Shown one piece after another: positions 1-64,000 of a DNA stretch of 64,000 nt. The stretch's first letter is position 1, and each line of letters starts with the position of its first letter. The notes under the pieces are model-generated. The model did no database searches. It saw nothing but the letters and a program-made list of their open reading frames with translations, and had not been told where the DNA came from. The translations under genes were made by a program, and so were the position numbers. This DNA comes from Thiorhodococcus drewsii AZ1 (GTDB lineage Bacteria; Pseudomonadota; Gammaproteobacteria; Chromatiales; Chromatiaceae): the NCBI RefSeq assembly GCF_000224065.1, contig NZ_AFWT01000001.1, forward strand, positions 70,001 to 134,000, in the 5' to 3' direction.

Positions 1-699
1 GTCCAGGTAATAGACGGCCCCCTCCAGCTCGACGCGAACCGATTGAACTCCACGACTGTAGACCCGCCCGTTGCGGATCGAGCCATTCACCTTCAACTGA
101 ACCCTTTGGTTCGGCTTGAAGGTCCGTAGAACATTGGCCGTCACCAGCGCTCGAGCCAACATCTGGCCGTCCGGCGCGATGACGATGAGCGGCTCCTGCT
201 GGAGCGTCTTGTAGATCACCGCCCCCTTCCAGACGTGACGGGCCACGATGATGCCATCGAAAGGCGCCCGCAACTCCGTGCGCTCCAGCGCGACCGATCG
301 GGATTCCTCGGCCGCCTTCGCGGCCTCCATCTCGGCAACGGCCGCCACCTGAACCAATTCGGCGTCCTTCAGTTCCTCGATGGCGATCAGACCGCGATCG
401 AACAGTTCCTGGGAGCGCTTCAGCTCGCGCTGGGCCTTCTCGCCGGCAACCCGCGCGCGTGCCACGCGGGCACGGGCCTCCAGCAGCTGGGCCTTGGCTT
501 CGCGTTGATCCATGCGCAACAGCAGATCGTCCGCCTTGACGTGCTGACCAGGGGCAACCTGGACATCCTCGACGACGCCGCTCTCGACCACGCGCATCTC
601 GACCTCATGAACCCATTCGAGCCAGGCCTTCAAGGGAGGCCCCGCATCGGCCTCAAGGGTCACGAACAACAGCAGGCAGGCGATCGACCAATGGCGCAT
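1..699 (-). CDS. HlyD-family periplasmic adaptor (partial, C-terminus beyond window)
   Basis: Open frame from ATG at 699 to the left window edge with no stop, so only the first 233 codons are visible. A short hydrophobic N-terminus is followed by a lipoyl/biotinyl-like half motif (VVESGVVEDVQVAPGQHV, then DDLLLRMD), a long Ala/Glu/Arg-rich alpha-hairpin and the second half (TELRAPFDGIIV). This is the order of HlyD/RND-type membrane-fusion proteins that bridge an inner-membrane transporter to a TolC-type channel. The gene starts 3 bp after the stop of the TolC-like gene, so the two are almost certainly cotranscribed. The transporter itself should lie beyond base 1. Substrate unknown; the glycosyltransferases upstream suggest an exopolysaccharide or cell-surface product. 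Confidence 0.8.
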   Translation of the reverse strand, partial: MRHWSIACLLLFVTLEADAGPPLKAWLEWVHEVEMRVVESGVVEDVQVAPGQHVKADDLLLRMDQREAKAQLLEARARVARARVAGEKAQRELKRSQELFDRGLIAIEELKDAELVQVAAVAEMEAAKAAEESRSVALERTELRAPFDGIIVARHVWKGAVIYKTLQQEPLIVIAPDGQMLARALVTANVLRTFKPNQRVQLKVNGSIRNGRVYSRGVQSVRVELEGAVYYLD

Positions 700-702
700 A
701 GC

Positions 703-1677
703 TTACGGATCCTCGGTGATTGCTGTCCAAACCGGCTCGCCGATCAGCGCCCGGATCTCGGCCCAAGCCAGGAATCGACAATAGTCGACACGCTGCTCCT
801 CGAATCGCCCCTCGGTCTGCTGGCTCATGGAATACCCCAGATCCGCCGTGACCTCTTGCTCATAGAGGGTACGACTTCGGTCGAGCCGAAGATCGTTCCA
901 CGACGATTCGACGCGGACACGCCGCATCGCCGCGTCCAGCAACTTCAATCGAAGCAGCAGACCGAACAACTGCTGGTCACGCTCACGCTCAATGCGCAGA
1001 CGATCGACCTCATCTAGCCCATTCATCAAGGGGACGGATTCACCGGCAGCAGACACCTTGGACCGGAGTTCATCGAATGTTGGCACCGCTTCGGGGATCG
1101 GTGGCAGGGTTGGAACGGCCAGATCGCGCGGCAGTTCGCCGACGTCACCCAGCGACGCAGCAAGCAAGGCACGGGTCTGCTGTTGCCCGATCTCGCTGGC
1201 CGTACGGCGATGCAGGAATTGTTGATACACGCTTTCCAGTTCCAAGACGCTCAACTCGGAATACTGCCCCAGTTCGGCACGCGCCCTCGCGCGATCGAAC
1301 TGCACGTAGGCGACGGCCATCGCCTCGCTCTCGGCGGCAAAGCGCTCATCCGCAAGCAGCACATCGAGGAAACGCTCCATCACGTCCAACTGGCGTGCCG
1401 CAAGCGGCGCCAGCACGGCGAATAGCGGCTGACTTCGAGCGGGATCGATCGCAGTTGTTTCAGCGAAGGCCAAGCGATCGCAGTCCAGATACAGTGATTG
1501 GCGACGCGGGAAAAGCGCCGAGAACTCGCTTGAGGCCGATGCTCCAGTTTGGGCCGTCACCCCCTGCAAGACGCCTCCCAAGGTGAGCGGACCAGAGCCA
1601 GCCCAAGCGGCGCCAGCTGTCCAGAACAGCAAACCCCACACGCCAAGGATGGTCAGTCGGTAGGTGCGGAGCGCCAT
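703..1677 (-). CDS. TolC-like outer-membrane efflux family protein
   Basis: 324 residues with an N-terminal signal peptide (hydrophobic core around residues 8-25, AWA cleavage region). The body is predicted to be mostly helical and rich in Arg, Glu and Ala. It carries features common in divergent TolC-family proteins: a long amphipathic helix, then LLAASLGDVGELP followed by a Pro-rich linker (LPPIPEAVP). It is shorter than classical TolC (about 430-490 residues), so it may be a reduced or divergent member. It directly precedes the HlyD-like adaptor, the normal pairing for an envelope-spanning exporter. Family assignment rests on pattern and neighbourhood, not on an invariant motif. Confidence 0.6.
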   Translation of the reverse strand: MALRTYRLTILGVWGLLFWTAGAAWAGSGPLTLGGVLQGVTAQTGASASSEFSALFPRRQSLYLDCDRLAFAETTAIDPARSQPLFAVLAPLAARQLDVMERFLDVLLADERFAAESEAMAVAYVQFDRARARAELGQYSELSVLELESVYQQFLHRRTASEIGQQQTRALLAASLGDVGELPRDLAVPTLPPIPEAVPTFDELRSKVSAAGESVPLMNGLDEVDRLRIERERDQQLFGLLLRLKLLDAAMRRVRVESSWNDLRLDRSRTLYEQEVTADLGYSMSQQTEGRFEEQRVDYCRFLAWAEIRALIGEPVWTAITEDP

Positions 1678-1873
1678 AGGATCAATTCGTCTCCTGGAAT
1701 CGAAGGATTCGGATCAAAGGCTTTTGCGACGCACGACGCGCGGAACGAATCCCACTGTCGAGCAGATGCGGAGGAATCTCCTATACCAGAGGCCGGCGCA
1801 AAAGGCGACACCCGGATACACGCGAATAGGCCAACACATCGCCGCCCGGAAGCATCGCTGGATCAAACCAGCC

Positions 1874-2815
1874 TTACCGATCGTGAGGGAAAGGCCCCTG
1901 AACTCCACGCAACGCATCCCAAACAGCCAAATACATCATCCTCAGATTCTCCCGACGCGGCGAAATCATCAGGCAGAAATAGAGCAGTTTAAACAGCGCC
2001 CGCGGAAAATCCTGGATCTTCCAAGCCCAAGGGGCGTAATGACGCGCATAGAGCTGGAACCGATTGCGGGTCTGGTAATACTGACGCAGTGGTTCATGTA
2101 TATGGATGGGACCGATGTTATTCAGCATCGACACATAACGCGTCTGACTGCCAATCTGATGAAAAAGCACGGCATCGCACACACCAAAGAGTCGCAATCC
2201 AAAGTGCTGGGCGCGAAAACACCATTCCAAATCGATATTATCGATAAAAAGCGCATCCTCCGGCATACCAACGCGCTCGTAGACCCAGGCTGGAGCCAAC
2301 AGACCGGAAGAGATCAGGAAATCGGTCCGCAACAGCCCACCAGATCCAGAACAATATCTTTTGAGCGCGGCATGGATCCTAAAGCGCACGAAGGGGATGG
2401 ATTGATCGGACGGACCGCAAATCTTGCGCGGACCAACGGCCGCGACCGGCTCGCCTGCGGCGGAAAGTTGCTCATAGGCCTGCCTCAGCCGCTCGACCAT
2501 GTCTGGCGCGGGCAAGCTGTCCTGATCAAGCAGAAGAATAAAATCGGCACCAGCTGCGAGTGCGGCCTGGATACCGAGCCGTTGAGCCGTTGCGAGCCCG
2601 AGATTTTCTTCGTTGACAACCAACCGCGCATCGAACACAGCTGTCTGCCGGCAAATCGCCTCTCGCTCCGACTGGCGCGAAGCATTGTCGATCACCACCA
2701 CGAAATCCACTTGGAACGCGATTCGCTCCATCAGATCCGCGAACTCCTCGGGATCGGGATTGTAACTAACGATAATGGCGGCCACCGTCCCCGGCGTCGC
2801 TTTCGGCTCCACCAT
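1874..2815 (-). CDS. Family 2 glycosyltransferase, rhamnosyltransferase-like
   Basis: I chose ATG 2815 (start MVEPKATPG), giving 313 residues; a longer frame opens at 2971 but its extra residues are low-complexity Arg/Ala and overlap the preceding small ORF. Features: AAIIVSYNPD nucleotide-binding strand, VVIDNAS, the LLLDQDS metal/nucleotide-binding motif in DxD position, and IDNIDLEWCFRAQ near the acceptor site. This combination matches GT2 rhamnosyltransferases that add L-rhamnose from dTDP-rhamnose to O-antigen or capsule chains. It lies 5 bp after the stop of the small upstream ORF. Sugar specificity is inference. Confidence 0.8.
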   Translation of the reverse strand: MVEPKATPGTVAAIIVSYNPDPEEFADLMERIAFQVDFVVVIDNASRQSEREAICRQTAVFDARLVVNEENLGLATAQRLGIQAALAAGADFILLLDQDSLPAPDMVERLRQAYEQLSAAGEPVAAVGPRKICGPSDQSIPFVRFRIHAALKRYCSGSGGLLRTDFLISSGLLAPAWVYERVGMPEDALFIDNIDLEWCFRAQHFGLRLFGVCDAVLFHQIGSQTRYVSMLNNIGPIHIHEPLRQYYQTRNRFQLYARHYAPWAWKIQDFPRALFKLLYFCLMISPRRENLRMMYLAVWDALRGVQGPFPHDR

Positions 2816-2820
2816 AGAAT

Positions 2821-3111
2821 TCAGCGGCTCAACCGCTCGCGGATCGTCGCGATGACCATGATGAGCCCGACCGCATGGTGGAGCAGCCAACAGAGCAGCA
2901 GCTCGCTCCAGCGCGGTCTCGCCGTCACGGCCTGTGGTCGACGCCGATTGGCCAGGAGCCAGATCAGCCAAACACTGGCGTGTTGTAGCGTGTTGCAGCG
3001 AGCCAGGTCATCCGCCGGAGTGAAATAGCCACCGTAGATACCGGTCCTCTGACCTGCGGACGTATCTGTGCTGCGGAGGATCATAGGTCGCTGCTCGGTC
3101 ATTTGAGTCAT
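2821..3111 (-). CDS. Small hypothetical protein, translationally coupled
   Basis: 96-residue frame starting at ATG 3111, which overlaps the TGA of the large glycosyltransferase gene as ATGA, and stopping 5 bp before the ATG of the next glycosyltransferase. That packing is the main argument that it is real. The product has a central WLIWLLANRRR stretch and a C-terminal hydrophobic segment (WSELLLCWLLHHAVGLIMVI) that could be one membrane helix followed by Arg residues. I do not recognise a family. It could also be a decayed remnant of a larger membrane protein. Confidence 0.4.
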   Translation of the reverse strand: MTQMTEQRPMILRSTDTSAGQRTGIYGGYFTPADDLARCNTLQHASVWLIWLLANRRRPQAVTARPRWSELLLCWLLHHAVGLIMVIATIRERLSR

Positions 3112-6100
3112 GGGCGCCGCCGGGCTAGATCTAGATAGCGTAAAAGCGAATTGAGCCCAGGCATTCCCGTCAGTCGTCCTGAGCCATACACCCAATTCGA
3201 GGTGCGCAACCGTCTAACGAATCGACGTGGTCTCAGCAAATCCCAAATGCGAAGGCGGTCCTCGTGCAGAAACATGACCGAGTCGTACCCGAAGTCCTCC
3301 GAATGGGTAATCTGCATCAGAGTCCGGGCCTCTTCTCGGGTCGGATGCGCAACTAAACGATCGATCAGGGTCATCACAAAGGGCCTGATCTCCTCAAACC
3401 CGTAGCCGGTCAGGCGCACCGCATGGACGAAACCGTCAGCGAATGCAAGCGCCCCGGAGCGAAAGTCCTCAATGCGCGGATTCATGTCCAACTCGGCGCG
3501 ACGATCTGCGGCTGTATCCTCTTTCAAAATCGGCTCCACACGTCCGTCATTGCCTCGCACATAACCGAGCGTGGTGGCATGCAACGCACGCGCGCCTTCC
3601 TCGAAGAGCTCTTCGAAGCGCGAGACGGCGTCTTCGAGCTGATTGCCGCGCCGCACATCATAGAGCAGGCCGAAGAGACTATTGCACTCTGGGTCGAAGC
3701 TGTGCCGGATCCCATGCACCCAGCCCATGTAGAGACCGAAGACATGCGGATAATCCGGCCGTTTCGAGAAGGCGTCCTGGAAATAGCGCTGACTGGAACC
3801 ATTCCAGCCGATGTCCACCAGCCCCACCCGCGCGGCCGAGAAGAAGCCCTTCTGCTCCAGATACTCTTCCAAGAGAGCGCGACGTTCGCTGCCGAGTCGC
3901 TTGACCACCGCCTGAAAATCGGGATCCTCAATGAGCGCGCGATACTGCGGCGAATGCCAATCATGGATGGGCGCGTCGAGCACATAACCATGACGCGCGG
4001 CAACCGCCTCCAGAGACTCGGGCGGAATATCAAAGGTCCGACATAGACTGGAAAGCCCACGCTGCTTCGGGTTGTAGAGCGGCGCGAGGCTGGTTTCGTA
4101 GGACAAGCCATCGGCCAGAACGGCGGGCGCGGTGGATTTGCGCGAGACGCTCAGATACTCGACCGCCGGCATCTCTTCGGGCTCCATGAGCCGCGAGGCC
4201 AAGACCTCGAACAGACGCATGAACAGCTCGCCCTCGCGCGCCAGGAAGAAGAGCCGCTCAATTCGATGCTCGCGAACCTTTTCAATCACACCCAGGGTGA
4301 AGGCGCAGAACACGGGGCCGAGAAAGGAATAACCGAGGTCGAACGCGGCCCCGCGATCCGGTCCCGGTGGGATGAGCTGCAATAGATGACGGCCGCGCCA
4401 ATAGGGATTGCGAATGGCCAGCCTGGCGTGACCACGCAGAATGGTACGACGGCGATTGTTGGCCCGGTCGTCCAGCCAGAGACTGCGGATGCCGAGCCGT
4501 GACGGCACGCCGACATCCGAATGCGCGTTATCTCCGATGTGAAGCACGCGACTGGCCTCGACCCCCTGCTCATCCAAAACATGATGGAAGAGCCGACCGG
4601 TATGCTTTCCGATACCCGTGTCGGAGGAAACGTAGATACGCTCGATGAAGGCCATGAGCCCCATCTGTCCGAGCAATGTCTCCAGATGCGCCTGATCCAA
4701 ATACATGTCGGACACGGCGATGAGGCGCAACCCGCGCTCACGCAACCCCGCCAGCAGCGACATGATTCCAGGCTTCACATAGAGACAATCTGACTCGGCT
4801 CGCAGCTCCTCGGCGACAATCCAATCCGCAAGCGCGCGGTCCGGTTGCCCCACCAGCAAACGCGCCATCTCGGCGGCCAAATCCGAGAAACGGCACTCGT
4901 GATCGAGCGACTCGGCAAGACGCTCACGGCGCAGGCGCCCCTCCACCTCGTCGCGCAAGGAAAGCAGCTCGGCCAAAGAGCGCTCCTGACCGTAATGAAC
5001 GCTCAGATGTCTGGCCAACCCTCGCGCGCCGATGATCTTGACGTGATCCGGCGGGTCGATCAGGCGCTCAAGAAGAGTGTCGAAGATATCGAAGGAGACC
5101 AGTTCGACGCCCGCCAGAGACTCCTCGATCATGCGCCCAAGCTCGGAAACGTCGCGCGCACGCGGTGCGCGCTTGACGCGCACCAGCGATCCCGCCCGGC
5201 GAGCCGCCCGCACGACGCGGGCCGCCATGCGCCAAGCCCGAAAGGCCGGATGCCGATGCAATCGCTCCAAGTCGCCATGGGCTCGCGTCAGGGCATCCTC
5301 CCGCGCCGCGAGCAACCCGCCAAGATGCTCCCGCTCGGCGTCCAATGCGCGATTGGCCGCGTCCAGCGACTGGTTCACCCGATGCAGGTCGGCGTTGGCA
5401 TCCGTCAGCGAACGATTGATCCGGTTCAGCTCTTCGTTACCCGCGTGCAACCCCTGATTGGCCGCATTCAGCGCATCGTTCGCGTCGGCCAGGCCATCGA
5501 TCGTTCGCTGCATCGTCTGGCGTCTGTGCTCGCGATCGAGCTTGACGATATAGCGCTTGATACGATTGAGATACTCAATGCCGGGACGCGTCTCCTCGCC
5601 AAGCACACGCGGCAAATAGCGACGCAACAGAACATCCGTCTCCAGATTGGCCAGAAGCGGCTGCTTGAGGATGGTATTGGCCCCATGCAACCGATAGTCG
5701 AGCAAAGGCTCCCCGATGAGGAAGCCCAGCTTCAATCCCGAGGTGGTGCTGGCGCGCAGTAGATACTCGTAGTCCAGCACGTAATTCAAAGGCCGAAAAC
5801 CACCGAGAATCTCGTAGGCGCGTCGGCTCATGAAGCAGTTGGAGGTCGTGATCGACCAATTTCCGCATAAGAGCGCCCGCGCCGGATCGCCCTCCTCCAG
5901 GTAACGTCTCTTGAGATCGGCATACCAACGCAACCACCAGTGACTGGGATCACGAATCTCCTCGCCCTGGGCATCGATCAGCCGCAGATCGCTGAGCACA
6001 AGATCGAGCCCGTCCGCTCGACTCGCGTCCAAGAGCCGCACCAGACGTCGAGGGTGAAAGACGTCGTCCGAATTGAGTATCGCCAGATAGTCGCCGGTCG

Positions 6101-6350
6101 CCAGGGAAAGCCCTCGATTAATCGTACTCCAGGCGCCCTGGTTATCCTGGGTCTCGACATGCAGCCTCGGGTCTTCGATGCTGGAGAGGATTTTCAGCGT
6201 GTCATCGCTGGAGCCATCGTCGATCGCGATGACCTCGAGCCTCACATCCTCTTGCTCCAAAGCGGAACGTACCGCCGCTTCGACATAGCGCGCGTGCTCG
6301 AAGGCGGGGATGATGACTGAGATCAGCGGCGAGGACATGTCACACTTCAT
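3108..6350 (-). CDS. Glycosyltransferase family 2 / coiled coil / HAD-superfamily fusion
   Basis: 1080 residues in three parts. Residues 8-260 are a GT-A glycosyltransferase: SVIIPAFEHARYVE, IAIDDGSSDDT and NSDD at 93-96. Residues about 285-350 are a coiled coil built of repeating Asn/Leu-rich heptads (LHAGNEELNR, INRSLTDANA, LHRVNQSLDA). From residue 421 a HAD fold starts with DIFDT, continues with SDMYLD and a GIGKHTG lysine motif, and ends with LHIGDNAHSDV, the metal-binding acidic motif. The rest (to 1080) resembles the C-terminal part of the large predicted HAD hydrolases of polysaccharide clusters (COG5610 type), including FFLAREGELF. It probably works in surface-glycan assembly; the HAD substrate is unknown. 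The start could be Met5 (MSSPLISV) instead of Met1. Confidence 0.82.
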   Translation of the reverse strand: MKCDMSSPLISVIIPAFEHARYVEAAVRSALEQEDVRLEVIAIDDGSSDDTLKILSSIEDPRLHVETQDNQGAWSTINRGLSLATGDYLAILNSDDVFHPRRLVRLLDASRADGLDLVLSDLRLIDAQGEEIRDPSHWWLRWYADLKRRYLEEGDPARALLCGNWSITTSNCFMSRRAYEILGGFRPLNYVLDYEYLLRASTTSGLKLGFLIGEPLLDYRLHGANTILKQPLLANLETDVLLRRYLPRVLGEETRPGIEYLNRIKRYIVKLDREHRRQTMQRTIDGLADANDALNAANQGLHAGNEELNRINRSLTDANADLHRVNQSLDAANRALDAEREHLGGLLAAREDALTRAHGDLERLHRHPAFRAWRMAARVVRAARRAGSLVRVKRAPRARDVSELGRMIEESLAGVELVSFDIFDTLLERLIDPPDHVKIIGARGLARHLSVHYGQERSLAELLSLRDEVEGRLRRERLAESLDHECRFSDLAAEMARLLVGQPDRALADWIVAEELRAESDCLYVKPGIMSLLAGLRERGLRLIAVSDMYLDQAHLETLLGQMGLMAFIERIYVSSDTGIGKHTGRLFHHVLDEQGVEASRVLHIGDNAHSDVGVPSRLGIRSLWLDDRANNRRRTILRGHARLAIRNPYWRGRHLLQLIPPGPDRGAAFDLGYSFLGPVFCAFTLGVIEKVREHRIERLFFLAREGELFMRLFEVLASRLMEPEEMPAVEYLSVSRKSTAPAVLADGLSYETSLAPLYNPKQRGLSSLCRTFDIPPESLEAVAARHGYVLDAPIHDWHSPQYRALIEDPDFQAVVKRLGSERRALLEEYLEQKGFFSAARVGLVDIGWNGSSQRYFQDAFSKRPDYPHVFGLYMGWVHGIRHSFDPECNSLFGLLYDVRRGNQLEDAVSRFEELFEEGARALHATTLGYVRGNDGRVEPILKEDTAADRRAELDMNPRIEDFRSGALAFADGFVHAVRLTGYGFEEIRPFVMTLIDRLVAHPTREEARTLMQITHSEDFGYDSVMFLHEDRLRIWDLLRPRRFVRRLRTSNWVYGSGRLTGMPGLNSLLRYLDLARRRP

Positions 6351-6396
6351 AAATCGATGAATAACGTGAAGGGCTCAGGTTCATAGCCTGAATGCA

Positions 6397-7695
6397 TCAG
6401 TGACGCGCCCGATGGCTCCGAGATGGACCTACTGGCTGATCCAGCGGGGACGGGAGCATAACGGAAAACTCAGCCGGACCACCCCTTCCTCGACGCAAAT
6501 ACCCGAAAAGCCAGCGCAGCGGCGCGGTCAGGCGCCACGACCGCGAGCGCGTCAGTACACTCAAGGCATCCTGACAACGGCGCGCGGCCTGGGCATGCCG
6601 CTCCTGGCTGATCGACAAGTCCCGGCAGAACTCCGGGATCTGTACCGAGGCATCCTCGGCGTTCAGCGTCGACAACCCGAGCGCCGACAGCTCCGCTTGC
6701 AATCGCTCCATAAAGCGATGCTGTCGCGCCAGCTCCATCAATTCCAAGAACGACTCGGGGCTTATGCGCACGCACCATTTGGCAGCCAGAACGCGCGCAT
6801 GGGCCTCGACCTCTGTGGCCGGCGCACTCACCCCGAATCCCGCGCCCGCATCGATTCGATAAAAGGCGGTCACCACCGACCGCTCGGCGAAATCCGTGTG
6901 CTGGGCGACTTGCAGCCAAAAATCCCAGTCCTCGAAACGATCCAAATCGGGGTCGAAGCGGCAACCGGCGTCCAGCAGCGAACGCGCGAAGAGCACCGTA
7001 TGGATTGGCAGAAAGTTGCCCGCAAGCAACTTCGCGCGCCCGAAGGATTCGCCAAAGCGCTGCGGAAGCAGACGACCATTCGCATCGACCACCTGGCAAT
7101 GGCTATAACTCGCCCGCGCGCCACTCGCGCCGATCGCCGCCCAAAGCTCCTCCAGATGGCTCGGAGCCACATAATCGTCGTCATCGAGTAACAGAAGCCA
7201 ATCACCCCGCGCTGCCATGAGCCCATGGTTTGCCGCCAGCGACCGCTGTAGCGGCACGTCAGAATCGAGCAAACGCACCCGTAGGCCACGATACCCGCCG
7301 GGAAGCGGGCGATGCCCCGCCCCCTTGGCGTTGACGACCAGGCACTCGATTCGGGGATACGTCTGGGCGGCGATGCTGTCCAGTGCCTCGACAAGGGTAT
7401 CTCGATCGATGCTGCGAATGACGACGCTGATCAGGGGCCGATGGAACCCGTCACCCTCCGATGTCGACGCCGCTGGATCTGAGCAATCAGTCACGCGAAG
7501 ACGCCCTATATCGGAGCACGACGGCGAATGAGAAAGCGGCCAACGGCCGAACCCGAATTTTCTCCACCCATGCGCCATCCATAAGGAAAAGGAGGGCAAG
7601 TCTAGAGATCGGGCGGCCGTAAGACAAGCCAAGCGTCGACCTCTAACAACATCCGCCTGGGGCTGCTGGGGGCTCTCAATCACGCATTCCTGCAA
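6397..7695 (-). CDS. Family 2 glycosyltransferase
   Basis: The catalytic domain begins near residue 87 of the longest frame: ISVVIRSIDRDTLVEALDSI, IECLVVNAKG, then GDWLLLLDDDDYVAP, a strong DxD-type motif, and EDWDFWLQ at the base/acceptor position. A C-terminal stretch with SRSWRLTAPLRW is common in GT2 proteins of O-antigen and capsule clusters. The first 86 residues are not conserved-looking, so translation may start later, for example at Met40 (base 7578). It is the first gene of the leftward glycan block, 46 bp before the large fusion gene. Sugar donor and acceptor cannot be read from the sequence. Confidence 0.75.
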   Translation of the reverse strand: MQECVIESPQQPQADVVRGRRLACLTAARSLDLPSFSLWMAHGWRKFGFGRWPLSHSPSCSDIGRLRVTDCSDPAASTSEGDGFHRPLISVVIRSIDRDTLVEALDSIAAQTYPRIECLVVNAKGAGHRPLPGGYRGLRVRLLDSDVPLQRSLAANHGLMAARGDWLLLLDDDDYVAPSHLEELWAAIGASGARASYSHCQVVDANGRLLPQRFGESFGRAKLLAGNFLPIHTVLFARSLLDAGCRFDPDLDRFEDWDFWLQVAQHTDFAERSVVTAFYRIDAGAGFGVSAPATEVEAHARVLAAKWCVRISPESFLELMELARQHRFMERLQAELSALGLSTLNAEDASVQIPEFCRDLSISQERHAQAARRCQDALSVLTRSRSWRLTAPLRWLFGYLRRGRGGPAEFSVMLPSPLDQPVGPSRSHRARH

Positions 7696-7826
7696 TAGAC
7701 TGAATCCAACACTCGGCCAAGCTCAAAAATCGACTCGATCGTCGGATGCCTATCCGTCAACCAAACGTCTTGAGGCGCACCAACGACGCCTTGATCGAGC
7801 CCAACCCACAATAAGGAATCCGTCTC

Positions 7827-8672
7827 ATGCATCGACCCTCATCTCACCTACTCATCGCCGCCGGTTTAACATGGCTCGTCCAGACCGCGCTCGCCGCCCC
7901 CCATTCAGCTCCGTCTCCTGCCCTTACCGAGTCGGCACTCGCGAACACCGCCTGGCAGCTGGTCGGCTATCGCTCGGATGATGGTTTCACCCAGATACCA
8001 GAGGACGCCAAACCGGCACTATTCCGTTTCGAGAAGCGCCGCATGTCTGGCAACATAGGCTGCAATCAGATCTCCGGAGCCTATAACGCAAACGGAGAGG
8101 ACATGAGGTTCGATATCGGGATGGCCGCAAGCCGACGCGGCTGCTCCAAACCGCTCATGCGCCAGGAACGAGCCATCCTCTCCGCCTTGCCACAGGTCGT
8201 CTCCTACCGCATCGAAGGCGATCGGCTCCTGATGCTCGACGCCGCAGGTCAGGAGCTCCTGAAATTCCATGCTGCAAGCCACTCGCCATTGGTCGGGCAC
8301 GTATGGCAACTGAAGGAGTACGACAACGGCTCTGGGAACCTCATCGCGCCACTCAAGGGCGCCGGAATCGACCTGACCTTTCTCGACACCGGAGTGCTGG
8401 GCGGCTCGGATGGATGCAACCGGTATATGAGCGGCTATCTCTCGGATGAGACCCATCTCCACATCGGACCCATCGCCACGACCCGCGTCGCCTGCCCCAA
8501 GACCGATGGACGGGCCGAGCAGGCAAGCGCCTACGCGGCGGCACTCGGCAAGGTGGCCGGATTCGAGATCGATGATGAACGCGGACTCACCCTACTCTCG
8601 ACCGCGAGCACGCCGCTCGCACGCTACCGTGCGTTGGAGGCGAGTCCGTCCGCGACCAAGTCCAACCCCTGA
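7827..8672 (+). CDS. Secreted protein with two META (HslJ-like) domains
   Basis: 281 residues with a cleavable signal peptide (ends TALAAPHS). Two META repeats follow: residues about 38-145 (NTAWQLVGYR, GNIGCNQISGAY, RRGCSKPLMRQE) and about 150-260 (GHVWQLKEYD, GGSDGCNRYMSGY, TTRVACPKTDG). Each has the paired GCN and CP/CS cysteines typical of HslJ, so each may hold a disulfide in the periplasm. HslJ-type proteins are heat-inducible outer-membrane or periplasmic proteins of unclear function. An AAGGA ribosome site lies a few bases before the ATG. Single-gene unit, divergent from the glycosyltransferase block. Confidence 0.8.
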   Translation: MHRPSSHLLIAAGLTWLVQTALAAPHSAPSPALTESALANTAWQLVGYRSDDGFTQIPEDAKPALFRFEKRRMSGNIGCNQISGAYNANGEDMRFDIGMAASRRGCSKPLMRQERAILSALPQVVSYRIEGDRLLMLDAAGQELLKFHAASHSPLVGHVWQLKEYDNGSGNLIAPLKGAGIDLTFLDTGVLGGSDGCNRYMSGYLSDETHLHIGPIATTRVACPKTDGRAEQASAYAAALGKVAGFEIDDERGLTLLSTASTPLARYRALEASPSATKSNP

Positions 8673-8731
8673 CCGCGTCTCGGGATGTATACTGCCGCCT
8701 TCGGTCACAACCCTCCAGCACGAGGTGCCCC

Positions 8732-8929
8732 ATGTTCTGCTGGGCTCGTTACCTTTTCATCGCCCTCGTCACGGCGCTCGGAATCCTGAGCATGCTTGGC
8801 GCTTGCGGTCAGAAGGGACCGCTTTATCTGCCCGAGGACGCCCCCGCACAAGACGGCGGGAAGGAATCGGACGTCCCGGCCGCGCCTGCGGCACCAAGCA
8901 CGTCCGAATCCCAGCCCGATCAACCTTAA
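8732..8929 (+). CDS. lptM: LptM (YifL-type) small lipoprotein
   Basis: 65 residues: signal peptide with lipobox LGAC (Cys near 25) followed by GQKGPLYLPED, the signature of LptM/YifL. In E. coli this lipoprotein binds the LptD-LptE lipopolysaccharide translocon and promotes LptD disulfide maturation. The tail is low-complexity Pro/Ala/Ser. It sits directly upstream of lysA, the usual place in gammaproteobacteria, and is easily missed because of its size. Confidence 0.9.
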   Translation: MFCWARYLFIALVTALGILSMLGACGQKGPLYLPEDAPAQDGGKESDVPAAPAAPSTSESQPDQP

Positions 8930-8958
8930 GCCCAACCTTTGCTCCGACTCGACGCCGA

Positions 8959-10206
8959 ATGGATCACTTCAACGAACGCGATGGCATCCTCCACGCCGAG
9001 GACGTACCACTCACCGAGATCGCCGAACGCTTCGGCACGCCATGCTACGTCTATTCCAAGGCCACGCTCGAACGCCATTGGCGCGCCTTCGACCGTGCCT
9101 TCCGCGACCATCCGCATCTGGTCTGTTTCGCCGTTAAGTCGAACTCCAACCTGGCCGTTCTGAATGTTCTGGCCCGACTTGGTTCGGGATTCGACATCGT
9201 TTCGGGCGGTGAACTGGAACGGGTCCTGGCCGCCGGTGGCGACCCAGCCAAGGTGGTGTTCTCAGGCGTCGGCAAGCGCGAGGACGAGATCCAGCGTGCG
9301 CTGCAGGTCGGCATCCGCTGCTTCAACGTCGAGTCCGAGTCCGAGCTGTTGCGCATCGACCGCATCGCCGGCGAACTCGGGCTCAAGGCGCCAATCTCGC
9401 TGCGCGTCAATCCGGACGTCGACGCCCAGACCCATCCCTACATTTCCACGGGACTGAAGGAGAACAAATTCGGCATCGACATCCGCGTCGCCGAATCCGT
9501 CTATACCCAGGCCGCATCGCTGGCGAACATCCGCATCTGCGGTATCGACTGCCACATCGGCTCCCAGCTGACCGACCTGGCACCCTTCGTCGACGCGCTG
9601 GACCGCGTGCTGCTCCTAGCCGACCGGCTGTGCGCCGCCGGCATCGCCATCGAGCATCTCGATCTCGGCGGTGGTCTCGGCATTCGCTATCGCGATGAGC
9701 AGCCGCCCGAACCGGCCGCCTATGCCGCCGCCATGAGCTACCGACTCGCCGAGCGTCCCTACGAGGTCATCCTGGAGCCCGGACGCGCCATCGCCGGCAA
9801 CGCGGGTGTCCTTCTGACCCGCGTCGAGCATCTCAAGCACACCGATCATCGCCATTTCGCCATCCTGGACGCGGCTATGAACGACCTGCTGCGACCGGCG
9901 CTCTATCAGGCCAATCAGGACATCGTCCGGGTGGTCGGCGCAAGCGATGCCGAGCCGGCCCGTTACGACCTGGTCGGCCCCGTGTGCGAGACCGGCGATT
10001 TCCTCGGCAAGGAGCGCCTGCTCCCGCTGAACGAGGGCGATCTGCTGGCGGTGCGCGGCAGCGGCGCCTACGGCTTCACCATGAGTTCCAACTACAACAG
10101 CCGCCCTCGGGTGGCCGAGATCATGGTCGACGGCACCGAGGCCCATCTGGTGCGCGAGCGCGAGACGATCGCCAGCCTCTTCGCCGGAGAAAGGACACTG
10201 CCGTGA
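8959..10206 (+). CDS. lysA: Diaminopimelate decarboxylase
   Basis: 415 residues from ATG 8959 (MDHFNERDG), the family's normal length; the same frame is open further upstream but overlaps lptM. It converts meso-diaminopimelate to L-lysine with pyridoxal phosphate. Visible motifs: VCFAVKSNSN with the PLP lysine, HIGSQ, LDLGGGLGI, ILEPGRAI, and GPVCETGDFL with the active-site Cys contributed across the dimer. Its TGA overlaps the GTG of the methyltransferase (GTGA), and dapF follows, so two lysine-pathway genes lie in one transcription unit. Confidence 0.96.
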   Translation: MDHFNERDGILHAEDVPLTEIAERFGTPCYVYSKATLERHWRAFDRAFRDHPHLVCFAVKSNSNLAVLNVLARLGSGFDIVSGGELERVLAAGGDPAKVVFSGVGKREDEIQRALQVGIRCFNVESESELLRIDRIAGELGLKAPISLRVNPDVDAQTHPYISTGLKENKFGIDIRVAESVYTQAASLANIRICGIDCHIGSQLTDLAPFVDALDRVLLLADRLCAAGIAIEHLDLGGGLGIRYRDEQPPEPAAYAAAMSYRLAERPYEVILEPGRAIAGNAGVLLTRVEHLKHTDHRHFAILDAAMNDLLRPALYQANQDIVRVVGASDAEPARYDLVGPVCETGDFLGKERLLPLNEGDLLAVRGSGAYGFTMSSNYNSRPRVAEIMVDGTEAHLVRERETIASLFAGERTLP

Positions 10207-10874
10207 AGCGCCGCCCCGAACCCGAGCTGATGGACTCTGCCGAGCAGGCGCTCGCCTATGCGAAGGCCGATTTCGCCGCATCCAACAGCCTCTTCATCAA
10301 GCTTCTGAAACGTCTCGATCCGGGCGCGCTCAAGGGGGCGACCGCACTCGATATCGGCTGCGGCCCGGCCGACATCGTCACACGCTTCCTGCGTGCCTAC
10401 CCGCACGCCAGATGCGACGCGCTCGACGGTTCGCAGCCCATGCTCGACCTGGCCCAGGAGACGCTCGACAAGCTGCCGGGCATCGCCTCGCGCTGCCGTC
10501 TGATCCACGACACCATCCCCTCGGCACAACTGCCGAGCAGGCATTACGATCTGGTGCTCTCCAACAGCCTGCTGCACCATCTGCCCGACCCCCAGGTGCT
10601 CTGGCAAAGCATCAAGGAAACCGCCAAACCTGGGGCGCCGGTCTTGGTCATGGACTTGATGCGACCGAGCTCGGCCGCCTGGATCGAGGCATTGGTTGCA
10701 ACCTACGTCGACGGCGAGCCCGAGATCCTGCGCGCCGATTTCCGCAATTCGCTATTCGCGGCCTTCGAGCCCAAGGAAGTCACCGAGCAACTCGAAGAGG
10801 CGGGATTGCCTTGTCTTGAGGTCGCCGTCGTCAGCGATCGTCACCTAGCCGTGATGGGGCGACTGCCGGCATGA
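10203..10874 (+). CDS. Class I SAM-dependent methyltransferase
   Basis: 223 residues from a GTG that overlaps the lysA stop. Rossmann-fold motifs are clear: [12 protein letters not shown] (motif I, SAM glycine loop), [11 protein letters not shown] (acidic loop) and [15 protein letters not shown] (motif IV), then [12 protein letters not shown]. The stop overlaps the dapF ATG (ATGA). Its place between lysA and dapF argues for coupled expression but does not reveal the substrate; it may be a small-molecule methyltransferase of the UbiE/BioC-like group. Confidence 0.8.
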
Positions 10875-11701
10875 GACTACGTTTCACCAAGATGCAGGGG
10901 CTGGGCAACGACTTCGTCGTCTTCGACGCCATCTCCCAGACGATCGATCCGGATCCGACCTGGATTCGCCACCTCGCCGACCGCCGCTTCGGGGTCGGCT
11001 GCGACCAGATCCTGCTGGTCGAGTCGCCACGACTGCCCGACACTGATTTCCATTACCGGATCTTCAACGCCGACGGATCCGAGGTCGAGCAGTGCGGCAA
11101 CGGCGCGCGCTGCTTCGCCCGATTCGTCCGTGATCGGGGCCTGACCGACAAGGACGAGATCCCGGTCGGCACGGCTGCAGGCGCCATCCGCCTCTATCTA
11201 GGACCCGACGATCAGGTCCGAGTCGACATGGGCGTACCAATCCTCGAGCCGGCGAAAATCCCCTTCGTCGCCGACACCCAGGCGAGCACCTATGAGCTGG
11301 AGGTCGATGACCACCAGCTGACCGTCGGCGCCGTTTCCATGGGAAACCCGCACGCGGTTTTGCTGGTGGAGGATGTCGATCGGGCTCCGGTCGAGCACCT
11401 AGGGCCGCTGATCGAGGTCCACCCGCGTTTTCCGCAGCGCGTCAACGTGGGCTTCATGCAGATCCTGGATCCGGGCCATGCCCGTCTGCGCGTCTTCGAG
11501 CGCGGTGCGGGCGAGACACTCGCCTGCGGAACCGGCGCCTGCGCAGCCATGGTCAGCGGCCAGCTGCGCGGATTGCTCGAAGACCGGGTCCAGATCAAAT
11601 TGCCGGGCGGGACTCTTGTGATAGAGTGGTCCGGCCCCGGAGAGACACTCTGGATGACCGGACCAGCCGAATCCGTCTTCCACGGCGAGATCGAGCGATA
11701 A
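10871..11701 (+). CDS. dapF: Diaminopimelate epimerase
   Basis: 276 residues, standard length. It interconverts LL- and meso-diaminopimelate for lysine and peptidoglycan. Both catalytic cysteines are visible, in [10 protein letters not shown] and in LACGTGACA, along with the N-terminal [10 protein letters not shown] motif. The start overlaps the methyltransferase stop by 4 bp. Confidence 0.97.
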
Positions 11702-11711
11702 GAGGCCAAGC

Positions 11712-12413
11712 GTGAATCGTCAGCAAGCCGAGCATGCGGCACCGGAAAATCGTGACCTCGAACCTCTAGTCAGCGACTACCTGCTACGCAACCCTTCCTT
11801 CTTCGAGCGACGAACGGACATCCTCGCCGCGATCCAAGTCCCGCACCTCATCGACGGAGCCACCTCGCTCATCGAATATCAGGTTCGCGTCCTGCGCAAG
11901 CAATTGGAGGCCGACCGCAACCATCTGGCGCATCTGATCGCGCGTGCCCGTGAATACGAGACGCTCGCCAGCCGCCTGCACGCACTCGTGCTGCAACTGA
12001 TCTCGGCCAAGGATTCCGACCATCTGTGCGATATCATCAAGGATGCCATGTTGCGCGAATTCCATGCCGAGGCGGTATCGATCCGTCTGTTCGCGATCGC
12101 CCCGAACGCGGAGGATGCGCTCCCGGATCCACTGATCGCGGCCTTCCATGAGTTTCTGGACTGCGAGCACGCGCTCTGCGGTCCAGTGGACACTGAGAAA
12201 GCGACCCTGCTCTTCGGCGAAGAGGCCGTCGACATCCAGGCGGCGGCCTTGGTCCCGATCCAAACCGCAACCCAATCTGGCGTGCTGGCGATCGGCAGCT
12301 CGGACCCGGAGCGCTTCCACCCGGACATGGGAACCGACTTCCTCGATCAGCTCGGCGAAATCGTCAGTCACAAGCTCCGCTCGCTGCCGTCCAGCGACAC
12401 CGATCGACACTGA
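11712..12413 (+). CDS. DUF484 family protein (GAF-like)
   Basis: 233 residues starting with GTG. The N-terminal helix-rich part has [15 protein letters not shown], the hallmark of DUF484, and the C-terminal part has a GAF-like pattern ([29 protein letters not shown]). The protein is regularly found between dapF and xerC in gammaproteobacteria, as here. Its biochemical role is not established. Confidence 0.9.
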
Positions 12414-12429
12414 AACCAGCGACCCGCGC

Positions 12430-13395
12430 ATGACTGCGCCAGACGTATCCAGCACAGGCCCCTCCGAACCGGACGATTCGACAGGCTCTCCAATTCGGGC
12501 GGAATCGCTCAACCGCATTGACGCCTTCATCGGCCATCTCGGCAGCGAGCGCCGACTCTCGCCCCATACGCTGACCAACTACCGGCGCGACCTGGAACAG
12601 ATCGCGGGCTGGTCCGCCATCCATCTCGACCGACCGATCGACCATCTGCACGAGCCCGACGTGCGCCAGTACGTCGCCTGGCGTCACCGCAATGGCGTCT
12701 CGGGCAAGACACTACAGCGCGAACTCTCAAGCCTCCGCAGCCTCTACCGCTGGCTGCTGCGCGAAGGGCTCGCCAAGATCAATCCGGCGATTGGCGTACG
12801 CGCGCCCAAGACACCGCGCAAGCTGCCCGCCACGCTCGACGCGGACCAGCTATGCGCCCTGCTGAATCGTCCCGAGGACGAACTGCTGGCGATCCGCGAT
12901 ACCGCCATGATCGAACTGCTCTATTCCTCCGGACTGCGCCTGGCCGAACTGGTCGCCGTGAATCTCGGCGAGATCGACATGAACGAGGGCGAACTCTCTG
13001 TCCTCGGCAAAGGCAGCAAGACGCGCCGCCTTCCGGTCGGCGCCAAGGCGCGCGAGGCGATCCAGTCCTGGCTACGCGTGCGGGCCAACCTCGCGAATCC
13101 GGACGAACCGGCGCTCTTCGTCAGCAGTCGGGGAACGCGGATCAAACCGCGCACAGTGCAGAAACGCCTGGAGCAGTGGGCGCAGGAACGGGATGCGACA
13201 CGCCATCTGCATCCACATCTGCTCAGACACAGCTTCGCCACCCATCTACTCGAATCATCGGGAGATCTGCGCGCCGTGCAGGAACTGCTCGGCCATGCCG
13301 ACATCGGCACGACCCAGATCTATACCCACCTGGATTTCCAACACCTGGCGCAAGTCTATGACCAGGCTCATCCGCGCGCTAAGAAAAAGACCTGA
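12430..13395 (+). CDS. xerC: Tyrosine recombinase XerC
   Basis: 321 residues from ATG 12430. An N-terminal SAM-like core-binding domain ([34 protein letters not shown]) precedes the catalytic domain. Catalytic residues seen: Arg in [10 protein letters not shown], Lys in [23 protein letters not shown] (His-x-x-Arg), [14 protein letters not shown] with the second His and the nucleophilic Tyr. XerC acts with XerD at dif to resolve chromosome dimers. Position after dapF-DUF484 supports XerC rather than XerD. Confidence 0.95.
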
Positions 13396-13409
13396 ACGAA
13401 CCCATCCGC

Positions 13410-14072
13410 ATGCTGCTGTCACCCAAACACCAATTTCTGTTCGTCCACATCGCCAAAACCGGCGGCACCAGCGTCCGCAAGGCGCTCGAAGGGATGCGTT
13501 GGCGCGATCCCTGGTACTACCCCATGTTTCTCTGCAGCCGGTTCAGCCATCTGAGCGGACATCGCCTCGGAACCAAGCTGCCGCGTCACGCCAAGATCAT
13601 CGCCGCCCAGGAACTGCTGCCCAAGGACTACTTCGACGGCCTGTTCAAGTTCGCCTTCGTGCGCAATCCCTGGGACCTACAGGTCAGCTCCTTCCACCAC
13701 ATCCGGCGCGAGCGCCCGCATTATCTCGGCGGACGGGAAACCTTCGAGGATTTCCTGCGCTGGAAGCTGGATCCCAAGCGTCCCTACCAGTACCACATCG
13801 ACACCTCCATCACCCTGCAAACCGACTATCTGATCGATCTGCGCGGACGCATTCTGGTCGACTTCATCGGCCGCTACGAGAATCTGCATCAGGATTTCGA
13901 GACCGCCTGCGCACGCATCGGCATCCAGCCACCCGCCCTACCCCACGCGCGTCAGGCCAAGGACCGCAAGCAGGACTATCGGGGCTATTACAATAACGCG
14001 ACCGCCGAACTGGTCGCCCAGCACTTCGCCCGCGACATCGAGTTGCTCGGCTACCGCTTCGATCCGGACTGA
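13410..14072 (+). CDS. Sulfotransferase family protein
   Basis: 220 residues. HIAKTGGTSVRKAL near the N-terminus matches the 5'-phosphosulfate-binding loop, and FVRNPWDLQVSSF the 3'-phosphate-binding segment of PAPS-dependent sulfotransferases (sulfotransferase family 2). It would transfer sulfate from PAPS to an acceptor, often a carbohydrate. It starts 14 bp after xerC and may share its transcript. The acceptor is unknown; a glycan made by the cluster at 2-8 kb is one guess. Confidence 0.8.
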   Translation: MLLSPKHQFLFVHIAKTGGTSVRKALEGMRWRDPWYYPMFLCSRFSHLSGHRLGTKLPRHAKIIAAQELLPKDYFDGLFKFAFVRNPWDLQVSSFHHIRRERPHYLGGRETFEDFLRWKLDPKRPYQYHIDTSITLQTDYLIDLRGRILVDFIGRYENLHQDFETACARIGIQPPALPHARQAKDRKQDYRGYYNNATAELVAQHFARDIELLGYRFDPD

Positions 14073-14101
14073 TGTCGAGTCGGACGATTCGGAATATCTG
14101 C

Positions 14102-14169
14102 ACCGCAAAGGCGCAAAGAACGCGAAGAATATCAATGACTCCCCTTTGCGCCCTTCGCGCCTTTGCGGT
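14102..14169. repeat. Intergenic inverted repeat (CCGCAAAGGCGC arms)
   Basis: The left arm ACCGCAAAGGCGC (14102-14114) is the exact reverse complement of GCGCCTTTGCGGT (14157-14169), with more partial pairing inside (GCAAAG against CTTTGCG). It fills most of the gap between the convergent sulfotransferase and DUF2189 genes. It could serve as a bidirectional transcription end, but the look (runs of CGCAAAG units) is that of a dispersed intergenic repeat family. Confidence 0.7.
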
Positions 14170-14184
14170 TCTAATTCCACTTGG

Positions 14185-14973
14185 TCAGTCGCTCGGGACC
14201 AGATCCCGGTAGGCGTGCCAGGTGGCGTGCCCAACCAGCGGAACGGCGACGAACAGACCCAAATAGAAGGTAACGAGCCCGGCACCCACGATCAGCACGA
14301 TCAGGCTCGCCCACAACAGCATCGCCGCCCAGTTCTCGCGCACGACCTCGACGCTCTTACGCATCGCGGTCAGCACATCGACCCGACGGTCGATCAGCAT
14401 GGGGACGGTGATAGCGCTGATGCAAAAGACGCCTGCTGCGAACAGTGCCCCGAGCAGGGTCACCGCCAGCAGGATGAGATTGTGCTCACCCGAGAGGAAG
14501 AGCGCGGGAAAGAGATCGTCCAAGGTCGGGAAGGTGTCGTCATAGAGCATGAGCACCAGTACGACCGAAACCAGCATCCAGGTCTGAAGAATCAGGAACT
14601 GGATCCCCATCAGCATCCCCAACTGCCCCTGATTGCGCCTGAAGGCGTCCAGCGCCTGACAACGCGTCAGCGGTTGCCCGCACTCCAGGTTCGCGCTCAT
14701 GCGATAGAGACCGATCGCCAGCAGTGGAGCGACCAGGAAGAACCCAGCGGCCAGGAACGGCACCAGAAAGGTCAGATGCCCCAGGACCATGACCGAGGTC
14801 AGCGCGATACTGAGCAGCACGATCCCAGCGCCATAGGTCAGACTGTAGACGGGAGCCGACTTGAGATCGCGCCATCCCTTGGCAAGCCATTGCCAGGGAT
14901 GATCCAGACCGATGCGAGCGGATCTAGAAACACGAGAAAAAACGGGACGATAGGCGAGCCCGAGGCTGCTCAT
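14185..14973 (-). CDS. DUF2189 integral membrane protein
   Basis: 262 residues with about six hydrophobic segments (for example [60 protein letters not shown]). The opening WQWLAKGWRDLKSAPVYSLTYG and the motif IGLYRMSANLE are typical of DUF2189 proteins. Function unknown. A strong AGGAGG ribosome site lies just before the ATG. Single-gene unit, divergent from the MBL hydrolase. Confidence 0.85.
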   Translation of the reverse strand: MSSLGLAYRPVFSRVSRSARIGLDHPWQWLAKGWRDLKSAPVYSLTYGAGIVLLSIALTSVMVLGHLTFLVPFLAAGFFLVAPLLAIGLYRMSANLECGQPLTRCQALDAFRRNQGQLGMLMGIQFLILQTWMLVSVVLVLMLYDDTFPTLDDLFPALFLSGEHNLILLAVTLLGALFAAGVFCISAITVPMLIDRRVDVLTAMRKSVEVVRENWAAMLLWASLIVLIVGAGLVTFYLGLFVAVPLVGHATWHAYRDLVPSD

Positions 14974-15269
14974 GATGGGTTTCCTCCTAACTGTATCTGC
15001 TTATTGTTGGAACTGCGGCGGGATGGGATCGAGCGCGACGGCTGCCGACCGCATTCTCAATCCTCAAGATTGAAGCCTAGAAGCAATCCGGAAAATAGCA
15101 AAATGAAAACGTCGGGTTTGCGCGACCAAGGAACCTTCTAGCCGGGAGTCACTCTCAAACGCCGCCGGAAAATGCCGCCGCCCCCATTCTTCGTTTAGAC
15201 TGGCCGGCCCATTTCGGATGACCTCAGGGCGATCGCATCGCATCGCCCACACGCCTTGGAGCCATCGTC

Positions 15270-16238
15270 ATGCAGCACGCACCTTTCGAGCAGATCGCCG
15301 ACGGCATCTATTGCATCGAGACCGGTCTCTACCGGCACGGTCTCGCGGCCTGCTATCTCATACGTTCGGAGGATCGACTGGCCTTCGTCGACACAGGCAC
15401 GGACCACACGGCCCCGGGCCTATTGGGCGTCGTCGCCGCGATCGGGCTAACACCCGAGCACGTCGACTATGTGATCCCAACTCATGTGCACCTGGACCAC
15501 GCCGGAGGCGCGGGACGCCTGATGGCGGCCTGTCCGAACGCCCGCTTGGTCGTGCACCCCAATGGGGTCCGGCACATGGTGGATCCCAGCAAGCTGATCG
15601 CCGGGGCGACCGCAGTCTATGGCGAGGACGGCTTCAAAAAGGACTATGGAACGCTGATCCCGGTACCCGAGGAACGGGTGATCGCCGCCGAGGACGGCCA
15701 GACCTTCGCGCTCGGAAGCCGCACCCTGACCTTCGTCGACACCCCGGGACATGCCAATCATCACGGCTGCATCCTAGACTCGGTCACGCAGGGGTTCTTC
15801 ACCGGAGACACCTTCGGCATCGCCTATCGCGAATTCGAAACCGCCAAGGGACCCTGGATGTTCGCACCGGCAACCCCGGTCGCCTTCGATCCAGACGCCT
15901 GGATGGCAAGCCTCGACAAACTGATGGCCTTCCAACCTCAGGCGATGTACCTGACCCACTATGGCCCGGTCAAGAACCCGGCTGCTCTGGTGGACAATCT
16001 GCGTCAGAGCATCCGCGATCTGGCGAGCTTGGCGCTCGTCGAGGAGGGTCGGGGCGACCCCGAACGCAAGGAGCGGCTCAAGACGGCCATCACCCAGTAT
16101 CTGATCAAGGGCGCACAGGCGCACGGCGTCGACTACGAGAACGCACGGATTCGCGAACTCTTGACGCTCGACACCGAGCTCAATTCACAGGGATTGGAGG
16201 TCTGGCTGAAACGGCGCGAGAAACGCGCCGCAGCCTGA
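15270..16238 (+). CDS. MBL-fold metallo-hydrolase
   Basis: 322 residues. The metallo-beta-lactamase fold is shown by FVDTGTDH, THVHLDHAGG (HxHxDH metal motif), VDTPGHANHHG, FFTGDTFG and LTHYGPV, giving a binuclear metal site. The C-terminal 90 residues are helical and probably cover the active site, as in glyoxalase-II-like and related hydrolases. Substrate cannot be inferred. Stands alone, 31 bp before the end of a convergent zinc-finger gene. Confidence 0.85.
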   Translation: MQHAPFEQIADGIYCIETGLYRHGLAACYLIRSEDRLAFVDTGTDHTAPGLLGVVAAIGLTPEHVDYVIPTHVHLDHAGGAGRLMAACPNARLVVHPNGVRHMVDPSKLIAGATAVYGEDGFKKDYGTLIPVPEERVIAAEDGQTFALGSRTLTFVDTPGHANHHGCILDSVTQGFFTGDTFGIAYREFETAKGPWMFAPATPVAFDPDAWMASLDKLMAFQPQAMYLTHYGPVKNPAALVDNLRQSIRDLASLALVEEGRGDPERKERLKTAITQYLIKGAQAHGVDYENARIRELLTLDTELNSQGLEVWLKRREKRAAA

Positions 16239-16254
16239 GCCGAATGACGGAGGC

Positions 16255-16452
16255 TCAGTCGACCAGCTGATACCGTGCCCCGCAATAGGGGCACACGCAG
16301 GTCTGGTCGACCTCATCCTCGATCGGCAGATAGACACGCGGATGCATGTTCCACACAGGCGCATCGGGCCGTGGACAGGACAACGGCAGATCCTTGCGGG
16401 CGACCTGGATCGGCGACTGCTCGGACTGCGTGGCAATGGCTGGATTGGTCAT
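16255..16452 (-). CDS. Small zinc-finger protein (zf-CHCC type)
   Basis: 65 residues from ATG 16452, preceded by a GAGGGAG ribosome site. The C-terminal half has Cys-x8-His, then VCPYCGARYQLVD, the C/H/C/C zinc ligands of the small zf-CHCC (NDUFS6-like) family: PLSCPRPDAPVWNMHPRVYLP is the region of the first Cys and the His. It lies downstream of ilvE in the same direction (141 bp gap), an association I recall from other gammaproteobacteria. Role unknown. Confidence 0.8.
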   Translation of the reverse strand: MTNPAIATQSEQSPIQVARKDLPLSCPRPDAPVWNMHPRVYLPIEDEVDQTCVCPYCGARYQLVD

Positions 16453-16593
16453 GGTCTTGGATCTCCCTCGTGTGTGCTGATGGTCGAACCCCCGAGCGGA
16501 ACCGGCGCCGGCCGCATGCGGCGAACGGCGTCGATTCGGCATCCCGGAGGTATCAGTCGCGGAACAGGGCACATCCCACGATTCGGCATGGCG

Positions 16594-17517
16594 TCAGACC
16601 AGCGCCAGCCACTCCGGATGCTGATCGCGCCGGCCGTGGACCTGATCGAAATAGAGGGTCTGCAAGCGCTCGGTGATGGGACCACGGGTACCAGCGCCGA
16701 TCGCCCGACCGTCGATCTCTCGGATCGGCGTCACCTCGGCGGCCGTTCCAGTAAAGAAGGCCTCGTCCGCGATATAGACCTCGTCGCGCGTAATACGCCG
16801 CTCGACTACCTTCAGGCCCAACTCCTCGCACAGCGTCATCACGGTTCGACGGGTAATGCCGTCCAGCGCCGAGGTCAGGTCCGGGGTGTAGAGAACGCCG
16901 TCGCGCACGATGAACACGTTCTCGCCACTGCCTTCCATCACGTATCCAGAGGCATCGAGCAACAACGCCTCGTCATAGCCATCGCGCTGCGCCTCTTGGA
17001 GCGCCAGCATGGAGTTCATGTAATTGCCGTTGGCCTTGGCCCGACACATGGTGATGTTCACATGATGACGGGTGAAAGAGGACACCTTGATGCGGATACC
17101 GTTCCGCATGTTTTCCTCGCCCAGATAGGAGCCCCAGGACCAGGCCGCCACCATGCAGTGGACGTTCAGGTTGTCCGCGCGCAGCCCCATGCCTTCGGCA
17201 CCGTAGAAGCACATGGGACGAATGTAGGCCGACTCGAGACCGTTCTCGCGCACCACGGCACACTGGGCCTGGTTCAGGGTCTCGCGGTCCCAAGGCATGG
17301 GCATGCCCAGAATGTGCGCCGAATTGAAGAGGCGATCGGTATGCTCCTGCAAGCGGAAGATGGCCGCGCCCTTCGGCGTCTGGTACGCCCGGACTCCCTC
17401 GAAGACGCCCATGCCATAATGCAGGGTGTGGGTGAGTACGTGGGTCTTGGCTTCACGCCAGGGCACCATTTCACCGTCCAGCCAGATGAGGCCGTCACGG
17501 TCAGCCATCGTCGCCAT
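16594..17517 (-). CDS. ilvE: Branched-chain amino-acid aminotransferase
   Basis: 307 residues, normal for class IV aminotransferases of the IlvE group. It makes Val, Leu and Ile from the 2-oxo acids with glutamate. Seen: DGLIWLDGEMVPW, THTLHYGMGVFEGVRAY, FYGAEGMGL, the PLP lysine in AKANGNYMNS, EALLLDASGYVMEGSGENVF and FFTGTAAEVTPI. The ATG lies 65 bp after glnE; a small hairpin (17534-17550) sits in that gap. Confidence 0.96.
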   Translation of the reverse strand: MATMADRDGLIWLDGEMVPWREAKTHVLTHTLHYGMGVFEGVRAYQTPKGAAIFRLQEHTDRLFNSAHILGMPMPWDRETLNQAQCAVVRENGLESAYIRPMCFYGAEGMGLRADNLNVHCMVAAWSWGSYLGEENMRNGIRIKVSSFTRHHVNITMCRAKANGNYMNSMLALQEAQRDGYDEALLLDASGYVMEGSGENVFIVRDGVLYTPDLTSALDGITRRTVMTLCEELGLKVVERRITRDEVYIADEAFFTGTAAEVTPIREIDGRAIGAGTRGPITERLQTLYFDQVHGRRDQHPEWLALV

Positions 17518-17582
17518 TGTTCAACTCCACTTTGCCCGAGTCACTCTCGGGCTCGATAATTTCGAGAGGTTCTGCGGCGCAG

Positions 17583-20462
17583 TCACGCGTCCAGTACCGA
17601 TCCGTCTTCCATCAGATCATGCCATAGGGTTCGAACCCGCTCGCGTTCGGCCAGCAGTTGGTCGACGGGGATGGTCTTGGGCTGCTCCTGCAGCGCGCCC
17701 CGATGATAGGCCGCGCGCAGTGCCTTGTAAGCCTCAGCGAGATCTTCGGCGGACTGACCCGGCAACAGATCGAGCTGCGCCAGTGTCTCCAACAAACGGA
17801 TATTGTCGGTCCAGTCCACAAGCGCTGGGTACGCCGCCGCCCAACGCAGGACAGCGTATTGAACCATAAACTCGATGTCCGCAATACCTCCAGCGCCCTG
17901 TTTCAGGTCGAAACGGCCGTCGCGGGTCTTGTCGAGATTGGCGCGCATCTTGGCACGCATGTCGCGCACCTCGATACGCAGCCGCTCCGGGTCGCGCTCG
18001 CGACAGAGGATCGCGCGACGCACCTCGGCGAAGCGCCGCATCAGCGCCGGATCCCCCGCCACCGGACGCGCTCGGATCAGCGCCTGATGCTCCCAGGTCC
18101 AGGCCTCCGACTCCTGATAGGCGGCGAATGATCCGATCGAGCGCACCAGCATGCCCTTGGCGCCGTCGGGACGCAGACGCATGTCGACCTCGTAAAGGGC
18201 CCCAGAGGCCGTTTGGGTGGTCATCATGTGAATCATGCGCTGACCGAGCCGGGCATAGAACTGCTCGTTGCTGATCTCCTTTTGCCCGTCGGTCATAGCA
18301 TTGATCGACTCGGTACCATGCAGGAACACCAGATCCAGATCGGACCCATAGCCCAGCTCGATCCCGCCGAGCTTGCCGTAACCCAAAACCAGGAACCCCG
18401 TTGTCTCGCCCAGGATGGACGTCGGATGGCCGTGGCGGACGCTCAGGTGCGCATAGGCCTGCTCCAACACACGCCCGACCGCCACCTCGGCAATCTCGGT
18501 GAGATAGTCGCTCACCACCATCAGCGGAATGACCTCGGTCAGATCGGCCGCCGCCACCCGCAGCATGTTGCCCTGGGCGAACTGATGCAGACGCTCCATC
18601 TGCTGCTCCAGATCCTCCGAGTCGACATGCGCGAGCAAGGCATCGAGTTCGGACTCCAGCTCATCGCGGCGCAGTGGCGCGTAGAGACGGCGTGGGTCGA
18701 TCAGTTCGTCGAGCAGCAACGGATGATGCTGGATCTTGTCGGTGAACCAGGGGCTCATGCTGGCGAGACGCGCGAGCTGCGAGAGGATGCTGGGATGCTC
18801 GATCATCATGGCCAGATAGGCGGTCCGGCGCGCCACCGCCTCCAGCACCAGCAGCACGCGACCCAGCGCGGCATCGGGCAGATCGCATCCGGCGACGATC
18901 CGCAGCACCTGCGGCATCAGCTGGGCGAGACGATCGCGGCCGCGACTGCTCAAGCCCTTGCGCGCCGTGCCGTCGCGGAAGTGCTCGATCCGGGTACGCG
19001 CCGCCGCCGGGTCGACGAATCCGGCGTCCTCCAGAATCGACAGCTCCCGCATCTCGTCCTGATCGCCGTTCCAGAGCGCCACCCAGGCGGAACCGCCTCT
19101 GTCCGGCTCCTGGACGGGCGCGGCGAAGACATGATCGAAATGCCCCTGCACCACACGGCGATGCTCCTCCAGGACCACCGCGAACGCGGCCCAGTCGGAG
19201 AATCCCATGGAACGCGCAAGACGCGCCCGCCCCTGATCGTCCTCCGGCAGCGTATGGGTCTGCTTGTCGCGATGGGCCTGGAGGCGGTTCTCGACCAGAC
19301 GCAGAAAACCATAGGCCGTATCGAGTTCGACGACCGCCTCGGCCGGCATCAGCTCACGCTCCGCCAGCAAGGCGAGCACCTGGAGGATGGGGCGCACCTG
19401 GAGATCGGGGTCGCGACCGCCGCGTACCAGCTGGAACGCCTGACCGATGAACTCGATCTCGCGGATGCCGCCCGGCCCGAGCTTGATGTTGCCCTCCATG
19501 CCGCGCCGATTGAGTTCCTTGACGATCATCTGCTTGAGATCGCGCAAGGATTCGAAGGCTCCGAAATCCAGATAGCGACGATAGACGAAGGGCCGCAGCA
19601 TCCCCATCAGGGCGTCCACATCGTCCGGATCGCCCGCCACCGGACGCGCCTTGATCATGGCGTAGCGTTCCCACTCGCGCGCCTGAGACTGGTAGTAATC
19701 CTCCATCGCCTGGAAGCTCATGGCCAGCGGACCGACCTCACCGAACGGGCGCAGACGCGTATCGACGCGGAAAACGAAACCGTCGATGGTCTTGGTCGCC
19801 AGCGCCTGGACCAGACGCTGGCCCAACCGCACGAAGAACTGCTCGTTGCTCAAGACACGCGGACCACCCTCGACCTCGCCGCCATGAGCGAAGGCGAAGA
19901 TGAGATCGATATCCGAGCTGAGATTGAGTTCGCGCGCGCCCAATTTGCCCATGCCCAGCACGACCATCCGCAGCGCCCGCCCCTCTGGATCGCGCGGGGT
20001 TCCAAGCTCGGCACAGGTCCAGTCGTGGAGCAGATCCAGTGTGCGACGGATGCAGACATCGGCCAGCTCGGACAGATCCTCCAGGGTTTCGGCGAGCGGC
20101 GCCAGCTGACCGATGTCGCGCCAGATGATGCGAACCATCTCGCGACGCCGGAACAGCCGCAGCGCCTTGTGCAGCGCGGGCTCACCCTCGACCTCGGCCA
20201 GAGCCGCCGCCAGACGCGCATCCAGATCGCCCGCCCCATAGGAGCGCGCCAGATCGCCACTCGCGATCAGCTCGGCGAATTCATCGGGATGACGCTGCAC
20301 CGAGACGGCGACGTACTCGCTCGCATCCCACACCCGCTCACGGATTCGAGCGAAGTCACCGTCTGCGGACACCATGACGCCATTCTCATCGGCCCAAGCC
20401 AGCCAATCGCGCCAATGGGATTCCATCATCGGATCGACTGGATTGGTCTCGTTACTGGACAT
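17583..20462 (-). CDS. glnE: Bifunctional glutamine synthetase adenylyltransferase/deadenylylase
   Basis: 959 residues (E. coli GlnE 946). Two nucleotidyltransferase domains carry near-duplicate motifs: LGMGKLGARELNLSSDIDL in the N-half (deadenylylase) and LGYGKLGGIELGYGSDLDL in the C-half (adenylyltransferase). RPVAGDP and the helical GlnD_UR_UTase-like segments also repeat. It controls glutamine synthetase by covalent AMP addition or removal in response to PII. It begins 2 bp after the mutarotase stop and precedes ilvE, so the three genes likely form one unit. Confidence 0.97.
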   Translation of the reverse strand: MSSNETNPVDPMMESHWRDWLAWADENGVMVSADGDFARIRERVWDASEYVAVSVQRHPDEFAELIASGDLARSYGAGDLDARLAAALAEVEGEPALHKALRLFRRREMVRIIWRDIGQLAPLAETLEDLSELADVCIRRTLDLLHDWTCAELGTPRDPEGRALRMVVLGMGKLGARELNLSSDIDLIFAFAHGGEVEGGPRVLSNEQFFVRLGQRLVQALATKTIDGFVFRVDTRLRPFGEVGPLAMSFQAMEDYYQSQAREWERYAMIKARPVAGDPDDVDALMGMLRPFVYRRYLDFGAFESLRDLKQMIVKELNRRGMEGNIKLGPGGIREIEFIGQAFQLVRGGRDPDLQVRPILQVLALLAERELMPAEAVVELDTAYGFLRLVENRLQAHRDKQTHTLPEDDQGRARLARSMGFSDWAAFAVVLEEHRRVVQGHFDHVFAAPVQEPDRGGSAWVALWNGDQDEMRELSILEDAGFVDPAAARTRIEHFRDGTARKGLSSRGRDRLAQLMPQVLRIVAGCDLPDAALGRVLLVLEAVARRTAYLAMMIEHPSILSQLARLASMSPWFTDKIQHHPLLLDELIDPRRLYAPLRRDELESELDALLAHVDSEDLEQQMERLHQFAQGNMLRVAAADLTEVIPLMVVSDYLTEIAEVAVGRVLEQAYAHLSVRHGHPTSILGETTGFLVLGYGKLGGIELGYGSDLDLVFLHGTESINAMTDGQKEISNEQFYARLGQRMIHMMTTQTASGALYEVDMRLRPDGAKGMLVRSIGSFAAYQESEAWTWEHQALIRARPVAGDPALMRRFAEVRRAILCRERDPERLRIEVRDMRAKMRANLDKTRDGRFDLKQGAGGIADIEFMVQYAVLRWAAAYPALVDWTDNIRLLETLAQLDLLPGQSAEDLAEAYKALRAAYHRGALQEQPKTIPVDQLLAERERVRTLWHDLMEDGSVLDA

Positions 20463-20464
20463 CT

Positions 20465-21394
20465 TCAGAGCTCCTCAATGCGGTAGTCGGCGGCCAGGGT
20501 GAAGGCGCCCTCGGGTGGAATCGCGATCACCTCGGACGCCGCATTGACCGTCTCGACACAGATAAACCGTCTGTAGTCGTCATCGTCCAGGTCCTCCATG
20601 GCGCGCGCCGATTCGATCCAGGGATTCCAGACCACGCAGGTACGGCTGTTGTGCCCCTGGATCCAGATGCGCCGCCCGAGCCCGGGATCCAGGATGCTCA
20701 GACGCGATGGCACCGACTCATAGATGCGATTGACCTCGCCCGTCACACCCAGATCGCCGGCCTGAACGACAACCCGCTCCCGAGCATCGGCGGCATAGTC
20801 CAGGTAGGAACAGCCGTCCAGGCCCTCGACCCGCAGCCGCGCCAGATCGCCGATCCGGAAATAGGCATGCAGCCCCTGGGTGACGTGCAACACCGAGGCG
20901 TCGAGATTGTGTGTGGTCAGCGCGACCGAGAGCGTCGCCCCAACCCGGATCTCCACCTCCAGCGCGAAGTCATGCGGCCAAGCCGAGCGCGTCCGCGCGT
21001 CCGAGACGAGCCGCATCCGGACCCGGGTCGATCCATCCGCGCATGTCTCGCAGAGCGTCGGCGACCACTCGAATAGACGGGCGAACCCATGAATGACCCG
21101 TTCGGGATCCGCCGGATCGCGACCGAACCAGGGCCAGCAAATGGGAACACCGCCCTTGATCTCCAGCCCAGGAGTGCGATGGGCGCGCTCGCCGACAAAC
21201 AGCAGATCGTTCCTCGCCGTCCTCGGACGATAGGCCAACAGCTGACCACCCTGGGTCGTGAGCGTCGCCGTCGCCAACGGGTTGGCGATTTCGATCATCG
21301 TCAAACCACCCCGCCCTTCGACGAAGCGTAGCGTATCGGGGATGCCGAACTCGGCATTCAAGGCGGAGCAATCCAAGACGCCTCCTCGCGGCAT
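20465..21394 (-). CDS. D-hexose-6-phosphate mutarotase (YeaD-like)
   Basis: About 309 residues from ATG 21394. Typical aldose-1-epimerase-like sequence: GGQLLAYRP, GLEIKGGVPICWPWFG, HGFARLFEW, LTTHNLDASVLHVTQGLHAYFRIGD and CVVWNPWIE. It catalyses anomer exchange of hexose 6-phosphates. The start is uncertain: the frame is open to 21502, and a GAGGAGG sequence just inside the chosen ATG could instead serve a TTG start (LDCSALNAEF). Cotranscribed with glnE. Confidence 0.85.
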   Translation of the reverse strand: MPRGGVLDCSALNAEFGIPDTLRFVEGRGGLTMIEIANPLATATLTTQGGQLLAYRPRTARNDLLFVGERAHRTPGLEIKGGVPICWPWFGRDPADPERVIHGFARLFEWSPTLCETCADGSTRVRMRLVSDARTRSAWPHDFALEVEIRVGATLSVALTTHNLDASVLHVTQGLHAYFRIGDLARLRVEGLDGCSYLDYAADARERVVVQAGDLGVTGEVNRIYESVPSRLSILDPGLGRRIWIQGHNSRTCVVWNPWIESARAMEDLDDDDYRRFICVETVNAASEVIAIPPEGAFTLAADYRIEEL

Positions 21395-21510
21395 GACTGC
21401 ACGGTGGATATCGATAAGGAATCTCGATCGAGCGATTATAGGGTTCGGACGAAGACTCCCGAGTCGAGGAGAAGGCTCGAAGCGATCGATCGCCGTCGAC
21501 ATTCAAACAA

Positions 21511-21536
21511 AAAAGCCCCGCCGAGGCGGGGCTTTT
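21511..21536 (-). terminator. Rho-independent terminator after groEL
   Basis: Perfect GC-rich hairpin AAAAGCCCCGCC-GA-GGCGGGGCTTTT followed, on the minus strand, by a T run. It lies 25 bp after the groEL stop and in front of the mutarotase gene. Confidence 0.93.
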
Positions 21537-21561
21537 CGACTTCAGGCCGAGAGACCTGGGC

Positions 21562-23217
<1,656 letters not shown>

Positions 23218-23279
23218 CTAAATTCCTCGATTGGATTCGTTATCAGTGGGTCGGTGAATGTCAGACCGGGCGGAGGGCT

Positions 23280-23570
23280 TCAGCCCTCGACGACACCCAT
23301 GATGTCTTCTTCGCGCATGACCAGGAATTCCTGGCCGTCGAGCTTGACCTCGGTGCCGGAATACTTTCCGAACAGGACGCGATCGCCGACCTTGACGTCG
23401 AGGGGACGGGCTTCGCCGCTCTCAAGGATCTTGCCCTTGCCGACGGCAATGATCTCGCCCTGAATCGGCTTCTCGGTTGCCGAATCGGGGATCACGATGC
23501 CAGCAGCGGTCGTGCGCTCCTCTTCCATGCGACGGACGACGACGCGATCATGCAAAGGACGGATATTCAT
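23280..23570 (-). CDS. groES: Co-chaperonin GroES
   Basis: 96 residues: [14 protein letters not shown], the mobile loop region [15 protein letters not shown], and [14 protein letters not shown]. Heptameric lid of GroEL. First gene of the groESL operon, 76 bp downstream of the CIRCE element. Confidence 0.99.
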
Positions 23571-23646
23571 GTTGGATCTCCTCGTAGCGTTGAGAAGTGG
23601 TTGGTATGGGTGCCCAAGATTTTAAAGACTTCGCAGCCCGACCTTG

Positions 23647-23673
23647 TTAGCACTCACCTGAAACGAGTGCTAA
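23647..23673. promoter_or_regulatory. CIRCE operator (HrcA-binding)
   Basis: TTAGCACTC, nine bases, GAGTGCTAA: an exact match to the CIRCE consensus inverted repeat. It overlaps the end of the -10 hexamer of the groES promoter, so HrcA binding would block initiation. Implies that the genome encodes hrcA, which is not in this window. Confidence 0.96.
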
Positions 23674-23700
23674 TGGTAGAGCGAAATCTTCAGGTGTCAA
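23673..23700 (-). promoter_or_regulatory. groESL sigma-70-type promoter
   Basis: On the minus strand TTGACA (23700-23695), 16 bp, then TACCAT (23678-23673). The -10 box abuts CIRCE. No clear sigma-32 consensus was seen, which fits HrcA/CIRCE control as the main heat-shock input. Confidence 0.75.
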
Positions 23701-23882
23701 GGCTTGAGTCGACGGACAGGTCGAGGGACTTGCAGAAACCGGCAAGGGAAGTAGGGAAGGAACGACGGCTCGGCACGCGCCAAGAGCCCCCACCGACAGC
23801 GACGTCGACGGAAAACCGCCGTGCAAACAAGACGAGGGAGCCGTCCACACTCGACGGCTCCACGTGCATCAGCCGCGAAACG

Positions 23883-24308
23883 TCAGTCCTCGCGGCGATA
23901 ATCGCCCTCGATGACGCGCGGCCCCCGATCGGGACCCTGTCCGGGATAGCGCGAGGCGGGAGCCACTCGAACGAAACGAGCGACCACCCAGCGACGCAAA
24001 GGCGGTACGAGCAGAAGGAAGCCGAGGGCGTCGGTCATAAAGCCCGGCAGCAAGAGGAAGAGACCGGCGGCCAGAATGAGTGCGCCGTCCATGACCTCGA
24101 GCGCCGGCACCTCGCCCCGGTCCATCATGTCGCGCACGCGCAGCAACAGACCGAAGCCCTGGAGACGCACCAGCCAGGTGCCGATGATGGCGGTGAGGAT
24201 TGACAGCGCGATCGTGGGCAGCGCCCCGATTTCGCCGCCGACCTGGATCAGGAAATAGAGTTCGATCAGCGGCAGACCGATGAACAAGGCTAAGATGATG
24301 AGCGGCAT
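23883..24308 (-). CDS. fxsA: FxsA-family membrane protein
   Basis: 141 residues from ATG 24308. Two to three hydrophobic segments: IILALFIGLPLIELYFLIQVGG, TIALSILTAIIGTWLVRLQG and ALILAAGLFLLLPGFMTDALGFLLLVPP, the last with the GxFLLLPGxxTD motif of FxsA. FxsA (suppressor of F exclusion of phage T7) is an inner-membrane protein of unclear normal role, often near groESL as here. The frame is open far upstream, but the added residues are not FxsA-like. Confidence 0.9.
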   Translation of the reverse strand: MPLIILALFIGLPLIELYFLIQVGGEIGALPTIALSILTAIIGTWLVRLQGFGLLLRVRDMMDRGEVPALEVMDGALILAAGLFLLLPGFMTDALGFLLLVPPLRRWVVARFVRVAPASRYPGQGPDRGPRVIEGDYRRED

Positions 24309-24586
24309 GAATGTCTCTCTAAACGATAGATTCGGCCGTGGAGGCCGCCGTTCCTTCAGAGTCGATCCGTCCGAAACCGTTCCCAACCCTCGGTGACGGA
24401 GATCGGGGTCGACCCGATGCATGATTGAGCCGAACCATACCCATCCGACCTGATAAAGTCCAAGGGCCGTCTCACAACGAAACCTCTCGCGGTGATCGCC
24501 ATCAAAGCCCTGGTCGATTCTCGACTCATCCGAACAGGCGGCAATCCAGCGCCCACCGACAGCGACTCGAAGGAGGCTCACGGCCC

Positions 24587-24910
24587 ATGCACTCACGACA
24601 TCGCCTGATGCTCTGCACCTGTCCCGACCCGGAAACAGCGCGGACACTGGCCGAGCGACTGGTCGAGGAACGGCTCGCCGCCTGCGTCAGCCTGCTTCCC
24701 GGCGTCACCTCCGTCTACCGCTGGGAGGACACGATTCAGCAGGACACCGAAACGCAGATGCTCATCAAGACCTCCTCCGTGCGGGTCGCGGAGCTGACCG
24801 CACGGCTGCGCGAGTTGCATCCCTACGAGGTACCCGAGATCATCGCCATCCCGATCACGGAAGGACTCTCCGACTATCTGAGCTGGGTAGATTCATGCAC
24901 AACACCCTGA
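24587..24910 (+). CDS. cutA: Divalent-cation tolerance protein CutA
   Basis: 107 residues from ATG 24587 with AGGAGG ten bases upstream. TCPDPETARTLAERLVEERLAACVSLLPGV and YRWEDTIQQDTE are CutA1 hallmarks; the protein forms very stable trimers and is linked to copper tolerance and dsbD. Its 3' end overlaps the dsbD start by 16 bp, the classical cutA-dsbD arrangement. Confidence 0.95.
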   Translation: MHSRHRLMLCTCPDPETARTLAERLVEERLAACVSLLPGVTSVYRWEDTIQQDTETQMLIKTSSVRVAELTARLRELHPYEVPEIIAIPITEGLSDYLSWVDSCTTP

Positions 24911-27288
24911 ACGCACGCCGCAGACATTCCGACACTCAGGCGTCAGCCCACCTGCCCGCCTGGGCCCACATCAGGAACTGGATTCCGGTCCTGCTGCTGA
25001 CCGTGGCGCTGATGGCATCGATGCTGGCGCGAACCGCACTCGCCGACGAAGAGTTCCTTCAGCCCGACCAGGCGTTCAAGGTCTCGGCCCAGGCGGACGG
25101 ACCGGATGCCGTCCTGATCCGTTGGGACATTGCCGAAGGCTACTACCTCTACCAGAGCAAATTCCGCGTCGACACCGACACGGTCGGCATCGCGCTGGGC
25201 CAGCCGCAGCTTCCGGAGGCCGAGATCAAGCAGGACGAGTTCTTCGGCGCCGTTCCCATCTATCACGAAACGCTCAGCGTTCGAGTCCCGGTCACACGCG
25301 ATCCGGGCGCAGGGAATCGACTCGACCTCAAGCTGATCTCGCAGGGGTGCGCGGAGGCGGGGCTCTGTTATCCGCCGCATCGCCAGACGCTCTCGGTCGA
25401 GCTACCGCCCATGACCAAGGCGCACACCACGCAGCAGCCCCCCGCCCCTGCCCAGACGACCAAGCCCTTGGCCGCCAGCGCTCTCGGGCTGAACGACGCA
25501 TTCGGCGTCGCGCGTGAAGACGCGCTGCCGACCGTCGAGGAGGCATTCCGCTTCCAGGCCGAGGTCGCCGCGCCCGACCGGCTGCAACTGACCTGGGACA
25601 TCGCCCCCGGCACCTATCTCTATCGACATCTGATCCAGGTCGCCCTGGAAGACGAGGACGGCGTCCGACTCGGGGCCTTCGAGCTACCGCAAGGCGAGAC
25701 CAAACGAGACGCCGTGCTACCGGACGGAAGCCTGGGCGACATCCAGGTCTACCACGATCGCATCGACCTGACGCTGCCTCTGTTGCGCGATACGCCCGAG
25801 CCGACCGAGATCACCCTGGTCGTCAAGTATCAAGGCTGCGCCGAACTCGGCGTCTGCTATCCGCCCCAGACCCAGCGGGTACGCCTCGAACTGCCAGCAG
25901 CCAGCACGACGGCATCGGCGCCAACCGCCACCACTCGCACAGCCGCATCCAGCGTGCCCGAACCGACCGACAGCCTGCCGGTCGCTGAGCAGGACCGGAT
26001 CGCCGCCGTCCTTGCCGAAGGCAGTCTCTGGGTCATCATCGCCGCCTTTTTCGGCTTTGGACTGCTGCTCGCCTTCACGCCCTGCATCTTTCCCATGATC
26101 CCCATCCTCTCGGGCATCATCGCCGGTCAGGGGGCACAGATCACCACCCGCAAGGCCTTTATCTTGTCGCTGGTCTATGTCCTGGCGATGGCCCTGACCT
26201 ACACGCTCGCGGGCGTTCTAGCCGGGCTGTTCGGCGCCAACCTCCAAGCACTGTTCCAGAACCCCTGGATCCTCTCCGCCTTCGCCCTGGTGTTCGTGCT
26301 GCTGGCGCTGTCCATGTTCGGCTTCTACGATCTGCAGTTGCCGTCGAGCCTGCAGACCCGACTGGCCGCGCTCAGCAATCGCCAGCAGGGGGGCACCCTC
26401 ATCGGGGTCGCCATCATGGGCCTGCTCTCGGCGCTCATCGTCGGCCCTTGCGTGGCACCCCCGCTGTTCGGCGCGCTCATCTACATCAGCCAGACCGGCG
26501 ACGCGCTGCTCGGCGGACTCGCCTTGTTCGCGCTCAGCCTGGGCATGGGCGCGCCGCTCATCGTCATCGGCACCTCGGCCGGCAAGCTGCTGCCGCGCGC
26601 CGGAGTCTGGATGGACGCGGTCAAGGCGATCTTCGGGGTCGCCCTGCTCGGGGTCGCCATCCTGCTGCTCGAGCGCATCCTGGCGCCCGCCATCGCCATG
26701 GTGCTCTGGGGTCTGCTAGCCATCTGCTCGGCGGTCTATCTCGGCGCGCTCAGCCAACTGCCGCCCGACAGCAGCGGCTGGAGCAAACTCTGGAAGGGGC
26801 TCGGCATCACCCTGCTCGTCTACGGCACACTCATGCTGGTCGGCGCCGCCGCCGGTGGCAAGGACACCTTGCAACCGCTGCGCGGACTCATGACGGGAAT
26901 GCCCGCACAGGTCGCCGAGCACGCCCTATTCCAGCGCATCAAGACCACGGACGACCTGGAGCGGGCACTGGCCGAGGCACAGTCAGCGGGCCGTCCAACC
27001 ATGCTGGACTTCTACGCCGACTGGTGCGTCTCCTGTAAGGAGATGGAGCGCTATACCTTCAGCGATCCGGCCGTGACGGCCGAGATGGCGCGCTTCAACC
27101 TATTGCAGGCGGACGTGACCGCCAACGACCCAGCCGATCGCGCCCTGATGCAGGAGCGATTCGGCATTCCCGGACCGCCGGCCATCCTCTTCTTCGATCC
27201 CAGCGGGACCGAGCAGGCCAACATGAGACTGGTCGGTTTCAAGCCTGCCGAGGATTTCGCCAAGCATCTCAAAAGGATCCAGCCATGA
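24895..27288 (+). CDS. dsbD: Thiol:disulfide interchange protein DsbD with duplicated N-terminal domain
   Basis: 797 residues, against about 565 for E. coli DsbD. A signal segment near residue 35-50 is followed by two consecutive DsbD-alpha domains, each with the redox pair in the same context: CAEAGLCYPP (C152/C158) and CAELGVCYPP (C315/C321). Next comes the eight-helix membrane domain with TPCIFPMIP (C397) and VGPCVAPP (C519), then a C-terminal thioredoxin domain with ADWCVSCK (C711/C714). It moves electrons from cytoplasmic thioredoxin to periplasmic DsbC, TlpA-like and cytochrome c maturation proteins. The next gene, a periplasmic thioredoxin, overlaps it by 4 bp. The duplicated alpha domain is the unusual part. 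Confidence 0.95.
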   Translation: MHNTLNARRRHSDTQASAHLPAWAHIRNWIPVLLLTVALMASMLARTALADEEFLQPDQAFKVSAQADGPDAVLIRWDIAEGYYLYQSKFRVDTDTVGIALGQPQLPEAEIKQDEFFGAVPIYHETLSVRVPVTRDPGAGNRLDLKLISQGCAEAGLCYPPHRQTLSVELPPMTKAHTTQQPPAPAQTTKPLAASALGLNDAFGVAREDALPTVEEAFRFQAEVAAPDRLQLTWDIAPGTYLYRHLIQVALEDEDGVRLGAFELPQGETKRDAVLPDGSLGDIQVYHDRIDLTLPLLRDTPEPTEITLVVKYQGCAELGVCYPPQTQRVRLELPAASTTASAPTATTRTAASSVPEPTDSLPVAEQDRIAAVLAEGSLWVIIAAFFGFGLLLAFTPCIFPMIPILSGIIAGQGAQITTRKAFILSLVYVLAMALTYTLAGVLAGLFGANLQALFQNPWILSAFALVFVLLALSMFGFYDLQLPSSLQTRLAALSNRQQGGTLIGVAIMGLLSALIVGPCVAPPLFGALIYISQTGDALLGGLALFALSLGMGAPLIVIGTSAGKLLPRAGVWMDAVKAIFGVALLGVAILLLERILAPAIAMVLWGLLAICSAVYLGALSQLPPDSSGWSKLWKGLGITLLVYGTLMLVGAAAGGKDTLQPLRGLMTGMPAQVAEHALFQRIKTTDDLERALAEAQSAGRPTMLDFYADWCVSCKEMERYTFSDPAVTAEMARFNLLQADVTANDPADRALMQERFGIPGPPAILFFDPSGTEQANMRLVGFKPAEDFAKHLKRIQP

Positions 27289-27866
27289 AGCCGATCAAGG
27301 TCGTTCTCGTGACTGTCCTCGCCGGCGGCATCAGCATCGGTACAGCCATCTTCGGGCAGAAATGGTTGGGCGAAACTCCGCTGGTCGAGGGGCTCGCGGA
27401 TCACAGCCGCAACCGTCTCGAAACACTACCCGACTTCCGTCTGCCAGACCTCGATGGACGTGAGGTCCCGAGCAACGCCTGGGCAGGGAAGGTGCTGGTC
27501 CTCAACTACTGGGCCACCTGGTGCCCTTCCTGCCTGAAGGAACTGCCGCTCTTCGTCAGCACCCAGAAGGCACTCAAAGACTCGGGAGTTCAGTTCGTCG
27601 GTATCACGGCAGACCAACCTCAGGACGTCCGAGATTTCGTCGCGGAGCACCCCATCAACTATCCTCTGCTCATCGCCGATCCCGAGGCGATCGAGCTCTC
27701 CAAACGGCTTGGAAACCGGCTTGAGGGACTGCCCTACACCGTTATCTTCGACCACCGTGGCCGCAAGGTTTTCAGCCAGCTCGGCCCCATGAACGAAACC
27801 GAGCTGCAGACACAACTCGCGGCCCTCGTCGTCCCATCCGCCCGGCGCTCGACCCGCACCGACTGA
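27285..27866 (+). CDS. TlpA-like periplasmic thioredoxin
   Basis: 193 residues, an N-terminal membrane anchor or uncleaved signal (VVLVTVLAGGISIGTAIFG) and a thioredoxin fold with NYWATWCPSCLKELP (CPSC active site) and the cis-Pro region LEGLPYTVIFDHRG. ATGA overlap with dsbD indicates that DsbD is probably its reductant. May serve cytochrome c maturation or general periplasmic disulfide reduction. Confidence 0.9.
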   Translation: MKPIKVVLVTVLAGGISIGTAIFGQKWLGETPLVEGLADHSRNRLETLPDFRLPDLDGREVPSNAWAGKVLVLNYWATWCPSCLKELPLFVSTQKALKDSGVQFVGITADQPQDVRDFVAEHPINYPLLIADPEAIELSKRLGNRLEGLPYTVIFDHRGRKVFSQLGPMNETELQTQLAALVVPSARRSTRTD

Positions 27867-28071
27867 GGCGATTTCCGGGTAGATAGCGATCGCGCATCAA
27901 CGACCCCCGGTTGACCGACCGCTGGGGTCAGTCAATCGGCGCCGGATCGACTCTCACTCTACGACTGGACAATTTCTGGGGAAATCAGCACAATTCGATG
28001 CGATTTACCGCCGATTCCGACCGGACCGGCAAGCCCACGAAATCGACATCGTCTGGAAGACAATAGGCGCC

Positions 28072-28533
28072 ATGGCCTCGATCCTGGTCCTCAACGGACC
28101 CAACCTCAATTTGCTCGGCACCCGGGAACCGGGACACTATGGTCACGCGACCTTGGCGGACATCCAGCATCTTCTGGAGTCGACCGCACGGTCCGAGGGG
28201 CATGAACTCGAATTCATACAGAGCAACGCCGAGCACATCCTGATCGAGGCGGTCCATCGCGCCCAGCAGCGCGGGGTAGATTTCATCATCATCAATCCGG
28301 CGGCCTTCACCCACACCAGCGTCGCTTTGCGCGACGCCCTGCTTGCCGTGGCGATCCCCTTCATTGAGGTGCACCTGTCGAACGTGCACGCCCGCGAGCC
28401 ATTTCGCGCCCACTCCTATTTTTCCGATATCGCGGTGGGCGTGATCTGCGGGCTCGGGGCCGAGGGATACGCACTGGCATTGCGCGCCGCGCTCAGCCGA
28501 CTGGCGCAAGGCACTAAGAACGAGAACAACTGA
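28072..28533 (+). CDS. aroQ: 3-dehydroquinate dehydratase, type II
   Basis: 153 residues. [20 protein letters not shown] carries the catalytic Arg/Tyr loop, with [20 protein letters not shown] and [22 protein letters not shown]. Third step of the shikimate pathway. Located 2 bp before accB, the common aroQ-accB-accC order of gammaproteobacteria. Confidence 0.97.
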
Positions 28534-28535
28534 CA

Positions 28536-28997
28536 ATGGATATCCGCAAGGTTAAGAAGTTGATCGAGCTGTTGGAGCAATCCGACGTCGCCGAGATCGA
28601 GATCCACGAGGGTGAGGAATCCGTGCGCATCAGCCGCCACGGCAGCGCCTCCATGCCCGTCTACATGCCTCAGCCCATGGCGGCAGGGGCCGCTGCGGCC
28701 CCCGTCGCGCCAACGTCTGCGGCGGCCCCTGTTGCCGCCGATGAAGAAGATGAAGAGCTCAGCGGCGACATCGTGCGCTCACCCATGGTCGGCACCTTCT
28801 ATCGCGCACCTGCGCCCGGCTCCAAGCCGTTCGTCGAGGAAGGGCATGCGGTCAAGGCCGGCGATACGCTCTGCATCATCGAGGCCATGAAGATCCTCAA
28901 CCAGATCGAGTGCGAGCACTCGGGCACGGTCAAACGCATCCTGGTCGATAACGGTCAGCCGGTCGAATACAACCAGCCGCTGTTCATCATCGAATGA
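28536..28997 (+). CDS. accB: Biotin carboxyl carrier protein of acetyl-CoA carboxylase
   Basis: 153 residues: N-terminal [22 protein letters not shown], an Ala/Pro-rich flexible linker (about 45-70) and the biotinyl domain with [11 protein letters not shown], Lys being the biotinylation site. Works with AccC, AccA and AccD in the first step of fatty-acid synthesis. Confidence 0.98.
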
Positions 28998-29115
28998 CCA
29001 CCGGATTCCGATTCCACTCGGATCGGAACCCGCGTTACCGCGCCCGACCGAAACCGCGCCGCATCTGGCACGGTTCCGGTCGAATCCGCCGTCCCCAACA
29101 GAAGACATTCCCATC

Positions 29116-30465
29116 ATGGCTGCAATGATCGAGAAGGTTCTGATCGCCAATCGGGGCGAGATCGCGCTGCGTATCCTGCGCGCCTGCCGCGAACTCGGGA
29201 TCAAAACCGTCGCTGTCCACTCCGAAGCCGACCGCGACCTGAAACACGTGCTGCTGGCGGATGAATCCGTCTGCATCGGACCGGCGGCCGCCCTTCAGAG
29301 CTATCTGAATGTCCCGGCCATCATCAGTGCGGCCGAGGTCACGGATACGGTCGCGATCCACCCAGGCTACGGCTTTTTGTCCGAAAACGCCGACTTCGCC
29401 GAACGCGTCGAGCGCTCCGGATTCATTTTCATCGGCCCCAAGCCCGACACCATCCGCATGATGGGCGACAAGGTCTCGGCCATCGCCGCCATGAAGGCGG
29501 CCGGCGTGCCCTGCGTCCCAGGCTCGGACGGACCGATCGACGACAACAAGAAACGCACCCTGGAACTGGCGCGCGAGATCGGCTATCCGATCATGATCAA
29601 GGCGTCCGGCGGCGGCGGCGGTCGCGGGATGCGCGTGGTGCACTCCGAGGCGACCCTGCTCAACGCCATCTCCCTGACCAAGGCGGAGGCGGCTGCGGCC
29701 TTCAACAACGACATGGTCTACATGGAGAAGTATCTGGAGAACCCGCGCCACATCGAGTTCCAGATCCTCGCCGACCAGATGGGCAACGCGATTCACCTGG
29801 GCGAGCGCGACTGCTCCATGCAGCGCCGCCACCAGAAGGTCCTGGAAGAGGCCCCCGCACCCGGCATCACCGAAGAGGAACGCAACGAGATCGGCGAGCG
29901 CTGCGCTGCGGCCTGCCGCGCCATCGGCTATCGCGGCGCAGGCACCTTCGAGTTCCTCTACGAGAACGGGCACTTCTATTTCATCGAGATGAACACCCGC
30001 GTCCAAGTCGAGCATCCGGTAACCGAGATGGTCACGGGCGTCGACATCGTGAAGGAGCAGATCCTGATCGCAGCCGGCGAGCCGTTGCGCTACACGCAGC
30101 AGGACATCCAGCTACGCGGTCACGCCATCGAGTGCCGCGTCAACGCCGAAGACTCCGAGACATTCATGCCGAGTCCGGGCAAAATCACCGAGTTCCATGC
30201 GCCGGGTGGACCGGGCGTGCGGGTCGAGACCCATATCTACTCGGGCTACACGGTCCCCTGCCACTACGACTCCATGATCGGCAAACTGATCACCCACGGC
30301 GAGGATCGTGAGGCGGCGATCGCGCGCATGTGCAACGCCCTGCGCGAAACCGTGATCGACGGCATCAATACCAACATCAAGCTCCAACGTTCCATCCTGC
30401 GCGACGGCGCCTTCCTCGCCGGTGGGGCGAACATCCACTATCTCGAAAAGAAGCTCGGGATGTAA
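29116..30465 (+). CDS. accC: Biotin carboxylase subunit of acetyl-CoA carboxylase
   Basis: 449 residues, family length. [17 protein letters not shown] start, ATP-grasp loop [32 protein letters not shown] and [19 protein letters not shown] (catalytic Glu/Asn/Arg). ATP-dependent carboxylation of AccB biotin. Cotranscribed with accB (118 bp gap) and likely with prmA (10 bp gap). Confidence 0.98.
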
Positions 30466-30475
30466 CGGCGATCAC

Positions 30476-31360
30476 ATGCCCTGGTTACAGCTTTCATTCA
30501 ACGTCCCGCGCACCCAAGCGGAAACCTTCTCGCTCAATCTTGAGATCGCCGGCGCACTCTCGGTCACCCTCGGGGACGCGGGCGACGAACCGCAGCTGGA
30601 ACCGGGTCCGGGCGAAACGCCGCTCTGGTCGGAGGTGACCCTCACGGCCTTGTTCGACAATGACCCCGAGAACCAGGCACTGGTCGAGCGGCTGGCGCAG
30701 CACATTGGCGGGCAGCTGGGTTCGGCCCCGCGCATCGAGCGGATAGAGGATCAGGTGTGGGAGCGCGTCTGGCTCGACACCTTCAAGCCGGCCCGCTTCG
30801 GCCGGCGTCTCTGGATCTGTCCGCACGGCCAGCCTCCGGAGGCCGACGACGCGGTGGTGGTCAACCTGGATCCCGGACTGGCCTTCGGCACCGGACACCA
30901 CGCCACCACGGCGCTCTGTCTCGAATGGCTGGACGGGGCCGATCTCACCGGCAAAACCGTCCTCGACTTCGGCTGTGGCTCGGGCATTCTGGCCATCGCC
31001 GCGCTCAAGCTCGGGGCCGCACGCGCCATCGCCGTCGACCACGACCAGCAGGCACTGGACGCCACCCACGACAACGCGACCGCCAACGGCGTCTCTGAGC
31101 GCCTGGAGGTCTATCTTCCGGAACAGGCGCCCGAACAGGCGGTCGACTGCGTGCTGGCGAACATTCTCGCCGGTCCGCTGGTCAGCTTGGCACCGACCCT
31201 GATCGCGCGCCTGGACGTGGGAGGCGACCTGGTTCTCTCGGGGATCCTCGCCGATCAGATCGAGACCGTCAGCAGCGCCTACGCAGAGCGGATCCAGCTC
31301 GAACCCCCGCGTCTGCGCGAGGATTGGGCGCTGATCTGCGGACGACGCCCCCGCACCTGA
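30476..31360 (+). CDS. prmA: Ribosomal protein L11 methyltransferase
   Basis: 294 residues from ATG 30476 (MPWLQLSFNV), directly behind accC, as in E. coli relatives. DPGLAFGTGHHATTALCLEWL and VLDFGCGSGILAIAALKLGA are PrmA hallmarks, with CVLANILAGPL as the NxxA motif. Trimethylates L11 at several amino groups using SAM. Confidence 0.96.
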   Translation: MPWLQLSFNVPRTQAETFSLNLEIAGALSVTLGDAGDEPQLEPGPGETPLWSEVTLTALFDNDPENQALVERLAQHIGGQLGSAPRIERIEDQVWERVWLDTFKPARFGRRLWICPHGQPPEADDAVVVNLDPGLAFGTGHHATTALCLEWLDGADLTGKTVLDFGCGSGILAIAALKLGAARAIAVDHDQQALDATHDNATANGVSERLEVYLPEQAPEQAVDCVLANILAGPLVSLAPTLIARLDVGGDLVLSGILADQIETVSSAYAERIQLEPPRLREDWALICGRRPRT

Positions 31361-31475
31361 TCCGCGCCGAGGCACCACATCGGTCATCGCACCCTCGCCA
31401 TCGGTCGCAGCCGGCTCGACCGCGACCGACCGATTCGTCATCATAGAGACACATTCCAGCCGCCCGTCGTTTGCC

Positions 31476-32531
31476 GTGGTCGAAACCCAATCTCCCCTGA
31501 TCCGTCCGTTCAGCATCGGGCCCTACCGGCTTGCGAACAATCTGATCCTAGCCCCCATGGCCGGCATCACCGACCGCCCCTACCGCTCGCTCTGTCGACG
31601 CATGGGCGCTGGACTCGCCGTGGCCGAAATGGTCTCGTCCAACACCACGCTCTGGGGCCAGCGCAAGTCGCTCAAGCGACTCGACTACAGCGGTGAGGAC
31701 GGACCGATCTCGGCCCAGATCGTCGGCTCGGATCCTGCCGAGATGGCCGAGGCGGCGCGCGTCAACCTTGACCTTGGCGCCGACATCATCGACATCAACA
31801 TGGGCTGCCCGGCGAAGAAGGTCTGCAAGGTGGCGGCGGGATCGGCGCTGCTGCGCGACGAGCTGTTGGTCGGACACATCCTGGAGGCTGTGGTCGGCGC
31901 CGTGTCGGCACCCGTCACCCTCAAGATCCGCACCGGCTGGTCGCCCGAGAGCCGCAACGCGGTGCGTATCGCCGAGATCGCGCGCGACTGCGGCATCGCC
32001 GCGCTCACGGTGCACGGACGCACCCGGGCCTGTTCCTATGGGATCGCGGCCGAATACGACAGCATCCGAGCCATCCGCGAACAGGTCTCGATCCCGCTGA
32101 TCGCCAACGGCGATATCGCGAGCTCCGAACAGGCACGACACGTCCTAGACTACACGGGCGCCGATGCTATCATGATTGGACGCGCGGCCCAGGGACGCCC
32201 CTGGATCTTCCGCGATATCGCCGCCGAACTGGCCTCGGACAGCCACGCCTCCGAGGCGGCGCATGTTGGAATCCACCGCCCGGACCGAATCCCGCCCGCC
32301 AGCTGGATCAGAGACATTCTGAGGGAGCACCTAGAGGCGCTCTATCTGTTCTACGGCCACCATGGCGGCGTGCGCATCGCGCGCAAACACATCGCCTGGT
32401 ACTGCCGTCACCTGCCTGGTGCGGCAAAATTTAGAGACGACATCAACCGAACGGAGACCCCGTCCGAGCAACTGTCTCGGGTTCTCGCGTTCCTCGACCA
32501 ATGCCCCGACACGGAGACGAAAGCAGCATGA
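31476..32531 (+). CDS. dusB: tRNA-dihydrouridine synthase B
   Basis: 351 residues from GTG. FMN-binding LILAPMAGITDRPYR, DINMGCPAKKVCK (with the catalytic Cys), LTVHGRTRA and IANGDIAS are typical Dus motifs. Reduces uridine in the tRNA D-loop. Its TGA overlaps the fis ATG (ATGA); the dusB-fis operon is conserved and growth-phase controlled in relatives. Confidence 0.96.
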   Translation: MVETQSPLIRPFSIGPYRLANNLILAPMAGITDRPYRSLCRRMGAGLAVAEMVSSNTTLWGQRKSLKRLDYSGEDGPISAQIVGSDPAEMAEAARVNLDLGADIIDINMGCPAKKVCKVAAGSALLRDELLVGHILEAVVGAVSAPVTLKIRTGWSPESRNAVRIAEIARDCGIAALTVHGRTRACSYGIAAEYDSIRAIREQVSIPLIANGDIASSEQARHVLDYTGADAIMIGRAAQGRPWIFRDIAAELASDSHASEAAHVGIHRPDRIPPASWIRDILREHLEALYLFYGHHGGVRIARKHIAWYCRHLPGAAKFRDDINRTETPSEQLSRVLAFLDQCPDTETKAA

Positions 32532-32836
32532 AGACAGCGGCTGCGAAAGACGCATCGGCACACGAATCAACGGGGCTCCAACTCCTGGAGGCGAACCGCG
32601 CCGATCCGCTTGGGGTCTGCGTGCGCAACGCACTCAAGTTCTATCTCGAAAACATGGCGGATCACGAAGCGACCGGGCTCTACAGCCTGGTCATGGAGGA
32701 GGTCGAGCGGCCTCTCTTCGAAACCGTCCTCAATCACACCAACGGCAATTTGAGTCATGCCTCGCGGATGCTCGGCATGACGCGCAGCACCCTGCGCAAG
32801 CGGCTCACCGACTACGGGATCGAGCGCGACCTCTGA
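32528..32836 (+). CDS. fis: DNA-binding protein Fis
   Basis: 102 residues from ATG 32528, overlapping dusB. The C-terminal helix-turn-helix (LFETVLNHTNGNLSHASRML then GMTRSTLRKRLTDYGI) is diagnostic. Nucleoid protein that bends DNA and stimulates rRNA promoters and Xer/Hin-type recombination. Confidence 0.96.
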   Translation: MKTAAAKDASAHESTGLQLLEANRADPLGVCVRNALKFYLENMADHEATGLYSLVMEEVERPLFETVLNHTNGNLSHASRMLGMTRSTLRKRLTDYGIERDL

Positions 32837-32882
32837 GCGTCGAGTTACCGCCCTTCAAGCACACAGAATCCGGACCATATAG

Positions 32883-34442
32883 ATGCAAGCCATACAACGC
32901 GCCCTGATCAGCGTTTCCGACAAGACCGGCCTGGTCGATTTCGCCAAGGAACTCGCCGCCCGTGGCGTCGAGATCCTCTCCACCGGCGGAACCGCCCGTC
33001 TGCTCGCCGACCAGGGCATCCCGGTGATCGAGGTCTCCGACTTCACCGGCTTCCCGGAAATGATGGACGGACGCGTCAAGACGCTGCATCCGCGCATCCA
33101 CGGCGGTATCCTCGGCCGTCGCGGCATCGACGATCAGGTGATGGCCGATAACCAGATCCAGCCGATCGACCTGGTCGTGGTCAACCTCTACCCCTTCGAG
33201 CAGACGGTCGCCAAGCCCGATTGCGATCTGCCGACCGCGATCGAGAACATCGACATCGGCGGTCCCACCCTGCTGCGCGCTGCGGCCAAGAACCACGCCA
33301 GCGTGACCGTGGTGGTCGACGCCTCGGACTATCCGCGCGTCCTGGCCGAAATGGCCGACGCGGGCGGCGTGAGCGACGCAACCCGCTTCGACCTGGCGGC
33401 CAAGGTCTTCGAGCACACCGCCCGCTACGACGGCGCCATCGCCAACTATCTGGGCGCGCGCGCCGAGGGCGAGAGCGAGAGCGGCTTCCCGCGCGTCCTC
33501 AGCCTCCAGTTCAAGCGCAAGCAGTCGATGCGCTACGGCGAGAACCCGCACCAGAACGCGGCCTTCTATGTCGAGCACGCGATCAAGGAGGCCGGCATCT
33601 CGACCGCCGAGCAGACCCAGGGCAAGGAACTCTCCTACAACAACATCGCCGACACCGACGCCGCGCTCGAATGCGTCAAGCAGTTCGACGAGGCCCCGGC
33701 CTGCGTCATCGTCAAGCACGCCAACCCCTGCGGCGTCGCCTTCGGCGCCAACCTGCTGGAGGCCTACGACCGCGCCTACTCGACGGATCCCGAATCGGCC
33801 TTCGGCGGCATCATCGCCTTCAACCGCGCGCTCGACGCCGAGACCGCAAGCGCCATCGTCGAGCGCCAGTTCGTCGAGGTCATCATCGCGCCCAGCATCT
33901 CGGACGCGGCCCGCGAGGTCGTGGCGGCCAAGAAGAACGTGCGTCTGCTCGCCTGCGGCGACTGGTCCAGCGAGTCCGTCCATCGCTTCGACTTCAAGCG
34001 GGTCAACGGCGGTCTCCTGGTCCAGGACGCCGACCTGCGTCTCACCGGTGACGTGCGCGTGGTGACCGAGCGCGAGCCGACGCCCGAGCAGATGGACGAC
34101 CTGCTCTTCACCTGGCGGGTGGCCAAGTTCGTCAAGTCCAACGCCATCGTCTACGGCCGCGAGCGCATGACCATCGGCGTCGGCGCCGGACAGATGAGCC
34201 GGGTCAACTCCGCGCGCATCGCCCGCATCAAGGCCGAGCAGGCGGGCCTCGTGGTAGCCGGTTCCGTGATGGCGTCCGACGCCTTCTTCCCCTTCCGCGA
34301 CGGCATCGACCAGGCAGCGGAGGCCGGCATCACGGCGGTCATCCAGCCCGGTGGATCCATGCGTGACGAAGAGGTCATCACCGCCGCCAACGAGCACGGC
34401 ATGACCATGGTCTTCACCGGAATGCGCCACTTCCGTCATTGA
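32883..34442 (+). CDS. purH: Bifunctional AICAR formyltransferase / IMP cyclohydrolase
   Basis: 519 residues. The N-terminal MGS-like cyclohydrolase domain ([46 protein letters not shown]) is joined to the formyltransferase domain ([12 protein letters not shown] with catalytic Lys-His, [22 protein letters not shown]). Performs the last two steps of IMP synthesis. purD lies further downstream, separated by an LpxA-like gene, as a loose purine group. Confidence 0.98.
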
Positions 34443-34450
34443 GAGCGGTC

Positions 34451-34537
34451 AGCTTCCAGCCCCCAGCCTCCAGCTGTCGAGCCATTAGAGTGGCGAGGTT
34501 CCAGACAGCCACCGCTGGAGGCTGAAGGCTGAAAGCT
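34451..34537. repeat. Imperfect inverted repeat between purH and the lpxA-like gene
   Basis: AGCTTCCAGCCCCCAGCC at 34451-34468 pairs imperfectly with GGCTGAAGGCTGAAAGCT at 34520-34537; the following TCCAGC and GCTGGAG extend the arms. Each arm is itself built of (A/C)GCCTCCAGC-like units. No T run follows, so it looks more like a dispersed repeat or an mRNA-stabilising hairpin than a terminator. Confidence 0.6.
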
Positions 34538-34549
34538 GGAGGCTATCCC

Positions 34550-35326
34550 ATGTCCATCCATCCCACTGCCATCGTCGAGGACGGGGCCGAGGTCGACCCC
34601 AGCGTCGCCATCGGCCCCTACTCCATCGTCGAGTCCGGCGCCGTCATCGGCGAGGGCTGCCGCATCGAGAGTTGCGTGCGCATCTTTGCCAATACCCGCA
34701 TGGGCCGCGACAACCGGGTCTGCCACGGTGTGACGCTCGGCTCCGAACCGCAGGACCTGACCTTCACGCCCGAGAAGGCGCGCCCGCTGGTCATCGGCGA
34801 CCGCAATCATTTCAAGGAAGGGGTGAACATCAGCTGCGGCGTCAAATCGGAGGAAGGCACGCGAATCGGCAGCGACAATTTCTGGATGGCCTTTTCGCAC
34901 GCGGGCCATGACTGCGTCGTCGGCGATCACAACATCTTCGCCAACACGGCGACTCTGGCCGGTCATGTCGAGGTCGAGGACCGCACCTTCATCTCGGGGC
35001 AGGTCGCGGTGCATCAGTTCTGTCGCATCGGTTCACTGGCCATGGTGGCCGGGGTCACCGGCGTCGCCCAGGACGTACCGCCCTATGCACTGGTGGATGG
35101 GCACCGCGCGCGCATGCTCGGACTGAATGTCGTTGGACTGAGACGCAACGGTTTCACCCAAGAGCAGCGCAGCCGCATCAAGGCGGTCTACCGCCTGGTG
35201 CTGCGTTCGGGCCTGAAACAGGCCGAGGCGTTGGCCCGAGCTGAGCAAGACTATCCCGGCCCCGAAACCGACCACATTCTGAGCTTCATCCGATCGAGCC
35301 GACGGGGACTCGTCTCCTTCGACTAG
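34550..35326 (+). CDS. LpxA-like UDP-GlcNAc O-acyltransferase (isolated copy)
   Basis: 258 residues of hexapeptide-repeat left-handed beta-helix followed by the LpxA C-terminal helices ([16 protein letters not shown]). Histidines in [15 protein letters not shown] and AVHQFCRIG match the catalytic and ligand positions of LpxA. The usual TIHRGT segment is replaced by NISCGV, and the gene is not next to lpxD, fabZ or lpxB. It may be the lipid A enzyme or a paralogue acylating another nucleotide sugar. Flanked by purH and purD, so location gives no help. Confidence 0.75.
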
Positions 35327-35444
35327 GAGCGCCTTGTCGCACCCGACTTTCGCCAGCCGCCAGACGCGGCCGGCTCCCGATATTCGGCATCGGCAATGCC
35401 GACCCTCTTCCAAGTACACTAACGATTCAATCTGGAGACGTTCG

Positions 35445-36728
35445 ATGAAGATTTTGATCATTGGCAGCGGTGGGCGCGAGCACGCACTTGCCTGGAAGGC
35501 TGCTCAGTCCCCGCTGGCGGAGCAGATCTTCGTCGCCCCGGGCAATGGCGGCACGGCATGCGAGCCCGGAGTCCAGAACCTACCGATCTCGGCGACAGAC
35601 ATTGCGGCGCTCGTCCGCTTCGCCCGCGAGGAATCCATCGGTCTGACCATCGTCGGCCCCGAGGCCCCGCTGGTCGCCGGCCTGGTCGATGCTTTCGAGG
35701 CGACCGGCCTACCCTGCTTCGGCCCCACGCAGAGCGCCGCACAGCTCGAAGGCTCGAAGGCATTCACCAAGGACTTCCTCACCCGTCACGGCATTCCGAC
35801 CGCAAGCTACGGGGTCTTCACCGAGATCGAGCCCGCGCTCGACTACCTGCGGGTGATCGGCGCACCGGTCGTGGTCAAGGCCGATGGACTGGCCGCCGGC
35901 AAGGGCGTCATCCTGGCCGACGACCTGGCGACCGCCGAGGCCGCAGTGCGCGACATGCTTGACGCGGGCCGTTTCGGCACGGCCGGCGCCCGCGTGGTGA
36001 TCGAGGAATTTCTCACCGGCGAGGAGGCGAGCTTCATCGCCATGGTCGACGGCGGCAACATCCTGCCGCTGGCCTCCTCTCAGGACCACAAGGCACGTGA
36101 CGACGGCGACCAGGGTCCCAATACCGGAGGCATGGGCGCCTATTCGCCCGCCCCCATCGTCACACCCGAGATCCACGCACGCATCATGCGCGAGGTCATG
36201 GAGCCAACCATTGCCGGACTCGCCAGCGAAGGCATCCGTTATTTGGGTTTTCTGTACGCCGGCATCATGATTGACGGGGATGGCACCCCGAAGGTACTGG
36301 AATTCAACTGCAGAATGGGCGACCCCGAAACCCAGCCGTTACTGGTACGGCTCAAATCAGATCTGGTCGAACTCTGCCTCGCTGCGGTCGAGGGCCGGCT
36401 CGATACCGCGACCGCCGACTGGGATCCACGTGCCGCGCTCGGTGTCGTGATGGCGGCCGGCGGCTACCCTGAAGACTATGCGACGGGCGATCGCATCTCG
36501 GGGCTCGACGCGATTCCAGCGGATGAGGCCAAGGTCTTTCACGCCGGCACTGCGCTGGACGGCGATGAGGTCGTCACCAACGGCGGACGCGTACTCTGCG
36601 TGACAGCACTTGGACAAGGCGTTTACGAGGCGAATAAGCTAGCCTATAGAGCCGTTGATCGGATTCACTGGGACGGCTGCTTCTGTCGCCGGGACATTGG
36701 GTATCGAGCGATCGCACGGGAAGGCTGA
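35445..36728 (+). CDS. purD: Phosphoribosylamine-glycine ligase
   Basis: 427 residues from ATG 35445 (MKILIIGSGGREHALAW) with GGAGA about six bases before. ATP-grasp features: FTKDFLTRHGIPTA, VVKADGLAAGKGVI, LEFNCRMGDPETQPLL. Second step of purine synthesis. A small hairpin with 7-bp arms (36771-36789) follows the stop but lacks a T run. Confidence 0.97.
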   Translation: MKILIIGSGGREHALAWKAAQSPLAEQIFVAPGNGGTACEPGVQNLPISATDIAALVRFAREESIGLTIVGPEAPLVAGLVDAFEATGLPCFGPTQSAAQLEGSKAFTKDFLTRHGIPTASYGVFTEIEPALDYLRVIGAPVVVKADGLAAGKGVILADDLATAEAAVRDMLDAGRFGTAGARVVIEEFLTGEEASFIAMVDGGNILPLASSQDHKARDDGDQGPNTGGMGAYSPAPIVTPEIHARIMREVMEPTIAGLASEGIRYLGFLYAGIMIDGDGTPKVLEFNCRMGDPETQPLLVRLKSDLVELCLAAVEGRLDTATADWDPRAALGVVMAAGGYPEDYATGDRISGLDAIPADEAKVFHAGTALDGDEVVTNGGRVLCVTALGQGVYEANKLAYRAVDRIHWDGCFCRRDIGYRAIAREG

Positions 36729-36864
36729 GAACCCTCGCCGACCGCGACGTATCATGCTGACACGAGGAATCGGTCGCGCCGTGCGACCGGCTCACTGAGT
36801 CGACTTCATGTCCCGCGAGGAGCGCGCGGCTTCGATCATTCTCAGGGGCGTGGAGAACACTAGA

Positions 36865-38490
36865 ATGCCAGCAGGACTTTTATCCAAGACCTATCTCGTC
36901 ATCGACGATTTTCCGGATATGCGCGCGGCGATCCGCAGCATTATTCGCTCAATCGGCGCAACCCAGGTCGACCAGGCGCGTGACGGCAAGGAAGCCATCG
37001 ATCTGATGCAGAAAACCCGCTATGACATCATCCTCTGCGACTACAATCTCGGCCCAGGCAAGGACGGACAACAGATCCTCGAAGAAGCGCGTTATCGTCA
37101 GCTGATCGGCGTCGACACCATTTTCGTCATGATCACGGCTGAAAATACACGCGACATGGTGATGGGCGCGGTGGAGCACATCCCCGATAGCTATCTCTCC
37201 AAACCCTTCACCAAGGAACTGCTGCAGAAACGGTTGGAGAAACTCTACGCACGCAAGGCCGATCTGCAAACGGTCAACAAGGCCCTGATGGCCAAAAACT
37301 ATAACGCCGCGATCGCCGAGCTCGACCGCCTCATCTCCACCAACCCCAAGAACCTCTCCGAGCTTCTGAAGCTCAAGGCCGAGACCTGTATCACGACCAG
37401 CCGATATGATGACGCCAAGGAGATCTACGACCAGGTCCTCGACGCGCGCGAGATCCCCTGGGCGAGACTGGGCCTGGGGAAGGTTCAGTTCTACAAGACC
37501 GACTACCCTCAGGCCCGGGAAACCTTCGAGCAACTGATCGCCCAGGACCCGAATCTCATTCTCGCCTACGACTGGCTGGCCAAGACCCAGTCTGCGCTGA
37601 AGGAATTCACGGTGGCGGAGAAGACGCTTCAGACCGCCGTGAAGCTGTCGCCGCGCGGGCTTAAACGCCAGCAGCTTCTCGGCGACCTGGCACTTGGAAA
37701 CGGCGACAGCGAGCAGGCCGAAATCGCCTACGAACACGCCGTGACGCTGGCCAAAAACTCCGTCTTGAATCATCCCGCGCTATTCGCCGGACTGGCGAAA
37801 TCCAAGTCCGCGAACAACAAACACACGGAGGCGCTCAAGGTCATCGCCGACATCGGCAAGAAGTTCCAAGGCAGCGATGAGGCAGCCTTCTATGTCGCCA
37901 GCACGACGGCCTTGGTGAAACACTCACAGGGGGATACCGAAGGCGCGCAGGAGGCCATGCATGCCGCCGAGGCGGCCATGAAGGATCTTGGAGCGCGCGC
38001 CCAGGATCATCTGTTCGCCCTCGAAATGGCGACGACCTACTCCGAACTCGACGAAACGGACAAGGCCGCAGCCCTGCTTCATCAAACCATCGCCAACAAT
38101 CACGACGAGCACGAATGCCTGGCGCAAATCGTTCAGATCTGCAGCAAGGCCGGCATAGAATACGATGCCGAAAAGGCCATCCGCGAAATTCGGCAGCACG
38201 TCGTCAAGACCAACAACGCGGGCGTTCGACTGATCAAGCAGGGCGACTTCGATGCCGCCATCACACTGCTACGCGAAGCGGCCGAAGAGATGCCGGCCAA
38301 CAAGACCATCAACCTCAATGTGGCCAAGGCCATCATCATGAAGATGGAGCAAGCCGGCGCCACCAGCGAGGACATCCTGGCGGTGCGTCATTACGTGGAG
38401 CGCGTACAGGGGCTTGCACCCGGAGATTGGCGTGTGGCAGACATCCTCCTACGCCTTAGACAGCTTGCCCCCAAGGCCAGCGGAGAGTAG
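36865..38490 (+). CDS. CheY-like receiver fused to TPR repeats
   Basis: 541 residues from ATG 36865 with GGAG nine bases upstream (a longer frame opens at 36808). Residues 8-125 form a receiver domain: acidic pair DD at 14-15, phospho-acceptor D59 in LCDYNLGPG, MITAEN, and YLSKPFTKELL with the conserved Lys. From about 135 to 530 the sequence is helical repeat, reading as multiple TPR units (AEKTLQTAVKLSPRG, EQAEIAYEHAVTLAKN, AAALLHQTIANN). There is no DNA-binding or enzymatic output, so signal is passed by protein contacts. It is followed after 5 bp by a histidine kinase gene, then by VWA and acidic membrane protein genes. Confidence 0.88.
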   Translation: MPAGLLSKTYLVIDDFPDMRAAIRSIIRSIGATQVDQARDGKEAIDLMQKTRYDIILCDYNLGPGKDGQQILEEARYRQLIGVDTIFVMITAENTRDMVMGAVEHIPDSYLSKPFTKELLQKRLEKLYARKADLQTVNKALMAKNYNAAIAELDRLISTNPKNLSELLKLKAETCITTSRYDDAKEIYDQVLDAREIPWARLGLGKVQFYKTDYPQARETFEQLIAQDPNLILAYDWLAKTQSALKEFTVAEKTLQTAVKLSPRGLKRQQLLGDLALGNGDSEQAEIAYEHAVTLAKNSVLNHPALFAGLAKSKSANNKHTEALKVIADIGKKFQGSDEAAFYVASTTALVKHSQGDTEGAQEAMHAAEAAMKDLGARAQDHLFALEMATTYSELDETDKAAALLHQTIANNHDEHECLAQIVQICSKAGIEYDAEKAIREIRQHVVKTNNAGVRLIKQGDFDAAITLLREAAEEMPANKTINLNVAKAIIMKMEQAGATSEDILAVRHYVERVQGLAPGDWRVADILLRLRQLAPKASGE

Positions 38491-38495
38491 ACACG

Positions 38496-39167
38496 ATGGA
38501 TTTTTCCGACATCCTCGCCTCATCCATTCACGACATCAAAAACTCGCTGGGGATGATCCTAAACAACCTCGACGACCTGATCACCAGCCCGGAAAACCAC
38601 ATCAAGGATCCGCGTCAAACCCGGTTGCTTCAGGATGAGGCACGTCGCGTCAACAGCAACCTAATCCAACTCCTGGCCCTCTACAAATTAGGCCACGCCG
38701 AACTGGTCGTACATGTCGCCGAGTACAACCTCGAGGACTTCCTCGATGAGGTGATCGCCGACAACCAGGCGGTCTGCAACGCGCTCGACATCCAACTCGA
38801 TCAATCTTGCGCCCCGGACCTGAGCGGCTACTTCGACTCCGAACTCGTCAGGAGCGTGCTCGACAACGCGATCGGCAATGCCCGCCGTTACGCCAAGAGC
38901 CGTATTCTGTTGAGCGCCGATCACGAGAACGACGGCCTGGTGATCCGCGTCGAGGACGACGGAACGGGCTTCCCGGCACGATTCATCGGCCGATTGGACC
39001 CAACCCACCCGCTGCAACAAGGAGAGGGCGCCGGCCGCACCAAGTTGGGACATTATTTCTCGGCCCAGATCGCCAGCCTGCACAAGACATCCGACCATCA
39101 GGGATACATCCAGCTCAAAAACGGACACCAACTTTCGGGCGGCTGCCTCGAACTCTGGCTGCCCTAA
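38496..39167 (+). CDS. Sensorless histidine kinase
   Basis: 223 residues. H-box at the very N-terminus (SSIHDIKNSLG, His12), then a short dimerisation helix pair, N-box LDNAIGNARRYAKS, G1 VEDDGTGFP and a degenerate G2 region (GRTKLGHYFSAQIASLH). There is no transmembrane or PAS part, so it is soluble and must receive its signal from a partner. It starts 5 bp after the CheY-TPR gene, its likely substrate. Confidence 0.85.
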   Translation: MDFSDILASSIHDIKNSLGMILNNLDDLITSPENHIKDPRQTRLLQDEARRVNSNLIQLLALYKLGHAELVVHVAEYNLEDFLDEVIADNQAVCNALDIQLDQSCAPDLSGYFDSELVRSVLDNAIGNARRYAKSRILLSADHENDGLVIRVEDDGTGFPARFIGRLDPTHPLQQGEGAGRTKLGHYFSAQIASLHKTSDHQGYIQLKNGHQLSGGCLELWLP

Positions 39168-39271
39168 CGGCGTCTGGAGGAAATCACCGGCAGTGCACAT
39201 CGAGTCGCCCGGCAGCTCCTCTGCCGTGCGAAAGGACTCAAGACAATGGACTTAGGTCCGAGACACTCAGT

Positions 39272-41158
39272 ATGTTGCATCCGTTCAATTCGGCACGCTC
39301 CTTCCGTCTGATTCATGGATTCATCGTATCCAGCCTGCGACAGATCACCGGGCAGCGCGCCCTCCTCCTGATCCTGCTGGCCTGGTTCGCGGCAGCCGAG
39401 GCGAAGACCCCGGATATCCGCATCCTGATCGACGTCTCCGGGAGCATGCGCCAAACCGACCCCAAGAACCTGCGGATCCCCGCACTTCAACTGGTCAACG
39501 AACTGCTGCCAGTGGGCGCGAAGGCGGGCGTCTGGTTGTTCGCCGAAAAGACCGAGGTCCTGGCGCCCCCGGGAAACGTCGACGACAAATGGAAAGCCAA
39601 GACCCGCTCGCGACTGGACCGCATCCATTCGCGCGGTCTATTCACCGACATCGAGCGCGCGATCGCGACAGCGACCCTTGGGTGGGAGGCCCCCGACGAG
39701 GCCTACGACCGTCATCTGGTGCTGCTCACGGACGGATTGGTGGACGTCTCAAAGCAGCAGGAAAAAAGCACGGCCTCGCGTGAGCGCATCATTTCGAATC
39801 AGCTCATCAAACTACAGAACGCACGGATCCGGGTCGACACCATCGCCCTCTCGGACAATGTCGACAAGGATCTGCTGAAAACACTCGCCGAACAGACCAA
39901 TGGCTGGCAGGAAACCGCCAAAGACGCGGATAGCCTGCAACGGGTCTTCCTGCACATGCTGGAGCAGACCGCAGCGCCGACGACGGTGCCAATTCAAGGC
40001 AACAAGTTCGGGATCGACGACGGGGTCTCCGAGTTCACCCTACTCGCCTTCCACGATGCCGATGTCGGCACCACCCTGATCGATCCCGACGGGAACAAGA
40101 TCTCGGCCCGCCAGATGGCCCCAGGCGTCGTCTGGCGAGCCGAAGCTGGACACGACCTCATCACCATCGCCAACCCGAAGCCTGGCGAATGGTACCTGCA
40201 AGGCGTTTCGGACCCGGATAACCGTGTGGTCGTCATCACGGATCTCGGAATCGAGGTCGGCGAACTCGCAAATCGGGTGAGCGCCGGGACGGCCCTCAGA
40301 GTCGAGACCTGGCTGACCGACCACCGCCAACCCGTCACCCGACCGGATCTGCTCAAGCTGCTCTCGGCCACCGTGACGCGCACCGCAACCGGGACTCAGG
40401 AGAATGCCGCTCCCGCTCAACCGAAGATCGCCATGGAAGAGGTCGGAGAGATGCCCGAGACACGCGAGGTCGTGGACGCCCCCAAGACCCTGGAGGCGGC
40501 GCCACCGCCGTCGAATGAGGTGGAGATGGCGCTGGATTCGAAAACAGGTCGCTTCCAAGCCGCGCTGAGCACCAACAACCTCGCGCCCGGCGACTATCAG
40601 CTCGAATGCGTCATCGACGGCGGGACCTTCAAACGCCAGGCGGTGCGGCACTTCAAGGTCAGCGGACCGCCGATTTCGGTCGAATACAAGCAACGTCCGC
40701 CATCGGAGGAATTCCCCGCCCACAACATTGAGGTCACGCTCAACGCCGAGGCGGATCTGGTCGACCCCAAGAGCCTCGGCGGCTATCTTCTGCTGAAGGA
40801 CCCCAAGGACAAAACGTCGGTACTCGAACTCAAGGGCACACAGAAACTTCCCATCGGTTTCCGTTTCCCGGCACTGCAGCCAGGGAGTTACGAACTATCG
40901 GGTAAGGTGTTCGCCCGCACCCCGAGCGGCGAACCGATCGTCTTCAAACCGGAGACGGGGCACTTCGATTTCGAATTCGAGGCTCCGCCCACTGCCGAAA
41001 AGAAAGAGCCTTCGGATTTCTCCTGGTTGGACCTCTCCATCGTGCTGGCCGGCGGCAACGTCATCCTGGCGCTCTTCATCGGGCCGACGCTCTGGTTCCT
41101 GAAACAGCCCAAGAAGACATCGAAGAAAGCAGCCAAGACGAAGGATAAGAAGCAATGA
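39272..41158 (+). CDS. VWA-domain membrane-anchored protein
   Basis: 628 residues from ATG 39272. Signal peptide or anchor with a long N-region (LLLILLAWFAAAEA), then a von Willebrand A domain with the MIDAS motif DVSGSM and LLTDG, residues about 47-225. Next come beta-rich periplasmic domains (about 240-570), and near the C-terminus one transmembrane helix (WLDLSIVLAGGNVILALFIG) with a short Lys-rich cytoplasmic tail. The topology is periplasmic sensor-like. The stop overlaps the start of the next gene by 4 bp. Start choice is not certain, since no strong ribosome site was seen. Confidence 0.82.
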   Translation: MLHPFNSARSFRLIHGFIVSSLRQITGQRALLLILLAWFAAAEAKTPDIRILIDVSGSMRQTDPKNLRIPALQLVNELLPVGAKAGVWLFAEKTEVLAPPGNVDDKWKAKTRSRLDRIHSRGLFTDIERAIATATLGWEAPDEAYDRHLVLLTDGLVDVSKQQEKSTASRERIISNQLIKLQNARIRVDTIALSDNVDKDLLKTLAEQTNGWQETAKDADSLQRVFLHMLEQTAAPTTVPIQGNKFGIDDGVSEFTLLAFHDADVGTTLIDPDGNKISARQMAPGVVWRAEAGHDLITIANPKPGEWYLQGVSDPDNRVVVITDLGIEVGELANRVSAGTALRVETWLTDHRQPVTRPDLLKLLSATVTRTATGTQENAAPAQPKIAMEEVGEMPETREVVDAPKTLEAAPPPSNEVEMALDSKTGRFQAALSTNNLAPGDYQLECVIDGGTFKRQAVRHFKVSGPPISVEYKQRPPSEEFPAHNIEVTLNAEADLVDPKSLGGYLLLKDPKDKTSVLELKGTQKLPIGFRFPALQPGSYELSGKVFARTPSGEPIVFKPETGHFDFEFEAPPTAEKKEPSDFSWLDLSIVLAGGNVILALFIGPTLWFLKQPKKTSKKAAKTKDKKQ

Positions 41159-42096
41159 CGGCCATCGAGCTCGGCAGCCTCATCCTCGCGGTGGAGTTCG
41201 GTTTCATCGCCTGGGGAACCCTTTTCCTGCTCCTGCGGCGCAATCGCAACCAACGACACACCGATCAAGACCATGCCAGCGCGGTCCTGGAAGAGCTGCA
41301 AGAGCAGGAGCTAGACCGCCGCGACGCCTTGTCGAACCTGTTCGCGGACACCTACAAACTGGAAGGAAACGAGCTGAGCTCGAAGGTCGACGAATATGTC
41401 GAGCGCGAAAAGGCCTTCTACAGCGCCATGCTGAGTCTCTACCTGGAGCGCGACGGCGCCAAGCTAAGGGATCTTCCGGCCGAGTTGACCAAGGTTCTGA
41501 CCCCCTGGGCGCACATCACGCCGAGCGGCATGGTAGATGCCAGCGAAGTCGGGAGCCTTGAGGAAGAAAAGGCTGCACTGGCACTGGAGCTGGAAAACAC
41601 CCAGCATACGCTCGAACGCCTCATGGACGAATACATGGCGGCCTTCGACAAGAACGAAGCGCCCGACGAACAGGCACCCAAGCCGGCGCCGCAACCCGAA
41701 CCGGAAGAAGAGGAGGAAGCGTTCGAGGAGACATTCGAAAATATCTCCGAGGAAGCGAAGACTCAGACACCACCCACGGAGGACGTGGAAGAGGAACAAC
41801 AGTTCGACGTGCTCGAAGAACCGGAGGATTTGGACGACATTGCACTGAGCGCGCTCGGAATCGAGCCCGATGCCCCGGCGACCGACACGCAGACGACGCC
41901 CCCCGATCAAGACGCGGCAGCGGTCGAGGAAGAGGATGCATTCGAACTCCCGCCCGCGCCAGTCGAGAAGCAACCGGCGGATGACGACGAACAGGCCGAC
42001 AAGCCGCCAAGCGACGCCGACCTCGATGATGAGCAGGCGCGAGAAGAGCTGGAAGGGTTGGCCGACCTCTTCGGCGGTCCCTCCGATAAGAAATGA
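41155..42096 (+). CDS. Acidic single-pass membrane protein, unknown
   Basis: 313 residues, coupled to the VWA gene by an ATGA overlap. One N-terminal transmembrane helix (about 5-27) is followed by Arg residues, a charged helical region to about 165 (including a likely coiled coil around 135-160), and a long Glu/Asp/Pro-rich disordered tail ending LEGLADLFGGPSDKK. I recognise no family. The tail's short hydrophobic stretches (DIALSALGIEP, LEGLADLFGG) in acidic surroundings look like docking motifs. Probably the last gene of the four-gene module. Confidence 0.7.
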   Translation: MTAIELGSLILAVEFGFIAWGTLFLLLRRNRNQRHTDQDHASAVLEELQEQELDRRDALSNLFADTYKLEGNELSSKVDEYVEREKAFYSAMLSLYLERDGAKLRDLPAELTKVLTPWAHITPSGMVDASEVGSLEEEKAALALELENTQHTLERLMDEYMAAFDKNEAPDEQAPKPAPQPEPEEEEEAFEETFENISEEAKTQTPPTEDVEEEQQFDVLEEPEDLDDIALSALGIEPDAPATDTQTTPPDQDAAAVEEEDAFELPPAPVEKQPADDDEQADKPPSDADLDDEQAREELEGLADLFGGPSDKK

Positions 42097-42159
42097 AGAC
42101 GTCGAAACCGAGGCCGATCCCACCGGGAAAGGCCGATGAGACCCGAACCCCGGTAACGC

Positions 42160-43827
42160 TCAGAGTGTCGGCTCGGCGACACCGGTCGGCTGGTTCTGGA
42201 TCAGCGACTCATGCACATTCTGCGGCGGAACGACCGTCGCATCCCGCCCCTGTCTGAACGACTGTTCCTCGACGATGACCCGATAGGCCTTGTCCAGCAT
42301 CAGGGCCCGTTCGGCGGAAGGAAGAATCAGCGTCCCCATATCTTCGTGCAAGGACTGGATTGCCTCGGGACGCAAGGCCCCTTCGGCATCGAAGAAGCGC
42401 GCCATCACCTCGGTATTGGCGCGAAACTCGTCACCAGCCCCGTTGATCTCCAGATAGCGACTGTATTCATAGCCGCCGTCCTCCAGACGCGGTTCAGGAA
42501 GACCGGCCAGTCCGCGCTGACTCCAGTGGAACCAGCCGCCCTGATCGGTCTCGTGCCCGAGACGGCGCGGGAAGGAGAAAATGGTATCCGTGGTGGCACC
42601 GATCCCGCCATGACAGCCCATGCAAAACAGCGTCTCTTCCTGAGACTGCGGACGCAGACGACCGACGCGGTCCTCGATGAATCCCTGATAGACCCAGCCC
42701 TGAGTGAACATTCCGCGCTCGAAGTTTCCCGGCACGGACTTGAGGATGTCGGGATCCAACGCCCGCTCCGCCCCCTCGCGGTCATTGATACCCTTGAGCT
42801 CGGCATAGCTGTACCAGGTGTTCTTGCGTGCGTATCTGAGCTCCTTCATCCGCGCGGCTAGACGCGGCGCGCCCTCTTCATCCAGATCGATATAGCGGAC
42901 GCTGTGCAGGAACTCGGTGCCCTCTGGGAAGAGACCGGCCGCCAGATGGACCTCGCCCCGCGCTTGCGACCTACCCGCCCGTCCGACATAGGACATGGTG
43001 CGACCTTCCAGCGGCGCCCAGTCGAAGACGATCCTGGTCGCCGTGCCCAGATGTCCGTCCTTGTCCAAATCCACCCCGAGGCCAATTTCGTCGACCGGAT
43101 CGATGTGCACATCCTGACGCCGGACCAGCGACTCGACGATCGCCAAATTGATGTCATAGATGCGCGGATCGAATCGACCCTCGGCATCCTGCTGGAAGGC
43201 GTTCGCCAAACGGATGAGGACGTCGTCCGTCGACCCGTTGGTGGGCCAGAAGGTGCCGGGAAAGGGCGCGTAGCCGAACGCCCGCCAGCCGCTATATCCC
43301 TGCTCCGGGGTTCGATCGAATCCCTGGTCGTCGAACGCAAAATAGGCGTCTGGCACATAGCCGTCCCAGCGTCCGTTCTGGTCGAGATCCCAAGTCTCGG
43401 GAAGACTTTGGGTCAGGGTTTCGGCCAGGATCGGACGGCCCGAATCGTCGCGATAGTTGTCGGTACGAACATAGTCGAGGATCGCCATGTCGCTGATCGC
43501 CGCCACCTGGGCGCTGCGATCGACCCGCAGATTGCTCCAGGGATTCTCCAGCGCATCGCCCGGCAGGCTGTAGCTGAGCTGTAGATCGTTGTCGTCGAGA
43601 TAGGTCGGAATGCGACCGCGCGTATGACAGACGAAACAGGGATTGAAGATCCGCCCAGCCGCATCCTCGGTCTTGGTATAGCACTGGGGGCTGATATAGG
43701 CGGTCAGATTGCCGATCCGGGCGTCGCTCAGGTCGACGATCGAATCGCCGGTCGCGACATCGTCGGCCAAGGTGGCGCCAACCAACACCAGGCCACAGAA
43801 ACCGCTGGCATAGATCATATTTTTCAT
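42160..43827 (-). CDS. Secreted di-haem c-type cytochrome, unknown role
   Basis: 555 residues from ATG 43827, which has GGAG at good spacing; the frame continues 14 codons upstream. Signal peptide ends near TLADD. Two CxxCH haem-binding motifs: CFVCH at 64-68 and CMGCH at 402-406. Between them are two calcium-loop-like stretches, DLDQNGRWDG and DLDKDGHLGT. The rest gives no family I can name. It follows phoX in the same direction 81 bp downstream, so they may be cotranscribed, linking a periplasmic redox protein to phosphate scavenging or to an unrelated secreted oxidase. Confidence 0.75.
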   Translation of the reverse strand: MKNMIYASGFCGLVLVGATLADDVATGDSIVDLSDARIGNLTAYISPQCYTKTEDAAGRIFNPCFVCHTRGRIPTYLDDNDLQLSYSLPGDALENPWSNLRVDRSAQVAAISDMAILDYVRTDNYRDDSGRPILAETLTQSLPETWDLDQNGRWDGYVPDAYFAFDDQGFDRTPEQGYSGWRAFGYAPFPGTFWPTNGSTDDVLIRLANAFQQDAEGRFDPRIYDINLAIVESLVRRQDVHIDPVDEIGLGVDLDKDGHLGTATRIVFDWAPLEGRTMSYVGRAGRSQARGEVHLAAGLFPEGTEFLHSVRYIDLDEEGAPRLAARMKELRYARKNTWYSYAELKGINDREGAERALDPDILKSVPGNFERGMFTQGWVYQGFIEDRVGRLRPQSQEETLFCMGCHGGIGATTDTIFSFPRRLGHETDQGGWFHWSQRGLAGLPEPRLEDGGYEYSRYLEINGAGDEFRANTEVMARFFDAEGALRPEAIQSLHEDMGTLILPSAERALMLDKAYRVIVEEQSFRQGRDATVVPPQNVHESLIQNQPTGVAEPTL

Positions 43828-43908
43828 CGCAAGTTGCTCCATGAAGCGCACGAACGCACGGGAGCGCATCTATTCTGGATGCGCTCCCGTCGAGCTCGAG
43901 ATCGCCGA

Positions 43909-45753
43909 TCAGTCCAGCGGTGGGAAGGGGCCGATATAGCCGACGTGCGATTCCTTGTCGTCTGGGCTCAGAGCCTGATCCGCGTCAGACTCGCCGTAGG
44001 GATGCTGAGTGACCAGGGTCAGATAGCCGTGACCCTGGATGTTTGCAGCCCAGAAAGGCGAGGTCGTCTCCGCACCATAGGGCGTGGTGGCGATGCGGGT
44101 CAGTGCCTTGGCATCGATGTTGTAGCTCCAGACATAGTCGTTCTGGTGGGCGCTGGTGTCCTCGCCGATGACCAGAGTCCGATACTTGGGCAGATAGGTC
44201 AGGTTATCGGGCGAGGCGATGCCCTCTACGTCACAGGTGTTTGCGGACAGGTCGGTGCCGCTGTAGTCCTTCGCCTGACCGGCAATCAGGCCCCACATGT
44301 TGTGAGCGACATAGTCGCTGTCGATCGCATTCCCCTCGGTATCCGAGATCGCCCCCTGGACGTTCATACCGTAAACGGCACCGCACTTGTTCTTGGTGAG
44401 ACGAATATGATTCGGCCCGCCTACGTCCTGAGAAGCACCGTCCTCCATGCCCTTGGCGACCTCGCTGATAGCGACATAGAGCACCTTGTCGTCGGGGTTG
44501 TAGGTCAGACCTTCCTCCTTGCGGAACTCGGTCGTTGCCCCCTTGTGCGCCGCATAGAGACGGGTTTCTAGACGCGAAGCGATTTTGTCCATGCCAGACT
44601 TGACACGTGTGCAGAGCAGACCCTCGTCGTAGGTGTTGGTGCTGGTGAAACCGTCCGGGCAGGTGCCGGCCTCGGCGTCGAGCGGTTCGACGCGCTCGAA
44701 CATATCGGCGAAGGTGGTCTTGCCCTCGATGGCGGCACGAATCTCGTCGTTGCTGGCATGACCGAGATTGATCCATTCGATATCGGCGCGACCGGAGCCC
44801 TCCCCCGAGGTCTGAATCCAGCGCGCAGCATAGAGGGTGCCGGAGCTCAGCACCTTGGCGCGATCGGCGACGAAGAGGAAGAGACCCACGTTGGTGCCGT
44901 CGTCGGAGAGATAGACGGTCCGCGCGTCGGGCATCACGTAGGCCAATTCATGGGCGAAACGGCCCATGGCGAAATGCTTGGCGACCCGGTTCCGACCATT
45001 CGCCGAGGTGACCTTGATCTCGGGAATCCAGCCGAACATGTAGCCGAAATAGGCTGCGTTCTCGGCGGTATTCTCGATCTTGTTGTAATCGGCGATGGCC
45101 TGCATGTGAGCGTCGTGCCAAGTCGGATCGTCGAACCAGGCCTGGTTCTTGGCTTCGGCATTGAACACGGCCATCGGCGGCTCGTATTCCTCCGAACCAA
45201 GATGGCTGTTCCAGGGCGTAGTCACGCCGGCACAGTTGACGTAGGTCCCGTAGACCTCGGAGAAATCCACCGGGCGGGTGGACAGCGCCGTGAGATTGCC
45301 CTCGGCATCCTGATCCAACTTGGTGACATAGGCGCCACCGACACTGCATTCGAGCTGGGTCACCGCAAACAGACTGGTTCCATAGCGCAGCAGCGAGGTG
45401 TGATCCGGCCCCGAACCATTGGTGCAGACCCAGGGACTGGCGTCCTCTTGAAGCATCGGCTGACCGTCCTTGTCCTTGAGCAGCCCGAAGACGGCGGTCT
45501 CGCTGCCGCGACCGTCGAGCTTGCTCAAGGTCTGGTTGGTGCGCACCAGATCGTGATAACCAATGGGATAGGTCGTGCCGTCGATGGTCACACTGTCCGA
45601 TGCGCGAATCGCTCGCTTCTCGTCCTGAGTGAGCGGAACCGAGACCTCGGAGAACTCAAGCGTTCCGAAATCGGCGGACGTCGTCTGGCTGCAACCGAGC
45701 GCCAGCATCAGCACCGGCAGGCTGCACATGGCTTTACTGAAGGCATGGGTCAT
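43909..45753 (-). CDS. phoX: PhoX-family (DUF839) phosphatase, lipoprotein form
   Basis: 614 residues. The N-terminus is a type II signal (lipobox LALGC), not the twin-arginine signal usual for PhoX. The body shows NCAGVTTPWNSHLGSEEY, corresponding to the PhoX metal-site segment (NCxGGxTPWGTWLTCEE in typical members), FGYMFGWIPEI, the ELAYVMPD and VYLSDDG stretch, and GIASPDNLTYLP. PhoX enzymes are calcium/iron phosphatases releasing phosphate from organic esters. Several substitutions in the NCAG motif (Thr for Gly, Ser for Thr) mean that activity should not be assumed. Confidence 0.82.
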   Translation of the reverse strand: MTHAFSKAMCSLPVLMLALGCSQTTSADFGTLEFSEVSVPLTQDEKRAIRASDSVTIDGTTYPIGYHDLVRTNQTLSKLDGRGSETAVFGLLKDKDGQPMLQEDASPWVCTNGSGPDHTSLLRYGTSLFAVTQLECSVGGAYVTKLDQDAEGNLTALSTRPVDFSEVYGTYVNCAGVTTPWNSHLGSEEYEPPMAVFNAEAKNQAWFDDPTWHDAHMQAIADYNKIENTAENAAYFGYMFGWIPEIKVTSANGRNRVAKHFAMGRFAHELAYVMPDARTVYLSDDGTNVGLFLFVADRAKVLSSGTLYAARWIQTSGEGSGRADIEWINLGHASNDEIRAAIEGKTTFADMFERVEPLDAEAGTCPDGFTSTNTYDEGLLCTRVKSGMDKIASRLETRLYAAHKGATTEFRKEEGLTYNPDDKVLYVAISEVAKGMEDGASQDVGGPNHIRLTKNKCGAVYGMNVQGAISDTEGNAIDSDYVAHNMWGLIAGQAKDYSGTDLSANTCDVEGIASPDNLTYLPKYRTLVIGEDTSAHQNDYVWSYNIDAKALTRIATTPYGAETTSPFWAANIQGHGYLTLVTQHPYGESDADQALSPDDKESHVGYIGPFPPLD

Positions 45754-46082
45754 GGGTCAGGCTCCAAAATCCTATAGTGGCGCCGAACGCCCTGGAGTCG
45801 TCATAGCGGACGTCGACGGAGGAGCGACGAGATTAAGGAAAAACCTTAGACCCTGGATCAGGGGAACATGAAGGTTGAATGAACACGAGATGACGATCGA
45901 TCTCCATCGGTGCTCGCCGTCAGGCTTACCCCAGGAACGATCGCTGATACATCGGCATTATGCGCTTACTGCACGTGGATACCTGCCGCTCGGCTCGTTT
46001 CAAGAGGTGAAGCAAGCGCCCTAGGAGTTGACGCCCGTCTCATTGGTGCAAGCGACTTCTACACACGGATTGCGTGTCAGAT
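45754..46082. other. Intergenic stretch left of IS630 element
   Basis: About 330 bases upstream of phoX up to the IS left end. No convincing gene. A short plus-strand reading (about 45889-46026) gives a protein-like segment with RHYALTARGYLPLGSFQEVKQAP before a stop; I cannot assign it and treat it as a possible remnant. The sequence abutting the IS does not continue the interrupted hsdS frame. Confidence 0.4.
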
Positions 46083-46156
46083 TATACCCCTCTCATACGA
46101 ATTTTCGGCTCAGGCTCCCTCGTTAACCGTCTGCTCACCATGGTAATCTCCAGCGC

Positions 46157-46663
46157 ATGAACGACTACCGACTGAGCGATGAAGAGCTAGCTGAGCTGCG
46201 TGCGGTCCACCGCAGGGTGCGCGACATCCGCGAAGCTTACCGCATCAATGCGGTCATTCTGCTTGGTCAGGGTCGTGGGGTGAAGGACATTGCCGATGCA
46301 CTGCTGCTGGACCCTGAGACGGTGCGCAGCTATTTCAAGCGCTACCAGAAGGGCGGCCTTGATGAGCTGCTGCGCATGAGCTATGTGGGCAGTGAAGCGT
46401 TGCTCGATAGCACCCAGTTGCGTGAGCTGGATGCGCATCTGCAGAGCACGCTGTATCAAACTGCAGCGGACGTGGCGCGCTACGTCGAGCAACGCTGGGA
46501 CGTGCGCTACACATCCAGCGGCATGAACGCGCTGCTGCATCGCCTCGGCTACGTCTACAAGAAACCGACGCTGCTGCCAGGCAAGCATCAGCCGGTCGAG
46601 GTTCAGGAGGCGTTTGTCTCCAAGTACCAGGATTTCAAGGACAAAAAGTCCGAAAGGACGTGA
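46157..46663 (+). CDS. IS630-family transposase, N-terminal frame (orfA)
   Basis: 168 residues with the N-terminal helix-turn-helix pair of IS630 transposases (GRGVKDIADALLLDPETVRSYFKRYQKGG and, later, SSGMNALLHRLGYVYKKP). It ends at TGA 46661-46663, overlapping the GTG at 46660 of the second frame. The catalytic core is not in this frame. A CAAAAAG run lies 15 bases before the stop. Confidence 0.88.
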   Translation: MNDYRLSDEELAELRAVHRRVRDIREAYRINAVILLGQGRGVKDIADALLLDPETVRSYFKRYQKGGLDELLRMSYVGSEALLDSTQLRELDAHLQSTLYQTAADVARYVEQRWDVRYTSSGMNALLHRLGYVYKKPTLLPGKHQPVEVQEAFVSKYQDFKDKKSERT

Positions 46664-47183
46664 TTGTCTTCATGGACGCGGTTCACCCGCAGCACAATCC
46701 GGTGCTTGGCTGCGGCTGGATCAAGCGCGGGAAACAGCAGGCGATCCAGAGCAACACCGGACGGCAGCGGCTGAACATCAACGGCGCGATCAACATTGAG
46801 ACGCTGGAACTCACGTACCGCATTGACAACACGATCAACGCGGTTTCTACGATTGCCTTGCTCAAACAGTTGGAGAGCGCTTACCCAGCGGCCTCTCGCA
46901 TCATCGTGATTTGCGACAACGCCCGCTACTACAAATCCAAGCTCGTCGCGGAATATTTGAAGAACTCCCGCATTCAACTTGAGCCATTACCGGCGTATAG
47001 CCCGAATCTCAACCTGATCGAGCGATTCTGGAAATTCTTCAAGAAGCAAGTGCTTTACAATCGTTATTACGAGCGGTTTGCCGAGTTCCGAATAGCCTGC
47101 AAAGAGTTTTTGCGGAGCTGGATCTCTATGCGCCCCAACTGCGCACGCTGCTTGCTGAGAACTTCCAGATTATCGGTAATTGA
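46660..47183 (+). pseudogene. IS630-family transposase, catalytic part with C-terminal frameshift
   Basis: The second frame (GTG 46660) contains the DDE triad: FMDAVHP, VICDNARYYKS and SPNLNLIERFWKFFKKQ. After KEF at 47101-47109 the frame goes wrong: the family-like C-terminus (FAELDLYAPQLRTLLAENF, then QIIGN and a stop at 47181-47183) is encoded one frame back. A TTTTT run at 47107-47111 marks the site, best explained by loss of one T. As it stands the frame runs on to 47295, past the IS end. Confidence 0.85.
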
Positions 47184-47203
47184 GAACCGAAATCCTGCAT
47201 TCG

Positions 47204-47524
47204 CTAGGTATAATAGCACTCTGATATGGGCGCTTCCCAAATTGCTGCTCGTCCAATTTCGCCACCCTCACAGACGAGAATATCGCCCTCGCTGAGGCGG
47301 TATTTTTCAATATCCGTGCGAGACAGAGGCACTGTAGGTAGCTCTGTGATGTCGATTCGATCCCACTGAACTGCTCTATTTCCGAGGTATGGTTTCGGAA
47401 TCCCTACGTTCTTTTCGGCATCGAGCATCTTGCCAAGTTTGATCTCAAACTCCTGGCCGACCGTCGAAACCGCCCAATCCTCCGGAATAACTCCAACCTC
47501 GGTCTGCTTGTACCCCGTCTTCAT
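47204..47524 (-). pseudogene. hsdS: Type I restriction specificity subunit HsdS, truncated by IS630
   Basis: Starts at ATG 47524 overlapping the nuclease gene stop by 4 bp (ATGA). About 104 native residues of the first target-recognition domain remain (QTEVGVIPEDWAVSTVG, YLGNRAVQWDRIDI, LSEGDILVCEGGEIGRAA). The frame then enters the IS end at 47212 and stops at TAG 47206-47204. A full HsdS is about 400 residues, so the second recognition domain and the conserved spacer helices are gone and the protein cannot be functional. Confidence 0.92.
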
Positions 47525-48549
47525 TCCGCCACCCCTCCTTCCGCCGCTTCCCGCAAGGTGATCTCCAGCTCGCGACGCAGGTCCTCGCGCTCCGGCAGGT
47601 AGAGCTGGTACTTCTGGACGAAGAGCTGGCTGCTCATGCCGTAGGTGGCGTATTCGACCAGCAGCTCGTCCTTGTGGCGGCTGAGGATGATGCCGATGGG
47701 TGGGTTGTCGCCCTCGACGTTTTCCTCGTTGGCGAAGTAGCCCAGGTACAGATTCATCTGACCGATGTCCTGGTGACGCACCTCGCCCAGCTTGAGGTCG
47801 ATGAGGACGAAGCAGCGCAGGATGCGGTGGTAGAAGACCAGGTCGACCCGGTAATGGGTGTTGTTGACCGTGATCCGGTATTGCCGCCCGACGAAGGTGA
47901 AGCCCTTGCCCAGCTCCAGCAGAAAGGGCTGCAGGTGATCGCAGAGGAGGGTTTCGAGCTGGGTTTCCGAGACCCGATAGGGCTCGGGGATCTTGAGGAA
48001 TTCCAGGACATAGGGCTCGCGCAACAGGTCGGCGGGCTGCTCGAGGATCTGGCCCTGGGGCGCCAACTGCCGGATGCCCGCCTTGTCCTTGCTGGCAGCC
48101 AGGCGCAGGAACAGGGCGTTCTCCTTCTGACGGATGAGCTCTCGAACCGACCAGCCCTCGCGCACGGCCTGCTGCGCATAGAAGCTGCGCTCCAGCGGGT
48201 CGTCGATCTTCAGGATCTCGACGATATGGGACCAGGTCAATTGGTGCGACAGCGTCGCACCTTTTGGGTACGCCAGGTAGAACTGGCGGATTCGGATCAG
48301 GTTGCTGCGGCTGAAGCCCCTGCCGTGGCGTCGTCCGAGATCGGCGGCCAGATTGCCGATGAGCGCCTTGCCGTACTCGGCGCGGAGATTGCCCGCCTGC
48401 TCGTATTCGACGATATGCCGTCCGACCTGCCAGTAGGTCTCGATCAGCTGGGTGTTGACGGCCTGGGCCGCACGCGCTCGGCCTTGAGTGTAGGCATCGG
48501 AAATGGCTTCGAGCAGTTGCCGGTAGCCGTCGCCGTCGATCAGTTCCAC
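47521..48549 (-). CDS. YhcG/DUF1016-type PDDEXK nuclease
   Basis: 342 residues. The N-terminal DUF1016 domain (AVNTQLIETYWQVGRHIVEYEQ, FSRSNLIRIRQFYLAYP, WSHIVEILKIDDPLERSFY) is followed by a PDDEXK nuclease domain with YRVDLVFYHRILRCFVLIDLKLG, whose Asp and the later D-x-K form the metal site. Such proteins are often embedded in type I restriction operons, as here between hsdM (10 bp overlap) and hsdS (4 bp overlap). Intact, though both neighbours are broken. Role in the system unknown; possibly an extra defence nuclease. Confidence 0.88.
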   Translation of the reverse strand: MELIDGDGYRQLLEAISDAYTQGRARAAQAVNTQLIETYWQVGRHIVEYEQAGNLRAEYGKALIGNLAADLGRRHGRGFSRSNLIRIRQFYLAYPKGATLSHQLTWSHIVEILKIDDPLERSFYAQQAVREGWSVRELIRQKENALFLRLAASKDKAGIRQLAPQGQILEQPADLLREPYVLEFLKIPEPYRVSETQLETLLCDHLQPFLLELGKGFTFVGRQYRITVNNTHYRVDLVFYHRILRCFVLIDLKLGEVRHQDIGQMNLYLGYFANEENVEGDNPPIGIILSRHKDELLVEYATYGMSSQLFVQKYQLYLPEREDLRRELEITLREAAEGGVAE

Positions 48550-51020
48550 GCGAGCCCCATCGTCTTCAGATGCGTCTCCACCCGCGCGGCGAGGCGGTCC
48601 ACCTCCTCGGTCAGTTGCGGCAGCGGCTTCTCATACCGCTCAGCCAATTGCCGGACCCGCCCCGTGAGGGTCTGCGACACGCGGTCCAGCTCACCCCGCA
48701 CGGCGTCGGACAGGTGCGCCATCCATTTGTCATCGACGACCAGGGTCTTGATTTCGGCCTCGCCGAGTTTGGGATACTTGGCGTCGATCTTGGCGTCCAG
48801 CGCCTCCTGAGCCGTCTTACGCTCGGACTTGGCGCGGGTCTGCCGGTCCAGCAGCTCGGCATAGGCTTGGAGCGCCTCGCGCTCTTCGGCGTAGAGCGGG
48901 TTTTTGCCGATCTCCCTGAGCCGTGCCTTCACCGCCTTGGCGGTGATCTTCTGCCTGTCACCCTCGCCCTCGATCACCTCGGCAAGCGGTCCGTCCTCGC
49001 CACCCTGCTCCTCGCGCCGTTCGTCGAGCTGCTGCTCCAGGGTGGCGATCTGGTTGTCCAGTGCCTCGATGGCGTCCCGCTCGGCGGTGAAGTAGCGCTC
49101 GACCAGGAGCGCGGCGGGAATCAGGTCGGACTTGAAGCGCCGCTTGCCGATCAGATAGTCGTGCAGTTCGGGCCAGACGAGCTTGTTGTCCCTGTTCTTG
49201 ATCCGCACGATCTCGCGCGGCTGCGCGCCCTGCGTCCAGCCGTCGGCGCCGACCAGATAGCAGTCGTCCTGCATGGTCTCTGCCCAGTAGTCCATCAGGT
49301 GCTGATAGATGTCGTAGGGGTCGAGCAGGGGGAGCCGCTTTAAATCGGCGAGCAGGGTCTCGGAAAGGGCCTCGATCAGCTCCTTGGGCCGACCGTCCCG
49401 GTCGAAGCCGGTGAGCTTCGGCGTGCTGGACTGCCGCCACTGCTCGAAGCGCTCCGTCACCCGTGTCCTGAAGCCGGCGAACTCGGCATGGTCGAAGATA
49501 GCGGAATTGACCTCGGTCACCGGCATCTTGAGCTGGACGTAGCCCGCTCGCAGCGGTTCGAACAGGGCGGCGCGCACGCCGGGCAGGACCTCCCAGTAGT
49601 CGGCTAGGGCCTCCAGGTCGCGCTCGGGGATGCCGCCGTTGAGGTGGGCGTCGATGTCCTGGATGTCCTCGGGCTCTGAGGTGTCGATGTAGCGCGGCAG
49701 GTTGAGGTTGAAGTCGTTCCTGGGATCGGCGATCTCGTCGAAGGGCACCAGACGGGCATAGCGCGGCACGTCGACCTGCTTGCGGAAGGTGTCGACGAGG
49801 CGATGGATGTCCTGCTCGCGCAGCCGGTTCTTGTTGCCGTCCTTCATGAACCCCTGGGCGGCGTCGATCATGAAGATGCCTTTGCGACCGGCGGCGTTCT
49901 CCTTGTCCAGCACCAGGATGCAGGCGGGGATGCCGGTGCCGTAGAAGAGGTTCGCCGGCAGCCCGATGATGCCCTTGAGGATGCCCGAGCGCACCAGCTT
50001 CTCGCGGATGACGGCCTCGGCGTTGCCCCGGAAGAGCACGCCGTGGGGCAGGATGCAGGCACCCTTCGCGGTGCTCTTCATCGAGCGGATGATGTGCAGC
50101 AGATAGGCGTAATCGCCCTGCTTGGCCGGCGGTTCGCCCCAGGCGAAGCGCTGCCAGGGATCGTCCGAGGGCGTGAGGCCGGTACTCCATGTCTTGTCGG
50201 AGAAGGGCGGATTGGCGACCACGTAATCGTAGGTGCGCAGGTGCTCCCGGTTCATGAACTTGGGCGAGGTCAGGGTGTTGCCCGAGCGGATGGTCGCGGT
50301 CGGGAAGTCGTGCAGGATCATGTTCATGCGGGCCAGACCGGCCGTGGTCACGTCGCGCTCCTGTCCTTCGAGCGTGATGCGCCTCTCGCCCGCCTCGGCG
50401 GCGACCTTCAGCAGCAGCGAGCCCGAGCCGCAGGTCGGGTCGTAGGCGGTCGTGGATGCCTTGGCCTGCTCGGGCGAGATGCCGATCACCTTGGCGATGA
50501 TGCGGCTGACCTCGGACGGGGTGTAGAACTGGCCTTTGCTCTTGCCCGAGTCCTGGGCGAAGTAGCGCATCAGGTACTCGTAGGCATCGCCCAGGATGTC
50601 GTCGTGCTCGGCGCGGTTCTTGGCGAAGTTCAGCTCGGGCTTCTGGAAAATGCCGATGAGGTTGGACAGGCGCTCGACCATCGCCTGGCCTTCGCCGAGC
50701 TTGTTGGGGTCGTTGAAATCCGGGAAGTCGCTCTTCGACAGCCGTTCGTTGCTGTCCACCAGGGGCGCGATGATGTGCTTGTTGATCCGGTCGCCGATGT
50801 CGCTCTTGCCCTTGAGCGCGACCATGTCCTTGAAGCTCGCTCCCTTGGGGATGGTCACCGGCGGGAAGAGATCGTCGGAGTCGGCGTACTTGTCGCTGAT
50901 GTACTTGATGAACAGCATGAAGAGGACGTAGTCCTTGTACTGACTGGCGTCCATGCCGCCGCGAAGCTCGTCGCAGGATGCCTAGAGAGAGGAGTAAAGG
51001 TCGGACTTCTTGATCGCCAT
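48540..51020 (-). pseudogene. hsdM: Type I methylase HsdM with in-frame amber codon
   Basis: From ATG 51020 the frame reads MAIKKSDLYSSL, then TAG at 50984-50982, then ASCDELRGG and on into MDASQYKDYVLFMLFIKY. HsdM proteins normally have Trp at that place, so TGG has become TAG at codon 13. The downstream 804-residue frame (from Met at 50954) is otherwise intact: RYFAQDSGKSKGQFYTP, DPTCGSGSLLLKV (SAM site), VVANPPFSDK (NPPF catalytic motif) and a long helical C-terminal part. Re-initiation at 50954 could still give a methylase lacking the first 22 residues. Upstream, an RHH regulator gene ends 19 bp away. No hsdR was found. Confidence 0.88.
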
Positions 51021-51039
51021 GGGGAATGTTCTGCTGTCG

Positions 51040-51243
51040 TTAGGATCGGGGTGCCTTGCCTTCGGGCGGCCCCGGCGGGCTTGGTGCTTGGATCGCGATG
51101 CCATTGCGTCCGCAATGGTCCCGGATCAGGACCTCGACCATGTTCGAGATGGACCGATGTTCCCGCTGAGCCGCGGTACGCAACGCCTCTTTCAGCGCTG
51201 GGTCGATACGGAAGGTCAGGGTGGCGGTCTTGGTGCTGGGCAT
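51040..51243 (-). CDS. Ribbon-helix-helix regulator, copy 1 (upstream of hsdM)
   Basis: 67 residues: TATLTFRIDPALKEALRTAA, then EHRSISNMVEVLIRDHC, the beta strand and two helices of CopG/Arc-type repressors, then a Pro-rich tail. It precedes hsdM by 19 bp on the same strand, so it may control the restriction-modification operon and itself. Nearly the same protein is encoded at 52760-52963. A repeated operator-like sequence lies upstream at 51269-51290. Confidence 0.82.
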   Translation of the reverse strand: MPSTKTATLTFRIDPALKEALRTAAQREHRSISNMVEVLIRDHCGRNGIAIQAPSPPGPPEGKAPRS

Positions 51244-51268
51244 CGCTCACGCGACGATTTGCTGAGGA

Positions 51269-51290
51269 TGTACTGCAAGGTACAGCAAGG
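51269..51290 (-). promoter_or_regulatory. Putative operator of RHH copy 1
   Basis: TG followed by tandem TACTGCAAGG TACAGCAAGG, two 10-bp direct half-sites one helical turn apart; TGTAC and GTACA within it are also inverted. It lies 26 bp upstream of the RHH start and is kept in the second copy while the surrounding bases differ, which suggests selection as a binding site. Confidence 0.55.
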
Positions 51291-51672
51291 ATAGGGTTCG
51301 ACCAATCCTTTTGGTTTCAGGGGAAAGGATAGCTCCGTCGATTCAGATAATCACGCGGGACTTAATGCCTGTGCTAGAGCAACCATGAGTCACTGCAGTC
51401 GGCGGATCTCAGTAGCCTGCAAAGGCTCTGGCTCCACACCATCGATACGGTCGACCTTGTGCACGCGATGGTTCTGCGCATCAAGGCGCCGCTTCTGGCG
51501 ATCCAGATTATGTGCTGCGGCGGGCGTTGATACGGCAAGCCACGGCCGCAAGGTCAGACGTACACATCAAGCATCAATGACACCAATATCCTGCGGCGGC
51601 TGGCCCAGGTATGACTCTGGCCGGGTCATGTCACCGATGCTTCAGCGAGAAGCCCTGTGCAAGGAGTTCAAG
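51291..51672. other. Intergenic stretch, no gene seen
   Basis: 382 bases between RHH copy 1 and the small secreted repeat protein. Plus-strand frames are open in places, but none has family features. Promoters for the divergent genes should lie here; I saw no clear consensus. AAGGAG just before 51673 belongs to the next gene. Confidence 0.4.
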
Positions 51673-51933
51673 ATGAATAGAGCGGTCGGATTTTCCTTAC
51701 TCGCCTTGGGTCTGGCTTTCACCGCAGTACCCGCAAACGCCGTTGTGTATTGCAAGGCCGTGGGTGTACCGAAGGGGTGCGTAGTTCGACCTGCCAGGGT
51801 AGCGCCGGTCGTGTATTGTAAGAGCGCAGGCGTTCCTAAAGGCTGTGTGGTTCGACCGGTTGCGAATCCGCGTGTTGGTGTCGGTCCAACCAATCGAAAT
51901 GGTGGACTAAACCGCCTTGGTCCGAATCGCTGA
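51673..51933 (+). CDS. Small secreted protein with paired VVYCK..GVPKGCVVRP repeats
   Basis: 86 residues from ATG 51673 with AAGGAG upstream. A signal peptide (SLLALGLAFTAVPANA) is followed by two near-identical 17-residue units, VVYCKAVGVPKGCVVRP and VVYCKSAGVPKGCVVRP, separated by a short linker, then a Gly/Asn/Arg-rich tail. Each unit has two Cys eight residues apart, so each may close its own disulfide loop in the periplasm. Related short sequences occur in alphaproteobacteria as I recall, with no known function. Confidence 0.7.
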   Translation: MNRAVGFSLLALGLAFTAVPANAVVYCKAVGVPKGCVVRPARVAPVVYCKSAGVPKGCVVRPVANPRVGVGPTNRNGGLNRLGPNR

Positions 51934-52020
51934 GGATTGTCGTCCTCAGGACCGCCCCAGCTCGGCCTTCGTCGCGTCACCAGCCAGCCGAGCCTGGCTG
52001 GATCAGAACAACATCCAGGA

Positions 52021-52050
52021 TGCGCAAAACAGAAAATGAATGTTTGCGCA
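52021..52050. promoter_or_regulatory. Inverted repeat upstream of RRM protein gene
   Basis: TGCGCAAAACA at the left and TGTTTGCGCA at the right, about 10-bp arms with one extra A, nine bases apart, ending 30 bp before the ATG. It could be an operator or an mRNA hairpin for control of the RNA-binding protein. Confidence 0.45.
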
Positions 52051-52080
52051 TTCACTTGAAACTTAATGGCTTATTAACTG

Positions 52081-52329
52081 ATGAAATTGATAGTGCGTAA
52101 TCTTGACCGCAGTACGACTGAAGACGAGCTAAAGACCCTTTTCCAGGAATATGGTGCCGTACAATATTGTGATTTAGTCTTGGACAAGGCTACTGGCGGA
52201 TCCAAGGGGTTTGCGTTTGTGGAAATGCCGAAGCCTGGAGAAGCCAAGGCCGCGATGAAAAACCTGAATAATATGACGGTTGCCAGCAACAAGATTCGTG
52301 TCAAAAAGGCTGAAAATAAAATGGAGTAA
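52081..52329 (+). CDS. RRM-type RNA-binding protein
   Basis: 82 residues forming one RNA recognition motif: RNP2 LIVRNL near the N-terminus and RNP1 KGFAFVEM (residues about 42-49), with Lys-rich C-terminus. Similar short RRM proteins of cyanobacteria and proteobacteria are often cold-induced and bind single-stranded RNA. Base composition is clearly more AT-rich than the flanking core genes. Confidence 0.92.
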   Translation: MKLIVRNLDRSTTEDELKTLFQEYGAVQYCDLVLDKATGGSKGFAFVEMPKPGEAKAAMKNLNNMTVASNKIRVKKAENKME

Positions 52330-52421
52330 TATGACCGTCAAAATCGATGCCGCAAGCGGCACCTTTTGTTCTCGCGTTATCGGTCAAAAACACTCAGCGT
52401 AATGTCGGTGCATTGAAAGTT

Positions 52422-52667
52422 ATGAGTCGTCAACAATCGAATAATCCATTGCATGGTATCACGCTTGAGAAAATTGTAACGAGGTTGTTGGAGCATTACG
52501 GTTGGGATGGGATGGCTCGGAGAATCGACATAAATTGTTTCAAAAATGATCCGTCAGTGAAATCGTCGCTAAAGTTTTTGCGAAAAACTCAATGGGCTAG
52601 AGATAAGGTTGAAGATTTATATATTGCAACTTTTGAAAAGCAATCCCCCTGGGGGAATACCAAATAA
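52422..52667 (+). CDS. DUF2132 (VF530-like) DNA-binding protein
   Basis: 81 residues from ATG 52422. [22 protein letters not shown], then [24 protein letters not shown], are the family's hallmark; the founding member is Vibrio VF530, described as DNA-binding. AT-rich, with codon use unlike the core genes. It lies 92 bp after the RRM gene and 92 bp before the end of RHH copy 2 on the other strand. Confidence 0.88.
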
Positions 52668-52759
52668 ACGGTAACGAACTCCAGCGCAGCCGGGTTGTTC
52701 AGCTTCGACAGCCGCGAAAAATGCCGATTCACCGTTGCCGGGGAGCACGCGGACTTGAT

Positions 52760-52963
52760 CTATGACCGGGGCTCATCCCCTTGGGGCGGCCCCGATGGTC
52801 CAAGGGGCGGAATCGCGATGCCATTGCGGACGCAATGATCTCGGATCAACACCTCGACCATGTTCGAGACAGAGCGGTGCTCGTGCTGGGCGGCGGCGCG
52901 CAGCGCTTCCTTTAGTGCTGGATCGATCCGGAAGGTCAAGTTGGCGGTTTTGGTGCTGGCCAT
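52760..52963 (-). CDS. Ribbon-helix-helix regulator, copy 2
   Basis: 67 residues from ATG 52963 (MASTKTANLTFRIDPALKEA). It differs from copy 1 at a minority of positions, mainly in the Pro-rich tail, and has the same length. No restriction gene lies downstream of this copy; only about 90 bp separate it from the convergent DUF2132 gene. It has a matching operator-like repeat upstream (52989-53010). Confidence 0.8.
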   Translation of the reverse strand: MASTKTANLTFRIDPALKEALRAAAQHEHRSVSNMVEVLIRDHCVRNGIAIPPLGPSGPPQGDEPRS

Positions 52964-52988
52964 CGTTCGACTCACTGGCTGACTAAGG

Positions 52989-53010
52989 TGTACTGCAAAT
53001 TACAGCAAAG
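52989..53010 (-). promoter_or_regulatory. Putative operator of RHH copy 2
   Basis: TG then TACTGCAAAT TACAGCAAAG: the same pair of 10-bp half-sites as at copy 1, placed 25 bp upstream of the start. GTTCGACCAA follows at both loci, so the homology extends past the repeat. Confidence 0.55.
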
Positions 53011-53575
53011 GCCGCGTTCGACCAACGCATATGATTTGGCGAGTGCGTAAGAGGACGCGAGAACCTTGTGCCCTCGTTTCTTGACGGTGTCCCAATAGCT
53101 CATTAGGGGCAGACTCATATCTTTACCCATAAGTCGGACTGATCTGCTCGTTCAAGCATTTACGGCACCTATTTTCAATCTACTGTGTTTTCCTGATTCT
53201 CGCGGACAAGGAGCAACTCCCTCGGCGGTTCACCCTGCGCTAGATCAGGTTCTGAGCTGGGCTAGATGGCCAGGGCTTTGAAAGCGCGAAAACATAACAT
53301 TATTAATCATTGTCTTACGTCAATTTCTCGCCGTGGTTTTGGCGCCGTTGACGAGATCAATGCCTCGTCGGTTGAGCCAAGTCAGAGTGTTGCGCGTGAG
53401 CACTTAACGTGACCTTCAAAGCCCTGGGCTAGATGGCTTAGAATCGTTATCGGAAACGGTTTCCGGGCGGTTTGCCACTGACGTTAGTGGTTTGGTGCCT
53501 TGTTCAGTCAACCCGAGGCTGTTCTTCTCCAGGATGGCGATTCAGTACCTTAAGCATGCGTGTGTAGAGGTCGAG
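53011..53575. other. Long intergenic stretch with repeats and a palindrome
   Basis: 565 bases before the PocR-kinase start with no supported gene. It holds a 13-bp direct repeat TGGGCTAGATGGC (53258-53270, 53425-53437), a 13-bp inverted repeat CCAGGGCTTTGAA (53270-53282 and 53415-53427, reversed) and the palindrome at 53451-53465. An AT-rich core (53290-53320) lies between. Confidence 0.6.
53451..53465. promoter_or_regulatory. Palindrome CGGAAACGGTTTCCG, possible operator
   Basis: Seven-base arms around a single central G. It lies 110 bp upstream of the kinase start. The GGAAAC/GTTTCC arms resemble operators of LacI/GalR-type repressors, but no such gene is nearby. Confidence 0.4.
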
Positions 53576-54910
53576 ATGAAATTCGTGGACCTGGTCGACA
53601 TTGATGAGTTGCGGGGTCTGTGCGAGAGCTTCACGGCTTTGACTGGTGCGGTGACGGCGATTCTGGATCTAGAGGGTACGATTCTCGTTGCCACGGGCTG
53701 GCACCCGATCTGCACTCAATTCCACCGCGTGAATTCGCGGACGGCGAAGCGGTGTCATGAGAGCGATGTCCAGCTCGCTGTGCGCTTGAGCCGCAAGGAG
53801 TCCTACAACGTCTATCGCTGCAAGAATGGTTTGGTCGATGTTGCGGTTCCAATCCTCGTGAGCGGCAAGCATGTCGCCAATTTCTTTACCGGACAGTTTT
53901 TCTTCGAGCCTCCGGATATCGAGTACTTCCGAGGGCAGGCGCAGGAATTTGGCTTCGACGAGCAGGCCTATCTAGCTGCATTGGCTGAAACCCCGGTTTT
54001 CAGCGAGCAGCATGTACGCTCGATGATGGTCTTTTTGACCCGACTCGCGGAGATGGTTGGCGAGATGGGGTTGGTCCGTTTGCGTTTACTGGAAGCCAAT
54101 CAGGAATTGCTGCAGCACCGCGAGCATCTCGAAGAGCTGGTTCAGGCCCGTACCGAGGAATTGCTCTTGGCCAAGGAGCAGGCCGAGTCGGCCAGCCGGG
54201 CCAAAAGCGCCTTTCTGGCCAATATGAGCCACGAGTTGAAGACTCCGCTCAATATTATTACTGGCATGTCCTATCTACTCCGCAGCTCTAGTCTCACGCC
54301 CCAGCAGTCGAAGCGGGTCGATCACATTGAAGATGCCGGATGGAACTTGGCCGGGATGGTCGATTCCGTGCTCGAACTGTCCAGGATCGAGTCGGGGGAC
54401 GTCAGGCTCGATAAGCGGCCTTTCAGTGTGGCCGATGTTGTCGATCAGGCGTTCGACGAGGCCGCCTCCTCGGCCAGTGAGAAGGGCCTCTTGATGAAGG
54501 TCGAGATCGATTCGGTCCTGTCGCCCGCCCTGCTGGGCGATCCGTTTCGCTTGAGGCAGGCGTTGTCCAATCTCGTCTCGAACGCGGTCAAGTTCACCGA
54601 GCAGGGAGAGGTCCTCGTTCGGGTCGGTATCGAGAGCGACGCGCTCGATGAGGTCATTTTGCGCTTCGAGGTGGAAGATACGGGAATCGGTATCTCGCAG
54701 GAGTCCCTTGGACGGTTGTTCCGCCTCTTCGAACAAGTGGACAATTCAATGAACCGTCCGTTTGAGGGCTGCGGCACGGGCATCTTTATCACCAAGCGGC
54801 TTGCCGAGCTCATGGGGGGGACGGCCGGTGCCCGGAGCACACCAGGCGTCGGCAGCACCTTCTGGTTTACGGCCCGATTTGGGAAGCGATCCGAGGCGGT
54901 CGCCGGTTGA
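53576..54910 (+). CDS. Soluble histidine kinase with PocR ligand-binding domain
   Basis: 444 residues from ATG 53576. Residues 1-165 are a PocR domain ([55 protein letters not shown]) with Cys46, Cys60 and Cys82 in the conserved places. A coiled coil (170-205) leads to the HisKA H-box [11 protein letters not shown] (His219) and the HATPase: N-box [16 protein letters not shown]1 [10 protein letters not shown]-box [10 protein letters not shown], then a G2 region [10 protein letters not shown] where GLGL is usual. No membrane segment, so it senses a cytoplasmic ligand. No response regulator gene is adjacent. Confidence 0.88.
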
Positions 54911-55333
54911 ACGACAGGGACCGAGCGCTCCTGGTCTAGATCGATCGCTCCAGGGCAAACGGCACCTTGGCCTTGAAGTTTCGTCGGGGCCGCAATCTTT
55001 CGGTTGAGTGGCGGTCTGCGTCTGGGGTGGGGAATCGGGCCCCAAGGAGCCAACGATTTTGTCTGGTTGGGAGTCTGAAATGACCGGGCCGCTTCCCCGA
55101 GCGTTACCAGTCCAGTATTCTCAAGGCCATGGATCTCTGCGCGCTCAAGCGCATGGCTGAAACGTCGCCGCACTTCGCGACAGGAATCGACCGGTGCAAT
55201 ACGGTCCGGCCTGTGTCGCGGCCGTTGCCAGGTGGCCCTTCTGGTGCGAATGGCGCGCGGTGGTTCGATTCCCGTGAACTCCACCCTTTGGGGTGGTCAT
55301 CTTCCAGCCAATTCGGCAAGCATCGGTATTTCC
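54911..55333. other. Intergenic stretch, no gene seen
   Basis: 423 bases between the kinase and the carbonic anhydrase. A frame open upstream of the carbonic anhydrase start lacks family features. A GGTGG..CCACC inverted pair around 55249-55275 resembles a tRNA T-arm end superficially but does not fold as one. Confidence 0.4.
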
Positions 55334-55981
55334 ATGGCAACTTCTCTTTCCGCTATCGAGGCGCTGAAGCGTCTGCGCGATGGCAACCGTCGCTTTGCGA
55401 GCAACTCGAACACCTTGGACAGTCGCCTGTCGCATCAGCAACGCGCGGATCTTCTGGCCGGGCAGGAGCCGTTCGCCATCATTCTCGGTTGCTCGGACTC
55501 TCGCGTCCCGGCCGAGATCATCTTCGACCAGGGGATCGGCGACCTCTTCGTGATCCGCGTCGCCGGAAACATTGTGGCTCCGTCCCAGGTCGGGAGTGTG
55601 GAGTTCGCCGTATCGCGCTATCACACGCGTCTCGTGGTGGTGCTGGGACATTCGCGCTGTGGGGCCGTCTCGGCCACCATCGAAACCCTGCTCGACGGTG
55701 GGGATGCCGGTTCGCGCAATATCGACTCCATCGTCAATCGGGTGAAGCCCTCGGTGCAGGGACTGCTGGACACCGAGCTTCGCAATGATCGGGCGGCGTT
55801 GCATCAGGCGGCAGTGCGGGCGAACGTACGGGCCTCGGCCGATCATCTGCGGCATGGCTCCGAGATTATCGAGTCGATGATCGAGCAGGAGGATCTCATG
55901 GTGGTTGGAGCCGAATATGCGCTCGAAACCGGGCTGGTGGATTTCTTCGACGGTCTGACGGGCGAGGCTCTAAAGGTCTGA
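55334..55981 (+). CDS. Beta-carbonic anhydrase
   Basis: 215 residues from ATG 55334. Zinc ligands: Cys in ILGCSDSRVP (with the Asp-Arg dyad) and His/Cys in VLGHSRCGAV; IRVAGNIV is also typical. Interconverts CO2 and bicarbonate, useful for carboxylases including acetyl-CoA carboxylase and CO2 fixation. Single gene; no strong ribosome site seen. Confidence 0.94.
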   Translation: MATSLSAIEALKRLRDGNRRFASNSNTLDSRLSHQQRADLLAGQEPFAIILGCSDSRVPAEIIFDQGIGDLFVIRVAGNIVAPSQVGSVEFAVSRYHTRLVVVLGHSRCGAVSATIETLLDGGDAGSRNIDSIVNRVKPSVQGLLDTELRNDRAALHQAAVRANVRASADHLRHGSEIIESMIEQEDLMVVGAEYALETGLVDFFDGLTGEALKV

Positions 55982-56155
55982 CCGGGTTTTTTCGAGGCCG
56001 CAACGGGCGGGGTTCGTCGCGTGAAGTCGCTCGCCCGTTGCGGAATGGGGTTCGGTGTCGTCCAGATTCACGGCGTCTGCTGGTCGGAATGCGACCGGCG
56101 TACTCCGCTCAGGGTCTCGACACGAGCGGATTTCAATAGTTTCTGATCTCAACGG

Positions 56156-56797
56156 GTGTCTGTTTTCGGTTCTATGAGGCTTCGACCCTTCATCGCGATT
56201 CTGGTGTTGGCCCTGCTTCTGGCGGGATTCCTTCTGTTGTGGTTTTCGGGGAATTCCTTGCTCGGGCGTTTGGGTCTGGGAGCGGGTGCGTTGGACGTGG
56301 CGTCCCGGCCCACAGGGGGCGATTTCACCCTGCACTCGGCGAACGGGCCGGTGCGTCTGGTCGATCTGCGTGGGCGGGTTGTGCTCATCTACTTTGGCTA
56401 TACCTCCTGTCCAGATATCTGCCCGACCAATCTGGCCTATCTGGGGTCGGCGCTGCAGGATCTGACCCCGAGGGAGCTGGATCGGGTGCTGGTGCTGTTC
56501 GTCAGTGTCGATCCGGCACGCGACAGCCTGGGCCATCTGGCCAGCTACGCCCGGTATTTCCATCCGAACATCGTCGGTGTCACCGGCACTCCGAAAGAGG
56601 TCGCCCATGTCGCGGCCCTTTACGGGGCCGCCTATCGGAAGGTGCCCCAGGGGAATTCGGCGATGGGCTATCTGGTGGATCACTCGGCCTATACCTACGT
56701 CGTCGATCCCAAGGGGCGTCTGGTGGAGACCTTGGATCATGCGCCTTCGCCCCGTTTGGTGACGAAGACGATTCGCGCATTGCTCGCGGAGGACTAG
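56156..56797 (+). CDS. Sco1/SenC-type copper chaperone
   Basis: Up to 213 residues; start is GTG 56156 or ATG 56174. N-terminal membrane anchor (IAILVLALLLAGFLLLWF), thioredoxin-like fold with copper ligands YTSCPDICPT (CxxxC) and the His in DHSAYTYVVDP. Delivers copper to the CuA site of cytochrome oxidase. Followed 60 bp later by a PCu(A)C gene, its usual partner. Confidence 0.93.
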   Translation: MSVFGSMRLRPFIAILVLALLLAGFLLLWFSGNSLLGRLGLGAGALDVASRPTGGDFTLHSANGPVRLVDLRGRVVLIYFGYTSCPDICPTNLAYLGSALQDLTPRELDRVLVLFVSVDPARDSLGHLASYARYFHPNIVGVTGTPKEVAHVAALYGAAYRKVPQGNSAMGYLVDHSAYTYVVDPKGRLVETLDHAPSPRLVTKTIRALLAED

Positions 56798-56857
56798 CAG
56801 GTCGTCCTCTTGTCCGTGTTCTTGTCCGTTCACAATCACACTGAGGAGACGTCGTCC

Positions 56858-57322
56858 ATGTTTCGATCGCTGAGATCCATCACCGCCCTACTGGCCGCGA
56901 GTCTGTCATTCGCTGTTTTCGCCGCCGATGTCGAGGTGGCCGATCCCTATGCCCGAGCCGTTCCGCCCGGGCAGCCCAACAGCGCGATCTTCATGACCCT
57001 GAGCAATCCGTCCGAGCAGGATCGCGCGCTGGTCGGGGCGGAAAGCCCAGTCGCCGAGACCGTCGAGTTGCATACCCACATTAAGGCGGACGGCATGATG
57101 CAGATGCGGCGCATCGAGCGGATCGATCTGCCCGCTGGTCAGTCGGTCGAACTGGCTCCTGGCGGGCTTCACATTATGCTCATCGGTCTCCAGCATCCGC
57201 TCGATCCCGAGACCACCATCGATCTGACGCTGGTCTTCGATGACGGCGAGCGGATGGCGCTCAAGGTTCCGGTGCGTCGGATCGAGATGGGACAGATGCA
57301 TCATTCGAGCATGGCCCACTGA
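56858..57322 (+). CDS. PCu(A)C periplasmic copper chaperone
   Basis: 154 residues from ATG 56858 with GAGGAG upstream. Signal peptide ends VFAAD. The copper-binding pattern H(M)x10Mx21HxM appears as ELHTHIKADGMMQMRR and GGLHIMLIGL; the C-terminus adds MGQMHHSSMAH, extra Met/His ligands. Works with Sco to load CuA in cytochrome oxidase. Confidence 0.93.
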   Translation: MFRSLRSITALLAASLSFAVFAADVEVADPYARAVPPGQPNSAIFMTLSNPSEQDRALVGAESPVAETVELHTHIKADGMMQMRRIERIDLPAGQSVELAPGGLHIMLIGLQHPLDPETTIDLTLVFDDGERMALKVPVRRIEMGQMHHSSMAH

Positions 57323-57626
57323 GTTAGTGCCGCCGTGCGCGCCGCGTGTTCAAACCGGGTATTCGGCGCCTGTTGTCCCTGCCCGTTTCAGACCTCGGGT
57401 CCGCGATCGAAGCGACCTTGAGGTCGTTCGGGATATTTCCGCAAATATGCCTGTCTATGGCTCGGTGCGCGATCGGGTGGACGCGGTCATCAAAGGGGCA
57501 TGCGGTTTGACCGAGATGCCAAATATCTGATATATATCGCCAGATTTTATGCACCCTCACTCCATCGGCCTTTCGTCAACGGATCAGGACGAGGCCCCGA
57601 ACACGATTTAGATTTAGGCATTAGCG
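57323..57626. other. Intergenic stretch upstream of cytochrome c4
   Basis: 304 bases without a gene. It contains the promoter candidate at 57507-57536 and an AT-rich tract (57520-57550). Confidence 0.6.
57507..57536 (+). promoter_or_regulatory. Candidate promoter of cytochrome c4 gene
   Basis: TTGACC, 18 bp, TATATA, about 90 bp before the ATG. Reasonable sigma-70 match in an otherwise GC-rich region; prediction only. Confidence 0.5.
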
Positions 57627-58253
57627 ATGATGAAGACTTGGCTGGTAACGATTTCAGTGGCGGCTGCGTTGGCTGGTGGCACGGTTCAGGCTGCCGAGCA
57701 GCTCAAGCCGAACCCCGAGGCTGGCGCGGCAAAGGCCAATAGCATCTGCATGGCGTGTCATGGTCCGCAAGGCAACAGTATCGTGCCCACCTGGCCGAAG
57801 CTCGCTGGTCAGCACCCCGAGTACATCAAGAAGCAGCTGATGGACTTTAAGGCGGGCGATCGCTACAACGTTCAGATGACGCCTATGGCGTTGCCTCTGA
57901 CCGATCAGGAAGTCGTGGACGTCGCGGCCTATTTCTCCAGCCAGAAGCAGACCGGAGGCAAGGCTGATCCCGAAGCGGCCAAGCTGGGCGAAAAGCTCTT
58001 CCGCGCTGGTAACCCGACCACCGGCGTTCCTGCATGCAGCGGCTGTCATGGTCCCGCCGGCATGGGGCAGGGCTTGTCCAAGTTCCCCCGTCTCTCCGGC
58101 CAGCATGCGGACTATGTCAAGCAGACCCTCGGCTATTTCCGTGACCAGGAGCGCGCCAACGATCCCAACGGCATGATGCGTATCATCGCCGCCAAGATGA
58201 GCGACGCCGAGATCGCGGCTGTGTCCCAGTACATTCAGGGTTTGAGCCAGTAA
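57627..58253 (+). CDS. Cytochrome c4 (di-haem)
   Basis: 208 residues with signal peptide (AALAGGTVQAAEQ). Two tandem class-I cytochrome domains: CMACHGPQGNS and CSGCHGPAGMG, each followed by WPKLAGQH / FPRLSGQH and a Met ligand (TPMALPL, MMRIIAAKMSD). Periplasmic electron carrier to cytochrome oxidases. The Sco/PCu(A)C genes just upstream fit a terminal-oxidase supply group. Strong terminator after the stop. Confidence 0.95.
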   Translation: MMKTWLVTISVAAALAGGTVQAAEQLKPNPEAGAAKANSICMACHGPQGNSIVPTWPKLAGQHPEYIKKQLMDFKAGDRYNVQMTPMALPLTDQEVVDVAAYFSSQKQTGGKADPEAAKLGEKLFRAGNPTTGVPACSGCHGPAGMGQGLSKFPRLSGQHADYVKQTLGYFRDQERANDPNGMMRIIAAKMSDAEIAAVSQYIQGLSQ

Positions 58254-58294
58254 GACCGCTCGGCGCACTGATCGCGCCGAAGCGAGTCTAAATG

Positions 58295-58326
58295 ACGCAA
58301 AAGGCGGCTTCGGCCGCCTTTTGCGT
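58295..58326. terminator. Rho-independent terminator after cytochrome c4
   Basis: Perfect 14-bp stem ACGCAAAAGGCGGC / GCCGCCTTTTGCGT with a TTCG tetraloop. The A and T tracts lie inside the stem arms rather than after it, so it could act on both strands. Confidence 0.85.
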
Positions 58327-58509
58327 TGATTCGAGCGTGTGACCCTCACATCGTTGGTTCTTGGCGTTGCCCGCGTCTCCTGATCTTGGGTTTCGCTGCG
58401 CACCGGCTAGCCTGTTGTCGTTCCGTCTGGGCTTGGACGCTGGATGGGGCTGTGCTAGGGTCGCCGGCATTTGAGGGTTGACGATCCTCGGGGGATCGGT
58501 GTCTCCAGC

Positions 58510-59316
58510 ATGCGGCAACTGAATCTGTTGAGCTATAACGTGCAGGCCGGGATCTACTCCCGTCAGTACAGCGACTATCTCACCAATAGCTGGAAGCACC
58601 TTCTGCCGCATCCTGAGCGTTTGGTGAATCTTTCCCGGATCGCGCAGGTGCTGCGTCAGTTCGATCTGGTGGGTCTGCAAGAGATCGATGCAGGCAGTCT
58701 GCGCAGCAACAACATCGATCAGGTCCAATATCTGGCCCGTCTCGGCAGTTTTCCCCACTGCTACCGTCAGATCAATCGCAATCTCGGTCCCTTCGCGCGG
58801 CACAGCAATGGCTTGCTGAGCCGGCTGAGGCCGGCGCGTATCGTCGAGCATCGGTTGCCTGGGCTGCCTGGGCGTGGTGCGGTGACCGCAGAGTATCCGC
58901 TGTCGAATGGCGAGCATCTGGCGGTGGCGATCGTGCATCTTGCCCTGGGCTGGCGCGCCCGCCGTCGCCAACTGGATTATCTCGCCTGCCTGGCCGAGCA
59001 GCATCCTCTCATGGTGGTGATGGGCGACTTCAATTGCGGCTGCGATTCGAAAGGACTGAACAACATGGTCCGTAAGGCCGGGATGCGCGGTCTGGATTGC
59101 GAACTCAAGACCTTCCCGAGCTGGCGTCCGCGCCACAATCTCGATCACATCCTCATCTCGCGTCCGCTCAAGCTGGTGTCCGCGCGGGTCATCGACTACG
59201 CCCTATCGGATCACCTCCCGCTCAGCATGACCATCGAGCTGCCGGATGGGGTACGTTTCGCCGAGACCATACCGAGCGCGCGCCCCGCTCCGGTTTCCAC
59301 CGCGAGCTCGAGCTAG
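58510..59316 (+). CDS. Endonuclease/exonuclease/phosphatase family protein
   Basis: 268 residues from ATG 58510. EEP fold motifs: LLSYNVQAG, VGLQEIDAG (metal Glu), VVMGDFNCGCDS, LDHILIS and LSDHLPL (catalytic Asp-His). No signal peptide. Could be a nuclease or phosphodiesterase; similar proteins sit next to ftsX-ftsE-ftsY in other gammaproteobacteria as I recall. Its TAG stop shares the palindrome CTAG with the ftsX stop. Confidence 0.88.
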   Translation: MRQLNLLSYNVQAGIYSRQYSDYLTNSWKHLLPHPERLVNLSRIAQVLRQFDLVGLQEIDAGSLRSNNIDQVQYLARLGSFPHCYRQINRNLGPFARHSNGLLSRLRPARIVEHRLPGLPGRGAVTAEYPLSNGEHLAVAIVHLALGWRARRRQLDYLACLAEQHPLMVVMGDFNCGCDSKGLNNMVRKAGMRGLDCELKTFPSWRPRHNLDHILISRPLKLVSARVIDYALSDHLPLSMTIELPDGVRFAETIPSARPAPVSTASSS

Positions 59317-60287
59317 CTGAGCTCCGAAGTCTCCAGGTGCCGGTTCACCGCGACCCAGCTGCCGATCAGGCCGAGCAGGATGCTGCCTCCGAGGATGACC
59401 CCGGTCGCGGAGAGCCCAAGCCCGCTCAGGTCGAATTCGCTGCGGTAGAGGGTCGCCAGGCGCGAGACCGGTCGCTGGAGCAAGAGCACGGCGATGCTGA
59501 CCAGGAGCCAGGCAGTGAGTCCGCCGAGCAGGCCGTACCAGGCGCCGGTGTAGAGGAAAGGGCGGCGGATGAAGGCGTGGGTGGCCCCGACCAGCTCCAT
59601 GATCTCGATTTCGATCCGCCGGTTGAGGATCTCCAGCCGAATGGTGTTGCCGACGATCAGCAGTACTCCGAGCCCGAGGAGTCCGCCCAGTAACATGGAT
59701 GCGCTCTGGACCAGATCCAGAATGGCCTGAAAACGCTTCAGCCAAAGCGTATCCATGCGGGCGAAATCCGATTCGGGCAGATTGAGCAGGCGTATGCGCA
59801 GTCGCTCCAGGTTCTCGGGCGATGCGTTGAAGTGATTGGGGTAGATGGCGAGCACGACCGGTAGCGGGTTGCTCTTGAGCTGCTCCAGCGCTTCCTCGAA
59901 TCCTCCCAGCGCGCGAAATTCGGCCAGCGCCTGGTCGCGCTTGATGAGGTGAACCTGCGAGATCTCGGGCCAGGCTCTCAGTCGCGCGGCGACCTTTTCG
60001 GCGTCCTTGTCGCTGGTTTCGAGCTTGAGGAAGAGCGACACGGCCGCGCTCTGGTCCCAGCCGCCGGCCATGGTGCGGAGATTCTCCGTCATCACGTAGA
60101 GCGACGCCGGCAGCGAGAGCGAGATGCCGATGACGGCGATCGTCATTCCGGTCGGGAGCGGTGTATCCATCAGGCGCCCGAGCGTGGCGATGATGCTCTG
60201 CAGATGATGGTTGAACCAGATTCCCGGCCGGTCGAGCAGGCGTGGGCTGCGGTTACGAACGGCGCGCTTGTTGGCCATGGGTGTCAC
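59313..60287 (-). CDS. ftsX: Cell-division protein FtsX
   Basis: About 324 residues from GTG 60287 (overlapping the ftsE TGA as GTGA) or 321 from ATG 60278. Four membrane segments with a large periplasmic loop between the first two (WDQSAAVSLFLKL ... LPESDFARMD), then LLGGLLGLGVLLIVGNTIRLEILNRR, EIEIMELVGATHAFIRRPF and YGLLGGLTAWLLVSIAVLLL. With FtsE it controls peptidoglycan amidases through EnvC at the septum. Confidence 0.95.
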   Translation of the reverse strand: MTPMANKRAVRNRSPRLLDRPGIWFNHHLQSIIATLGRLMDTPLPTGMTIAVIGISLSLPASLYVMTENLRTMAGGWDQSAAVSLFLKLETSDKDAEKVAARLRAWPEISQVHLIKRDQALAEFRALGGFEEALEQLKSNPLPVVLAIYPNHFNASPENLERLRIRLLNLPESDFARMDTLWLKRFQAILDLVQSASMLLGGLLGLGVLLIVGNTIRLEILNRRIEIEIMELVGATHAFIRRPFLYTGAWYGLLGGLTAWLLVSIAVLLLQRPVSRLATLYRSEFDLSGLGLSATGVILGGSILLGLIGSWVAVNRHLETSELS

Positions 60288-60952
60288 CAATCTCCGCTGT
60301 CGTCCACCACCCGTCCCTCGTCGAGTGTGATGGTGCGATGGCGCATGCTGCTGACCAAATTGAGATCGTGGGTGGCGATGAGCAGGGTGACGCCGACGTA
60401 ATGGAAGCGCTCGAAGAGCACGAAGATCTCGCGTGAGAGGTCCGGGTCGAGGTTACCGGTCGGTTCGTCGGCGAGCAGTACGGGCGGGCGGGCGACCACG
60501 GCTCGGGCGATGCCGACCCGCTGTTGCTCCCCGCCTGAAAGCGCGACCGGCGTGGCCCGCTCGCGTTTGAGCAGACCGACCTGATCGAGTGCGGCGCGTA
60601 CGCGCCGGCCGATCTCTTTGTGACCGAGTCCCATGACCACCAGCGGCAGGGCGACATTGTCGAAGACGCTGCGGTCCGGCAGCAGGCGGTGATCCTGAAA
60701 GATCATGCCGACCTGGCGGCGGTGGAAGGGGATCTGGCGTCGCGGCATGCTCGCGAGGTTGCGTCCGTTGACGAAGATTTTGCCGCGCGAGGGTCGCTCC
60801 AGCAGGCCGATCAGTCGTAGTAGGGTGCTCTTTCCCGCGCCCGAGTGGCCCGTCAGAAAGACCATCTCGCCGGGGCTCATCTCGAAACCGATATCGCTCA
60901 ACGCCTCCCCGCGCTCGGGATAGCGTTTGAAGACATGCTCGAAACGAATCAA
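60284..60952 (-). CDS. ftsE: Cell-division ATP-binding protein FtsE
   Basis: 222 residues. Walker [12 protein letters not shown], signature [15 protein letters not shown], Walker [14 protein letters not shown]-loop [12 protein letters not shown] ATPase partner of FtsX. Starts 12 bp after ftsY in the conserved ftsY-ftsE-ftsX order; rpoH, which often follows, is absent here. Confidence 0.97.
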
Positions 60953-60964
60953 GGGTCGACCTCG

Positions 60965-62305
60965 CTATCCGAGCAGCGCGTCGAGGAATTCGTCGGGATC
61001 GAAGGGGCGCAGATCCTCGATCGACTCGCCGACGCCGATGAAGCGAATCGGCACCTTGAGTTTGTCGGCGATGCCGAAGAGGATGCCGCCCTTGGCCGTG
61101 CCGTCGAGCTTGGTCAGGGTGATCCCGGTGATGCCGACCGCACGATGGAAATGTTCCGCCTGGCTCAGGGCGTTCTGACCCGTGGTGGCGTCCACGACCA
61201 GCATCACCTCGTGCGGGGCCTCTGGGTCGATTTTCTTGAGGACGCGTGCGACCTTGGACAACTCGTCCATCAGGTTGCTCTTGGTGTGCAGCCGACCGGC
61301 GGTGTCCGCGATGAGCACGTCGGCCCCGCGCGCCGTGGCGGCCTGGAGCGCATCGAAGATGACCGATGCCGAATCGGCCCCGGTGTGCTGGGCGATGACC
61401 GGGATCTGGTTGCGCTCGCCCCAGGTTTCGAGTTGCTCCACGGCGGCGGCGCGGAAGGTGTCGCCGGCGGCGAGGATGACGCTGTTGCCCTCTTCTTGAA
61501 GACGCTTGGCGAGTTTGCCGATGGTGGTCGTCTTGCCGGCGCCGTTGATGCCGACCATGAGGATCACCTGGGGGCGTCCCGGCTGGGGTTGGCGGACCGG
61601 GCCGTCGGCCGTGCGCAGGATGTCGCGCAGTTCGTCCTTCAGGGCCTTGAGCAGGGCCTGGGGATCGGAGAGCGACTTGCGCTTCACCCGCTCGGCCAAG
61701 TCCGAGATGATGCGGCTGGTCGAGTCGACGCCGAGATCGGCGGTGATGAGCAGCGTTTCCAGCTCCTCCATGAGCTCGTCGTCGATCTTCTTGCGCCCGA
61801 GAAAGGCATTTCCGAGTCCGTCCCCAAGCTGGGTTCGGGTTCGGGTCAGTCGATCGCGCAGCCGGTTGAAGACGCCGCGCTTGCCGACTTCGGGCTGGTC
61901 GTCCGCCGGTGGTTCGACCGGGGTCGCCGAGGGTGCAGGCTCTGGCTTGCGCTTGATCGGCTCGGGACGTTTGGCCTCGACGGGGCGTGGCGCCGGAGTC
62001 GGAGCGGGTGGCGGTGTCGGTCGAGCGGTTGGCGTGGCGGGTTGAGTTGCCTTTGCCGATGTCGGATCGGCCGGCAGGGTCTCGGCTGGAGACGCTTTGC
62101 TCGGCGGCGCGTCTGCGTCGGCGACAGGTGTCGGCTGCGAGCGGAAGAGCTTGCCGAACCAGGGCTTCTTGATCTTGCCTGGGGCCTCCGGTTCCGCCGT
62201 GGGTTCCTGGGCTGGAGCCTGGGCCGAAGGGGCCGCGACCGGTTCGCTCTGTGGCTCCTTTTCAGGCTGGTCGGGTGCCTTGTTCTTCTTACCGAAACCA
62301 AACAT
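60965..62305 (-). CDS. ftsY: Signal recognition particle receptor FtsY
   Basis: 446 residues. A Pro/Ala/Glu-rich N-terminal A region (to about 145) precedes the NG domain: four-helix N part, G1 GINGAGKTTTIGKLA, LAAGDTFRAAAVEQL, DTAGRLHTKSNLMDEL, TKLDGTAKGG. SRP receptor GTPase for cotranslational membrane insertion. First gene of the ftsY-ftsE-ftsX unit. Confidence 0.97.
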   Translation of the reverse strand: MFGFGKKNKAPDQPEKEPQSEPVAAPSAQAPAQEPTAEPEAPGKIKKPWFGKLFRSQPTPVADADAPPSKASPAETLPADPTSAKATQPATPTARPTPPPAPTPAPRPVEAKRPEPIKRKPEPAPSATPVEPPADDQPEVGKRGVFNRLRDRLTRTRTQLGDGLGNAFLGRKKIDDELMEELETLLITADLGVDSTSRIISDLAERVKRKSLSDPQALLKALKDELRDILRTADGPVRQPQPGRPQVILMVGINGAGKTTTIGKLAKRLQEEGNSVILAAGDTFRAAAVEQLETWGERNQIPVIAQHTGADSASVIFDALQAATARGADVLIADTAGRLHTKSNLMDELSKVARVLKKIDPEAPHEVMLVVDATTGQNALSQAEHFHRAVGITGITLTKLDGTAKGGILFGIADKLKVPIRFIGVGESIEDLRPFDPDEFLDALLG

Positions 62306-62636
62306 AGAAGGATCGCTTGCGAGAGGTTGAGGGTCAGTGTTGGAGGTGCGTTAGGGAAACCGATGGATGGCCATAGATGGCGAATGCCAATGCTAACAGA
62401 TCACCCGAGTGCGCGTCCGCGCTCATCGGGATCGGCCCCGAGGGAACTTACGGCGCTTTCGGCTTGCCCATAGAGGGCCCGTACCGCATCGCTCTGGGCA
62501 CCGGCTCTCGCTTCGAGCACCTCGCGCCGTCCGCCTGGGATGCTGTCATCCGTTCTCTTCCGTGAGATCATCCGCGCCCATTTTCGTGGAGCGCAATCGG
62601 CCAGCCCTTCGCGCGGTCTAATGATTCGGAGTCTTC
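62306..62636. other. Divergent intergenic stretch ftsY / M16 peptidase
   Basis: 331 bases between two divergent genes; promoters for both should lie here. A 62-codon plus-strand frame (62377-62565) has no recognisable features and no good ribosome site, so I leave it uncalled. Confidence 0.45.
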
Positions 62637-64000
62637 ATGCAACGACGCTTCATTCCACTCCTGTTCTTGAGTCTTTTGCCGTTCGGTGTGCCGGCCGCTC
62701 CAGCGGTCTATGAGCACCAGCTTGCGAATGGACTCAAGATTCTGGTCAAACCCGATCATCGCGCGCCGATTCTGACCTCGCAGGTCTGGTATCGCATCGG
62801 TTCGAGTTACGAGCATGGCGGTATCACCGGCGTGTCGCACGTGCTGGAGCACATGATGTTCCAGGGCACGAAGCGCCATCCGTCCGGCACCTTTTCGCGC
62901 ATCGTTGCCGAGCAGGGCGGCGAGGAGAACGCCTTCACCGGGCGCGACTACACCGCCTATTACCAGAACCTCGCCAGCGACCGGCTTGAGGTTGCCTTCG
63001 AGCTGGAGGCGGACCGGATGCGTAACCTGACCCTGGGCAAAAAGGAGTTCGCCAAGGAGCTGGAGGTGGTGAAGGAGGAGCGGCGTACGCGCACCGACGA
63101 CGATCCCCAGTCTCTGGTGTACGAGCGTTTTTCGGCCGTCGCCTACGATGCCTCGCCTTATGGCAATCCGGTCATCGGCTGGGCCTCTGACCTGGATCAG
63201 CTGAAGGTCGAGGATCTGCGCGCTTGGTACCGTCTCTGGTACGCCCCGAACAACGCGATCCTGGTGGTGGCGGGCGATGTGGAGACCGAGAAGGTGTTTG
63301 AGCTCGCGGAGACCTATTTCGGTCCCTTGAAGGCGGAGTCCATTGCCCCGCCCAAGACCCGTGGCGAGCCCGAGCAGCTTGGAGAGAAGCGCCTCACGGT
63401 CAAGGCGCCGGCCAAGGAGCCCTATCTGCTGATGGGCTACAAGACCCCGTCGGCGGCGGATGCCTCCGAGCCCTGGGAACCCTATGCGCTGGAGATGCTG
63501 GCATCGATCCTCGACGGTGGCGACAGTGCCCGTTTCTCGCGCGATCTGGTGCGCGGGCGTCAAATCGCCGCCTCGGTCGGTGCCAGCTATAGCGCCTTCG
63601 AGCGTCTGCCCGGTCTGTTCCTGTTCGATGGTGTGCCGGCCAAGGGGCATGATCTGGACGATCTGGAGCGGGCGATTCGTGCCGAGATCGAGCGCATCAA
63701 GCGCGAGCCGGTCGCCGAGTCCGAGCTGGAGCGGATACGCACCCAGGTGGTCGCGGCCAAGGTCTACGAGCGCGACGAACTCTTCCATCAGGCGATGCAG
63801 TTGGGTCTGTTGGAGACCATCGGCCTCGACTGGAAGCTGGCCGAGACCTATGTCGACCACCTGGCGGCGGTGACTGCGGATCAGATCCAAACGGTCGCCA
63901 AGAAGTACCTGAACAGCGACCGACTCACGGTCGCCGTGCTGGATCCGCAGCCGCTCGATGGGCGGTCGCGGGTCACGACTCCGATGTCTCTGGGAGGACA
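62637..64000 (+). CDS. M16-family (pitrilysin-like) zinc peptidase, partial
   Basis: Runs off the right edge after 454 codons. Signal peptide (FLSLLPFGVPAAPA) for export, then the inverted zinc motif HVLEH in SHVLEHMMFQGT, with the downstream Glu in the ELEVVKEERRTRTDDDP region, and the C-terminal lobe (ASILDGGDSARFSRDLVRG). A periplasmic insulinase-type protease. Such genes usually come in pairs with a second M16 gene and rsmD downstream, divergent from ftsY; that part lies outside. Confidence 0.93.
   Translation, partial: MQRRFIPLLFLSLLPFGVPAAPAVYEHQLANGLKILVKPDHRAPILTSQVWYRIGSSYEHGGITGVSHVLEHMMFQGTKRHPSGTFSRIVAEQGGEENAFTGRDYTAYYQNLASDRLEVAFELEADRMRNLTLGKKEFAKELEVVKEERRTRTDDDPQSLVYERFSAVAYDASPYGNPVIGWASDLDQLKVEDLRAWYRLWYAPNNAILVVAGDVETEKVFELAETYFGPLKAESIAPPKTRGEPEQLGEKRLTVKAPAKEPYLLMGYKTPSAADASEPWEPYALEMLASILDGGDSARFSRDLVRGRQIAASVGASYSAFERLPGLFLFDGVPAKGHDLDDLERAIRAEIERIKREPVAESELERIRTQVVAAKVYERDELFHQAMQLGLLETIGLDWKLAETYVDHLAAVTADQIQTVAKKYLNSDRLTVAVLDPQPLDGRSRVTTPMSLGG

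Follow-up and report, generated by a model that had tools for sequence, protein, structure and literature searches.

Four consecutive genes, here called P1 to P4, lie on the forward strand of a 64,000-nucleotide stretch of DNA that was analysed as a whole and is referred to below as the window. The host of this four-gene cluster is a purple sulfur bacterium. P1 and P2 are 5 bp apart, P2 and P3 are separated by 104 bp, and P3 and P4 overlap by 4 bp. These places and spacings, read from the coordinates of the open reading frames, agree exactly with those given in an earlier note on this DNA, and domain searches and structure models bear out its description of the four products as a receiver-TPR protein, a kinase without a sensor domain, a VWA protein with a MIDAS site and a C-terminal membrane helix, and a one-helix protein with an acidic tail. 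Downstream, two genes lie on the minus strand (42160-43869 and 43909-45753 of the window), the first of which shows haem-type CxxCH motifs by eye, and homologues of both are also found downstream at a locus from the same genus (L215).

Features of the four-gene cluster, in coordinates of the window
Feature	Position	Strand	Basis and remarks
P1, REC-TPR protein, 541 aa	36865..38490	+	ORF call, domain search, homologue alignment
P1 receiver domain	36889..37254	+	Alignment, match to CheY; D59 codon at 37039-37041
P1 TPR array, about aa 140-500	37282..38364	+	Domain search
P2, cytosolic histidine kinase without sensor domain, 223 aa	38496..39167	+	His12 codon at 38529-38531
P3, VWA-bearing MotW/TIGR03503 relative, 628 aa	39272..41158	+	Domain search, alignment, structure model
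P3 VWA domain with MIDAS residues	39404..39976	+	Alignment, model; Z about 16-18 to VWA domains
P3 MotW/TIGR03503-like beta-sandwich region	39989..40981	+	1.4e-36, 126 bits; hhalign 4e-52
P3 C-terminal transmembrane helix with Asn596, kept in most relatives	41024..41104	+	Alignment, model
P4, one transmembrane helix, helical hairpin, coil and acidic tail, 313 aa	41155..42096	+	ORF, model
P4 transmembrane stretch with Glu14	41176..41247	+	Hydropathy, approximate limits
P4 disordered acidic tail, aa 170-285	41662..42009	+	Model; FliM-like peptides here in some relatives
P4 C-terminal helix, aa 287-306, with ELEGLADLF	42013..42072	+	Model; conserved among four-gene relatives

The first two genes encode a two-component pair. 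In the domain search, P1 combines a receiver (Response_reg, 2.6e-19) with TPR repeats (TPR_19, 2.6e-22); an in-frame ATG lies upstream at 36808, and the aligned homologues favour the start at 36865. Residues D15, D59, T91, Y110, and K113 of the receiver are invariant among 13 aligned sequences, and the acidic residue, phospho-accepting Asp, Thr, and Lys of a two-component receiver are all present. Its top match among solved structures is CheY (2chy, 8.8e-19). P2 matches HATPase_c (2.6e-8) and carries both the His and the ATP-binding boxes of a histidine kinase, with His12 (in 12 of 12), N128, D154, G156, and G158 invariant among the aligned homologues. P1 adjoins P2 in 75 of 80 loci, the best of at least 524 relatives, in either order and with one pair divergent, and this pairing suggests that P2 may pass its phosphate to P1. 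Among the matches listed, P1-P2 is present in Pseudomonadota and Nitrospirota, and clustering of its other neighbours gave no constant partner gene. Two Thiocystis loci (L121, L122) hold REC-TPR paralogues in tandem without a kinase, and in the genome of Thiocystis minor the end of P1 is followed by P2, P3, and P4 in a row (L203).

P3 consists of a signal peptide, a VWA domain, beta-sandwich domains, one transmembrane helix, and a Lys-rich tail. The VWA domain (E 6.9e-9 to 1.8e-8 in the domain search) is of the MIDAS type: it has the DxSxS motif, the further Asp, and, in the model, the VWA fold, and D54, S56, S58, and D154 are invariant in 23 of 23 aligned sequences. A search of P3 against PDB sequences gave no match at 0.1. 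At two loci (L131, 505-2289; L133, 3597-5381) the MIDAS motif of P3 appears lost by eye, and P4 in these reverse-order clusters is about 500 aa long. Another, distantly related VWA gene is present in the window's genome (28% identity; L082, G000:C120:29000-44000, 7272-9633), and after it comes a P4-like gene with a transmembrane Glu.

P4 matched no Pfam or NCBIfam model at E 1, and a fold search with its coil-rich, partly disordered model gave nothing at 0.001. The model consists of one N-terminal helix, a helical hairpin, coil, a disordered acidic tail, and a final helix (287-306), whose ELEGLADLF is shared by most of the four-gene relatives listed. A P4-type gene usually follows P3, often with the same 4-bp overlap. 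By an iterated profile it is adjacent in 102 of 127 distinct P3 rows, and in L081-L085, which are among the rows without a profile-detected P4, the next gene is P4-like by eye. In 96 of the 102 pairs, an Asn in the P3 helix goes with a Glu in the P4 helix (95 by script, and L217, where the script missed the P3 helix, with its Asn read by eye). Thr replaces the Asn, with the Glu kept, in four pairs of one clade (L235-L238), and two pairs (L077, L079) have neither residue. Among the 25 P3 rows without a detected P4, the Asn is kept in 15 and absent from 9, and no helix was found by rule in one (L117). L049, L175, and L179, in which P3 lies beside P1 without P4, also lack the transmembrane Asn; L069, one of the nine, is an exception in that a P4-like gene with a transmembrane Glu follows. 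Judged from sequence, this pairing is consistent with a polar contact between P3 and P4 in the membrane, and the independent losses are few. Three Methylococcaceae loci (L202, L204, L205) have two P4-type genes each; in the Methylomonas locus (L204) the two form a tandem behind P3, and both have a transmembrane Glu. At L115 and L117, P3 has no P4, and the next gene resembles a class II glutamine amidotransferase by eye.

From residue 238, P3 matches the NCBIfam hypothetical family TIGR03503 (1.4e-36), with 126.2 bits against a family cut-off of 305.6 bits. Aligned by hhalign, a 23-protein P3 profile and the TIGR03503 proteins correspond over 364 columns from P3 residue 227 (4e-52). The homology spans about two thirds of the length of P3, and the shared part includes the Ig-like region and the C-terminal transmembrane helix. 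In five TIGR03503-proper proteins (L108-L112) we found no VWA domain and no adjoining P4-like gene. The family occurs in 12 of 150 phylum genomes, five of them above the cut-off, and in 0 of 14 control genomes. Its genes are adjoined by dnaQ-like and rnhA-like genes, named by eye, in 5 of 5 loci. In Vibrio cholerae, VC2233 is a gene that we take to be dnaQ. VC2234 is given as rnhA (PMC6606805), two tags from VC2232, which is MotW. MotW is described as having a signal peptide, three Ig-like domains, one C-proximal transmembrane helix, and a short positive tail; it is polar in a HubP-dependent manner, and its deletion leads to defects in tumbling frequency and speed (PMC8789113). By architecture and gene order, TIGR03503 is very probably the MotW family, with VC2232 known here by its description rather than its sequence, and P3 would then be a known type of motility regulator extended by a VWA domain. 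TIGR03503 is not mentioned by name in the open-access papers searched. The earlier note could match the genes to no named system; with the TIGR03503/MotW homology this can be narrowed for P3 only.

The distribution of P3 also leads toward the flagellum. We used a class sample of 185 evenly drawn genomes of Gammaproteobacteria and a family sample of 147 Chromatiaceae genomes, and in both sought the flagellar switch gene fliM as PF02154, a test chosen after the tail peptides described below had been seen. In these comparisons, which leave shared descent and genome size in, fliM is present in 95 of 95 family genomes with P3 and in 12 of the 52 without it (Fisher 1e-25), or in 29 of 29 against 5 of 19 at the level of genera (2e-8). 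In each of three genera (g178, g179, g197), the sole member without fliM also lacks P3. For the class sample the figures are 45 of 48 with P3 at E<=1e-20 against 47 of 137 (9e-14), P3 matches at E 1e-20 to 1e-3 (23 of 71 genomes) not being counted as present. Genomes with P1 at E<=1e-40 carry fliM in 66 of 67 cases in the family and 16 of 18 in the class, where P1 matches at E 1e-40 to 1e-20 (2 of 20) were likewise not counted. P3 is absent from 12 of the 107 family genomes with fliM, so it is not needed for the flagellum. We consider the tie of the module to motility well supported, and the four genes point to an undescribed swimming-control system in the flagella-bearing genomes sampled. Two other readings were rejected. 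PilN is present in 145 of 147 family genomes, whatever their P3 state, and therefore a type IV pilus reading is unable to explain the P3 pattern. By eye, the gene after P3 in L113 and L116 encodes a MoxR-like ATPase, and L091 has MoxR- and CoxE-like genes ahead of P1-P2; with no other MoxR case in the loci examined, these are too few for a MoxR/VWA chaperone reading to hold in general.

The genes might instead encode a general envelope-sensing complex that has nothing to do with swimming and is merely kept by flagellated lineages with larger genomes. Periplasmic MIDAS and beta-sandwich domains would suit such a complex, as would a gene resembling, by eye, a lipid A acyltransferase, which many of the unlinked P3-P4 pairs examined have upstream (L244, L246, L247, L249, L250, L252, and others). 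Most neighbourhoods, moreover, contain no che or fliM gene: Che-type genes lie nearby in 5 of the 227 loci searched (L059, L070, L087, L090, L099), a count that leaves out ParA-like matches in five further Nitrospirota loci besides L090, and fliM in 0 of 227. What makes this explanation unlikely is the presence of fliM in all 95 P3-bearing family genomes, a figure in which genome size is uncontrolled, together with the joint absence of fliM and P3 in members of g178, g179, and g197 and the kinship of P3 to MotW.

As to how the four genes are held together, P3 was found in 71 and P4 in 16 of the 185 class genomes (both at E<=1e-3), P1 in 20 (E<=1e-20), and P2 in 23 (E<=1e-10), and P3-P4 is spread across Gammaproteobacteria. 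In the family sample, P1 is present in 67 genomes (E<=1e-40) and P3 in 95 (E<=1e-8), and the two lie close together in 29 of 147, the window's included. The 28 other family loci, which were chosen for fetching by the proximity of P1 and P3, all have P1-P2-P3-P4 in the window's order, with an interval of more than 1 kb inside the cluster in two of them (L223, L231). With all four genes in the same order at 28 further loci, the cluster is more than chance, and, with homologues of the four found together elsewhere, the claim of the earlier note that this is a real module stands. Named holders among the matches listed are Allochromatium humboldtianum, Marichromatium gracile, and a Chromatiaceae MAG (L118-L120). 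Upstream of the cluster lies purD in 19 of the 28 loci; no purD was detected in L235-L242 or in L219, whose sequence ends soon after P1. The opposite order, P3-P4-P1-P2, occurs in L131, L133, L161, and L164, and P3-P1-P2 without P4 in L049, L175, and L179, so P4 is not essential to the link between P1 and P3. In a tree of 127 P1 rows, made by a quick method and with some long branches, 30 forward-linked rows fall inside one starred clade of 34, while seven reverse-linked rows lie elsewhere with unlinked lineages between, and the labels need five changes.

A single, indivisible four-gene module is not what we find, since the two bicistrons occur apart as well. Among 33 P1-carrying genomes, many of them metagenome bins, P3 is present in 13 and absent from 20, and P1-P2 therefore does not need P3; conversely, P3 has no P1 nearby in 66 of the 95 family genomes that carry it. 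The two pairs could thus be unrelated neighbours, with a motility factor in P3-P4 beside a general REC-TPR/kinase pair in P1-P2, as their standing apart in most genomes seen would suggest. They have been joined in two orders, however, in separate parts of the P1 tree, and P3 is present in 66 of 67 family genomes with P1 against 29 of 80 without it (a weaker tie in the class sample, 11 of 18 against 37 of 167), which leaves mere neighbourhood quite improbable. Very improbable is a VieB-like P1, which would inhibit another sensor kinase and act on c-di-GMP control rather than dock to P4: VieB is described as a REC-TPR auxiliary that inhibits VieS (PMC4352251), and VieS is reported as mutated in three of six sequenced motW-deletion suppressors, but two of the other three are mutated in FliG (PMC8789113) and P1 has its own kinase gene adjoining in 75 of the 80 best of at least 524 relatives. 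A link of the module to VieSAB is, by this analogy, suggestive only.

The tails of P4 offer a possible contact with CheY-like receivers. LSQxEIDxLL is given as the CheY-binding motif of FliM (PMC5677366), and a pattern search found LSQ[DE]E[IV]DALL (LTQ in one) at the FliM N-terminus in 38 of 38 FliM loci fetched. The core [DE]ID[AS][LM]L occurs 24 times in 22 of 104 P4 tails, with the strict motif absent from the other 82; 200 shuffle sets, which leave shared descent in, gave a mean of 0.1 and a maximum of 1, and reversed tails gave 0. Loosening the core raises the number of tails to 25; four-gene loci account for 14 of these, and about seven lineages are represented when the list is read by eye. 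Scored with a full 12-position FliM matrix, eight tails reach at least 5 (shuffles: mean 0.2, maximum 2), an excess that is less marked yet still clear. Nine of the 104 tails, most of them from one clade, contain a FliN-like W-A peptide, against a mean of 0.0. The window's own P4 tail has neither a strict FliM-like core nor a strict FliN-like peptide, and carries only a diverged DLDDIALSALG stretch and the ELEGLADLF helix. In L265 the P4 tail has DDIWAEALAEQ, closely like DDWAAALAEQ of a FliN-like ORF in L285.

We therefore favour, with a probability of about 0.58, a flagellar motility-control module of two units, a P3-P4 membrane receptor and a cytosolic P2/P1 pair. In the wiring that we infer, the first unit would be P3, a MotW-type protein with a periplasmic MIDAS-type VWA domain, whose transmembrane Asn would be set against the Glu of the P4 helix, and the two proteins may form an inner-membrane receptor for something periplasmic. 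The kinase P2 and its CheY-like REC-TPR partner P1 would be the second unit. What acts on the VWA domain to alter the P3-P4 complex could be a ligand, a component of the wall or pole, or a mechanical state; the P4 tail might then dock the P1 receiver, or CheY itself, at the membrane, while P2 would set the phosphorylation of P1, and motor reversal or speed would presumably be tuned as the output. The envelope-sensing complex put forward in the earlier note survives in part: a periplasmic MIDAS domain outside, and the TPR array and acidic tail as assembly surfaces inside, fit what we find, and the single module does not. It is possible, if somewhat doubtful, that P4 is an undescribed kind of membrane-anchored decoy or hub mimicking FliM/FliN-like N-termini, through which the VWA receptor would draw phosphorylated CheY-like receivers away from the motor. 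In the four-gene form P1 would be the receiver captured, and with its TPR array and P2 might make up a second, envelope-gated chemotaxis-like circuit.

On the two-unit motility-control reading, P4 becomes a candidate membrane partner for the MotW family, the VWA domain its candidate site of ligand binding, and P1-P2 a candidate phospho-circuit. In the titles and abstract openings listed for the open-access papers searched, we found no description of a VWA / REC-TPR / kinase module, of P4, or of such a joining. Several known systems nevertheless resemble single parts. MotW/TIGR03503 is like P3 in its reported signal peptide, Ig-like periplasmic domains, C-proximal transmembrane helix, short positive tail, and flagellar link, and is homologous to it from residue 227 to about the transmembrane helix, but the five proper members have neither the VWA domain nor an adjoining P4-like gene. 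PilY1-type sensors share with P3 a VWA domain in an envelope signalling protein, which has been tied to surface sensing; PilY1, however, is described as a pilus protein, whereas P3 is anchored by its transmembrane helix and PilN is present regardless of P3 state. The polar hubs HubP and FimV are, as described, like P4 in having one transmembrane helix and a long acidic cytoplasmic part, yet P4 matches no LysM or TPR family. VieB of Vibrio cholerae, compared by layout only, has a receiver followed by TPRs and no DNA-binding output, as does P1, but is described as a member of a hybrid-kinase phosphorelay (PMC4352251), whereas P1 has a small sensorless kinase and a VWA receptor adjoining. Finally, CheY and Cle with FliM come close in two respects, CheY being the top solved match of the P1 receiver and the FliM docking core being present in some P4 tails; P1 differs by its added TPR array, and the peptide sits on the membrane-anchored tail of P4 rather than on the motor. 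If P4 tails do bind CheY-like receivers, docking sites of the switch type would not be confined to the flagellar motor, and signals from the envelope or surface could reach motor control outside the chemoreceptor arrays.
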